Shown: positions 1-39,528 of the stretch, one piece after another | How positions within the stretch are numbered: position 1 is the stretch's first letter | How the letters are laid out: each line of letters starts with the position of its first letter | Virus record (IMG/VR): IMGVR_UViG_3300027719_000013 | Location: 1-39,528 of that record | DNA: 39,528 nucleotides | Source of the DNA: a virus | Strand: one strand, 5' to 3' | The notes under the pieces: generated by a model | Databases searched by the model: none | Told to the model about the DNA's origin: nothing | What the model saw: the letters and a program-made list of their open reading frames with translations, nothing else | Position numbers and translations under genes: made by a program

Positions 1-127
1 AATAGAGAGATAAAAGAAAATATCTCTCATCAAATTAAACACCGAGAAATATCTAATGATGAGTTTATGACACCACCAGAATTAGTAAAAGAGTTGATTA
101 AGTTTGTAAATCCTACTGGAACAATAC
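1..127. repeat. Terminal direct repeat, left copy (circular join)
   Basis: These 127 bases are identical to 39402-39528 at the other end. An exact 127-bp overlap is what a de Bruijn assembler with k=127 leaves on a circular contig, so this is most simply an assembly mark of a circular or circularly permuted genome. A true 127-bp terminal repeat in the virion is the less likely alternative. Confidence 0.9.
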
Positions 128-468
128 TAGATAGTGCTTATGGAACTGGAAACTTTACAATAGACAAATCAACTACTGATTTTTTTAATTGGACTGAAAA
201 AGTAGATTGGATAGTAACTAATCCACCTTATTCAAAAATTGACGATTATTTAAAACATTCTTGCGAGATAGCCAATAAAGGATTTTCTTATTTACTTGGA
301 CTTCATAATTTAACACCTAAAAGAATTTGTGAGTGTGAAAAGAAAGGATTTTTTATAACTAGAATACATCTTTGTAAGGTGTTTAAGTGGTATGGAATAT
401 CAGCTATGATAGTTTGGGAAAAGAATAAAAAACCAATTATAAATTATGACCGAATAGTCTGGAGATAA
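1..468 (+). CDS. DNA adenine N6-methyltransferase, C-terminal part (gene spans the circular join)
   Basis: The frame is open from base 1 and joins in frame with the ATG at 39381, giving a protein of about 162 residues. It would transfer a methyl group from S-adenosylmethionine to the N6 of adenine in DNA. Visible motifs on the joined protein are DEFMTPPEL near residues 26-34, the SAM-binding DSAYGTGNF (about 51-59) and the catalytic NPPY (about 81-84). It is short for the family, so the target-recognition part must be small. Phage methylases of this type usually protect the genome from host restriction. An internal ATG at 67 would remove the residues in front of TPPEL, so the start at 39381 is preferred. 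No specificity can be read. Confidence 0.85.
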   Translation, partial: NREIKENISHQIKHREISNDEFMTPPELVKELIKFVNPTGTILDSAYGTGNFTIDKSTTDFFNWTEKVDWIVTNPPYSKIDDYLKHSCEIANKGFSYLLGLHNLTPKRICECEKKGFFITRIHLCKVFKWYGISAMIVWEKNKKPIINYDRIVWR

Positions 469-473
469 TCCCA

Positions 474-495
474 ATGAAAACAAAATCTAATATGA
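474..495 (+). repeat. 22-nt start-codon repeat, copy 1
   Basis: The 22 nt beginning atgaaaacaaaatctaatat are identical to 677-698. Each copy supplies the first seven residues (MKTKSNM) of its gene. The gene bodies that follow are unrelated. Confidence 0.9.
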
Positions 496-680
496 AAGAT
501 AATAGAGAGATAAAAAAGAAAGAAGTATTAAAAAAAGTATATGGTGGTGAAAGAACTCCATCTATGCACGATTTTAATTGGCAAGATGGTGTCTGTAAGA
601 AATGTGGTTCGTTTATTGGAGAAAAAGGTTTAATATTATTATGTAAAGTAATTTCTCCTGAAGAACTTAAATCCCTATGA
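474..680 (+). CDS. Small zinc-ribbon-like protein
   Basis: A 68-residue protein of unknown function. It has a CKKC pair at residues 41-44 and a further Cys at 57, possibly with His32, so it may bind a metal. The N-terminal third is Lys-rich. It begins five bases after the methyltransferase stop, and its own TGA overlaps the next ATG (ATGA at 677-680), so the genes are translationally coupled. Its first 22 nt are identical to the start of the next gene, and the following segment matches the start of the methyltransferase gene (see findings). Confidence 0.6.
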   Translation: MKTKSNMKDNREIKKKEVLKKVYGGERTPSMHDFNWQDGVCKKCGSFIGEKGLILLCKVISPEELKSL

Positions 681-698
681 AAACAAAATCTAATATGA
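677..698 (+). repeat. 22-nt start-codon repeat, copy 2
   Basis: Identical to 474-495. It supplies the MKTKSNM start of the second zinc-ribbon gene. Confidence 0.9.
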
Positions 699-1210
699 CA
701 GTAGAACTAAATACTGACCCAAATAAACCACTAATTGACCCACCAGATTATAAAAACTTTCTTAAACAAAAACCTAAAGAATTAGATTATTGCCCAGATT
801 GTAATCAAATGACTAACCATAAAGATGGCAAATGTTTAAAATGTAAACCTAAAGAATTAGAGTGTAGAGAAAGTATTGAAATATTTATTAACCAAATTAT
901 TGATGACTTAGCACCATTGGCATATAGAAATGGTAGTTATGAAGAATATAAAAAACAAAAGGAAGAAATGATTGATAAATTTCAATATTTGTTTACCCAA
1001 CAAAGAACAGAACTAGAGATAAAACAATCTAAAATAAATGAAGAAAGAGATGAAGCAAATTTTGAAATGGCAGAAGAATTAAAGAAAGTTGCTCTTGAAA
1101 AACAAAGAACAGAACTATTAGAGGAGATAGAAAGTGAAAAATCAAAACATACTCCCAATAGTGGTGCTGGTAGAGTATTAACACAATTATTAATTAAACT
1201 AAAAAAATGA
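677..1210 (+). CDS. Zinc-ribbon and coiled-coil protein
   Basis: 177 residues, function unknown. A four-cysteine zinc ribbon is clear: CPDC at residues 39-42 and CLKC at 53-56, flanked by two copies of KPKEL. The second half (about 100-165) is rich in Glu, Lys and Gln with a repeated QRTELxxxIxxxK pattern, which predicts a coiled coil and probably oligomerisation. The stop overlaps the next start (ATGA at 1207-1210). The family is not recognised. Confidence 0.65.
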   Translation: MKTKSNMTVELNTDPNKPLIDPPDYKNFLKQKPKELDYCPDCNQMTNHKDGKCLKCKPKELECRESIEIFINQIIDDLAPLAYRNGSYEEYKKQKEEMIDKFQYLFTQQRTELEIKQSKINEERDEANFEMAEELKKVALEKQRTELLEEIESEKSKHTPNSGAGRVLTQLLIKLKK

Positions 1211-1416
1211 ACACAACATATTTAGAGCAACTTACTATTTTAAGAAAAAGACATAATATTTCACAACAAGAATTAGGTGAAAAACTTGGAATTAGCCACG
1301 CTGCTATTTCTGATATGGAAAAAGGTAAAACCAAAATTACTATTGGTAGATTATTTGAGTGGACTGAAGCCTTAAGGGTTGGATTAGATATTTCTTTTAT
1401 AGATAAAAATTATTAA
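1207..1416 (+). CDS. XRE/Cro-family HTH regulator
   Basis: A 69-residue protein that is almost all helix-turn-helix of the HTH_3 (Cro/CI) family. The helices at about 17-44 contain ISQQELGEKLGISHAAISDMEKGK, shown here as the recognisable family pattern of QxxLA/G, then S-x-x-x-ISxxExG. It binds DNA, probably as a dimer, and is the best candidate in the genome for an early transcription regulator. It has no peptidase or oligomerisation domain, so it resembles Cro more than CI. It overlaps the preceding gene by four bases. Confidence 0.8.
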   Translation: MNTTYLEQLTILRKRHNISQQELGEKLGISHAAISDMEKGKTKITIGRLFEWTEALRVGLDISFIDKNY

Positions 1417-1434
1417 ATTTACTTAATAAGAAAG

Positions 1435-1689
1435 ATGAATAAACTAAAAGAATTTAAAAAACTAACTAATCAAGAATCCTTTGAAGAATTATTAAAACAA
1501 GGTGTTAAAAATGCTTTTGGATTTATTAACCAAAACTATATTAGTAAAGAGGAGATGCTAGGATTAGAGGAATTAAAACTAGAAGATGTTTTGAGTGAGA
1601 AATCAAAATATTATGGTAATACACCAACAGATAAGTTGGTAAGAAATCTATTAAGAAATAAAATCAAAGAGAAGATTAAAAAACTATGA
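1435..1689 (+). CDS. Hypothetical early protein
   Basis: 84 residues, charged and mostly helical by composition (Lys, Glu and Leu rich), with a basic C-terminus. No family is recognised. It lies 18 bases after the HTH gene, and its TGA overlaps an ATG at 1686 that opens a 19-codon frame. Its place in the early run of short genes suggests an accessory function. Confidence 0.55.
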   Translation: MNKLKEFKKLTNQESFEELLKQGVKNAFGFINQNYISKEEMLGLEELKLEDVLSEKSKYYGNTPTDKLVRNLLRNKIKEKIKKL

Positions 1690-1745
1690 ATATATCAACA
1701 CCAGATGGTAAAAGTCCGCTTATTGATGGAAGTGCAGGAGAATAA
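1686..1745 (+). CDS. Possible 19-residue peptide
   Basis: A short frame that starts on the preceding stop (ATGA overlap) and ends three bases before the next ATG. The peptide ends PLIDGSAGE. It fills the gap exactly between two coupled genes, which is the only argument that it is translated. It may be spacer. Confidence 0.25.
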   Translation: MNISTPDGKSPLIDGSAGE

Positions 1746-1748
1746 ACT

Positions 1749-1838
1749 ATGAATAATCTAATTAAAGTAATAGGAAACTTCTTCTTTAGTTATGTCTGCT
1801 TTATTGTAGGAGTTATAATTTTAGCTAGTATAAAATGA
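1749..1838 (+). CDS. 29-residue single-span membrane peptide
   Basis: The peptide is almost wholly one hydrophobic helix (residues about 4-27, with FFFSYVCFIVGVIILA). It starts three bases after the preceding frame, and its stop overlaps the next ATG (1835-1838). Function unknown; small early membrane peptides of phages often alter the host envelope, but nothing here shows that. Confidence 0.45.
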   Translation: MNNLIKVIGNFFFSYVCFIVGVIILASIK

Positions 1839-2014
1839 GAGGAACAGAATTAGCTAGAATATTAAAGAAACCACAAGAAATGATAGCTATTTGGATGAGA
1901 GAAGGTAAATTCAAAACAGCTACTAAAGTATATTGCGACCATAGATATGTCTGGGATATAGATGATGAAGAAGCCTTAAACTTTATTGCTTCATTTACAT
2001 CTTCTAGCACCTAG
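1835..2014 (+). CDS. Small winged-HTH-like / excisionase-like protein
   Basis: 59 residues in the plus-strand frame, coupled to the membrane peptide by ATGA. The text LARILKKPQEMIAIWMREG followed by basic residues and a WDID strand resembles the helix-turn-helix plus wing of small MerR/excisionase-like DNA-binding proteins. A minus-strand frame over the same bases (1825-2010) is hydrophobic, lacks an operon partner and was rejected. Function is inferred from pattern only. Confidence 0.5.
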   Translation: MRGTELARILKKPQEMIAIWMREGKFKTATKVYCDHRYVWDIDDEEALNFIASFTSSST

Positions 2015-2081
2015 GCTTGTTCTTATTTCTCGACAAACTATTTATAAGTTTTGGGTGTTAGAATATATAAATTAAATAAAA

Positions 2082-2327
2082 ATGACTAAGGGAAAGAAAA
2101 TGCCACCGGTTTTAAAAAAGAGAATGATAGAAACCCAAATTAAAGTCTTTAAACATCGAGCTAAACCATTTTTCCAAATAGATAAAAAAACAAAAGATAT
2201 AGTGGCTTATTGGAATAGTTTAGGAGAAATAAATCGTTTATTAGGTTACAGACCATATCATATTCAAAGAGTTTTACATGGAGAATTTAAAACTTTTAAG
2301 GGTTATAATTGGGTATATGTTAATTAG
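2082..2327 (+). CDS. NUMOD1-like DNA-binding protein, stand-alone
   Basis: 81 residues. Residues about 29-79 fit the NUMOD1 pattern found in the DNA-binding tails of homing endonucleases: FFQIDKKTKDIVAYWNSL, then a helix (GEINRLLGYRPYHIQRVL), then GYNWVYV at the end. No nuclease domain is fused or adjacent, so it is either a free DNA-binding module or what remains of a homing endonuclease. It is preceded by 67 bases without a gene and followed by the promoter of the sugar cargo. Confidence 0.6.
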   Translation: MTKGKKMPPVLKKRMIETQIKVFKHRAKPFFQIDKKTKDIVAYWNSLGEINRLLGYRPYHIQRVLHGEFKTFKGYNWVYVN

Positions 2328-2332
2328 CAATA

Positions 2333-2341
2333 TGTTATAAT
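2333..2341 (+). promoter_or_regulatory. Extended -10 promoter, leaderless, for the epimerase operon
   Basis: TGtTATAAT, with TATAAT at 2336-2341, lies exactly seven bases before the ATG at 2349. Transcription should begin at or next to the start codon. No convincing -35 is seen; the TGn extension would compensate. Confidence 0.7.
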
Positions 2342-2348
2342 ACTGCTA

Positions 2349-3182
2349 ATGAACAAGACCTTTATTTCAGGAGCAAATGGTTTTATCGGTAGTTATTTAA
2401 AGGATAAATTTAAGGCTGAAGGTATACCCAGAAAATACTTATATAGTGGTAATTTAGATAGTTTATTAGAAGGTGCAGAAACTGTAATTCATTGTGCTAG
2501 TTATGGTAATATGGCATGGCAAAAAGAGATAAGTGAAACTTTTGATGCTAATGTACTTTCTACTTTTGATTTACTTGAATCATGTCGTAAGGTTGGAGTT
2601 AAGAACTTTATTTTTATTGGTACTAGCTCCGAATATGGGGACAAAGAAGAACCAATGAGTGAAGAAATGTTACCGGAAACTAAAACTATGTATGGTTGTA
2701 CTAAAGTCTGTGGAACTTATTTAACACGCCATTATTCTCAATATATGAACACAGTTACCATAAGACCATTTTCGATTTATGGAGAGAGAGAAGATGATAG
2801 GCGTTTTATCCCTAAACTAATTAGTTCAATACTAACCAATAGTCAATTTACCTTAATGGAAGGTAGACACGACTGGTTACATATAGACGACTTTTGTAAT
2901 GCAATTGATATAGTCTTAAAAAATATGGATTTACTTAGTGGATTAGTAATTAATGTTGGTAGTGGTAGAGAATTTACAAATGGAGAAGTATTAGAGATTT
3001 TAAACATCATATCGGGTAAGAAAGCTAATATTGTCATAGCTCCTAAAAAAGAACAAGACAGTAATACATGGGTGGCAAATAATGGTAAAATAAGGGCGTT
3101 AGGATGGAAACAAAGAGTTAGTCTATACGATGGTTTAAAAAAAGTTTATGACTATAAAACAGCGTCTAATCAAAATATGTAA
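2349..3182 (+). CDS. NAD-dependent epimerase/dehydratase (extended SDR)
   Basis: 277 residues, typical length for NDP-sugar epimerases, dehydratases or reductases of the extended short-chain dehydrogenase family. The Rossmann motif GANGFIG is at 8-14, the catalytic Ser region SSEYG at 93-97, and the YxxxK pair at Tyr115/Lys119. It should bind NAD(P) and act on a nucleotide sugar; which reaction is not visible. It is followed with a 35-base overlap by a transketolase half gene, so the three genes probably make one activated sugar. It has a private leaderless promoter. Cargo rather than virion gene. Confidence 0.85.
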   Translation: MNKTFISGANGFIGSYLKDKFKAEGIPRKYLYSGNLDSLLEGAETVIHCASYGNMAWQKEISETFDANVLSTFDLLESCRKVGVKNFIFIGTSSEYGDKEEPMSEEMLPETKTMYGCTKVCGTYLTRHYSQYMNTVTIRPFSIYGEREDDRRFIPKLISSILTNSQFTLMEGRHDWLHIDDFCNAIDIVLKNMDLLSGLVINVGSGREFTNGEVLEILNIISGKKANIVIAPKKEQDSNTWVANNGKIRALGWKQRVSLYDGLKKVYDYKTASNQNM

Positions 3183-3813
3183 AGAACATCAATTGACTCA
3201 TGTTGGATCATGTTTGAGTGCAATTAATGGAATTGATGCGGTCTATAAAGTCAAGAATAACAACGAGAAATTTATATTAAGTAATGGACACGCAGCTCAT
3301 GCTCTTTATGTAGTGTTAGAAAGTAAAGGATTTAGTATCGAACAATTGTTAAGAATGGGAACTCACCCTGATAGATTAACTAAAATTGCTAATGATGGAT
3401 TAGTAGAAGAACCAATCGATTGTTCAACTGGATCACTTGGAATGGGTTTAACAGTAGCAATAGGAATGGCTTTTGCTAATAGAGGTAAGAATGTTTACTG
3501 TATGATTTCTGATGGTGAAATGGCCGAAGGGTGTATTTGGGAATCACTAAGGATAATACATGATTTTGATTTAACTAATCTAAAACTTTTAGTCAATGCT
3601 AATGGTTATGGTGCTTATAAAGAAATAGACACCGATGAGTTGATACCACGTTTTCAATCATTTGGATTTGCTGTATCTAAAGTAAAAGATGATGTAGATG
3701 AAATAATCGGATCACTCAAAATCTGTATTGACTTTCCGGTAGTAACATTTATTGAAACAAATAGTGATTACAAAGAGCTTAAAGGTTTAGACTCACATTA
3801 TGGAAAGATATAA
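3148..3813 (+). CDS. Transketolase, N-terminal (thiamine-diphosphate) subunit
   Basis: 221 residues covering only the PP domain of a transketolase. Landmarks are THVGS (His18), LSNGHAAHAL (residues 44-53), and the TPP/metal motif from SDGE (121-124) through NANG (150-153), where classical enzymes have GDGE and DNNG. With the next gene it would form a two-subunit enzyme moving a two-carbon ketol unit between sugars. Split transketolases like this are known in sugar biosynthesis clusters as well as in central metabolism. The start overlaps the epimerase end, and the stop overlaps the partner start. Confidence 0.85.
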   Translation: MTIKQRLIKICKEHQLTHVGSCLSAINGIDAVYKVKNNNEKFILSNGHAAHALYVVLESKGFSIEQLLRMGTHPDRLTKIANDGLVEEPIDCSTGSLGMGLTVAIGMAFANRGKNVYCMISDGEMAEGCIWESLRIIHDFDLTNLKLLVNANGYGAYKEIDTDELIPRFQSFGFAVSKVKDDVDEIIGSLKICIDFPVVTFIETNSDYKELKGLDSHYGKI

Positions 3814-4294
3814 TTCAATGAGAGGATATTTTGCTTTTGAGTTATGGTTACAAATGCAAAAGAACCCTAATATATATTTAATAACTGGGGACTTAGGTTA
3901 TGGTATGTTTGACCAGATTAAAAAAGACTTCCCAGATAGATTTATAAATTGTGGAGCTAGTGAACAAACCATGATTGGAATAGGTGTAGGACTAGCACTA
4001 GAAGGTAAAATACCATTCTGTTATTCCATAACTCCTTTCTTACTTTACAGACCTTTTGAATGGATAAGAAACTATTTAGATCACGAGAAAATACCAGTCA
4101 TATTAGTTGGTGGCGGTAGAAATAAGGATTATGAACACGATGGTTTTACCCACCATGCAGAAGAAGATAAAGATGTAATGAAGTTATTTAAAAATATAGA
4201 AGCATATTGGCCAGAAACCAAAGAAGAAATACCAGAGTTAGTTAGTAAGATAATAGATAGTAAAAAACCTAATTACTTAAATTTAACGAGATAA
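3800..4294 (+). CDS. Transketolase, pyrimidine-binding subunit
   Basis: 164 residues matching the middle (Pyr) domain of transketolase: GDLG at 30-33, DRFINCGASEQ with the catalytic Glu55 that activates the thiamine ring, and the THHAEED segment at 117-123 that lines the active site. The third, C-terminal domain of full-length enzymes is absent, which is common in split forms and leaves catalysis possible because that domain is not catalytic. It overlaps the PP-domain gene by 14 bases. Confidence 0.85.
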   Translation: MERYNSMRGYFAFELWLQMQKNPNIYLITGDLGYGMFDQIKKDFPDRFINCGASEQTMIGIGVGLALEGKIPFCYSITPFLLYRPFEWIRNYLDHEKIPVILVGGGRNKDYEHDGFTHHAEEDKDVMKLFKNIEAYWPETKEEIPELVSKIIDSKKPNYLNLTR

Positions 4295-4299
4295 TAACC

Positions 4300-4374
4300 G
4301 CATAGTCCCCTACCCTACCCCAGACTATGCATCCCTATTTTTGTGCGTGAGAGTGGTTAAAAACAGAGTAGGGG
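4300..4374 (+). other. Hairpin and possible pseudoknot upstream of the terminase genes
   Basis: GCATAGTC (4300-4307) and GACTATGC (4323-4330) form an 8-bp perfect stem around a C-rich loop of CCCTA repeats. The loop strand CCCCTAC (4307-4313) is complementary to GTAGGGG at 4368-4374, so an H-type pseudoknot is possible. A short T-run follows the first stem, so a terminator for the sugar operon is one reading; a packaging (pac/cos) site next to terS is another. Which is right cannot be told by reading. Confidence 0.5.
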
Positions 4375-4405
4375 AGTGGTATAAACAACAATTACCGCAT
4401 TAATG

Positions 4406-4411
4406 TATAAT
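4406..4411 (+). promoter_or_regulatory. -10 box of the terminase operon, leaderless
   Basis: TATAAT lies six bases before the ATG at 4418. TAAACA at 4382-4387 is a weak -35 at 18 bp. The box overlaps the alternative ATG at 4403, which therefore cannot be the start used by this promoter. Confidence 0.65.
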
Positions 4412-4417
4412 ATAGAT

Positions 4418-4879
4418 ATGGCAATAGTTAATAATAATAAAGCTAAAATTCATGTAGGAAGGCCAACTGCTTATGATCCAAAGTATTGTGATGAGATAAT
4501 GGATTACTTTGACATAGAACCTCATTTTGAAACACCAGTAATAATTACTTATAAAGACGGAACTACAAAAGAAGAAGTGAAACTATTACCTTCTGACTTA
4601 CCAACACTTGCTGGATTTGCTGTAAAAATTGGAGTTCATAGAGATACCATAAATCAATGGTCAAAAGATTATAAAGAATTTTCCGACGCCATAAAGCGAG
4701 CTAAGGAATGTCAAGAAAATATATTAGTAACTAATGGGTTACAAAATTTATATGCACAACCATTTGCTATTATGGCTAGTAAAAATATATTAAATTGGAG
4801 AGATAAGAAAGATATAACGACAGATGAAGAAAAAATAAATACAGGAGTAATTGTATTACCAGAACAAAATGACAAATGA
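4418..4879 (+). CDS. terS: Terminase small subunit
   Basis: 153 residues from the leaderless ATG. It precedes the large subunit with an 11-base overlap, the usual order. The middle (about residues 55-85) has a helix-turn-helix-like stretch, LAGFAVKIGVHRDTINQWS, as in the DNA-binding domain of small terminases that recognise the packaging site. The N-terminal GRPTAYDPKYCDEIMDYF is typical of phage small terminases. It should form a ring that brings the large subunit to the concatemer. Confidence 0.8.
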   Translation: MAIVNNNKAKIHVGRPTAYDPKYCDEIMDYFDIEPHFETPVIITYKDGTTKEEVKLLPSDLPTLAGFAVKIGVHRDTINQWSKDYKEFSDAIKRAKECQENILVTNGLQNLYAQPFAIMASKNILNWRDKKDITTDEEKINTGVIVLPEQNDK

Positions 4880-6281
4880 AGTTATATGGCGACCAAATGA
4901 AGGCCCTCAAACAGAAGTATTAAAACGTAGAGAATTTGAGGTTTTGTATGGTGGAAGTAGAGGTGGTGGAAAAACAGATGCAGGAATGGCATGGTTACTT
5001 AGATGGATTAATAATCCAAAATATAGAGCACTGATTATCAGACGAGATGTAAAAGATTTATCTGACTGGGTAGATAGGGCTAGGGTAATGTATGCTGGAA
5101 CTGGTGCTAACTTTGCTTATAGACCAGCAGAAATAACTTTTCCAAGTGGTGCAATATTTAGAACTGGTCATTTAAACGATGTTAATGCTTATACTTCATA
5201 TCAAGGACATGAATATCAAAAGATGCTTATTGAAGAATTAACCCAGATATCAGAAGAAGAAAGCTATCTAAAACTTATATCATCATGTCGTTCTACTGTA
5301 GATGGATTAGATCCTCAAGTATTTGCTACTACTAATCCAGGTGGTGCAGGTCATGGTTGGGTAAAGAATAGATTTATTGATATTGGTAAATGGGGAGAAC
5401 CGCACTTAGACCCTAAAACTGGATTAAGTCGTATATTTATACCGGCTAAAGTAACTGATAATCCTGTGCTTATGGAAAAAGATCCAGGGTATTTAATGAT
5501 GTTGGATGGTTTACCTGATAATCTTAGAAAAGCATGGAAAGATGGAAGTTGGGATATAGTTAGTGGTCAAGTGTTTACTGAATGGACACAACAAACTCAT
5601 GTAGTTCAACCATTTGATATACCTAGAGATTGGAAACGATGGTTGGCTATGGACTGGGGAACTAATGCTCCATTTGCAGTAGGTTGGTATGCTGAGGATT
5701 ATGACCAAAGATTTTATTTATATCGAGAATTGTATATGAATGGTAGAGATTTTGAATCTGCTATGGGTGTACCATTGACTCCTAAAAGATTAGCCAAAGT
5801 AATATTGGGTATATGTAAAAAGAATAATGAAGATTATGACTATTGTGTAGCTGATCCATCTATCTTTAATCAATCGTTATTTGGTAAGACTAAAGATGGT
5901 CAATTTGGTGGTAAATCTATTGCTGAAACTATGATGGAAGTTGGATTAAAACTAATCAAAGGTGATAATGATCGAGTAAACGGTTTAGGTAGAATGAGAG
6001 AAGTAATTAGTACAGCACCAGATGGTAAGCCATACTATCAAATATTTTCAAACTGTATCAAAACTATACAAATGTACCCTTCTATTTGTTATGATGAAAC
6101 CCACAGTAAACTAGATGATATTGATACTAATGGTAATGATCATGGTTATGATAGAGATAGATACTTTTTTATGAGCCGACCTAGTAAAATAGAAAAAAGA
6201 GAAGCTGAATCTGACAGTCCAATTCGTAGAGCTTATTTAAGACAACAAGTAGGGGATTACGTAGATGAGGTTGATGATTAA
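4869..6281 (+). CDS. terL: Terminase large subunit (ATPase and nuclease)
   Basis: 470 residues from ATG 4869; a TTG further upstream at 4851 is in frame but not needed. The packaging motor shows a Walker A GGSRGGGKT (28-36), a Walker B MLIEEL (119-124) with catalytic Glu, and the coupling motif TTNPGG (154-159). The RNase H-like nuclease begins at AMDWGTNAPFA (metal-binding Asp262) and continues with VADPS (Asp329) and a late Asp-rich stretch near 420. Length and motif spacing fit the Terminase_6 group. It cuts and pumps DNA through the portal. Confidence 0.93.
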   Translation: MTNEVIWRPNEGPQTEVLKRREFEVLYGGSRGGGKTDAGMAWLLRWINNPKYRALIIRRDVKDLSDWVDRARVMYAGTGANFAYRPAEITFPSGAIFRTGHLNDVNAYTSYQGHEYQKMLIEELTQISEEESYLKLISSCRSTVDGLDPQVFATTNPGGAGHGWVKNRFIDIGKWGEPHLDPKTGLSRIFIPAKVTDNPVLMEKDPGYLMMLDGLPDNLRKAWKDGSWDIVSGQVFTEWTQQTHVVQPFDIPRDWKRWLAMDWGTNAPFAVGWYAEDYDQRFYLYRELYMNGRDFESAMGVPLTPKRLAKVILGICKKNNEDYDYCVADPSIFNQSLFGKTKDGQFGGKSIAETMMEVGLKLIKGDNDRVNGLGRMREVISTAPDGKPYYQIFSNCIKTIQMYPSICYDETHSKLDDIDTNGNDHGYDRDRYFFMSRPSKIEKREAESDSPIRRAYLRQQVGDYVDEVDD

Positions 6282-6282
6282 A

Positions 6283-6291
6283 TGTTATAAT
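6283..6291 (+). promoter_or_regulatory. Extended -10 promoter after terL
   Basis: TGtTATAAT with TATAAT at 6286-6291. Unlike the other boxes of this kind it is not followed by a gene start: the ATG at 6292 touches the box and opens only nine codons. Transcription from about 6298 would make the structured spacer RNA. Confidence 0.5.
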
Positions 6292-6297
6292 ATGTTC

Positions 6298-6424
6298 TGT
6301 TTGACGGCAATGCGATTCTAGTCGTAATAAAGCAGTCGTTCTTGAGAGAACAAAGCTAAAATAGCTGAAGTAATTATCAGTAAAAATATGACAAAATCTC
6401 TCACTAGAAACTAGGTGATATAAT
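6298..6424 (+). ncRNA. Possible small structured RNA between two promoters
   Basis: About 120 bases without a gene, with a -10 box at each side. Local hairpins include GTTCT-TGAG-AGAAC, AGCT-AAAAT-AGCT, and CTAG-AAA-CTAG, the last ending just before the next -10. It may be a small RNA, an untranslated leader for the cargo genes, or an operator region. No family is recognised. Confidence 0.35.
6416..6424 (+). promoter_or_regulatory. Extended -10 promoter, leaderless, for cargo block 2
   Basis: TGaTATAAT with TATAAT at 6419-6424, six bases before ATG 6431. The alternative ATG at 6425 abuts the box and cannot be inside the transcript. A CTAG-AAA-CTAG inverted repeat ends directly upstream and could be an operator. 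Confidence 0.65.
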
Positions 6425-6430
6425 ATGTCA

Positions 6431-6832
6431 ATGGATAAAACAGAAATAAATGTAGAACTTTTAGACAAAGCCCTAGATTATGTTTACGATATTTTAGACC
6501 GTTCATCAATAGAATATATGCTATTTGGTGATACTGCTTACTCAATAATTAATAACGTTCCACCTAAAGTCCAAAAGATTACTCTTGGAGTAAAGCAATG
6601 TGATTTAACTGAGTTTGCTAAACGAATATTAGAATTGACTGTACCAGGTGCTACTAATGATGGTAGTAAGGTTAAATTTAATTCACCTGATGGAGTTCCA
6701 ATTGAGATAAGAATTATTAAAAAAGATTATCCATTCTTCAAAAATCCAGATACTGTTTTATTTAGAATGGACGCCTATCATATCCCAAATCCATTTGAAA
6801 ATTACTGGAAGATATATAGACTAATACAATGA
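6431..6832 (+). CDS. Nucleotidyltransferase-like protein, catalytic Asp pair apparently lost
   Basis: 133 residues. The pattern 'helix, then EYMLFGDTAYSII, then KVQKITLGVKQ' follows minimal nucleotidyltransferases of the Pol-beta superfamily, in which the corresponding strands read GG(x)A... and T.DIDL.V. Here the strand reads ITLGVK, without the Asp pair, so catalysis is doubtful. It overlaps the FkbM gene by four bases and probably works with it in glycan modification. Identification rests on fold pattern and is moderate at best. Confidence 0.5.
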   Translation: MDKTEINVELLDKALDYVYDILDRSSIEYMLFGDTAYSIINNVPPKVQKITLGVKQCDLTEFAKRILELTVPGATNDGSKVKFNSPDGVPIEIRIIKKDYPFFKNPDTVLFRMDAYHIPNPFENYWKIYRLIQ

Positions 6833-7560
6833 ACTATGTTGATTTTGAATTTAAGAATAAATTAACTCGGCTTTACTACAATACAGATAAAAACTCACTT
6901 TCTAATGTCGTCAATGAAGTATTTATAGATGAGTGTTATAAAAAAGGTTTAGATTGGATAGAAAAGATTAAAGAGCCAGTTGTTTTAGATGTTGGAGGTT
7001 TTATAGGTGATACAGCAATATACTTCTCACAACATAAAGGGGTTAAAATACACGTGTTAGAGCCTTGTAAACGTAATTTAGATTGCCTTGTTTATAATGT
7101 AGAATCAATCCCTGATATTAAAGTTTATAGTATTGGTCTTGGAAGTTGTAACAGAATGGAAAATTTAGATGAAGGTGATAATGCTGGATCTGGTGGTGAA
7201 TCAATTTACAATACTAATAACAAATCAGAAGAAATTAAGCTAATGCGGATAGACTATTTCTTTAAAGAATTTAGCATTAAACACATTGATCTGCTAAAAA
7301 TAGATGTAGAGGGTGCAGAGTATGAGATATTTGGTAGTCAAGGATTTTCAAGAGTAAATAAAAATATAGATGCTATTATTGGAGAAACTCATTTAAGTCC
7401 TGCCTTACCTATTATTGCCGAAAAAATGTTGACTCATTATGGATATAAGTTTGAATGGCTACCGTTTAATAATCTTCATTATGGTTGGCACGGTAAATTT
7501 GGTAAATGGAAAAAAGATTTTGATGTTGATATTCCAACATTATTTTTTGCACATAGATAA
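6829..7560 (+). CDS. FkbM-family methyltransferase (copy 1)
   Basis: 243 residues. The SAM-binding motif VLDVGGFIGDT is near residues 52-62, and the family's hallmark HIDLLKIDVEGAEYEIFG is near 155-172. FkbM enzymes O-methylate sugars or other small molecules. A second, diverged member is at 19317, also in a cargo block. It is translationally coupled (ATGA) to the nucleotidyltransferase-like gene. Likely role: methyl capping of a surface sugar; the substrate is unknown. Confidence 0.85.
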   Translation: MNYVDFEFKNKLTRLYYNTDKNSLSNVVNEVFIDECYKKGLDWIEKIKEPVVLDVGGFIGDTAIYFSQHKGVKIHVLEPCKRNLDCLVYNVESIPDIKVYSIGLGSCNRMENLDEGDNAGSGGESIYNTNNKSEEIKLMRIDYFFKEFSIKHIDLLKIDVEGAEYEIFGSQGFSRVNKNIDAIIGETHLSPALPIIAEKMLTHYGYKFEWLPFNNLHYGWHGKFGKWKKDFDVDIPTLFFAHR

Positions 7561-7562
7561 AA

Positions 7563-7591
7563 TTGACTAAAACTAATTACTTGTTTAATAT
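7563..7591 (+). promoter_or_regulatory. Full sigma70-type promoter of the portal operon, leaderless
   Basis: TTGACT (7563-7568), 17 bases, TAATAT (7586-7591), then six bases to ATG 7598. Confidence 0.8.
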
Positions 7592-7597
7592 TTGTTT

Positions 7598-7840
7598 ATG
7601 TTAGAACTTATCATTATTGTCCTTTTAGTATTTATTGGTGTTCAAGAGTTTCTAAATCGTAAAGAAAGAAAAAATCTTGTTGAAACAATAATTGCTAAAA
7701 ACTTACAGGAATTAGGTGATTTAGAATCCAAAAGATCATTTAAACCTAAGGAAGAAAAACCACCAGAATTTGTACCAGTAAGTGAATTAGAAGATGATAA
7801 GTTTGATGACTATATTAAAAAAGTTAATGAGGAAGAATAA
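7598..7840 (+). CDS. Small N-anchored membrane protein ahead of portal
   Basis: 80 residues from the leaderless ATG; a TTG six bases upstream overlaps the promoter and is rejected. Residues 1-16 are a hydrophobic segment (MLELIIIVLLVFIGVQ), and the rest is charged, with a Pro/Glu-rich middle. The stop overlaps the portal start by one base, and the portal's GAGG ribosome-binding site lies inside it. Function unknown. Confidence 0.6.
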   Translation: MLELIIIVLLVFIGVQEFLNRKERKNLVETIIAKNLQELGDLESKRSFKPKEEKPPEFVPVSELEDDKFDDYIKKVNEEE

Positions 7841-9924
7841 TGGCAAAATCTGATTTTTTAGGAACAAATGGACTTGATTCACAATCTGCCTATATGGCAG
7901 TTGATAGAATGCAACAAGTATTTTCAATGCAACGTAAACCATTTGAAAGACGTTGGTATGATAATAATTTCTTTGATGATGGCCACCACTTCAGATATGT
8001 TTCAAGAATTACCGGAAAGATAGTTGATGCTAATGATAGAGTTGGCATGAATGATCCTAAACGAGCTATTCCTAAAGCCTCAAGACAAATTAGAGGTGTT
8101 GCTAATCTTTTAAGTCAAGCTGACTATATGCCAGTAGTTTATCCACAACAACCAGCACCTAGTGATGGTATGGATGCAGATGCTAGTAATAAGGCTACTA
8201 TGGAATTGGCTAAGAAAGTTGGCACATGGATTCAAAGAGAATGGAAAAACCAAGAGTTAGTTGACAAAATGGTACAGCTAATTATCCTTGCTGCTAAAAA
8301 CTCTGTATCTTATTTACAAGTATGGCCTGATGAAATGGAACAAAAGGTAGAATCTAAGGTTTGGGATGCTTTTGATATCTATTTACAAGGTCAATTAACT
8401 GATATTTATGACTCTCCAGTCATTATTAAGTGTGTCCCAATGCTAATTAATGCAATTAAGAATGATGACCACTTTGATGAAAACCAGAGAAATAAGATGA
8501 TATCTGATAATAAATATGCTGCTTCTGAAATTAAAGAGGCTTATATGAGAGCTAGATATGGTTTTAATAGCACATCTGCTGATTCAACTGCTACTGTCTT
8601 ATTTAAAGAGGCTTACATTAAAGAATACATTGACGATAAGAATTTACCTGTTATCCAAGAACAAGATAATGCTGAACAAATATTAGCTGGTAAGAAAATG
8701 GGTGATATAGTTATTCGACAAATTATGGGTGCTGGACAGGTATGGCTAAAAGATACCTATACTGATTTACCTGAATATCCATTTGTAGACTTTAGATTTG
8801 AACCAGGGCCAATTTACCAAACTTCTTTAATTGAAAGATTTATCCCTCTAAACAAAACACTTGATACTTTAATGAGTAGAATTGAAAAATACGCTAATAC
8901 AATGGTTACTGGTACTTGGATGAAAAGAAAAGGTGAAAACTTCGATATTACCAATGTTGCCGGAGCTCAAGTAATTAACTATGAACAAACTCCACCTATA
9001 CAAGGTCAAATGGCTAATATTCCTCCATTTATGTTTAATCTAATTGGACTTATTAATTCCTTCATTGACGAGCAAGGAGTGGCTACAAGTGCTTTAAATA
9101 ATATCCCTAGTGGAGTTAAAGCTAATGCTGCTATTGAAAGTCTTAAAGAAACTGAATATGCCAACTTAAAGATTGCTACTAACCAAGTTAAAAAAGTTAT
9201 TCGAAGATTTACTGAAAGAATGTTAGATATAGCTGATAAATACTTTACTGAACCACAAGATATAGAAATGAATGAAAATGGTCAACCATCACAATTCAAA
9301 ATAATTGGTAATAGTGGAGCTGAAATGATGGCAAAAGCTGGTATGTCAAATCAAAATATAGTGCCTATTAAAAAAGATTACAAAGTAGAAATTGAAATTG
9401 AATCTGGTAGTGCTTATACATATCAAGGTAAGAAAGAAATGGCTAATAACCTTATCAATAATATGTTAGTACCTCTAGCTAGTGCTGGATATATTAACCA
9501 AGAGGCTGTAAAAATTGTTGTTGGTAAAGTTATGGATATTTATAAACTTGGATCTACTGCTGAATTTATGGAAGCTATGAATCAACCTAACAATGAAACT
9601 ACTGAAAATGATCTACAAAAGATGAAGATTGCTGTTGCTGAAGTCATTAAAGATTTAGAATTGACTGGACCAAAAGCATCCGAAGATAGAATAACTGAAA
9701 ATAAGATTGGAGTGATAGAAGGTCTTAAAGACGCTGGTATGCTTGAAAAACCACCAGAGATTAGTGAAGTTAGTAAATCTATTAGTTATAAAGATGCTCC
9801 TCCATCAGTTAAAAGACAAATTGAGGCACAAGCAGGATTAACTCCAGCTAGTGAAAACGAAGAATTAGAAATCAAAAAAGTAGAGAGTGATATCTCTAAA
9901 AAAGATAAGGAGAAGAAAAAATGA
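7840..9924 (+). CDS. Portal protein (P22-like)
   Basis: 694 residues, close to the P22 portal (about 725) and longer than the usual siphovirus portal. It follows terL and precedes scaffold and coat in the usual order. Features are a long N-terminal helical and wing region with KRAIPKASRQIRGVANLL, the stretch FRFEPGPIYQTSLIERFIPLNKTLDTLMSRIEKY shown as the clip/stem-like core (around 325-355), and a highly charged Lys/Glu C-terminal tail with KKDKEKKK, a possible barrel segment. It forms the dodecameric DNA channel at one vertex. A GAGG ribosome-binding site is in place. Confidence 0.85.
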   Translation: MAKSDFLGTNGLDSQSAYMAVDRMQQVFSMQRKPFERRWYDNNFFDDGHHFRYVSRITGKIVDANDRVGMNDPKRAIPKASRQIRGVANLLSQADYMPVVYPQQPAPSDGMDADASNKATMELAKKVGTWIQREWKNQELVDKMVQLIILAAKNSVSYLQVWPDEMEQKVESKVWDAFDIYLQGQLTDIYDSPVIIKCVPMLINAIKNDDHFDENQRNKMISDNKYAASEIKEAYMRARYGFNSTSADSTATVLFKEAYIKEYIDDKNLPVIQEQDNAEQILAGKKMGDIVIRQIMGAGQVWLKDTYTDLPEYPFVDFRFEPGPIYQTSLIERFIPLNKTLDTLMSRIEKYANTMVTGTWMKRKGENFDITNVAGAQVINYEQTPPIQGQMANIPPFMFNLIGLINSFIDEQGVATSALNNIPSGVKANAAIESLKETEYANLKIATNQVKKVIRRFTERMLDIADKYFTEPQDIEMNENGQPSQFKIIGNSGAEMMAKAGMSNQNIVPIKKDYKVEIEIESGSAYTYQGKKEMANNLINNMLVPLASAGYINQEAVKIVVGKVMDIYKLGSTAEFMEAMNQPNNETTENDLQKMKIAVAEVIKDLELTGPKASEDRITENKIGVIEGLKDAGMLEKPPEISEVSKSISYKDAPPSVKRQIEAQAGLTPASENEELEIKKVESDISKKDKEKKK

Positions 9925-10202
9925 AGAACTTAGCTTTAATGGAATATATATTTATGCTTGATCCTAGTGAAACATATACTAATGTGTTTCAGTTTGAAGC
10001 AGAATTAAACTCATTCTTTGAGTCTAAAGGTATGTGTGCAAAAGCAGTAAGTCCTATTGCTGGATCAAATGGTAGAAGAATAATTGTAATTGAAAAGAAA
10101 GAAGAAATTGAAACGACTGAAGATGAGAAAGAAAAGTCAGTTAAACAACAAAAAGCACAGCTTACGATGAACCGTGGCTTTGACGGTAAATGGAGGAAGT
10201 AA
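9921..10202 (+). CDS. Hypothetical protein, portal operon
   Basis: 93 residues, coupled to the portal by a four-base overlap with an AAGGAG ribosome-binding site. The first 60 residues look like a small alpha/beta domain ending in the strand RRIIVIEKK; the rest is charged and probably disordered, closing with NRGFDGKWRK. No family is recognised. Confidence 0.55.
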   Translation: MKNLALMEYIFMLDPSETYTNVFQFEAELNSFFESKGMCAKAVSPIAGSNGRRIIVIEKKEEIETTEDEKEKSVKQQKAQLTMNRGFDGKWRK

Positions 10203-11162
10203 ATGGCAACAGTCAACGGTGCACATTGTGATAATGTAAACCAACAATTTTCTATTATTGGAGTTCAAGGAACACTTGGAACTGCTGATGTTAGTGGAAC
10301 TGCTGATACTCTGCCAATTGGTGTGGATAAATCTAATGGAGCTATATATACATCTACTAAAATTGTAGATAATACCGGAACTGCTATAGGTGTAAAATTT
10401 ATAGATGGTAAACCAAGGGTTTCATCAATGCCTTATTTATATGATATAGCCGAGGGTAATGTAACTGCTCATACTTCATTCACTAAACTTGGTTATAATG
10501 CTGATGTTGGAGCTACTGAAGAAGATATTATTACCCAAGGTGGAACTTATTACTGGATTCCAACCGCTACTGCCTTAGAGGTGGTATCAGATAGTACAGG
10601 TGATAGTTTGACTGGTATAGGAGTTCAAAAAGTAAAGATCACTTATTTAGATGCTGATTATGCAGAAGCTAGTCAAATAATAGATATGGACGGAACAAAT
10701 GCTGTAGCTTTAACTGATACTACAATTCTTAGAGTAAATTCAATTCGAGCTACCCAAGTGGGAACTAATAAAATGTCAGTTGGAACTATTACTTGTAGAA
10801 CTGTTGTTGGAACTAATACGGTTAGACAAATTGCTGCTGGTTATACTAGAGGTCGTGGTGCTACTTATACAGTTCCACTAGGTAAAACTCTTTATATAAC
10901 AAGTGTACATTTATCTAGTGGTTATACAACTGCTGGTAAGGTTGTTAGATGGACTTGTAGAGCTCAAGTTGATGCTTCAGATACAACTACTAAACTAAAC
11001 TTCTTTATGCCTTTTTATGAGACTATTACACAAGATAGTACAAATGTAGCAATATTCCAAATGCCAGTTAAAATACCTGCTACTGCTGATGTAAAGATTA
11101 GTGCTACAAGCAATGGTGCTACTTCATTTTGTAGTTGTTATTTTGATGGGTGGGTAGAATAA
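10203..11162 (+). CDS. Beta-rich virion protein
   Basis: 319 residues, start directly after the previous stop with a GGAGG site six bases away. Composition (Thr, Gly, Ala, Val) and alternating hydrophobic pattern predict beta-sandwich domains. The VKITYLDADYAEASQ and LTDTTILRVNSIRATQVGT stretches resemble the 'field plus induced strand' repeats seen in phage decoration or head-fibre proteins. The protein at 18554 has a similar style. Likely on the capsid or tail surface; the exact place is not determinable. Confidence 0.55.
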   Translation: MATVNGAHCDNVNQQFSIIGVQGTLGTADVSGTADTLPIGVDKSNGAIYTSTKIVDNTGTAIGVKFIDGKPRVSSMPYLYDIAEGNVTAHTSFTKLGYNADVGATEEDIITQGGTYYWIPTATALEVVSDSTGDSLTGIGVQKVKITYLDADYAEASQIIDMDGTNAVALTDTTILRVNSIRATQVGTNKMSVGTITCRTVVGTNTVRQIAAGYTRGRGATYTVPLGKTLYITSVHLSSGYTTAGKVVRWTCRAQVDASDTTTKLNFFMPFYETITQDSTNVAIFQMPVKIPATADVKISATSNGATSFCSCYFDGWVE

Positions 11163-11191
11163 TTGACTAAAATTAAACTTTAAAACAAAAT
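11163..11191 (+). promoter_or_regulatory. Weak promoter before the repeat protein
   Basis: TTGACT (11163-11168), 17 bases, then CAAAAT (11186-11191), five bases before ATG 11197. The -35 and its flanks match the portal promoter (ttgactaaaa), but the -10 is poor. Confidence 0.4.
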
Positions 11192-11196
11192 AAATT

Positions 11197-13404
11197 ATGT
11201 CGGTAAAAATAACAGAAGGCACATCAACAAGTGTCGATACAAGTCTAATTGGAACAGTAAATCGCCAAATAATAAATATTGGTGATCCAACAGATATTAA
11301 TGGGATTGCTCCAGTAACTGTTGCAGATGGAATGTTAGTCAAAGTATCAAATCCTACTGGTTCAGTAGTGATGACAGTCGGAACTATAAGTTCTATGCCA
11401 GATATTACAATGACTGGTGGAACAATCCAAAATATAGCAAGTGGATCAATAGTTGTAACTGCTGGGACAATGACTCTTGGAACTTTACCAGGCGTAGGTA
11501 CTATAACTAATATCGGGAGCATATCTAATATTGGCACTATGCCAGCAATAAATGCAAATCCATCTAGTGGTACACAAAACACATTGGGTACAGTAGGTGT
11601 TGTTAATAATCTAGTAACAGGAACTCTTGCAAGTATTGGAACAGTTACTGGTATTGGAGTGGTAACAAACCTATCAAACGGTACAATTCAAAGTTCAGGA
11701 ACTACTACTGGAGTTGGTACGGTATCTGGAATAAATGTATTAACTACATTAACAAACTTATCAAATGGAACTATACAATCAAGTGGTACTTCTACAGGGG
11801 TAGGTACTGTTACAGCTATTGGTTCAGTTACTCAAATAGGAAATATTATTACTGGTACTATTGCAAATAGCGGTACGACAACCGGAGTTGGAGTAGTATC
11901 TGTTTTAACTACTGGTACTGTTGTAAATAATGGTGGAACTGCTGGAACAGTAACTGGAGTGGGTACAATTACTAATATAGGTACTTTAGGTGTAATCAAT
12001 AATGGAACTATTGCTAGTGTTGGGACTTTACCTGGAGTTGGGACTATTACAAACATAGGATCAATTTCATCAATCGGTACAATGCCTTCAATTAGTGCTA
12101 ATCCTGCAAATGGAACACTAAATACTTTAGGAACTGTCGGAGTCGTAAATAATATAGTTACTGGTACTTTAGCAAGTATTGGGACTATCCCAGGACTAGG
12201 AACAATTACTAATATTGGGAGTATATCTAGTATTGGAACAATGCCTGCAATTTCAATGGGTGATATAAGTGGAGGAACTATTGATTTAATTACAGACGGA
12301 ACAGTATCAATTAAAGGAACTGTCCCTGTAACTGGATCTTTTGCTATTGGAACTATAGATATGTTATCTGCTGGTACATTAACATCAATTGGAACAGTTG
12401 TAGGTTTAGGGACAATAACGAATATTGGAAGTATTAGTTCAATCGGTACTATGCCAGCTATAACAATGGGTGATCTTAGCGGTGGCACAATTGATCTTTT
12501 AACAGATGGAACTGTACAAATAAAAGGTGGAACTGTAACTGTTGGAAGTATTACTGGAATAGGCACAATAACAAATCTAGGATCGGTAACTAATGTTGGA
12601 ATGTTAAATGGAGGAACAGTTGTTACTTCAAGCGGAACTATAACTAATTCAGGTACAACTACAGGTGTAGGTGTTGTATCCATGCTTTCTGCTGGAACTA
12701 TAAGTATGATAAATGCCGGTACTATAACTTCAAGTGGTACGACAACCGGAGTTGGTACAATGACTAACCTTGGTTCAGTTACAAGTGTTGGTTTATTATA
12801 TGGAGGAACTATAAATACAATCGGAACAGCTACAGGTATTGGAGTTATAACAAACTTAACTTCTGGTTCTGTAAGGATGACATTAGGAACTTTAACAAGT
12901 GGATCTATTACAAATGTCGGTTCAGTTTTAAATATTGCCAAAGTTCACACAGGAGGTACTGTACCAAATATTTTAGGAGGTACTATTACTCAAGTATTAA
13001 ATGCAGGCACAACCCAAAATATATTAGCTGGGACTATAACTACAGTTTTGAATGCTGGCACTACACAAAATTTACTTGCAGGAACAATTGATACTTTAAA
13101 GAATGGAACAGTAGAAGTAAAACCATTATCTGGTGTAGTTTTAACTACTCCAACAGCCATAGGATCAGCGGGTACAGCATTCCCAGTACCAGCAAGTGCA
13201 TTATCTAATAGAAAATCAATACTTTGTTACAATTCAGGAACAGTCGTTGTCTATATTGGTGGAGGTACAGTTACAACTGCTGCTGGTATCCCTATTCCAG
13301 TTGGTGCTTATTCTCCAGCATTAGATATTGGTACAACAATTCTTTATGGAATAGTAGCTACTAATACTGTTGGTGGAACATTAATTGCAATGGAGGTATC
13401 TTAA
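11197..13404 (+). CDS. Long Gly-Thr repeat protein, predicted beta-solenoid fibre or adhesin
   Basis: 735 residues dominated by a degenerate period of about six residues with G-T and I/V-G steps (IGTxTGIG, NGTIxSSGT). Larger blocks recur: GTLPGVGTITNIGSIS is followed by a similar 55-residue unit at about 93-147 and 277-331, and a second unit ends GDISGGTIDLITDGTV / GDLSGGTIDLLTDGTV. Such regular turns suggest a parallel beta-helix or triple-stranded fibre. The C-terminal ~100 residues (VVLTTPTAIGSAG onwards) are not repetitive and look like a small cap domain. It lies between the head genes and the C1q-like and esterase adhesins, so a surface fibre is likely. Confidence 0.65.
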   Translation: MSVKITEGTSTSVDTSLIGTVNRQIINIGDPTDINGIAPVTVADGMLVKVSNPTGSVVMTVGTISSMPDITMTGGTIQNIASGSIVVTAGTMTLGTLPGVGTITNIGSISNIGTMPAINANPSSGTQNTLGTVGVVNNLVTGTLASIGTVTGIGVVTNLSNGTIQSSGTTTGVGTVSGINVLTTLTNLSNGTIQSSGTSTGVGTVTAIGSVTQIGNIITGTIANSGTTTGVGVVSVLTTGTVVNNGGTAGTVTGVGTITNIGTLGVINNGTIASVGTLPGVGTITNIGSISSIGTMPSISANPANGTLNTLGTVGVVNNIVTGTLASIGTIPGLGTITNIGSISSIGTMPAISMGDISGGTIDLITDGTVSIKGTVPVTGSFAIGTIDMLSAGTLTSIGTVVGLGTITNIGSISSIGTMPAITMGDLSGGTIDLLTDGTVQIKGGTVTVGSITGIGTITNLGSVTNVGMLNGGTVVTSSGTITNSGTTTGVGVVSMLSAGTISMINAGTITSSGTTTGVGTMTNLGSVTSVGLLYGGTINTIGTATGIGVITNLTSGSVRMTLGTLTSGSITNVGSVLNIAKVHTGGTVPNILGGTITQVLNAGTTQNILAGTITTVLNAGTTQNLLAGTIDTLKNGTVEVKPLSGVVLTTPTAIGSAGTAFPVPASALSNRKSILCYNSGTVVVYIGGGTVTTAAGIPIPVGAYSPALDIGTTILYGIVATNTVGGTLIAMEVS

Positions 13405-13865
13405 TGACAAGATTACAACCACCATTAATAAATGGAATAACAGTAAATAATCCATATAAGTTTAGTGTTTATAGAACTGCTGCTTTAAATTCTCCTAACA
13501 ATGGTGCTGCAGCTGTTGCTTTTGATACTGAGAGATTTGATACTAATAATAATTTTGATATCACTACAAATGTAGGTAGATACACAGTCCCCATTTCTGG
13601 ATTTTATCATTTTAACGCTAGTTTGTTTTTAAATGGTACTATCAGAGCTTTTATATCACTTAATGTTAATGGCACAGAAATTATTAGAGGCAGTGATTAT
13701 GTACCCACGGCTACATCTCCATTAACACTAAATTTATCATGTTTAGTTCAATTAACTGCTGGCCAATATGTTGAAATTTCTGTATACACACCATCATCTA
13801 TCGCCTTTGAAGTATCAGGAGCATCACTTAATAATTTTGAAGGATTTTTAGTTTGTACAACTTAA
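13404..13865 (+). CDS. C1q/TNF-like receptor-binding protein
   Basis: 153 residues. The pattern FSVYRTAALNSPNNG, then FDTERFDTNNNFD, then GRYTVPISGFYHFNA and the closing strand is that of a C1q-like jelly roll. Such domains trimerise at the ends of phage fibres. The one-base overlap with the repeat protein and a GGAGG site suggest it is its partner or tip. The call rests on the conserved aromatic/Gly pattern. Confidence 0.7.
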   Translation: MTRLQPPLINGITVNNPYKFSVYRTAALNSPNNGAAAVAFDTERFDTNNNFDITTNVGRYTVPISGFYHFNASLFLNGTIRAFISLNVNGTEIIRGSDYVPTATSPLTLNLSCLVQLTAGQYVEISVYTPSSIAFEVSGASLNNFEGFLVCTT

Positions 13866-13871
13866 TAAACT

Positions 13872-15791
13872 ATGACTACTAGTTATCCATCTAATAAACA
13901 AACAATACCAAACTATTCTGGCACTGCAGCGATGAGTGATATCGATCACGCTGGGTGGCATGGATTAACTAATGATACAGTAATGGCAATAGAAGATGTT
14001 TTGGGAACTACTGCTGGAACATCTGTATTAAAGAATTTTAATGCAGGTGATTTTTGTGCCAAATCTAGTGATATTCCTCCTGGTTTAGCAAAAGCAACAA
14101 GTGATGAAATAGATATTGGTACAGATGATTCAAAATTTATTACTCCAAATGGAATTTATAATGCAAAATTATTTCCCAAAAATATACATGGAATATATTG
14201 TATTGGTGATAGTATTACTCATGCAGGAACTTATGAATCACAACTAGAAACATTATTAGGATCAGATTATTGGAAAGTTTATAATCGTGGTGTTAATGCT
14301 GAATATTCGGAATTAATTTTAAATAGGATAGGAACTGATGTTTTATCAAATCAAGATGCTGAATATGTAGTAGTCATGGCAGGAGTTAATGATATGCAGT
14401 TTGGTTTAAGTGCTGCTACTGTTGAGGCTAATTTACAAGCCATGTATACTGCTTGTCATAACGCAGGATTAAAAGTAATTTCAGTTAATATAACGCCATT
14501 TAAGGGTGTTGCTACTTGGGATATAACAAAACAGGGAGTTTTAGACACAATTAATTATTGGATTGCCCATACTGCTACTAATATTGATTATTATGTTGAT
14601 GCTTGGACACTTTTAGTTGATCCAGATGTTGCTTATACTTTATTACCAGCTTATGATGATGGTTCTCATATTCATCCAACAACTGCTGGATATCAACAAA
14701 TTGCTAACGCTATTTATAATAATACAACTTGGGTTAAAGGTGATTTAGGTAAAATAGATCCTTCGTATACAGAACCACAATATCCAAGACCAAATATTTT
14801 AATAAACGAAAATATGAATATTTGGCAAAATGGAACTACTTTTACAAATCCAGGAGTTGGTGCTATTACCTCAGACCATTGGATGACCACTTTTCAAACA
14901 GATAGTGGAACTCCTCCAACAAATATAATTCATTCTAAAGTTGCATTATCACCTAATAATGTCTTTAAATCACTAAATTGTTATCAAATTGATGTCGATG
15001 GAGCAGGAAGTGGATATGGAGTCAATTCTTATTATGGTATTTCTCAAAAAATAGAAAATGGAGTTAGAAATTATTGTGGTGCAGGAAGAAATGTAACTAT
15101 TTCTTTTTATGGAAGAAGTACTATTTCTAATAAAAAAGTAGCAATGAATTTTTTTAAAATATATGGAACAGGTGGATCACCAACTTCTGCTGAACAAATT
15201 TTGTTTGGTAAAGTAGTAACATTAGATTCTTTGTGGAAAAAATATACAGTAACACTTGAATTAGATTCAATTGCTAACAAGACATTTGGTACTAATAATG
15301 ATGACCAACTTTGGTTTATATTATCAACCCAATGGGGTTCAACTAGAGGTACTGATTGGTTTAGTGGTGCTGATGCTGAAGGATGGGGTGGTTCAGGTGT
15401 TATACAACTAACTCAATTTAAAATTGAAGAAGGAGAAACTGCTACTGATTTTGTAAATAAAGATAAGAATACTGAGTTATTAGAATGTTTTAGATTTCAT
15501 GAAGAAGGTTATATTAACGGTTGTTATAAACAAAATTCAACTAGTGAACGATATGGAATATCTGCTTCTTATAAAGCAACAAAAAGAATTACTCCAACAA
15601 CTGTAATTTATCAATCATCAGCTACTTTAAGCACTCCAAACAAAATGGATGTTGCTGGTTCAGAAGTTACTGGTACTGTACTTGCATCTGGAGATAAACA
15701 ATTTTATGCTTATACAACTAATGATGTTGGGGGAACAGGTGCATGGTACACGCTTAGTGGATATTATGTTTCAGATTGTGAATTTGCTTAA
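13872..15791 (+). CDS. Tail adhesin with SGNH/GDSL esterase domain
   Basis: 639 residues in three parts. Residues 1-100 hold a small head-binding segment (LTNDTVMAIEDVLGT). Residues about 105-285 are an SGNH hydrolase: block I GDSIT (112-116, nucleophile Ser114), NRG (138-140), GVND (171-174) and the Asp/His pair in DGSHIHP (Asp263, His266). The remainder begins NILINENMNIWQNGTT and resembles carbohydrate-binding jelly-roll modules of tail fibres. It probably removes acetyl groups from a host polysaccharide during adsorption. Confidence 0.8.
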   Translation: MTTSYPSNKQTIPNYSGTAAMSDIDHAGWHGLTNDTVMAIEDVLGTTAGTSVLKNFNAGDFCAKSSDIPPGLAKATSDEIDIGTDDSKFITPNGIYNAKLFPKNIHGIYCIGDSITHAGTYESQLETLLGSDYWKVYNRGVNAEYSELILNRIGTDVLSNQDAEYVVVMAGVNDMQFGLSAATVEANLQAMYTACHNAGLKVISVNITPFKGVATWDITKQGVLDTINYWIAHTATNIDYYVDAWTLLVDPDVAYTLLPAYDDGSHIHPTTAGYQQIANAIYNNTTWVKGDLGKIDPSYTEPQYPRPNILINENMNIWQNGTTFTNPGVGAITSDHWMTTFQTDSGTPPTNIIHSKVALSPNNVFKSLNCYQIDVDGAGSGYGVNSYYGISQKIENGVRNYCGAGRNVTISFYGRSTISNKKVAMNFFKIYGTGGSPTSAEQILFGKVVTLDSLWKKYTVTLELDSIANKTFGTNNDDQLWFILSTQWGSTRGTDWFSGADAEGWGGSGVIQLTQFKIEEGETATDFVNKDKNTELLECFRFHEEGYINGCYKQNSTSERYGISASYKATKRITPTTVIYQSSATLSTPNKMDVAGSEVTGTVLASGDKQFYAYTTNDVGGTGAWYTLSGYYVSDCEFA

Positions 15792-15794
15792 TGT

Positions 15795-15823
15795 TTGACA
15801 GTAAATAAAATCGTTTATATAAC
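15795..15823 (+). promoter_or_regulatory. Strong promoter for scaffold and coat genes
   Basis: TTGACA (15795-15800), exactly 17 bases, TATAAC (15818-15823). The start codon is at 15891, so this transcript has a leader of about 60 bases, unlike the leaderless units. The leader carries ATCAATC-gatta-GATTGAT, a 7-bp perfect hairpin. Confidence 0.8.
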
Positions 15824-15890
15824 ATAATTAATCAATCGATTAGATTGATATTTAAAAAGTTACAGCAGGAAACTGACTGAACAAAAAAAC

Positions 15891-16604
15891 ATGACAGACT
15901 TTTTTGACAATAAGGAAGAAGGCAACGCCACAGGCGAAGGAATGATTAAAATTGGAGACCAAGAGTTTTCAATGGAAGAAGCTCAAGAATTTATTAATTT
16001 AGGTAAACAGACTAAAGATATTGAGACTAAATACAATACTAAGATGGATCGTGTTTACCCAGAATTTATTAAGACTACCCAAGAACTTAAAGAGGCTAAA
16101 GAATATAAAGAAAAATTTACAGCTTTAGAACAACAGATTGAACAACAGAAACTTGGTAGCCAAGGTCTTAGTGAACAACAGATTTCAGAAGCTAGAGAAC
16201 AACTCTACGCTATAATGGGTGGTAAACCACTTACTGATAAAGATGCTGACGCTTGGTATCAACAAAGACGACAACAAGAAAAGTTAATGGAAAGTATTGA
16301 TACTGGAGTTACTTCATTATTAGCTGATGTTAGAAAAGATGGTAAACCAGAAGTATCCAGAGAAGAACTATTATCATTCATGGGTGAAAATAATATTAGT
16401 AAAGCAGATATTGCTTACAAGATTATGAAAGAAAAAGAACTTGATGACTGGAGAATGGATAAATTAAGTAAAGGTAAAAAATCAGGACTATTCACAATTA
16501 GTAATTCACAAGCTGGTAGTAAACAACCAGTTGATGTTAGACCTAATAGCCAAAACTTAGAGGCTATGGTTTCCGAAGCTTTAAGTGGAAACCCAGAATA
16601 TTAA
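15891..16604 (+). CDS. Scaffolding protein (probable)
   Basis: 237 residues, acidic and Gln/Glu/Lys-rich, directly before the coat gene. The centre (about 40-100) is a predicted coiled coil; the C-terminal part after 190 is basic and unstructured, as in scaffolds that bind coat protein with a basic tail. No protease domain is seen. It should guide procapsid assembly and leave before or during packaging. The call rests on composition and position. Confidence 0.7.
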   Translation: MTDFFDNKEEGNATGEGMIKIGDQEFSMEEAQEFINLGKQTKDIETKYNTKMDRVYPEFIKTTQELKEAKEYKEKFTALEQQIEQQKLGSQGLSEQQISEAREQLYAIMGGKPLTDKDADAWYQQRRQQEKLMESIDTGVTSLLADVRKDGKPEVSREELLSFMGENNISKADIAYKIMKEKELDDWRMDKLSKGKKSGLFTISNSQAGSKQPVDVRPNSQNLEAMVSEALSGNPEY

Positions 16605-16622
16605 AACTCATTTACATTAATT

Positions 16623-16661
16623 ATGAGAAATCTACAAGGAGGTGAAAAATTTACAAAATAA
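16623..16661 (+). other. Twelve-codon frame with embedded perfect Shine-Dalgarno, coat leader
   Basis: ATG at 16623 opens MRNLQGGEKFTK and a stop. AAGGAGGTG at 16636-16644 is the best anti-16S match in this leader, yet no start codon lies 5-12 bases after it. Confidence 0.4.
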
Positions 16662-16684
16662 CGAATAATTCATAAATCGTTATT
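16657..16684 (+). promoter_or_regulatory. Hairpin between distant Shine-Dalgarno and coat start
   Basis: AATAACGA (16657-16664) and TCGTTATT (16677-16684) pair perfectly (8 bp, 12-base loop). The coat ATG is seven bases further. When folded, the hairpin shortens the path from the Shine-Dalgarno at 16636-16644 to the ATG at 16692. Confidence 0.6.
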
Positions 16685-16691
16685 AAAAATT

Positions 16692-17942
16692 ATGACAATT
16701 CAACTTAGTGATGTTTCAAATGCTTTACAAAAAGTTATTATGCCTTTTATTCAGGATAATTTACCAAAACAAACAATTCTTTTAGATCAAATCAAAAGAA
16801 ATCAAGGAGTTACTTTCATGAATGACAATTTTTACGCTCCAATCAGGACTTCTCGTCATGGTGGTGTTGTGAATTTAGCCAATGATAGTTCTTCTTTATT
16901 GACTGGTAAATCCTCTATTGGGCAAGCTTCTGTAGGTGTGAAAATCTTAACTGGCACATTCGATATAACGAAGTTGGCCATGGATGCTACCAAAACGTCT
17001 AAAGGCGCAGTGGAAAACCAACTGGTCTTTCAGGCTAAAAGTTTAGCTACAGATTTCTCAAGAAGCATAAATAGACAATATTATTCCGATGGTGTCGGTA
17101 TAGTATCAGAATCCGCTGGATCAACCGGTGCTGGAACTTTCACAGTTCGTGCTCCATCTGCTTCATTAGACGATGGCCGATCTGTTTTCTATGGTTCAGT
17201 CAATGGTGATATCCAACCTACTAAATACTTAGTCCCAGGACAAATTATTGGTATAGGAACTGCTGCTGCTTTAGTTGGTACTATTTCAACTGTTACCCCT
17301 TCTGATGGAGGTGGTACTATCGTTTTAACTGGTACTCAAGAAGCTGTCGCTGCTGATGCTATCTACATTCTTGATGGAAGTGGTGCAGGTGCTGGTACTT
17401 CTGAAATTCAGGGTATTCGTGCTGCTCTCTCCACCTCGACTGGTACTTCCACCTATGCGGGTGTTGCTAGATCAACTGTTGGTTGGACTCCTCAATTAGG
17501 TACTGCTTCTGAAACACTTACTTTAAGTGCTATCGAAAGTGTTTACCTTTCTGCTCGTGAGTACTCTCAAATGGGTGATCGATATGCTATCTTTATGAAC
17601 AAAACTCTCTATAAAAAATACGGTGATTTACTTACCGCTTTGCGTAGAACTGTTAATGCTACCGAATTACTCGGTGGATGGACAGGTCTTGAATTTGCTG
17701 CTGGTGCTGGTAATATCGGAGTCTTCTTAGACTATGATGTACCAGATGGTGAGGTATTAGTTATCAATTTAGATTCTTGGACCGTGTGTCAAGTTTCTGA
17801 TATGAACTGGTTAGAAGATCCTTCTTCTGCCCTTACTCGAAGACCTGACAAAATTTCTTATCAAGCTACTATGGCTTGGTTCACAAATTTAATCTGTCTT
17901 TGTCCTGCCGCAAATGGACGTTTAGTTCAAAAGAAAGGCTAA
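16692..17942 (+). CDS. Major capsid protein
   Basis: 416 residues, near the P22 coat length (430). Position after the scaffold, the SVGVKILTGTFDITKLAMDA region, and the C-terminal SYQATMAWFTNLICLCPAANGRLV end fit an HK97-fold coat protein. Residues about 145-235 are Gly/Thr-rich beta sequence (GTFTVRAPSASL to VAADAIYILDGSG) and look like an inserted domain comparable to the I-domain of P22 coat; this is inference. No near ribosome-binding site is present; see the hairpin entry. Confidence 0.85.
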   Translation: MTIQLSDVSNALQKVIMPFIQDNLPKQTILLDQIKRNQGVTFMNDNFYAPIRTSRHGGVVNLANDSSSLLTGKSSIGQASVGVKILTGTFDITKLAMDATKTSKGAVENQLVFQAKSLATDFSRSINRQYYSDGVGIVSESAGSTGAGTFTVRAPSASLDDGRSVFYGSVNGDIQPTKYLVPGQIIGIGTAAALVGTISTVTPSDGGGTIVLTGTQEAVAADAIYILDGSGAGAGTSEIQGIRAALSTSTGTSTYAGVARSTVGWTPQLGTASETLTLSAIESVYLSAREYSQMGDRYAIFMNKTLYKKYGDLLTALRRTVNATELLGGWTGLEFAAGAGNIGVFLDYDVPDGEVLVINLDSWTVCQVSDMNWLEDPSSALTRRPDKISYQATMAWFTNLICLCPAANGRLVQKKG

Positions 17943-17944
17943 AA

Positions 17945-18043
17945 ATGGCGTTTTGGGGTGCGTCAGTTAAGATTGATATAGGCATTTGCCAAACTTATAA
18001 AATATCATTCACACCCCTATCTGGAAGGATAGGTGTAAGCTAG
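17945..18043 (+). CDS. Possible 32-residue peptide after the coat gene
   Basis: An open frame starting two bases after the coat stop: MAFWGASVKIDIG then TYKISFTPLSGRIG. Composition is ordinary for a protein, and it fills most of the gap. Its stop codon lies in the stem of the hairpin described next. No ribosome-binding site is seen. Confidence 0.3.
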   Translation: MAFWGASVKIDIGICQTYKISFTPLSGRIGVS

Positions 18044-18064
18044 AGTTCGACTCTCTAGCCTTCC
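18023..18064 (+). other. T-arm-like double stem before 18068
   Basis: GCTAGAG/CTCTAGC (18039-18045 with 18053-18059) encloses the loop TTCGACT, and GGAAG/CTTCC (18023-18027 with 18060-18064) stacks outside. The loop and stem resemble a tRNA T-arm, but there is no D-arm or anticodon arm. The GGAAG strand can instead be the loop of the competing stem CCTATC/GATAGG just upstream. It may be a small translation switch. Confidence 0.35.
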
Positions 18065-18067
18065 ACT

Positions 18068-18394
18068 ATGGATTTACTTACAAAAGATGATCTACTTTTA
18101 ACTAATAAATATGGCGTCTTACCAGACCCAGATTTCAATGCGAAAAAAAACAAGGAAATAATAGATAAATCTATTAAGAAATATGAAGATGCCAGAGCTT
18201 TGAAACAAAAGTTATGGAATGAAAGTATGAGAGATAGAGCTGATGCTACTGCTATGTTTTTAAAACACGTTGATAATGGTAAACACAATGATGTTCTTAA
18301 ATATTTTGGTCGCCAAGAATTAGCAAGACTAAGAGGAGAGGACATATTGACTCAGTTAAAAGGTTCAGTATTTTCAAAAAATGGCAAGGCATAA
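18068..18394 (+). CDS. Hypothetical helical protein after coat
   Basis: 108 residues, Lys/Asp-rich and helical. It begins MDLLTKDDLL and contains NKEIIDKSIKKYEDARALKQK, a probable coiled coil. No family is recognised. Position between the coat and a beta-rich virion protein suggests a minor head protein. The start lies four bases after the double stem and has no Shine-Dalgarno. Confidence 0.55.
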   Translation: MDLLTKDDLLLTNKYGVLPDPDFNAKKNKEIIDKSIKKYEDARALKQKLWNESMRDRADATAMFLKHVDNGKHNDVLKYFGRQELARLRGEDILTQLKGSVFSKNGKA

Positions 18395-18533
18395 TAAAAA
18401 TGCCAGAAGGATGCATTATAACCACTTATCTTTTAGAAAAATGTGTACTATGGCCGGAATAAATCCAATACAAAGAATTAAACTAATACGTTTAATTAAA
18501 GGAGGTGCAGAAAATACAAGTAAAAGTGAATAA
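18381..18533 (+). CDS. Small basic protein
   Basis: 50 residues, strongly basic (MARHNKNARRMHYNHL at the start; QRIKLIRLIK later). It overlaps the previous gene by 14 bases. It may bind nucleic acid or the inner capsid; nothing more can be said. Confidence 0.45.
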   Translation: MARHNKNARRMHYNHLSFRKMCTMAGINPIQRIKLIRLIKGGAENTSKSE

Positions 18534-18553
18534 ATAAACTTTTACTAATAAAT

Positions 18554-19243
18554 ATGGGTGGATTAATTAAACATTATCCTGATATTACCTTTTCGGGTAA
18601 TAAAGTTCAGGCTGCCGAAATGGATAGATACGATGTCTATTCTATAAATAGACCTTATCCTGCTGCTGCTGCTGGTTCTGTAACTCAATGGTTTGGAACT
18701 GCTGTAGGTACTTCAACTCAAACTCCTACTTATGGAGTAATCAATCTAAAAGCTGATTACCCTCGTAATTTGAGAATGGTTATTACCTGTGCTGCTGGTT
18801 CAACTAAAGGTGGTACTGCTGTCTTTACTGGTAAAGATCAATTTGGAAATACTCAAACTGAATCTTTAGGTATTGCTGTTGCTGCTGATGGTGGAACTGC
18901 TATTGGTACTAAAGTCTTTGCTGAAGTTTCTTCTGCAAGTGTAACCTTGGGTACTTCAAATGCTGGAAACGGTACTGTTTCTGTCGCTGGAGATGTAGTT
19001 GGAACTACTGCTCTTTTTGGACTTCCTGTTAAATTGGGAGGTACTTCAGATGTTAAAAATATCTGTTGGATTCAAAATGGTGCTCCAGTTTCGGTGAACG
19101 GAGGCACAATTGCTGCTTTCGTTGACGTTCCTACTAGCTCTATTAAAGCTGCTAAAACCATTGATGGTACAACTTACTGTCAAGTCTGGGTTAAATCAAC
19201 TGCTGATAATAGCAATTTAGGTAACGATACTTGTAATTGGTAA
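18554..19243 (+). CDS. Beta-rich virion protein, probable decoration protein
   Basis: 229 residues, Gly/Ala/Thr/Val-rich. After an N-terminal arm (MGGLIKHYPDITFSGNKVQ) the sequence shows RNLRMVITCAAGSTKGGTAVFTGKDQFGN pattern strands typical of phage head decoration proteins, where induced strands alternate with Gly-Thr turns. It closes the head operon and is followed by a strong terminator. The precise role is inferred from its place beside the coat gene. Confidence 0.55.
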   Translation: MGGLIKHYPDITFSGNKVQAAEMDRYDVYSINRPYPAAAAGSVTQWFGTAVGTSTQTPTYGVINLKADYPRNLRMVITCAAGSTKGGTAVFTGKDQFGNTQTESLGIAVAADGGTAIGTKVFAEVSSASVTLGTSNAGNGTVSVAGDVVGTTALFGLPVKLGGTSDVKNICWIQNGAPVSVNGGTIAAFVDVPTSSIKAAKTIDGTTYCQVWVKSTADNSNLGNDTCNW

Positions 19244-19262
19244 TAATTACAGTAAAACAATT

Positions 19263-19296
19263 ATGCCTCTGAAAGGGGGCATTTTTGTTGTTTTTT
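19263..19296 (+). terminator. Rho-independent terminator ending the head operon
   Basis: Stem ATGCCTCT/GGGGGCAT (8 bp with G-T pairs) around a GAAA loop, followed by a T-rich run (tttttgttgtttttt). It separates the head genes from sugar cargo block 3. Confidence 0.85.
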
Positions 19297-19300
19297 AATA

Positions 19301-19309
19301 TGCTATAAT
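19301..19309 (+). promoter_or_regulatory. Extended -10 promoter, leaderless, for cargo block 3
   Basis: TGcTATAAT with TATAAT at 19304-19309, seven bases before ATG 19317 and eight bases after the terminator T-run. A terminator and promoter back to back is the classical mark of an inserted moron. Confidence 0.75.
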
Positions 19310-19316
19310 ACAGTCA

Positions 19317-19949
19317 ATGAAGGGAATCTTTTATAATGAATGGGAAGGGAGTTTTATACCCGACATTCTTAAAGAAATTTATACAGATAAAATATTCGAA
19401 CCATACTTTTTGGGCAAGAAAGATTTGACCATATTAGACGTGGGAGCAAACATTGGATTGACTACTAATTACTTTTCAAAATACGGTAAGGTTTACTCAA
19501 TTGAACCAGCTCAAGAGTCTTTTAATTGTCTTAAAAAAACAATAGAAAATAATGAGCTAAACGCTGTCCCTATCCAATATGCTATCTCTAGTAAAAATGG
19601 AGAAGCAACTTTTTACCACAATAAAAATAATTCGACTGCAAATTCATTTTTCAAGGAACTACAGGACGGAGATACAGAAATCGTTAAAACTAGGACACTT
19701 GGTGAAGTCTTTAAAGAATATGCCATAGAACACGTTGATTTTATGAAGATTGATGTTGAAGGTGCTGAATTTGACATACTAGGACATGATTCTTTTAGTG
19801 AAGTGGCTGATAATATAGATATTATAATGGGTGAAATACATTCTTGGACAAATCGTAACCCTGGACAGATATATCAAGCATTACAAAATAGAGGTTTTAA
19901 AGTTAGAAAGGTTAATAGCGATGCTAATATCTTCTATGCAGAAAGATAA
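19317..19949 (+). CDS. FkbM-family methyltransferase (copy 2)
   Basis: 210 residues. SAM motif ILDVGANIGLTT (about 39-50) and hallmark HVDFMKIDVEGAEFDILG (about 137-154). It resembles the protein at 6829 over these motifs, but the rest is diverged. It likely O-methylates a sugar built or displayed through the two following glycosyltransferases. It overlaps the next gene. Confidence 0.85.
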   Translation: MKGIFYNEWEGSFIPDILKEIYTDKIFEPYFLGKKDLTILDVGANIGLTTNYFSKYGKVYSIEPAQESFNCLKKTIENNELNAVPIQYAISSKNGEATFYHNKNNSTANSFFKELQDGDTEIVKTRTLGEVFKEYAIEHVDFMKIDVEGAEFDILGHDSFSEVADNIDIIMGEIHSWTNRNPGQIYQALQNRGFKVRKVNSDANIFYAER

Positions 19950-20670
19950 AGTAATTGTTTTTACTATTGCTGATTCAAATAATGAGCCATTAGCTAAATT
20001 ACTTGAGAAAAGTTTTAAACATTTTCATCCAGAAGTAGAATTTAAGATTTATGGTCAAAAAGAACTTAACGAAATAGGTTACAAGAATATACAAGATTTT
20101 TTTTATCGAGCAACACCATTTTTTGCCAAAGAATTAATCAAAAAATATGATTTGGTAGTTAAAATAGATGCAGATAGCGTTATTACATCCCCTATAAATG
20201 ATGTTTTTGATGATACAAGCTATGATGTTGGTATTGTATTAAATAATAACCGTTTAGAGCCTTTAGTGAAGTGTATTAATATCCCACCACAAATTTATGC
20301 TAATTGTGGTTTTGTTGCTATGCGTAGTAAAGAATTTATAGATCATTGGTGGGAATTATGTAATAGGTTTGTATTTAATGACTTTCAATTTAGAGAACAA
20401 GACTTACTTAATATTATGATTGTTTATGGAAACTATAATGTAGCAAATTTTGATGGTGGAACTAAATGGTATGGACTTTGTAGTAAAAGTGAATGGTCAA
20501 GATTTGAAATGCATGGCGGAAAAATAACTTGTCCAGGTGATATTACTTATAACCCAACTCAAAAAACTATTTGTTGTATTCATGCTGCTGGTGGTAATCA
20601 ACAAAAGTGGAATTGGGAAAAACAATTTAAACCAGAAGTCGTTAATTATTTAAAAGAGATAACAAAATGA
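19921..20670 (+). CDS. Glycosyltransferase, GT8-like
   Basis: About 249 residues from ATG 19921; ATG 19936 (MQKDKVIVF) is equally plausible, while the longer frame from 19831 lies inside the FkbM gene. VIVFTIADSNNEPLAKLLEKS opens a GT-A fold, KIDADSVI carries the DxD-type metal and nucleotide-sugar site, and NCGFVAMRSKEFIDHWW and the late HAAGGNQQKWNW follow the GT8/stealth-like pattern of a retained sugar-transfer pocket. It transfers a sugar from a nucleotide donor; donor and acceptor are unknown. Confidence 0.75.
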   Translation: MLISSMQKDKVIVFTIADSNNEPLAKLLEKSFKHFHPEVEFKIYGQKELNEIGYKNIQDFFYRATPFFAKELIKKYDLVVKIDADSVITSPINDVFDDTSYDVGIVLNNNRLEPLVKCINIPPQIYANCGFVAMRSKEFIDHWWELCNRFVFNDFQFREQDLLNIMIVYGNYNVANFDGGTKWYGLCSKSEWSRFEMHGGKITCPGDITYNPTQKTICCIHAAGGNQQKWNWEKQFKPEVVNYLKEITK

Positions 20671-21893
20671 AAGATAATACTTTTGTATCAGAAGGTCAGA
20701 CAGTAGTTAAAAATCGTTTCTACAAACCTGATCGTAAATTAAGAATCCATTGGAACTCCAATGCTGTTTTTGCACATAGTGGTTATGCTACTCAAAGTTA
20801 TTTAATAGTCTATGGACTTTTAAAAGCTGGGTTTCCTATTTGTCATACTGCTTTTTATGGTCTTGAAGGATCATCGGTAGTTTTAGATGGTCTTAAAATA
20901 TATCCTAAGATTGGTGATATGTGGGGTTCAGACGCTATGATTTATCATGCTAACGATTATAAAGCTGATGTAAACGTAAGTTTTCAAGATGCATGGCCTC
21001 TTAATCCACAAATGATGAAAGAAGTTAAAAATTGGATTGCTTATGTACCAATTGATTCTTCACCAGTTCATCCTGGAGTTTATGATCGTCTTAAACAGGC
21101 TTGGAAAGTTGTATCATTTGCAGAATTTGGTCGTAAGAGTTTAGCTGATATGGGTATGAGTTCTACTCTTATCTATCATGGTGTAGATGCTGATACTTAT
21201 AAACCACAAGATAAAATTGAATGTAGAAAAACTTTTGGATTACCAGAAGGAAAGTTTTGGTTTGGTATGGTAGCTGCTAATAAAGATAATCCACCTCGTA
21301 AATCATTTCAAGAGGTATTAGATGCTTTTGTTCCATTTCACAAAGCTCATCCAGAAGCTGCTATCTTAATGCAAACTCAAGTTAATAATCCTAGTGGATT
21401 TCCATTAAGAGATTATATTAAATATCTAGGACTTGAAGATAGTGTATTCTTTATTTCCGACTATGAATCTATGTTTAAACTTGATAGTGTTGCCATGTCA
21501 AAGTTTTTTAACTGCCTAGACTGTTTATTGTGTCCTTCTCAATCAGAAGGCTTCGGACTTCCCATAATTGAAGCCCAATCCTGCGGTGTACCTGTTATCA
21601 CTACTGATTGGACGGCTATGACGGAAAATATAATAGACAGGCAAACTGGCTACCTAGTCAAAGTTTCCGCCAAACGGTGGACAGCAGGTAACTGTTACTT
21701 CGGAGTTCCAGATACTAAAGACTTATTAGATAAAATGGAAAAGATATATGCTACTGATAGAGTCAAGATGGGACAAAACGCTAGAGAATATATACTCAGT
21801 AAATACGATTTTGATAAAGTATTACTTCCTAAGTGGATTAAATTCTTTGAAGATGTAGAAAAAGAAGTATATCCTTTGACAGAAAATAAATAG
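20667..21893 (+). CDS. Glycosyltransferase, GT4 family (GT-B fold)
   Basis: 408 residues. The GT4 signature is clear in the C-terminal half: CPSQSEGFGLPIIEAQSCG followed by VPVITTD, with the E(x7)E pair that binds the donor. The N-terminal half opens with LRIHWNSNAVFAHSGYATQS, similar to phage and bacterial glycosyltransferases that start from a Gly-rich acceptor loop. It is coupled to the GT8-like gene by a four-base overlap. With the FkbM enzyme it would extend and methylate a surface glycan or a virion protein glycan. Confidence 0.88.
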   Translation: MKDNTFVSEGQTVVKNRFYKPDRKLRIHWNSNAVFAHSGYATQSYLIVYGLLKAGFPICHTAFYGLEGSSVVLDGLKIYPKIGDMWGSDAMIYHANDYKADVNVSFQDAWPLNPQMMKEVKNWIAYVPIDSSPVHPGVYDRLKQAWKVVSFAEFGRKSLADMGMSSTLIYHGVDADTYKPQDKIECRKTFGLPEGKFWFGMVAANKDNPPRKSFQEVLDAFVPFHKAHPEAAILMQTQVNNPSGFPLRDYIKYLGLEDSVFFISDYESMFKLDSVAMSKFFNCLDCLLCPSQSEGFGLPIIEAQSCGVPVITTDWTAMTENIIDRQTGYLVKVSAKRWTAGNCYFGVPDTKDLLDKMEKIYATDRVKMGQNAREYILSKYDFDKVLLPKWIKFFEDVEKEVYPLTENK

Positions 21894-21902
21894 TTAAATA
21901 TT

Positions 21903-21932
21903 ATTTAGATAGTTAAAAATTATTATCTAAAT
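21903..21932 (+). promoter_or_regulatory. Hairpin touching the start of the next gene
   Basis: ATTTAGATA (21903-21911) and TATCTAAAT (21924-21932) pair perfectly (9 bp), ending two bases before ATG 21935. There is no T-run, so it is more likely a translation or processing element than a terminator. A half copy (atatttagatatt) lies in the leader at 27060. Confidence 0.55.
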
Positions 21933-21934
21933 AT

Positions 21935-22234
21935 ATGACACAACCAGTCGCTGCCTCTCAATACACAATTGTTTCAGGAACTGCAGCAGGAACTACAGTA
22001 ATTGCTGATAGACCAGCAAACTTAGTAAGAGTTTATATTCCAGCCAATAGAACAGGTACAGTTTCTGTATATGATTGTGCTACTGCCGCAGGAACTTCTG
22101 CTGCTAATGCTATAACAGATATTGCTTGTACAGTAGGATCTATTCCAACATCAATCGAGTTTGGAATATCTACTTATAAAGGAATAACTTGTGTAGTCGG
22201 TGGAACAACCAACGTCTTATTTGTTACAGATTAA
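21935..22234 (+). CDS. Small beta-rich virion protein
   Basis: 99 residues, Thr/Ala/Gly/Val-rich, alternating strands with VRVYIPANRTGTVSVYD and TSIEFGISTYKGITC. No family is recognised. It stands at the head of the tail gene run and may be a minor capsid or connector protein. Confidence 0.5.
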   Translation: MTQPVAASQYTIVSGTAAGTTVIADRPANLVRVYIPANRTGTVSVYDCATAAGTSAANAITDIACTVGSIPTSIEFGISTYKGITCVVGGTTNVLFVTD

Positions 22235-22249
22235 TTTAAAGTGTAAATT

Positions 22250-22585
22250 ATGATTTTAAAAACGAAGCCTTCTAATGCTTCAGTAATTTACACAAATTCA
22301 AGATACAGCGATAATGGACTTACTTTAAATTCTCCTGTTCCTTTAAATGCTCCTTATGAGTTAGGTGGTAGAGATTTAAAAATTGGTGCTAAACCAGAAT
22401 CAGCTTTGATTTGGAAAATAGAACCAACTAATGCTTCAAAATTTAGACAAAAACCAAATTCTGCATTACTATTAGGTAACAATCCATATAATGGAAGTAT
22501 ATTAAAAAATTATAACTATACTATTCCAGTTGGTAAAAATAGTGGACAACCAATGGGATTATTACTTTGTCTAACTTATCCATAA
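22250..22585 (+). CDS. Hypothetical tail-region protein
   Basis: 111 residues with a loose internal repeat: KTKPSNASVIYTNSRY, then KPESALIWKIEPTNASKF, then KPNSALLLGNNPYNGS, about 35-40 residues apart. Each unit has a K-P-(N/E)-S-A-L/I core, so the protein may consist of three similar small strands. Function unknown. Confidence 0.5.
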   Translation: MILKTKPSNASVIYTNSRYSDNGLTLNSPVPLNAPYELGGRDLKIGAKPESALIWKIEPTNASKFRQKPNSALLLGNNPYNGSILKNYNYTIPVGKNSGQPMGLLLCLTYP

Positions 22586-22586
22586 A

Positions 22587-23723
22587 ATGATAATACAACA
22601 ACCAAATCCAAATACAGACGGATTACAAAAAACATATTTAAGCACTTCTATTGGAACGGCTACATCACTTCCTGTAAAAAATATAAATTCGTTTACTGCC
22701 TCTTGGGGAATCCAAATAGGAGAAACTGGTGAAGAACAAGCTGAAGTTCAAGTATTAAGTGCTTCTACTCCATCTGGAACGGCTTTATCTATAATTGGGA
22801 CTACTTCTTATTCTCACCCTACTGATACTCCTGTCTATCCAATTATCTTTGATAAGGTTATTTTTAAAGTATCTACAAGTGGAACTTCTGGTACTGCTGT
22901 TGCTATTACAGATGGAACAGTTAATATCCAACCAGATAGTTTATTCACCCAATTCGATCATACTGCTGGAGCTGCTACTTATGCTTATAAAACCCAATTC
23001 TTTAATTCAATAACATCTGGTATTAGTGATGAATCAGCTTGGATTCTACCTGCTGGAAATTCACAATATTCTCTTTATAGAATCAGACAACGTATTAGAG
23101 ATAAACTATTTAATTCTGCTTTTGTTACTGATGATACTTTAACTGATTGGATAAACGAATGGAAAGATCAAATGACCAATACCGCTATTAAAGTAAACAA
23201 AGATTATGCTATTGGAACTATGAGTATTCCATTTACTGTTAATCAAGAGTTTGGAACTATTACTGCAACTGATTTTAAAAATATAAGAAGATTCTGGTTT
23301 ATAGATAATTCTGGTACATACTGTGTCAATCAAATAGATTCTACTGATTATAGACCAACTGATGTATTCTCTATATATCACCCAATCTGGTATTGGCAAG
23401 GTGATTCAACTTTTGGTATTAGACCTAATGAAAACTCTGGAACAGCTCAAATTCTTTATAGTAAATTAAACACTAATTTAGAAAGTGATAGTGATGAACT
23501 ACCAGTACCAATGAGAGGTTATACTAAATCTTTTATAGACTATGCTATGGCTCAAGCCTATATGAAAGATAATAATCAAGAAGCGGCTACTCCGTTTATG
23601 AATATGGCTGAAAACGAAAGATTAAAATTTGAAAAAGAGATAACTCCACGTCATGAATCTGGCCCAGAACTTATAAAAGCGTTAGAGCCAATCAGTGAAG
23701 ATGAGAGTTATTATTACTTCTAA
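22587..23723 (+). CDS. Head-tail adaptor-like protein
   Basis: 378 residues in two parts. Residues 1-150 are beta-rich with Gly-Thr turns. From about 155 (SLYRIRQRIRDKLFNS, then TDDTLTDWINEWKDQM) the sequence is helical and resembles the helical-bundle adaptors (gp4/gp6-like) that dock under the portal. The end is acidic and Tyr-rich. It overlaps the hub gene by one base. Order portal, coat, adaptor, hub fits podovirus tails. Confidence 0.65.
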   Translation: MIIQQPNPNTDGLQKTYLSTSIGTATSLPVKNINSFTASWGIQIGETGEEQAEVQVLSASTPSGTALSIIGTTSYSHPTDTPVYPIIFDKVIFKVSTSGTSGTAVAITDGTVNIQPDSLFTQFDHTAGAATYAYKTQFFNSITSGISDESAWILPAGNSQYSLYRIRQRIRDKLFNSAFVTDDTLTDWINEWKDQMTNTAIKVNKDYAIGTMSIPFTVNQEFGTITATDFKNIRRFWFIDNSGTYCVNQIDSTDYRPTDVFSIYHPIWYWQGDSTFGIRPNENSGTAQILYSKLNTNLESDSDELPVPMRGYTKSFIDYAMAQAYMKDNNQEAATPFMNMAENERLKFEKEITPRHESGPELIKALEPISEDESYYYF

Positions 23724-25135
23724 TGGCTACACAAAAATACAGAGTTTACAAATTTGGAGGACTTAATGTCCACACATCTCCTTTTTTACATCAGGCTGGT
23801 GAGCTTATCTCTTGTATTAATGTTGATCCTAATCCTCACGGAGCGAAAGAAGTAAGACCTGGTTATCAGACATACCTAGGGACTGCTAATGGAAGTGCTG
23901 TTACAGACTTATGGTCTTTTTACAAAAATGATGGAACTACTTTTTGGAACTATAGATTATCCGGTGGAGTAATATACTCATCATCTCAAGGAACTGGAGT
24001 ATGGACAGTAACTGCAAACGGAACTGTAAGTAACTCACACGTTGGTCATGCAATCTTAGGAGATAAACTCTTTATTGGTGATGGAGTAAACCCTATTCGT
24101 TACACTAGTGATGGTACAAGTTTTGGTACTATGGCACTAGCTCCTACTGGTCAATTTTTAGCAGAATATCAAAAACGAATCTATGTTGCTGGTACTGCAT
24201 CAACACTTTTCTATTCAACTTCTTTAGATGGTACTAATTGGTCAACTTCAGGTACTGCCGACTCATCTTCATTTGATCTAGGTGGTGGTGGTAAATTAGG
24301 TAAAATATTTGTGGCTAATGATAGACTTTGTATCACTAAAAACAATGCTCGTATATATAGATGGGATGGTTACTCTTTACTAGAAGTCCCAACCAATCAA
24401 GGTCCTTCATCACCTTTCTCTTTAGGAGAAATTGAAAACTACTGGTTTTGGTTAAATCGTAATGGATATATGTCTTATGCTGGTGGAATGCCTGAAATTA
24501 TATCTGTCCCAATTGAACATCAAATTATAAATCAAGGAGATACTGGTGGAATAGATGGTGCAGTTTTTCCTCTAGCTCCTGGTATAGCTCATAGATACCA
24601 ATATTATTGTTCGGTTGGATCTATTATCGAAGATATAGCTAACGAACAAATAGATAATTGTGTTCATGTTTATGATTACATTCATAATGAATGGTCAGAT
24701 TATTCTCTACACGATCAACCTTTATCATGGCTATCTTATACAGATAATAGTGGTATACCTCAATTAGTTTTTGGTGCTGCTGATGGTCAATGCTATCAAA
24801 TGGGTGGAAATTCTGATAATGGAGAACCTATTGTTGCCGAAATACAAGGCGTTTTAAACTTTGGTATACCTGATATGGATAAGAAGTTTAGTTTTATTAG
24901 AGCTCATTTTAATCCAGGATGTAGTGCCAGAATGCAAGTTGCTATAACAGATACCTTTAACACTGCTAGTAAAAAGTGGATTGATTTAGGTGATTTACAG
25001 ACAGGGTTCAAAAAACTAGCTTTTCCTGAAGGTTCACGAGGTAAATTACTATTCTATAAAATTACTGATTCAAATTCAGTCAATCCATTCAAATTTTATG
25101 GAATGTGTATTGACTACGAAGAGCAGGGGTTCTAA
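23723..25135 (+). CDS. Beta-propeller tail hub / nozzle protein (P22 gp10-like)
   Basis: 470 residues. The N-terminal YRVYKFGGLNVHTSPFL and INVDPNPHGAKEVRPGYQTYLG match the opening of P22 gp10-type DNA-stabilisation proteins and T7 gp12-type nozzles. The middle is a series of blades with repeated LFIGDGVNPIRYTSDG, RIYVAGTASTLFYSTSLDG and RIYRWDGYSL strands. It should form the hexameric tube that closes the portal and carries fibres. Confidence 0.78.
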   Translation: MATQKYRVYKFGGLNVHTSPFLHQAGELISCINVDPNPHGAKEVRPGYQTYLGTANGSAVTDLWSFYKNDGTTFWNYRLSGGVIYSSSQGTGVWTVTANGTVSNSHVGHAILGDKLFIGDGVNPIRYTSDGTSFGTMALAPTGQFLAEYQKRIYVAGTASTLFYSTSLDGTNWSTSGTADSSSFDLGGGGKLGKIFVANDRLCITKNNARIYRWDGYSLLEVPTNQGPSSPFSLGEIENYWFWLNRNGYMSYAGGMPEIISVPIEHQIINQGDTGGIDGAVFPLAPGIAHRYQYYCSVGSIIEDIANEQIDNCVHVYDYIHNEWSDYSLHDQPLSWLSYTDNSGIPQLVFGAADGQCYQMGGNSDNGEPIVAEIQGVLNFGIPDMDKKFSFIRAHFNPGCSARMQVAITDTFNTASKKWIDLGDLQTGFKKLAFPEGSRGKLLFYKITDSNSVNPFKFYGMCIDYEEQGF

Positions 25136-25440
25136 TGACAATAGCACAAGATCCAACTTTTAAATATGATGAATTAGGTTTTAATAATCGTCTACAAGCG
25201 ACAGATAGTCTAGCAGCTAAAAATGAAGCGTTTATTAATGCTTATGAGTTTGATTCTAATACTGATAGAAATGCTGTAGCAAATTACAATATAAGAACAA
25301 TTACTGCTGACAAAATTAGTGCAGGAACTATTAATTCGCAGGTATTTATTGGTGGAACAACTATTTATATCAATGGTACTACTAGTCAAATAATAGTTAA
25401 TGATGGTACAACAGACCGAGTTTTAATCGGTAAATTCTAA
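25135..25440 (+). CDS. Tail fibre base or connector protein
   Basis: 101 residues. After a helical start, the stretch IRTITADKISAGTINSQ followed by beta strands (FIGGTTIYINGTTSQIIV) is widely seen in tail fibre and host-specificity proteins as a trimeric linker. It begins a run of four fibre genes with one-base to four-base overlaps. Confidence 0.6.
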   Translation: MTIAQDPTFKYDELGFNNRLQATDSLAAKNEAFINAYEFDSNTDRNAVANYNIRTITADKISAGTINSQVFIGGTTIYINGTTSQIIVNDGTTDRVLIGKF

Positions 25441-25778
25441 TGACATGGGGAATAAAAGTATCAAAAATTGGATTTGATGTAAAAACCTGTAATGAGGAAG
25501 ATTTAGTAATGAGCAGTGAAATAAATACCCTTAAAACTTTTACTTCTGCTAATATTCCACCAAATGGAACTGCTATTACTCATAATTTTGGTTATATTCC
25601 AATCCATTTATATGCTGGATATTTATCAAGTAAATCTACAAATATTGGGTTTATAGGCCAAACAGATAGTAATTTAAACGATACTAATGTTGTTGCTGGA
25701 ACATCTACTATAACAAACAATAATAATGGCGCTTATGCAGCAGATGCTTTAGTTTATGTATTTTATGACTCACTATGA
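25440..25778 (+). CDS. Fibre paralogue 1 (GIKVSK module)
   Basis: 112 residues. The N-terminal WGIKVSKIGFDVKTCNEEDLVM is shared in pattern with the next two genes; the rest is a beta domain with GTAITHNFGYIPIHLYAGYL, typical of receptor-binding tips. The shared module probably attaches each protein to the same site on the tail while the C-termini differ. Confidence 0.6.
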   Translation: MTWGIKVSKIGFDVKTCNEEDLVMSSEINTLKTFTSANIPPNGTAITHNFGYIPIHLYAGYLSSKSTNIGFIGQTDSNLNDTNVVAGTSTITNNNNGAYAADALVYVFYDSL

Positions 25779-26176
25779 CAGACTACGGAATAAAAGTATC
25801 AAAAGAAGGTTTTGATATTTCTGGAACAACACCAACTAATTTCATAATGAACTCTAATTGGGCTACAATTAAAGTTTTACAAGATGGATTAGGAACAATT
25901 ACCGTTGGCGGAACAACAAGTGCTTATGGAACAGTTACACATAATTCAGGATTTTACCCATTAGTATTATTGTTTTCAGAACTTACTCCATCATCAGGCA
26001 GATGGTATGTCGCACCATTTGGTAGTGTGTCTTCAGAAAATACATATATTTCATCTAATTTTGAAGCAAATAACAGTGTAGGAACTTCAACTTTTATATT
26101 TAAAATCGTAAACAATACAGCATCTAGTAAAAATGTTAAATATCATTACTATGTAATAGGAGAAACAGGAAAATGA
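25775..26176 (+). CDS. Fibre paralogue 2 (GIKVSK module)
   Basis: 133 residues, start YGIKVSKEGFDISGTTPTNF, followed by a 'YGTVTHNSGFYPLVLLF' segment equivalent to the THNFGYIP segment of paralogue 1. The C-terminal strand region differs. Coupled by four-base overlaps on both sides. Confidence 0.6.
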   Translation: MTDYGIKVSKEGFDISGTTPTNFIMNSNWATIKVLQDGLGTITVGGTTSAYGTVTHNSGFYPLVLLFSELTPSSGRWYVAPFGSVSSENTYISSNFEANNSVGTSTFIFKIVNNTASSKNVKYHYYVIGETGK

Positions 26177-27033
26177 CAAGCACACACGGAATAAAAGTTG
26201 TTAAAGCAGGAAAGAGTGTATCAAGTACAGATATTCGTGATTTTATTCTTCATTCTGACTATTCTATGTTTAAAATAGATAGTGTTAATTCTGGAAGTAT
26301 TACTATACCAGCAGGATCACAAACTGGTGATTTAATAATAAGTCATAGTCTTGGTTATACTCCAGCATTTTTAGTATACAAAGATGGCCAATTATTACCT
26401 CAAGATACAGAATCATATTCTGATGGAACATCCGTTCACATACATCAAGATTTAGGTAGTCCATATGGTCAAGTAATTACAACCTATCTAGCAGATCAAA
26501 TAATTGTTACACAGGTTGGTGGATTACCAAGTTATGATCTATTAGCGGGTAAAATAACAGGCAGTGGTGTTGTATCAGCATATTGGTTTGAAAATATTTA
26601 TATTAATCAAGGCCAAACAGTTAATTCAGCAGATTTTCAATTAAAAAATGTATTTACTACTGCCACTGATGATATTAAATTTAATATGTGGGGAATAGAT
26701 GAAGATGATACTGATGATCTTAGTGGTGGATATCCTAGTGGTAGACCTAAAACAACCGCAGTTAGGAATAAAACTCAAGCAGCAAGTCCAAGTTATTTTA
26801 ATTATGGAGATGAAATAAATACATTAATTCAAGAAATAGTTAATAGGGGTGGATGGTCTTCTGGAAATCATATGGGATTTATGATTGAAGATAATGGAAC
26901 AAATGATAATAAGGTAATGGCTGGAGATAGAACTTATTCTAATAATAATGTTGAATTAAAAATAACCCTTACTGGAACTGCATCTTTAACATCAAATTAT
27001 AAAGTGGTTATTTTCAAAGATAAAATAATTTAA
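26173..27033 (+). CDS. Fibre paralogue 3 (GIKV module with extended tip)
   Basis: 286 residues. The shared module (HGIKVVKAGKSVSSTDIRDF) and the equivalent ISHSLGYTPAFLVYKDG segment are followed by a second domain of about 160 residues (from ITGSGVVSAYWFENIYIN) not present in the other two paralogues, with a Gly/Asp/Asn-rich beta pattern like carbohydrate-binding modules. It is the largest and probably the outermost receptor-binding protein. Confidence 0.6.
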   Translation: MTSTHGIKVVKAGKSVSSTDIRDFILHSDYSMFKIDSVNSGSITIPAGSQTGDLIISHSLGYTPAFLVYKDGQLLPQDTESYSDGTSVHIHQDLGSPYGQVITTYLADQIIVTQVGGLPSYDLLAGKITGSGVVSAYWFENIYINQGQTVNSADFQLKNVFTTATDDIKFNMWGIDEDDTDDLSGGYPSGRPKTTAVRNKTQAASPSYFNYGDEINTLIQEIVNRGGWSSGNHMGFMIEDNGTNDNKVMAGDRTYSNNNVELKITLTGTASLTSNYKVVIFKDKII

Positions 27034-27034
27034 A

Positions 27035-27063
27035 TTGACAATAAATAAATCTAACAATAATAT
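27035..27063 (+). promoter_or_regulatory. Promoter for the ejection-protein genes
   Basis: TTGACA (27035-27040), 17 bases, TAATAT (27058-27063). The predicted start is about 20 bases before ATG 27089, so this unit has a short leader, without Shine-Dalgarno. Confidence 0.75.
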
Positions 27064-27088
27064 TTAGATATTAAACAATAAAAATAAT

Positions 27089-28045
27089 ATGGCAAATAAT
27101 TATCAATTTGGTGGTTGGTATAACAATCCCTCTCAAGGAAATAAGAATATGCGTTATTGGGGGAATGATTATTGGACAACCGGTGAAGATCCAACTGGTG
27201 GTCGTGGAGTTAATTGGCAACAAACAGCACCACAACAATCTAACCAACAAAATACACAATCAAATACTTCATCTAGTAATAATATAAATGATTATTTTGA
27301 ACAACAGAATAAACTTCAACAATCAGCTATCCAACCAGCAATTCAATCACTTCAATCTAGTATACCTAATATTCAAAAGAATGTAGAAACTCAAGTATCT
27401 CAGAAACAAGCAGATATAACTAATCTAAACGATAGATACAAAAACTTAATTGATACTATTAAAAATCAAGGTCAAACAAGTGTTAATAAACAAACTGTAG
27501 TTACGGCTGGAGAATTAGGAAAAAGAGGTATTGAAGGTAGTTCAACCTTAGCTGGTCAAGAAATTGCTAGTGCTACTCTACCTATTGAACAACAAACTCA
27601 AAGTTTAGCTAAAGAAACTGGACTATCTCAAGAAGCTGACATTAGAACCATTCAAGATGCTATTGCTAATTTACAAAATAAAGGTGTAATGGATGTAGAC
27701 GCTGTAAATCAATCTATTGCTAATTTACAATCAGGAGCAGGACAAAACGCTATTAGTCAAGCATTGGCACAAGCACAAGCAGCTCAAACATCTCAAGCAG
27801 CTGCCGATACTTTGAATTATCAGAAACAACAAGATGCTATTGCTAACGCTTTAGCTCAAACATCTTCTGCAAATACTACCAATCTTACTAATGCACAGAT
27901 ACAACAAATTTATAATTCAATTTCAAACTCTAATAAAACTTCTACCAATGTTGCTGATGTTTTAAAATCGTTAGGTATAAATGTTGGTTCTAGTACTTCA
28001 GGGAGTCAACAACTTCCACAAGCTAAATCATTTGTTGTAGGATAA
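27089..28045 (+). CDS. Ejection/internal virion protein, Gln-rich
   Basis: 318 residues. A Trp/Tyr/Gly/Asn-rich N-terminus (FGGWYNNPSQGNKN) and Gln/Ser/Asn-rich linker are followed by long amphipathic helices from about 70 to 270 (NIQKNVETQVSQKQADIT; QALAQAQAAQTSQAAAD). Such Gln/Ala-rich helical proteins without enzymatic motifs, placed after the tail genes, are typical pilot proteins of podoviruses (P22 gp7/gp20-like role). Direct similarity cannot be claimed. Confidence 0.55.
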   Translation: MANNYQFGGWYNNPSQGNKNMRYWGNDYWTTGEDPTGGRGVNWQQTAPQQSNQQNTQSNTSSSNNINDYFEQQNKLQQSAIQPAIQSLQSSIPNIQKNVETQVSQKQADITNLNDRYKNLIDTIKNQGQTSVNKQTVVTAGELGKRGIEGSSTLAGQEIASATLPIEQQTQSLAKETGLSQEADIRTIQDAIANLQNKGVMDVDAVNQSIANLQSGAGQNAISQALAQAQAAQTSQAAADTLNYQKQQDAIANALAQTSSANTTNLTNAQIQQIYNSISNSNKTSTNVADVLKSLGINVGSSTSGSQQLPQAKSFVVG

Positions 28046-28047
28046 TT

Positions 28048-30222
28048 ATGAAAATAAAAGTAAAAGATGTATATACTGGACAAATTGGAACAATGGATGA
28101 TTCAGAAATGAGCGCCAGATATCAACCTATTCAAGAAACACAAACTTCACAACCAGTAGTTTCTACTTCCCAGCCAAAACAATCAGTTGCTAGTTCAATA
28201 TTAGGATTTTTATTTCCTCAAACTAAAAATGTAGTTCAAGATATTAGTGCTAGTGGAAAAGTAGGAGATTATGAAAATAAAATGACTGGTTCTGGAAGTG
28301 CTGTTGATATAGCAAATAAAATTTCTGCTGCTAAAAAATCAGGTAACACACAATTATTACAACAATTATTAACTAAAAGTAAACAAATTTCTGGTCAAGG
28401 AGATCAAATACAATCACCAGAATTTTCTAAAGATATTAATAGAAGTTATCTAAGACGAGGAGTTGGTGTTGCTGGAGAATTAGGCCCGATTATTGCTGGA
28501 TTCTCACCTGGAATGGTTGGTAAAAACATAACTGGTAAACTAGCAGGTACTAAAATTGGTGCATTATCTGGATTAATTGGTGGTGCTACTGGAGAAAATG
28601 TCAACAATTTAGGTGATGCATTTTCTAGCGGATTAGGTGGTGCTGCTGTAGGTGGAGTTATTGGTGGAGCATCAGATATTCTTAGAGGTATTTTAAATAA
28701 ATCTGGATCAACTTTAAATAAAGCTGGTACTGGATTAATTCAATCTCAATATAATGTACCTCGTTCTGCTGCTAATTCTTTACAATTAAATAAAACCGTT
28801 AATGAATTAGCTGATTACGGAATAACCAATATTAATAAAGTTTCTGAGATAGCACCTAAAATTACTGGGGATAGTGGAGTTATAACAAAAATTACTCGTG
28901 ATAGTATTGCTAAAGCTAAACCAGTAAATACAGATGAATTACTTAAAATAGTTCAAAATATTGCTGATGATCCTAGCATACAACCAGGACAAGATAAAAA
29001 ATTAGTTTCTTTTCTTAAAAAAGGTATTCAATCATTAACTGATAAAAGTGGAGTTAAAGGAAAGTTTGAAGCTAATCCATTAGATACATTTGATTTCATT
29101 CAAGACTTAGAAAAGAAAGCTGCATCTATGGTTAAAGGTAAACCATCATATATGATATCGGCTCAAGATCAATCCATGTCTAATGCATACAAGTTATTTG
29201 CAGATGAATTAAAAGATCGATTATTTACTCAATCTGGTGCTGATGATTTAGTAATGGATACAGCATCTAAAATTGATTTATCAGAGATACCAACTAAATT
29301 AGCAGAAAAAATTAGGAGTGCTAAAACGCTTGGAGAGTTAAGATCACTTGCTGCTCCATTTGTTAGAGGTTCACAAGCTGCAACAATTACAGAATCAGGA
29401 CAAAATTTAGCTACTAATACAATGGGTGGTGCTGCTACTGGTCTTGGTAAATTAGTTCAAAATCCTTTAAATTTAGCTGCTATTCCTCTATCTAGTAATA
29501 CAGTTAATGCTGGTGCTGGAAATTTACTAAGAAAAATTAGTGGTGCTCCAAGTGTAGATGGTAATGTTGTTGGTAAAACACAAAGTGCTTTAATACCTCT
29601 ACTTACTAATATTCTTAGGGGTAATATCTCTCCCGAACAACCAACCCAAAATACCCAGAATAATACCTATACTGGCACTAATGCACCACAAAATCAAATA
29701 CAATCCAATAATGTTCAAGATAATGTTAATCAACAAGCTAGTATACCACAAAATGGATTCACTTCTGAAAAATTAGCTGCTGCAATAGCACTAGATCCAA
29801 AGAATGCATCTACTTATCAACAAATTTATAAAGCATTAAATCCAAAAGGTGGTACTAAAAGTGCTGCTGCTACTCAAGTTGAAGGTAAAGCTAATGCTGG
29901 ATTAAATGCTATTAATAGAGTTGAACAAATTATTTCTAAAGATCCAAGTATATTAGTAAAGAGTTCTATCCCTGGTTCTCCTGGTGCAAGAGAATATGAC
30001 GCCTATATCTCATCTATAACAGATGCTCTTGGTGGCTTAAGAACTGGTGCTAGTGTATCTCCACAACAACAAGCATTCTATAAAAAAATGTTACCTAAAG
30101 TAGGCGATTCCCCTGCTACTATTAAAGCTAAAATTGAGGCGGTTAGAACTGAACTACAAGGATATGCAAATGCTAATGTTGGCGATTCAACAGATGTATT
30201 ACAAAGTTTAATCTCTCAATGA
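28048..30222 (+). CDS. Large ejection/pilot protein with membrane-active segments
   Basis: 724 residues. Residues about 130-215 are Gly/Ala/Ile-rich and hydrophobic (GVGVAGELGPIIAGFSPGM; GALSGLIGGATGE; GGAAVGGVIGGASDILRGIL), as in proteins that insert into the host membrane during DNA entry. A helical middle (250-470) is followed by a Gln/Asn linker (about 535-575) and a C-terminal helical domain from about 610 (GLNAINRVEQIIS to YANANVG). It starts three bases after the Gln-rich gene, probably as its partner. Confidence 0.65.
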   Translation: MKIKVKDVYTGQIGTMDDSEMSARYQPIQETQTSQPVVSTSQPKQSVASSILGFLFPQTKNVVQDISASGKVGDYENKMTGSGSAVDIANKISAAKKSGNTQLLQQLLTKSKQISGQGDQIQSPEFSKDINRSYLRRGVGVAGELGPIIAGFSPGMVGKNITGKLAGTKIGALSGLIGGATGENVNNLGDAFSSGLGGAAVGGVIGGASDILRGILNKSGSTLNKAGTGLIQSQYNVPRSAANSLQLNKTVNELADYGITNINKVSEIAPKITGDSGVITKITRDSIAKAKPVNTDELLKIVQNIADDPSIQPGQDKKLVSFLKKGIQSLTDKSGVKGKFEANPLDTFDFIQDLEKKAASMVKGKPSYMISAQDQSMSNAYKLFADELKDRLFTQSGADDLVMDTASKIDLSEIPTKLAEKIRSAKTLGELRSLAAPFVRGSQAATITESGQNLATNTMGGAATGLGKLVQNPLNLAAIPLSSNTVNAGAGNLLRKISGAPSVDGNVVGKTQSALIPLLTNILRGNISPEQPTQNTQNNTYTGTNAPQNQIQSNNVQDNVNQQASIPQNGFTSEKLAAAIALDPKNASTYQQIYKALNPKGGTKSAAATQVEGKANAGLNAINRVEQIISKDPSILVKSSIPGSPGAREYDAYISSITDALGGLRTGASVSPQQQAFYKKMLPKVGDSPATIKAKIEAVRTELQGYANANVGDSTDVLQSLISQ

Positions 30223-30479
30223 TGAATGACGAAACAAATATAGCATTAATAAAAAAAGACGTTAAATACCTAAGAGATGGTATTGATGAAATAAATAAAA
30301 AGTTAGATTGTGTTGGTAGGGATTATGTTGGAAGAATAGAATTTGAATTAGTTAAAAAAGATCAAGAGAAAAGAGTTGGACAGATTGAAAAATTAGTCTT
30401 TGGTGCTATAGGATTGGCAGTTATAACTACAGGTAAAGCTCTATTAGATTTAGTTATTACCGTTAGAGCTTCACAATGA
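30219..30479 (+). CDS. Holin/XhlA-like protein: coiled coil plus C-terminal membrane helix
   Basis: 86 residues. The N-terminal 55 are charged and helical (LIKKDVKYLRDGIDEINKKL), then a hydrophobic segment (LVFGAIGLAVITTGKALLDLVI). This layout is that of haemolysin XhlA-type lysis proteins. It overlaps the ejection gene by four bases and the next small membrane gene by four bases. A role in lysis is inferred from layout and the following peptidase. Confidence 0.6.
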   Translation: MMNDETNIALIKKDVKYLRDGIDEINKKLDCVGRDYVGRIEFELVKKDQEKRVGQIEKLVFGAIGLAVITTGKALLDLVITVRASQ

Positions 30480-30589
30480 AATTAATACAGATTAGTTTAT
30501 TAGTTTTAATTTGTGCAACTTGTGTTCTCACAATGTATGCAATTTATTTAATGACTACGGGGAATTATCATTCTCCATTATGTTTATAA
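30476..30589 (+). CDS. 37-residue membrane peptide in the lysis cassette
   Basis: One hydrophobic helix (ISLLVLICATCVLTMYAIYL, residues 6-25) and a short polar tail. It is coupled by ATGA to the XhlA-like gene and ends four bases before the peptidase gene. It could be a holin or an antiholin; its place between the two lysis genes is the only support. Confidence 0.5.
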   Translation: MKLIQISLLVLICATCVLTMYAIYLMTTGNYHSPLCL

Positions 30590-30593
30590 AATT

Positions 30594-31043
30594 ATGATAA
30601 ATACAAAAATATACAGTCAACGAGATATTAGATGGAGTTGGAAAAAAGTTGGTTTTGGTAAAGGTAGATTTGGTACAGTAGGTTGTACTGTAACTGCCTT
30701 AACAGGTCTTTTATTTATTGCTGGGTATGATTTAACTCCTCCACAAGTTGCTGAGAAACTAAGAGCAGTAAATGGATTTGTTGGTGATCTTATTCTATGG
30801 TCAAAAATAGAGAAAGCATTTCCAAAAGTTAAATTTATATACCGATTCTATAAATACAATAATACCGCTGTTAAAAATATATTAAATAATGGTGTACCTG
30901 TATTAGTAGAAGTCTTAATGGGTGGTAGCCGACATTGGGTTTTATACCTTGGTGATAAGATGATGAGTGATCCATGGGTTGGTAAAGTAGTCCTAACATC
31001 AAAATATGTACCCATAGGTTATACCGAAATTGCCTTGATATAA
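30594..31043 (+). CDS. C39-like cysteine peptidase, candidate endolysin
   Basis: 149 residues. IYSQRDIRWSWKKVGFG, then GTVGCTVTALTGLL with a candidate nucleophile Cys31, then GGSRHWVLYLG (His114) and SDPWVG (Asp126) give the Cys-His-Asp pattern of the peptidase C39-like (papain) fold. It sits between small membrane proteins, so it probably cuts peptidoglycan cross-links at lysis. No signal peptide, so a holin would be needed for release. An ABC-transporter or bacteriocin context, where true C39 enzymes occur, is absent. Confidence 0.72.
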   Translation: MINTKIYSQRDIRWSWKKVGFGKGRFGTVGCTVTALTGLLFIAGYDLTPPQVAEKLRAVNGFVGDLILWSKIEKAFPKVKFIYRFYKYNNTAVKNILNNGVPVLVEVLMGGSRHWVLYLGDKMMSDPWVGKVVLTSKYVPIGYTEIALI

Positions 31044-31090
31044 CAATCAAGAGTAAAATTGGCACTTTATACGATCGAGTGCTAATGTCT

Positions 31091-31096
31091 TATAAT
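31091..31096 (+). promoter_or_regulatory. -10-like box upstream of the holin candidate
   Basis: TATAAT, 12 bases before ATG 31109, flanked by ATACGA (31069 region) and TCGTAT inverted half-sites. No -35 at the right distance. If used, the leader would be about five bases. Confidence 0.4.
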
Positions 31097-31108
31097 AGGT
31101 CGTATATT

Positions 31109-31372
31109 ATGGGTAAAATTAAATTATATAATCTAACTAATCAGACCGCTTATAAATTAGAAATAAAAACTATGTCAGAAAAATTTAGTCTTAATAAAGA
31201 AGACATTGTAAAAGTCTTAAAGAACGCTGCTATATTCTTAGCACCGGCTTTGCTTGTTTTCTTGTTAGCAGTCCAATCAGGAGTTTCTGTTAAAGAGGCT
31301 CTTAACCTAGTTTATCTTTGGGGTTTAAATACCGCCATTGATTTACTAAGAAAATTTACAGAGGGTAGATAA
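31109..31372 (+). CDS. Small membrane protein, holin candidate
   Basis: 87 residues from ATG 31109; an internal ATG at 31172 gives 66 residues (MSEKFSLNKEDI) and may be the true start, since the first 21 residues are polar. The core is a hydrophobic segment (NAAIFLAPALLVFLLAVQSG) and a second amphipathic one (ALNLVYLWGLNTAIDLLRKF). It follows the candidate endolysin by about 65 bases. Two membrane segments and the location support a holin. Confidence 0.55.
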   Translation: MGKIKLYNLTNQTAYKLEIKTMSEKFSLNKEDIVKVLKNAAIFLAPALLVFLLAVQSGVSVKEALNLVYLWGLNTAIDLLRKFTEGR

Positions 31373-31377
31373 TTTAA

Positions 31378-31420
31378 AACCGACCTTTAAAACTTAGTTA
31401 CTACGCTAGTTAGGTCGGTT
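31378..31420 (+). other. Large hairpin after the lysis cassette
   Basis: AACCGACCT (31378-31386) and AGGTCGGTT (31412-31420) pair perfectly (9 bp); inside, AAC-TAG and CTA-GTT extend the fold. Few T residues follow, so termination would be weak. It starts the 323-base gene-free stretch 31373-31695. Confidence 0.55.
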
Positions 31421-31452
31421 GTATTAATACATACTAAGTGTATCAGATACTG

Positions 31453-31479
31453 TTAGCAGTTGTCAACACTCTCTGCTAA
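31453..31479 (+). other. Hairpin just upstream of the tRNA-like RNA
   Basis: TTAGCAG (31453-31459) and CTGCTAA (31473-31479) pair perfectly (7 bp). The loop holds GTTGTCAAC, itself nearly palindromic. On the minus strand it reads TTGACA, a possible -35. It ends six bases before the tRNA-like RNA and could guide its processing. Confidence 0.45.
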
Positions 31480-31484
31480 TTTAT

Positions 31485-31555
31485 GGGTGAGAATGGATAT
31501 AGACTCTTACTTAATATGGGTAAGTAGCGAATCGGTTCGATTCCGATCTCATCCA
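31485..31555 (+). ncRNA. tmRNA/tRNA-Ala-like RNA without anticodon or message
   Basis: Acceptor GGGTGAG (31485-31491) pairs with CTCATCC (31548-31554), with a G3-U70 wobble and discriminator A at 31555, the identity set of alanine acceptors. The T-arm is perfect: ATCGG-TTCGATT-CCGAT (31531-31547). The D region (31492-31505, AATGGATATAGACT) has no stem but keeps a GG and reads like the tmRNA D loop (TGGATTCGAC). The central arm CTTAC/GTAAG has a nine-base loop with no alanine anticodon. CCA is not encoded. See findings. Confidence 0.6.
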
Positions 31556-31619
31556 CTTGATATAGATTGTTATTTATTATATCAATTTACTTATAGGTCA
31601 AAAGTATTAAAATATCGGT

Positions 31620-31690
31620 ATGAATCAACAAGATTGTGATTCAATAAGTTTACTCGTTTATACAGGAGTCGTCGAATAGACGGCTTTTTT
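31620..31690 (+). terminator. Hairpin pair with terminator directly before the phosphoesterase
   Basis: TGAATCA/TGATTCA (31621-31627 with 31637-31643) is followed by AGTCGTC-GAATA-GACGGCT (31667-31685) and a run of six T. It ends five bases before ATG 31696. Over the same bases a 19-codon frame (31620-31679, MNQQDCDSISLL...) ends inside the terminator stem, which is the layout of a leader-peptide attenuator, though coincidence is possible. Confidence 0.55.
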
Positions 31691-31695
31691 AATAT

Positions 31696-32454
31696 ATGCC
31701 CCATATTAAAGTTGGTATAGGAGTGTGGGATTTACATTCTCCTTATGAAAATAAAGTTTTATGGAATAATATCCAGAAAGTAATAAAGGATATCAAACCT
31801 GATTATTTTGTATTTGGTGGAGATCAGTTAGATATGGATGCTCTTAACCACCATGAAGAAGAAAAAGATAATAGACGTTATATGGAAGGTAAAAGAATCA
31901 AAGTCATGTATGATACTTTCCAAAAAGATATATTAGACGTATTAGAAAAATCTTTACCTACTAAATGTGAAATGATTTGGCTTAATTCTAATCATGAGAA
32001 GTGGGGTGAGAAGATGGTTGATAAGAATCCTCAACTAGAGGGACTAATTGAAGTAGAAAGGTATCTAGAATTAGAAGATAGAGGTTGGGAAGTAGTTTGG
32101 TATAAGCAATATAAAAAGATAGGGAAGATGTATTTTACTCATGGAGATAAGAGAGGTGGTAGTGGTGGTAAATTTCATGCTAATAAGATGGTTAATATAT
32201 CTGAAAGAAATGTTTGGTATGGACACCACCATACATCACAGTCTATAGTCAAAATAAATGACTTTGATTGTGAACCACATATAGCTACTTGTGTTCCTTG
32301 TGCTTGTAATAAAAATCCAGATTATGCTAAAGATGATGCTAATTCTTGGGTTAATGGATTCTTAATCTTCTATTTGTTGCCAAATGGAAATTTTAACGCC
32401 TATACCGTAATTGCAATAGATGGTCATTTTATTTATTCAGGTAAATATTACTAA
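31696..32454 (+). CDS. Calcineurin-like metallophosphoesterase
   Basis: 252 residues with the full metal-site set: WDLH (Asp12, His14), GGDQLD (Asp43), SNHE (Asn99-His100), THGD (His149) and GHHH (176-179). Substrate may be a nucleic acid end, a cyclic nucleotide or a phosphoprotein; nothing in the sequence decides. Phages of many kinds carry such enzymes near recombination genes, and here HNH and NinG genes follow. The start lies five bases after a terminator, so expression may depend on read-through. Confidence 0.82.
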   Translation: MPHIKVGIGVWDLHSPYENKVLWNNIQKVIKDIKPDYFVFGGDQLDMDALNHHEEEKDNRRYMEGKRIKVMYDTFQKDILDVLEKSLPTKCEMIWLNSNHEKWGEKMVDKNPQLEGLIEVERYLELEDRGWEVVWYKQYKKIGKMYFTHGDKRGGSGGKFHANKMVNISERNVWYGHHHTSQSIVKINDFDCEPHIATCVPCACNKNPDYAKDDANSWVNGFLIFYLLPNGNFNAYTVIAIDGHFIYSGKYY

Positions 32455-32456
32455 TT

Positions 32457-32582
32457 ATGAATATCTATCAAAAAGCTATGAAAGACTATGACTACAGTAA
32501 CAATAGAGTAGTTGTTTGGTTAGTAAAACTATTCTGTCTTATTTCTGCGGTATTAATAGTTCTGTCTTTACTCCATGTCTAA
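32457..32582 (+). CDS. 41-residue membrane protein
   Basis: Short polar N-terminus, then one hydrophobic helix (VVVWLVKLFCLISAVLIVLS, residues 18-37). It starts two bases after the phosphoesterase and overlaps the HNH gene by eight bases. Function unknown. Confidence 0.45.
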   Translation: MNIYQKAMKDYDYSNNRVVVWLVKLFCLISAVLIVLSLLHV

Positions 32583-32937
32583 AGAGTCTGAATACAACAT
32601 TAATAAAGACCTAGTATTTAGTGAGTGTCATATGAAAAGAAAAGACAGACATACAAACTGCCACCATGTGGTGTTCCGTAACGATTTAGAAAAACATAAA
32701 GTCCCACCTAACTTCCCTATTAACTCCAGACATAACCTAATTCCATTACCAGTAGAAACCCATGAGAAACTACATCAGATAGTAGATAGTTTCCCTCAAT
32801 ACAAAGATATTCAATTAAGAGTCTACATGGCAAATATGGCATTCAATGGTGAGTTAGACTGTATACCAGACCGTATGTATAGATCAGATCCAGTAGAAAA
32901 GATGAGAGAGTGGTGGCATGGAGATAAACAATCTTAG
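32575..32937 (+). CDS. HNH-like nuclease
   Basis: 120 residues. The pattern CHHVVFRND (His30-His31), then SRHNLIPLP (Asn54), then ETHEKLH (His63, His67) is the H-N-H metal-binding fold of HNH nucleases. A small terminal domain follows. It is not next to terminase, so a packaging role is less likely than recombination or a selfish/homing role. It ends tail-to-tail with the minus-strand NinG gene, overlapping by four bases. Confidence 0.65.
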   Translation: MSKESEYNINKDLVFSECHMKRKDRHTNCHHVVFRNDLEKHKVPPNFPINSRHNLIPLPVETHEKLHQIVDSFPQYKDIQLRVYMANMAFNGELDCIPDRMYRSDPVEKMREWWHGDKQS

Positions 32938-33329
32938 AAAGGTAGGTCTTTGGTATCTGAACAAACTAATCTATTTGTCTTTTCCTTATATTTAAGAGTA
33001 ATTTCTTCAAGTTCTGAAATAGAAAATTTGTTTGATTGAGTATTAGCTCTAAGTGTTAAATCTTCAACCCATTTTAAAGAGTGTAGTCTAGCTAATTTAA
33101 TAGCATATACTCCTAAGTTTCCAGAAAGAAAATGGTTACATCTAACACATTGACAATGTAAATTATCTTCATCAAAATCTAATCTATTATGTTTGAAATG
33201 ACCTGCTTCATTACCAACTCCACCACAAGTAAAACAAGTGTACTTATCTCTCATACAGATATATTTGTGAAATGTTCTTTCTGCTTTGGCTTTAGCTTTT
33301 GGATGTGGTTTTAGACTTGATCTTCTCAT
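32934..33329 (-). CDS. ninG: NinG-like recombination protein
   Basis: 131 residues. The lambda NinG/Rap signature is clear: TCFTCGG (Cys32, Cys35), AGHFKHNRLDFDEDNLHCQC and VRCNHFLSGNLGVY, a Cys/His zinc site with the characteristic AGH...N.H.QC..CN. Rap is a structure-specific endonuclease for recombination intermediates such as D-loops. It is the last gene of the minus-strand operon and would act together with the annealing protein at 37402. Confidence 0.82.
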   Translation of the reverse strand: MRRSSLKPHPKAKAKAERTFHKYICMRDKYTCFTCGGVGNEAGHFKHNRLDFDEDNLHCQCVRCNHFLSGNLGVYAIKLARLHSLKWVEDLTLRANTQSNKFSISELEEITLKYKEKTNRLVCSDTKDLPF

Positions 33330-33462
33330 TTTCTATCTTCCTATGTTTTGCTCTAATATAAAGGTATCGTTTCTTATCTTCTTCATGTAACCAAATCTCT
33401 TTGAATGGACTATCTTCTACTAATAATCTTTTTGTTTCTCCACAGTAATTATGTGTACTCAT
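33292..33462 (-). CDS. Small hypothetical protein, minus-strand operon
   Basis: 56 residues from ATG at 33462 (MSTHNYCGETKRLL); an ATG five codons further upstream (33477) is also in frame and overlaps the neighbour more. It is basic at the end (KHRKIENEKIKSKTTSKS) and overlaps ninG by 38 bases. No family is recognised. Confidence 0.45.
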   Translation of the reverse strand: MSTHNYCGETKRLLVEDSPFKEIWLHEEDKKRYLYIRAKHRKIENEKIKSKTTSKS

Positions 33463-33805
33463 AAGTTTGTGTTTCAATGTTAAATACTAATTGCTTTCCC
33501 TGTATATAACTAAAGCCTTTTTCTTTACTTAGTTTAACACGCTTTTCTTTGATCTCTTTGGTTGGTTGAACTAAATTTTTACCTAATAACAAATCTTCTC
33601 TCTGTATTTGTTGAGAACATCTGCGAACTGTGTCAGTTTCCCATTTAATAAAATCTTTTTTCTCCATAATTAAGACATCACCCCAATCATGGTTTTCTAC
33701 AAACCCTTCTTTCTTCATTAACTCCCATTTAAGTAATGCTCTACTATTTCTAGTATCAGGATTATTAAGTAAGATGTTATAAATCGTTTCTTTTAAAGTA
33801 ACCAT
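33449..33805 (-). CDS. Hypothetical phage protein, Nin-region-like
   Basis: 118 residues. NILLNNPDTRNSRALLKW, then DTVRRCSQQIQRE, is a pattern common in short proteins near phage recombination and late-regulation genes, with a helical arrangement that could bind DNA. Function is unknown; position next to ninG is the main information. Confidence 0.5.
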   Translation of the reverse strand: MVTLKETIYNILLNNPDTRNSRALLKWELMKKEGFVENHDWGDVLIMEKKDFIKWETDTVRRCSQQIQREDLLLGKNLVQPTKEIKEKRVKLSKEKGFSYIQGKQLVFNIETQTYEYT

Positions 33806-33851
33806 ATTTCAGTCTATTAGGATAATGCCTAACCTAGTAGACTGGGTATGT

Positions 33852-34079
33852 TTATTTTTTAGGGTGAACATTGGCGGTTTTAGACGAACAGCAGTTTACA
33901 CCGACCTTTCGGTTGTCATCTTGACCGCCTTTGTTCATAATTAATTTATCGTGTTTTTCTAAATGTTTTTGGCTAGGGTTTAATTTATCACACCAAGCAC
34001 ATCTAACTCCATCACCTCTATCTACTAGACTATATTTAACTTTATAGAGATTTCCAACTTCACATTTTTTAGTATTCAT
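33852..34079 (-). CDS. Small Cys-rich protein
   Basis: 75 residues with CAWC at residues 27-30, HLEKH at 39-43 and CC at 63-64, so metal binding is possible. It begins two bases after the transglycosylase gene in the direction of transcription. About 45 bases of unassigned sequence separate it from the next gene. Function unknown. Confidence 0.5.
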   Translation of the reverse strand: MNTKKCEVGNLYKVKYSLVDRGDGVRCAWCDKLNPSQKHLEKHDKLIMNKGGQDDNRKVGVNCCSSKTANVHPKK

Positions 34080-34081
34080 AA

Positions 34082-34639
34082 TTAGTTACAATTAACTAAA
34101 CCATTATGGCATACACTCCAAGCGTTCCAGTTACCCTGTTCTTGTCTTAAAGTATAAGCAAATATAATATTCTTGATAAAATCCATACGATCTTCTCTAC
34201 TAATTCTTTTACCATGAACATCATTTATTTGGAAAACACCAATATCCGCTGTTTTGTTAGTATTTAGATTAATGGCATCTGTTCTATAACCACTTTCATT
34301 TTTAGCAATATTCATAGCGATTAAAATATCTTTATTAGAAAATCCAAGTTCATCGCCAATATCACGAATACAGACTTGAACATCATAGCAGTATTTATAA
34401 CCTCTAGAAATGTATTTGTCTTCTTGTGCTATAACTTCCACTACTGGATTAGTAATTGTTTGTGAAAGTGGCTGTGAAACACTTGATTTAATACTTTGTC
34501 TATATATTAGGAACGCAAAGAACAATATAAACAGACAAGCTAAAAAACCACCACGCCATATTTTAAATACTTCACGTCTATAGGTTCTCTTTTGAGAATT
34601 ACCTAATAGATTCTTTACTTCAAACTTTTTGTTTTTCAT
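34082..34639 (-). CDS. Membrane-anchored lytic transglycosylase-like protein
   Basis: 185 residues. A basic N-terminus and one membrane helix (about 31-47) are followed by a linker and a lysozyme-like domain from about 80: IAMNIAKNESGYRTDA, with candidate catalytic Glu115, and then ADIGVFQIND, the conserved G-hF-Q-I-N core of the SLT fold. It is the first gene of the minus-strand unit, apart from the plus-strand lysis cassette, so it may serve in DNA entry or wall remodelling rather than, or in addition to, lysis. Confidence 0.75.
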   Translation of the reverse strand: MKNKKFEVKNLLGNSQKRTYRREVFKIWRGGFLACLFILFFAFLIYRQSIKSSVSQPLSQTITNPVVEVIAQEDKYISRGYKYCYDVQVCIRDIGDELGFSNKDILIAMNIAKNESGYRTDAINLNTNKTADIGVFQINDVHGKRISREDRMDFIKNIIFAYTLRQEQGNWNAWSVCHNGLVNCN

Positions 34640-34656
34640 AATTTTAATAACTGAAT

Positions 34657-34662
34657 ATTATA
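34657..34662 (-). promoter_or_regulatory. Minus-strand -10-like box near the transglycosylase
   Basis: TATAAT on the minus strand, 17 bases before the ATG. No good -35. It would give a leader of about ten bases. Confidence 0.4.
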
Positions 34663-34992
34663 CTTAATAGGATAAATTAGCTTACTAAGTTTATTGGCTT
34701 ACTCCTATTGCTAGGATACCGCTCTCGTATCAGCTAACAGCCAAGAGCTATTTCCGATATCTGTCCTATTAATTGTTAATAAACAACTAACCTAGCAGAC
34801 AAGAAAGATAACCCGGCAGGTTTCATTCCTATTATATTCGGCGAGAAGATAATTGGTTAATGGGCTAGATTATCTATCTCATCTGCTAGATTTTCAAAGA
34901 TCGTGTCCACCTGCTATAAATTATTTTCTTAACCCCTGCTAGGATTAAGGTTTTGACTCTTGTTTTTAGTTGTTGTCATCTCAACTGTCTTA
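34663..34992 (-). other. Long structured minus-strand leader with GCTAG repeats
   Basis: No gene. It would be the 5' leader (about 345 bases) of the transcript from the minus-strand promoter. The plus strand has GCTAGGAT at 34710 and 34938, GCTAGAT at 34864 and 34885, and CCTAGC, the reverse complement, at 34791. Hairpins include GATAC-cgctctc-GTATC (34714 region, extended by GCT/AGC) and TTGTT-AATA-AACAA. It may hold regulator or replication-protein sites. Confidence 0.4.
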
Positions 34993-35021
34993 ATACTATC
35001 ACTTGTCATTAAAACTGTCAA
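34993..35021 (-). promoter_or_regulatory. Minus-strand promoter of the transglycosylase-ninG unit
   Basis: On the minus strand TTGACA (35021-35016), exactly 17 bases, TAGTAT (34998-34993). It faces the plus-strand promoter at 35036 and shares its upstream region. Confidence 0.75.
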
Positions 35022-35033
35022 GTGGTCAAGTGG
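35001..35033. promoter_or_regulatory. Operator-like CAAGTG repeats between divergent promoters
   Basis: CACTTG at 35001-35006 and the tandem GTCAAGTG GTCAAGTG at 35018-35033 give one inverted and two direct copies of one hexamer. They cover the spacer and -35 of the minus promoter and the upstream part of the plus promoter, so one bound protein could control both. Confidence 0.55.
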
Positions 35034-35035
35034 TG

Positions 35036-35041
35036 TATAAT
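35036..35041 (+). promoter_or_regulatory. -10 box of the four-way-junction RNA and gene 35174
   Basis: TATAAT, preceded by GGTG as in the box at 35564 (ggtgtataat in both). It predicts a start at about 35048, the first base of the folded RNA. Confidence 0.7.
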
Positions 35042-35047
35042 ATAATT

Positions 35048-35123
35048 AGTCTTTTAACTCTACAATCTGAAAAGATTGTGCTTTCACAAGGCTCTACAAC
35101 TTCGGTTGTGGGGTTAGAAGATT
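35048..35123 (+). ncRNA. Cloverleaf-like four-way-junction RNA (5' leader of gene 35174)
   Basis: Four helices account for nearly every base. The outer stem of 13 bp joins 35048-35060 to 35111-35123. Arm A is ACAATCT-GAAA-AGATTGT (35062-35079), arm B GCTT-TCACA-AGGC (35080-35092), arm C TACAAC-TTCG-GTTGTG (35095-35110). GNRA and UUCG tetraloops are strong marks of selected RNA structure. It is not a tRNA: the outer stem is too long, and the loops lack tRNA bases. Candidate riboswitch or cis-regulatory RNA. Confidence 0.7.
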
Positions 35124-35141
35124 AGAACCTTAAATATTTGT

Positions 35142-35154
35142 TAGGTGGAGTTAA
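35142..35154. repeat. 13-bp inverted repeat, left arm
   Basis: TAGGTGGAGTTAA, the reverse complement of 35445-35457. It lies seven bases before the Shine-Dalgarno of gene 35174. Confidence 0.85.
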
Positions 35155-35173
35155 GTTAAGAAGGAGTTTAGTT

Positions 35174-35428
35174 ATGTCAAAATATAATAATCCAACCGTC
35201 ATATCTGAAAATACATTAGATAGATGGCAATATAGGTTTAGTTATTTGGAAGGTCAAATATTAACAATAATTGATGCTTCAATTTCAGAGAAAAATCAAA
35301 GAGAAGCAGTTAAATCTTTAATTAGAAATACTCTTTTTGATAATAGAAGAAGTTTAGAAATGTATGTAAAAAATGAAAAAATTTGTGATGGTGGTTCAAC
35401 TGAACCATTAAAACCATTCAAAGAATAG
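35174..35428 (+). CDS. Hypothetical protein behind the structured leader
   Basis: 84 residues from ATG 35174, chosen because AAGGAG (35161-35166) stands eight bases before it; a TTG at 35138 would place the junction RNA partly in the gene. The protein is helical, with NTLDRWQYRFSYLEGQIL and REAVKSLIRNTLFDNRR. No family is recognised. It is the only gene between the control-region promoters and is framed by a 13-bp inverted repeat. Its strong, structured control suggests a regulatory or host-takeover function. Confidence 0.6.
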   Translation: MSKYNNPTVISENTLDRWQYRFSYLEGQILTIIDASISEKNQREAVKSLIRNTLFDNRRSLEMYVKNEKICDGGSTEPLKPFKE

Positions 35429-35444
35429 TTAATTATTAATTTAA

Positions 35445-35457
35445 TTAACTCCACCTA
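35445..35457. repeat. 13-bp inverted repeat, right arm
   Basis: TTAACTCCACCTA, the reverse complement of 35142-35154. In the mRNA the two arms could pair across the whole gene. Confidence 0.85.
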
Positions 35458-35499
35458 CTAGATATTTAAATTTGACATAGTTTTATATAGCTTTTTAAT

Positions 35500-35529
35500 T
35501 TGACACAATCCATTTATATATTGTATAGT
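35500..35529 (+). promoter_or_regulatory. Promoter P1 upstream of the terminator switch
   Basis: TTGACA (35500-35505), 18 bases, TATAGT (35524-35529). Another TTGACA at 35472 has only a poor -10 (TTAATT). Its transcript would include 35547-35555. Confidence 0.55.
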
Positions 35530-35563
35530 GATTATAGTTTTCATTAGATCGTAGCTAATGGTG

Positions 35564-35569
35564 TATAAT
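35564..35569 (+). promoter_or_regulatory. -10 box P2 inside the switch
   Basis: TATAAT, preceded by ggtg exactly as at 35032-35041. It predicts a start near 35576, so its transcript lacks the segment 35547-35555. Confidence 0.6.
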
Positions 35570-35593
35570 AGAATTGCTAACAAGCAAATTAAC

Positions 35594-35627
35594 ACTCCTC
35601 CGCTACGATCGGGGGAGTTTTATTTTA
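35594..35627 (+). terminator. Rho-independent terminator with complementary upstream segment
   Basis: ACTCCTCC (35594-35601), loop GCTACGATC (35602-35610), GGGGGAGT (35611-35618), then tttattttat. The nine loop bases are the exact reverse complement of 35547-35555. P2 transcripts would end after about 50 bases. Confidence 0.75.
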
Positions 35628-35638
35628 TCCCCTAGAAT

Positions 35639-35798
35639 GAATCACACAGAGAGGAGCCTGTGATTCTGTATAAACCAGTGTAAATCTGGATATCGAAAGA
35701 TAGAAATAAGTCAGGCTGGGAATAGCTTGTGGCTAAGCGATAAATAGCCATCACCTTTATACGGCATACGGTATAGGCGATAATTTTTTCTTTTTGCC
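35639..35798 (+). ncRNA. Multi-hairpin RNA region before the early operon
   Basis: No gene. In order: GAATCACA/TGTGATTC (35639-35666), CCAG/CTGG (35675-35689), TATC-GAAA-GATA (35691-35702), a GTGGCTA/TAGCCA arm (about 35729-35750), and TATAC/GTATA (about 35758-35775) followed by a T-rich run (gataattttttcttttt) that could terminate. The chain of stems with a GNRA loop suggests a structured RNA made by read-through from P1 or P2. No family is recognised. From 35800 to 35880 I see nothing further. Confidence 0.5.
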
Positions 35799-35881
35799 GT
35801 CAAATTTTTAAATCTAATTAATCATTTGGGGTAAGGGGAAAAATATCACCATTACCGGCATATTAATTAAGTTTTAAGACC

Positions 35882-35890
35882 TGGTATAAT
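35882..35890 (+). promoter_or_regulatory. Extended -10 promoter, leaderless, for the cytosine methyltransferase
   Basis: TGgTATAAT with TATAAT at 35885-35890, seven bases before ATG 35898. No clear -35. Confidence 0.7.
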
Positions 35891-35897
35891 ATATAAG

Positions 35898-36485
35898 ATG
35901 AAAATATTAAACTTATATTCTGGTATAGGTGGAAATAGAAAACTTTGGAAAGGACACCAGATTACAGCAGTTGAATATAATAAAGATATAGCCAGAGTAT
36001 ATAAAGAATTATTTCCAAATGATGAAGTTATAGTAGCTGATGCTCACCAATATCTTTTAGATCATTATAAAGAGTTTGATTTTATATGGTCTAGCCCTCC
36101 TTGTCCTAGTCATTCAGATATTCGTAGATGTGGAGTTGATGCCGGTAATTATTTAGCAATATATCCAGATATGACTTTGTATCAAGAAATCATATTATTA
36201 AAACATTTTTGTAAAACTAATTGGGTTGTCGAAAATGTTAAACCTTATTATAAACCTTTAATTGACCCTACTATTGTCTTAAAAAGACATTGTTTTTGGT
36301 CTAATATTGAAATTGAAGATAAAAAGTTTATTGATACTAGAATACATGACAATATTGTTGGTACTTCTATTATTTATGGTTTTGATTTAAATAATTTTGA
36401 TATAAGAAATAAAAGACAGATTTTAAGAAATATGGTTAATCCTGAAATTGGTTTACACATACTAGAATGCTTAAACAAGACTTAG
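35898..36485 (+). CDS. DNA cytosine-C5 methyltransferase
   Basis: 195 residues, short for the family. Motif I LNLYSGIGGNRKLW (about 4-17) binds S-adenosylmethionine, SSPPCPSHSD (65-74) holds the catalytic Cys69, and NWVVENVKPYY (about 108-118) is motif VI with its Glu. The usual target-recognition region between motifs VIII and IX is nearly absent, as in other small phage enzymes. It modifies cytosine in DNA, most likely against host restriction; the target sequence is not readable. It overlaps the next gene by 19 bases. Confidence 0.88.
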   Translation: MKILNLYSGIGGNRKLWKGHQITAVEYNKDIARVYKELFPNDEVIVADAHQYLLDHYKEFDFIWSSPPCPSHSDIRRCGVDAGNYLAIYPDMTLYQEIILLKHFCKTNWVVENVKPYYKPLIDPTIVLKRHCFWSNIEIEDKKFIDTRIHDNIVGTSIIYGFDLNNFDIRNKRQILRNMVNPEIGLHILECLNKT

Positions 36486-36679
36486 AAAAACAATTAGAAG
36501 ATCTTAGAAGAAAATGGAAGATATTTCCTAAAAGTGTATTAGATCCTAATTGGTGTTCTTTTAGAGTTGATAAGAGTAAGGCTTTATATTTAATAGAACA
36601 GATAAAAAAAATTGAGGCAGGAATTGAAATTACAGCAGAGGATTTATCTCAAGACCAAGTAGAAGATATATTCAAGTAG
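36467..36679 (+). CDS. Hypothetical protein
   Basis: 70 residues, charged and helical (LEKQLEDLRRKW at the start, KALYLIEQIKKIEAGIEI in the middle). It overlaps the methyltransferase end. No family is recognised; it may be a partner or an unrelated small early protein. Confidence 0.5.
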   Translation: MLKQDLEKQLEDLRRKWKIFPKSVLDPNWCSFRVDKSKALYLIEQIKKIEAGIEITAEDLSQDQVEDIFK

Positions 36680-36708
36680 TTGACAAGTATATTGATGAGT
36701 GGTAATAT
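36680..36708 (+). promoter_or_regulatory. Consensus promoter of the recombination genes, leaderless
   Basis: TTGACA (36680-36685), exactly 17 bases, TAATAT (36703-36708), then six bases to ATG 36715. It is the best match among the leaderless promoters, with -35, spacer and -10 all in place. Confidence 0.85.
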
Positions 36709-36714
36709 TCTCTT

Positions 36715-36834
36715 ATGACACAAAAACAAATCAAAGAGATCGAAGAAACATTATATTTTGAGTCTATCCAAAAAGATTTAGACCTTGAGAAAGCCCAAGA
36801 AGTATATGAAGAAACTATAAAGGAGGAAGAATAA
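36715..36834 (+). CDS. 39-residue acidic helical protein
   Basis: MTQKQIKEIEETLYFE, then a Glu/Lys-rich helix to the end. It is the first gene after the consensus promoter, and its 3' end carries the AAAGGAGG ribosome-binding site of the next gene, with a one-base overlap (TAATG). It may mainly deliver ribosomes to the following gene. Confidence 0.5.
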   Translation: MTQKQIKEIEETLYFESIQKDLDLEKAQEVYEETIKEEE

Positions 36835-37076
36835 TGTATCAACCTGATCCGGCAACAGAAAAACAACATAAATACTGGGTATACCTTTGTAAAGGATTAA
36901 AAGGTATGACTGCTCCAGAAATGGGTAAGCTAGAAGAAAGATTTATGAAGAAGTTTAAAATTGATCGTTGGTCTGATATTACTAAAGATCAAATAACTGG
37001 CCCAATAGATTTTGTTAATCAACATTGGGTTAGAGGTAAAAAGTATGATGACTTTATTACTCATTTATATTTTTAA
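36834..37076 (+). CDS. Small protein of the annealing-protein neighbourhood
   Basis: 80 residues. The pattern ATEKQHKYWVYLCKGLKGM, then a helix, then WSDITKDQITGPIDFVNQHW resembles the short 'TxKQ...' domains often found attached to or beside phage recombination and annealing proteins. Function is unknown. It has a strong ribosome-binding site. Confidence 0.55.
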   Translation: MYQPDPATEKQHKYWVYLCKGLKGMTAPEMGKLEERFMKKFKIDRWSDITKDQITGPIDFVNQHWVRGKKYDDFITHLYF

Positions 37077-37079
37077 ATT

Positions 37080-37250
37080 ATGAAACCAAAAATAACTAAA
37101 ATTAGTGATAATCAATATATAGTTGAACAAACATTACCACTTAAAGAAATACTTAAATGGAGATTAGCTAGAAGAATAGAAAGGTTGCTAATTAAAGAAT
37201 ATCAAAAAATACAAGCAGATGATTATAATTCACAATGTGGAGATAGATAA
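37080..37250 (+). CDS. Hypothetical 56-residue protein
   Basis: A polar start, then a basic helix (LKWRLARRIERLLIKEYQKI). It sits three bases after the previous stop and two before the next start. No family is recognised. Confidence 0.45.
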   Translation: MKPKITKISDNQYIVEQTLPLKEILKWRLARRIERLLIKEYQKIQADDYNSQCGDR

Positions 37251-37252
37251 TT

Positions 37253-37402
37253 ATGAAACTAAATAAAGAACAATTAGCACTTCTATACATGTGTGTATCA
37301 AATGAATTAGATACTTATACTATGGAAATGATAAACAAAGATGGTATTAAATATGCACAATTAAATATATTATTAAACGAAATCAAAAAGGAGTTAAAAT
37401 AA
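37253..37402 (+). CDS. Hypothetical 49-residue protein
   Basis: Helical; MKLNKEQLALLYMCVSNELD at the start. Its last codons hold the AAGGAG ribosome-binding site for the annealing protein, with a one-base overlap. No family is recognised. Confidence 0.45.
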   Translation: MKLNKEQLALLYMCVSNELDTYTMEMINKDGIKYAQLNILLNEIKKELK

Positions 37403-37902
37403 TGCCTATCAAAATTCATGGAAACGAATATACAACCGTAGCAGAGAGGTTAAAACTTGCTACTAAAGATATTACTGAAATATATACAGAAGTATTACAA
37501 TTTGATCCAAAAGTTGTAGTAAGAGCTACTGTAGTATTAAAAGACGGTAGAAAAGCTACTGGTATTTCTGCTGCTAATATCAATAAGCAGATAGAAAAAG
37601 AAAGTCCATTTGAAATTGCTGAAACATCAGCTTTAGGTCGTTGTCTAGGATTTTTAAACTATGGATTAAATGATTCAATAGCAAGTGCAGAAGAAATGCA
37701 AAAGGTAGAACGTGAAATAATAAGAGAGCCTGTTGATATGTCAAAATCACCATCTGATCCAGATAATGAGTTTAATAAATCTACTTGTAAAGATTGTGGC
37801 GGTAAAATCGCTATATCAAGACTTGGTAAACCATACTGCACTAATAGATGTTGGTTAGCAGAGAATAAACACTTTATTACAGAGTTTAAAAATAGAAAAT
37901 GA
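37402..37902 (+). CDS. Probable single-strand annealing protein with C-terminal zinc ribbon
   Basis: 166 residues. ATVVLKDGRKATG and then SPFEIAETSALGRCLGFLNYG (about 69-88, followed by SIASAEEM) match the conserved core of Rad52/DdrA-like phage annealing proteins, where the A-x-T-x-A-x-GR-x-L helix is diagnostic. The C-terminus adds a zinc ribbon (Cys129, Cys132, Cys146, Cys150). It would anneal complementary strands during recombination-dependent replication; the small TxKQ protein and NinG are fitting partners. The family call is by pattern. Confidence 0.6.
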   Translation: MPIKIHGNEYTTVAERLKLATKDITEIYTEVLQFDPKVVVRATVVLKDGRKATGISAANINKQIEKESPFEIAETSALGRCLGFLNYGLNDSIASAEEMQKVEREIIREPVDMSKSPSDPDNEFNKSTCKDCGGKIAISRLGKPYCTNRCWLAENKHFITEFKNRK

Positions 37903-38066
37903 TAGAAAAATCACCAAGCCAAAGATTAAGAAATACATTATTTATTTGGCACGAACAGATGACGTTTAATGGTAAAAAACTACCAGAATTTGAAGTTTGG
38001 TATCCAGTAGTAATGGAAAAAATTATCAATCAGGTTAAAGATAAATTAGAAAAGAACGATTATTAA
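37899..38066 (+). CDS. Hypothetical 55-residue protein
   Basis: Coupled to the annealing protein by ATGA. It contains NTLFIWHEQMTFNGKKLPEFEVWYPVVMEKIINQ, given only as the extent of a small mixed domain at residues 13-47. No family is recognised. Confidence 0.45.
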   Translation: MIEKSPSQRLRNTLFIWHEQMTFNGKKLPEFEVWYPVVMEKIINQVKDKLEKNDY

Positions 38067-38070
38067 AACT

Positions 38071-38367
38071 ATGAGTAATAAAACATTAAACAAAACATTA
38101 TCTAAATATCTAACAGTCCAACAGGTATGTGATCTATTAAAACCAAACATAACTGAAAGAGCTGTTTGGAGATGGGTATTAGAAGGGATTAAAACTCGTA
38201 AGAAAGGTATCTGGTCTAAAACTAAAATTAAATTAGACATACCGGAGATTCAGTCTACTGTCTTAATCAATCCAAAAGACCTTGCTAAATATCTAAAACA
38301 AATCGGGAGAGAAGATCTCGTGTTACAAATTCCAACATTCCAAAGATGTTCCAGAGTTACAAGTTAG
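38071..38367 (+). CDS. Excisionase/MerR-like HTH protein
   Basis: 98 residues. YLTVQQVCDLLKPNITERAVWRWV is a typical helix-turn-helix of the HTH_17/excisionase type, followed by a wing (KKGIWSKTKIKLDIPE) and a helical tail. No integrase is present, so it is more likely a transcription regulator than an excisionase. It begins four bases after the preceding gene, without a ribosome-binding site. Confidence 0.65.
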   Translation: MSNKTLNKTLSKYLTVQQVCDLLKPNITERAVWRWVLEGIKTRKKGIWSKTKIKLDIPEIQSTVLINPKDLAKYLKQIGREDLVLQIPTFQRCSRVTS

Positions 38368-38376
38368 AAAAGAATT

Positions 38377-38439
38377 ATGAAATATTATCTACCAATAGCT
38401 ATATGTCTTAATATTATTCTTTGGTTATTAATTTTTTAA
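38377..38439 (+). CDS. 20-residue hydrophobic peptide
   Basis: A single hydrophobic helix (YYLPIAICLNIILWLLIF). Placed between two genes with close spacing. It may be translated, but evidence is limited to that. Confidence 0.3.
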   Translation: MKYYLPIAICLNIILWLLIF

Positions 38440-38448
38440 ACTAAAATA

Positions 38449-38661
38449 ATGGCACATAGAACATATAATCCAAAATTATACTTTAGAGAAGATTTTAAAA
38501 TTACAGAAGTAGAAAAAACTGCTTTCTTTGGTCTTATCAGATGGAAACAAACAGTTAAAATTGATAGTTTGGGAACAAGTTTCCATATATTTGACCCACA
38601 ACATAATATTAAAGATTTATATATTAATGGTAAAAAGTTACAAGTTAGAGAAATAAAATGA
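38449..38661 (+). CDS. Hypothetical 70-residue protein
   Basis: Beta-rich, with FREDFKITEVEKTAFFGLIRW and TSFHIFDPQHNIKDLYI. Coupled by four bases to the next gene. No family is recognised. Confidence 0.45.
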   Translation: MAHRTYNPKLYFREDFKITEVEKTAFFGLIRWKQTVKIDSLGTSFHIFDPQHNIKDLYINGKKLQVREIK

Positions 38662-39179
38662 AATATAAAAATTCAAGAATTGTTTGGTTTGAAAACTATA
38701 AACATAGAATAGATGCTTCTAAATTAGAAATGGAGATAATAGAAAAAGACCTATTAGCCACTAAACAAGAAGATAAATGGGTTGGTAAATTTGCACCTAA
38801 TTGTGGACATGACCCTAATAATCCTTTTCCTTTAAAAAAAGAAGATAATCCAGTAAAGGGTGTTTTAAAAGAAAAGCACTCTACTGGTAAACAAGAAGAT
38901 AAAAAAGATGTAGAAAGAAATGGTTGGTTTAATTGTAATAGATGTGGAACTAAATTCCACGTTGACCACGAAATAACTGAAAGTGGTGCTTTGTGTAATA
39001 GTTGTTTTTCTAATTTAATAGATAAAACTCACCCTACTCCCTCTCCAATAGAGTTTGAGGAGATACCTAGTTTTGGGTTAAACGCAAATAATAGTCAATT
39101 TGAAAATAATAATATTATGGCTAATTACATCAATATTCTAATTAGAGAAGTTAATAAGTTAAAAAACCAAATTAAATAA
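38658..39179 (+). CDS. Zinc-ribbon protein
   Basis: 173 residues. A zinc ribbon near residues 94-118: CNRCGT and CNSC around a His-containing loop (FHVDHEITESGA). The N-terminal part is charged, with a CGHDP motif that may add a ligand; the C-terminus is helical (NYINILIREVNKLKNQIK). Function unknown; small zinc-ribbon proteins are frequent in this early region (474 and 677). Confidence 0.55.
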   Translation: MKYKNSRIVWFENYKHRIDASKLEMEIIEKDLLATKQEDKWVGKFAPNCGHDPNNPFPLKKEDNPVKGVLKEKHSTGKQEDKKDVERNGWFNCNRCGTKFHVDHEITESGALCNSCFSNLIDKTHPTPSPIEFEEIPSFGLNANNSQFENNNIMANYINILIREVNKLKNQIK

Positions 39180-39185
39180 AAGGAT

Positions 39186-39374
39186 ATGAAACAAACAATA
39201 AAATTAACACCAAGTCAGGCATTTGAATTACAAGCCAATAAATTTAGTTCAGTATTAGACCAATTAAACGAACAAACAGAATATTGGATTAAGATTAAAA
39301 ATATTGTAATTTACAGTTTTATGTATGAAATTGTTTTGGGTGCTTTAATTATCTTTTTACTTTTATTTAAATAA
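39186..39374 (+). CDS. Small membrane protein
   Basis: 62 residues, a soluble helical half (TPSQAFELQANKFSSVLDQL) and a C-terminal membrane helix (YSFMYEIVLGALIIFLLLF). AAAAGG stands a few bases before the ATG. The methyltransferase gene follows after six bases. Function unknown. Confidence 0.5.
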   Translation: MKQTIKLTPSQAFELQANKFSSVLDQLNEQTEYWIKIKNIVIYSFMYEIVLGALIIFLLLFK

Positions 39375-39380
39375 CCCACT

Positions 39381-39528
39381 ATGAAAAACATTAAACAAGA
39401 TAATAGAGAGATAAAAGAAAATATCTCTCATCAAATTAAACACCGAGAAATATCTAATGATGAGTTTATGACACCACCAGAATTAGTAAAAGAGTTGATT
39501 AAGTTTGTAAATCCTACTGGAACAATAC
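39381..39528 (+). CDS. DNA adenine N6-methyltransferase, N-terminal part
   Basis: ATG 39381 opens MKNIKQDNREIKENISHQIK and runs off the window end in frame; the same codons continue from base 1. Within this piece the DEFMTPPEL segment is already present. See the entry at 1-468 for the function. Confidence 0.85.
   Translation, partial: MKNIKQDNREIKENISHQIKHREISNDEFMTPPELVKELIKFVNPTGTI
39402..39528. repeat. Terminal direct repeat, right copy (circular join)
   Basis: Identical to 1-127. The unique sequence therefore ends at 39401. Confidence 0.9.

Follow-up and report, generated by a model that had tools for sequence, protein, structure and literature searches.

We asked whether a phage can carry a tmRNA, the bacterial RNA that rescues stalled ribosomes, in a form that has lost its message. 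Trans-translation is near-universal in bacteria, and the question was raised by a short stretch with alanine-accepting features in a viral sequence of 32% GC (IMG/VR record IMGVR_UViG_3300027719_000013), the whole 39,528 nucleotides of which are here called the window.

Anatomy of the element

The locus holds a predicted message-less tmRNA-like RNA, made up of the tRNA-like domain only (Table 1). An earlier note, made from the letters of this DNA alone, had described an acceptor with G3–U70 and A73, a D region, a central stem and a T arm, and this anatomy was found to be correct to each base. We set the end of the element at 31556 rather than at 31555, because C74 is kept across the family described below. 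The D region has TGGAT..GAC, with ATA standing for TTC (ATAGAC versus the TTCGAC of tmRNA), and is also variable in family members of the L022 type (TGGATAGC). The 42 nt from the D region to the acceptor 3′ strand comprise P2, a linker and the T arm only, with no tag frame and no pseudoknots. The element is without the inner hairpin carried by most family members, and its cap resembles those of the 61- and 63-nt members L323 and L204, which are likewise simply capped.

Table 1. Features of the element and its surroundings (positions are those of the window).
Feature	Position	Strand	Remarks
97-aa ORF	31079-31372	+	Upstream neighbour of the element
Stable hairpin	31378-31420	+	z -3.4; may mark a processing site or the point where the preceding transcript ends
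Message-less tmRNA-like RNA	31485-31556	+	72 nt, including A73 and C74
Acceptor 5′ strand, GGGTGAG	31485-31491	+	G3 = 31487; 7 of 7 bases paired with CTCATCC (31548-31554)
D region, AATGGATATAGACT	31492-31505	+	Stemless; TGGAT..GAC; tmRNA consensus ATGGATTCGAC
D-region segment, ATGGATATAGAC
P2-like stem, CTTAC/GTAAG	31506-31510/31520-31524	+	5 bp; occupies the position of the message
Cap loop of P2-like stem, TTAATATGG	31511-31519	+	9 bases
T stem, ATCGG/CCGAT	31531-31535/31543-31547	+
T loop, TTCGATT	31536-31542	+
Acceptor 3′ strand, CTCATCC	31548-31554	+	U70 = 31552, pairs with G3 (31487)
A73, C74	31555, 31556	+	Read from the sequence
Intrinsic-terminator-like hairpin, then T6	31664-31690	+	z -3.5; downstream; missed by a simple terminator scan
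Metallophosphoesterase gene	31696-32454	+	Downstream neighbour of the element

There was no usable anticodon in the element, the nine-base loop being incompatible with a seven-base anticodon loop, and an alternative central stem of 6 bp gives A, not U, at position 33. Folded alone, the element was stable (z -2.7), but in the minimum-energy fold as computed the pairing of the D and T regions departs from that of a cloverleaf.

Standard RNA models and chance controls

The architecture of the element is exact and is no product of chance. A descriptor composed after the site had been seen (7-bp acceptor, 5-bp T arm with a TTCRA loop, A as base 73) matched the window once only, at the element, and in 150 dinucleotide shuffles gave five matches in total, none of them when G3–U70 was also demanded. 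Running ARAGORN, a check proposed in the earlier note, gave no call of a tRNA or a tmRNA across the whole window, and Rfam at gathering scores gave nothing in the whole window. With relaxed thresholds, the best clan match was tRNA-Sec (17.5 bits), and the tRNA model RF00005 aligned to the element at full length with 22.1 bits, which is below its cut-off. The standard tmRNA model RF00023 gave no match to the element, and a full tmRNA at this site was rejected on that ground. A permuted tmRNA (RF04321) was likewise rejected, with the T arm alone matching at 9.3 bits and the 5′ half preceding the 3′ half in the window.

A viral family of message-less tmRNAs

Viral contigs were first scanned for TGGAT..GAC together with a T loop, which returned many ordinary tRNAs in addition to elements of tmRNA-like architecture. 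This combination was discarded as proof, as it also retrieves the D arms of phage tRNA-Arg and many chance stretches; the argument drawn from TGGAT..GAC before was therefore weaker than claimed, since ordinary phage tRNA-Arg D arms fit the motif too. A sharper pattern, GATGGTTTCGAC at most 50 bases from a T loop, yielded 71 stretches in viral contigs, almost all of them 79–81-nt copies of one architecture (acceptor, stemless tmRNA D region, short helix, T arm, acceptor), and two further viral-contig patterns yielded 44 and 23 stretches. When pairing, G3–U70 and A73 were required, 68 distinct elements at 125 loci were retained, 61–89 nt long and including the window element and that of the isolate Jojan60; L021-type elements are counted among the 68, are maybe part of a longer tmRNA called there by ARAGORN, and are not relied on. 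In 8 of 10 tested family records the match to the Rfam tmRNA model ran over the full length of the model, save for the missing message, at 61–72 bits.

From 25 of the sequences, with the window left out, we made an alignment (A1) and from it a covariance model of 79 positions (R1). Using R1, family elements were confirmed in the isolated Streptomyces phages pSt2308, BRock, GiJojo and Alone3 and in Stenotrophomonas phage Jojan60, with phage LuckySocke giving a family match by BLAST alone. None of the isolate elements is annotated as an RNA; they are either unannotated or lie under a hypothetical protein. Phages QDWS359 and Rb1 also gave one R1 match each, but these proved to be genuine permuted tmRNAs and were left out. 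Among 84,980 cellular genomes the sharper pattern gave three chance matches, and with matches so few, all by chance, the message-less form looks virus-specific. As judged from these sequences, there is a large and unannotated viral family of predicted message-less tmRNAs of 61–89 nt.

Constraint on the alanine determinants

In alignment A1, 96.9% of the cells were paired and two-sided changes were seen in 12 of 18 pairs, with a covariation of 0.622, compared to 0.142 in shuffled alignments and no more than 0.12 after sliding of the structure. The stems covary strongly across dozens of phage elements, as had been asked of related phages in the earlier note. When the acceptor and the 3′ end were both left free in the scan, G3–U70 together with A73 was found in 36 of 37 distinct sequences, the one exception (L194) apparently being a bacterial MAG sequence that matched by chance, while acceptor pairs 4–6 varied freely in the same scan. 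The alanine determinants are therefore held as the stem drifts, and A73 and C74 are retained across the family. Conservation of the D region and T loop was partly built into the search patterns and was not counted as evidence.

Assignment of the window element

When R1 was run on the window, the element was the best match, at 35.9 bits over model positions 1–79 of 79, placing R1 ahead of RF00005 by 14 bits. In the 18 family records analyzed with both models, clear mini-tmRNAs had R1 scores of 57–94 and RF00005 scores, where scored, of 13–32, as against at most 33 and 36–70, respectively, for tRNAs in the same records and 32–36 and 46–63 for tRNAs in other records; a D-arm-poor tRNA-Ala (in L062) reached 36.9 with R1. 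The R1 score of the window element is hence well under that of the clear family (at least 57) and near those of the best-scoring tRNAs (33–37), so that R1 alone would not decide; it is the RF00005 score and the difference between the two models that put the element on the mini-tmRNA side. Its D region has ATAGAC, which may weaken SmpB binding. We regard the element as divergent and its membership in the message-less tmRNA family, as judged from these comparisons, as probable, not proven.

A minihelix of 44 nt with acceptor and T arm (GGAAGG..GCTAGAGTTCGACTCTCTAGCCTTCCAC, window 18023-18066) lies right after the major capsid gene. As a second element it was rejected, being the second-best R1 match at 16 bits and folding no better than shuffles.

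The element could instead be a decayed or highly unusual tRNA gene, perhaps for tRNA-Ala, from which the D stem and anticodon have been lost and which has no tmRNA ancestry. This explanation, which we consider rather improbable though worth keeping in mind, agrees with the full-length alignment to RF00005 at 22.1 bits, but clear mini-tmRNAs also get RF00005 scores in the same range (about 20–25). It further agrees with the presence of TGGAT..GAC in phage tRNA-Arg D arms, with the resemblance of the six-base linker TAGCGA to a tRNA variable loop, and with the existence of odd phage tRNAs, such as the tRNA-Ala in L062 and the tRNA-Ser in L290–L293. However, all 17 of the 17 pairs of the three stems are intact together with the alanine determinants, neither U33 nor an anticodon loop of seven bases is found, and the 14-bit lead of R1 over RF00005 is reversed, by at least 14 bits, in tRNAs.

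The odd tRNAs themselves merit description. That of L062 (1040-1114), a phage tRNA-Ala(TGC), has a D arm that is degenerate, and its best Rfam match is tmRNA at 17.3 bits, not tRNA. The phages of L290–L293 share a terminase relative and carry tRNA-Ser genes with GGA and GCT anticodons and odd or missing D arms, three of four of which are missed by ARAGORN.

Searches for close relatives of the site found no related phage in which the element is conserved; the one near copy, L002 (IMGVR_UViG_3300004241_000070), has its contig end at window position 31568, 12 bases past the element, and the element itself lies outside it. L002 represents the same phage in another contig, without differences in the part of the overlap that was compared, and the assembly perhaps broke here because the site varies. 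Synteny by way of the neighbouring metallophosphoesterase retrieved the same phage alone, and no relatives of the upstream 724-aa protein were found. Four R1 matches among terminase relatives turned out to be the tRNA-Ser genes described above, and the terminase relatives compared share little beyond the terminase and are therefore uninformative on the window site. A match to Bacillus phage Mater was restricted to the AT-rich 3′ flank.

Genomic setting

Just upstream of the window element there was a weak match to peptidase C39, and a promoter scan of the same region gave no convincing promoter on the + strand. Some members of the family are found in the gap that separates the genes for head protease and capsid, others within tRNA arrays, next to genes for primase, helicase or replication initiation, or after an endolysin, and in one group the element is antisense to the flanking genes. 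This variety of placement, independent of neighbours, favours an RNA acting in trans. It also bears on the possibility of a tRNA-like punctuation acting in cis, by which RNase P and 3′ processing would cut or protect the late transcript and the RNA would have no partner. Such a role would suit the position of the window element between genes of the same strand, with hairpins on either side, and of several family members directly upstream of the major capsid gene. We nevertheless find it unlikely, as elsewhere in the family the element runs antisense to its neighbours or lies within a tRNA array, and as constant G3–U70, A73 and C74 amid varying acceptor pairs would be unexpected for a mere cleavage site.

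Neither the window nor any of 17 family records searched yielded a gene for SmpB, and host SmpB would therefore be used. A protein of unknown function, phrog_11717, is common to the window (37402-37902) and the records L088 (6822-7457) and L136 (9348-9920); its gene begins 58 bases past the mini-tmRNA in L088 and is 370 bases off, on the opposite strand, in L136. Elsewhere in the window, ORFs at 2349-4294, 6829-7560 and 19317-21893 lie among structural genes and look, as judged by eye, like sugar- or methyl-transfer proteins, with resemblance to an epimerase, two transketolase-like halves, FkbM-type methyltransferases and glycosyltransferases. The ORF at 11197-13404 (735 aa) consists of degenerate GTV/GIGTITNIG repeats, and the strand opposite it carries an open frame of 369 aa.

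Proposed function

We give a probability of roughly 0.5 to the reading that the window element is a phage tmRNA cut down to its tRNA-like domain that lowers host trans-translation. For the window phage we infer expression, charging, SmpB binding and benefit, as follows. The element would be cut out of a transcript, with RNase P acting at the acceptor, the host would complete the CCA end, and AlaRS would charge it with alanine by recognizing G3–U70 and A73. Host SmpB and EF-Tu would then bind the element as they bind tmRNA and, having no message, it would fail at the switch of the ribosome to a tag frame. It might thus compete with host tmRNA for SmpB and stalled ribosomes, or leave ribosomes template-less, and in either case trans-translation would be lowered during infection. 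The benefit is a matter of guesses: phage proteins may be spared tagging, or host defences that cleave mRNA may be blunted.

This proposal leans on Mycobacterium phage DS6A, which is described as carrying a tmRNA of the tRNA-like domain only (PMC4131195, citing Mao et al. 2009; PMC11915505). A DS6A-like RNA is reported to inhibit tmRNA strongly in E. coli whether chargeable or not (PMC4131195; also PMC11915505), perhaps through titration of SmpB (PMC4131195). Because of that inhibition, which is in line with expected tmRNA biology, a decoy is the best explanation, and by analogy the window element would most likely act as a decoy that blocks trans-translation. Two parts of the earlier reading have thereby held up: a stripped tmRNA is the best-supported identity, by R1 recognition and family covariation, and among the functions suggested it is the block on trans-translation that has most backing in the literature (PMC4131195, PMC11915505). 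The suggestions of an alanine carrier, or of a decoy for AlaRS or EF-Tu only, found no support here.

An alanine-charged RNA could also rescue ribosomes without a tag, as proposed for message-less mitochondrial tmRNA, and so aid the host machinery. The retained alanine determinants are compatible with such a role, and mitochondrial and two plastid tmRNAs have been kept without a tag frame, the mitochondrial one with an SmpB partner (PMC11915505). The sole experiment cited for such an RNA (PMC4131195), however, gave inhibition, chargeable or not, and we hold the chances of tag-less rescue to be small. An attachment-site copy of the 3′ end of host ssrA, with its precedent in the ssrA-integrating phages Milly and TClif that carry the T arm and acceptor 3′ strand beside an integrase (PMC10865867), is highly improbable, as the 5′ half is present and paired in the window element, no integrase was found among the subset of window proteins tested, and the family elements covary and hence are not copies of one site.

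Relation to known systems

Mitochondria, two plastids and phage DS6A are the known sources of message-less tmRNAs (PMC11915505), and the literature searched gave no further phage case beyond DS6A. The kind of RNA is thus not new, and the idea of the earlier note was in this respect anticipated; what is new is the breadth of the phage family, far larger than described in that literature, and the short AT-rich variant of the window. The tmRNA of DS6A, reported as a single case, is like the window element a phage gene with barely more than the tRNA-like domain and no tag frame, a likeness by description and not by sequence alignment. The window element is set apart by its ATAGAC D region, its simply capped P2 of 5 bp and its phage of 32% GC. 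The mitochondrial tmRNAs without a message that occur in jakobids and others (RF02544) and the two Mallomonadaceae plastid tmRNAs of about 65 bp (PMC11915505) have also kept the tRNA-like domain and lost the tag frame, but organellar tmRNAs are inherited with the organelle, the mitochondrial genes being usually permuted, whereas the window element is phage-carried. Standard tmRNA (RF00023) and phage-borne full tmRNAs share with it the acceptor G3–U70, the stemless D region, P2 and the T arm, but it lacks their pseudoknots and tag reading frame, which come to about 300 nt. With tRNA-Ala it shares G3–U70, A73 and the T arm, but not the D stem or the anticodon arm with U33 and TGC or GGC.

Implications

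The family supplies natural minimal tRNA-like domains of 61–63 nt for SmpB and AlaRS biochemistry, its presence in sequenced isolates makes deletion and tagging tests possible, and R1 can serve as an annotation model where current tools detect nothing. Tentatively, and at somewhat less than even odds, message-less tmRNAs may serve many kinds of phages as a general weapon against trans-translation, with DS6A the first glimpse of a widespread, overlooked family and the window element a reduced AT-rich branch, the altered D region of which would suit either SmpB from an unusual host or some other partner. If it is true that dozens of unrelated phages carry such RNA decoys, ribosome rescue would be a front line between phage and host.
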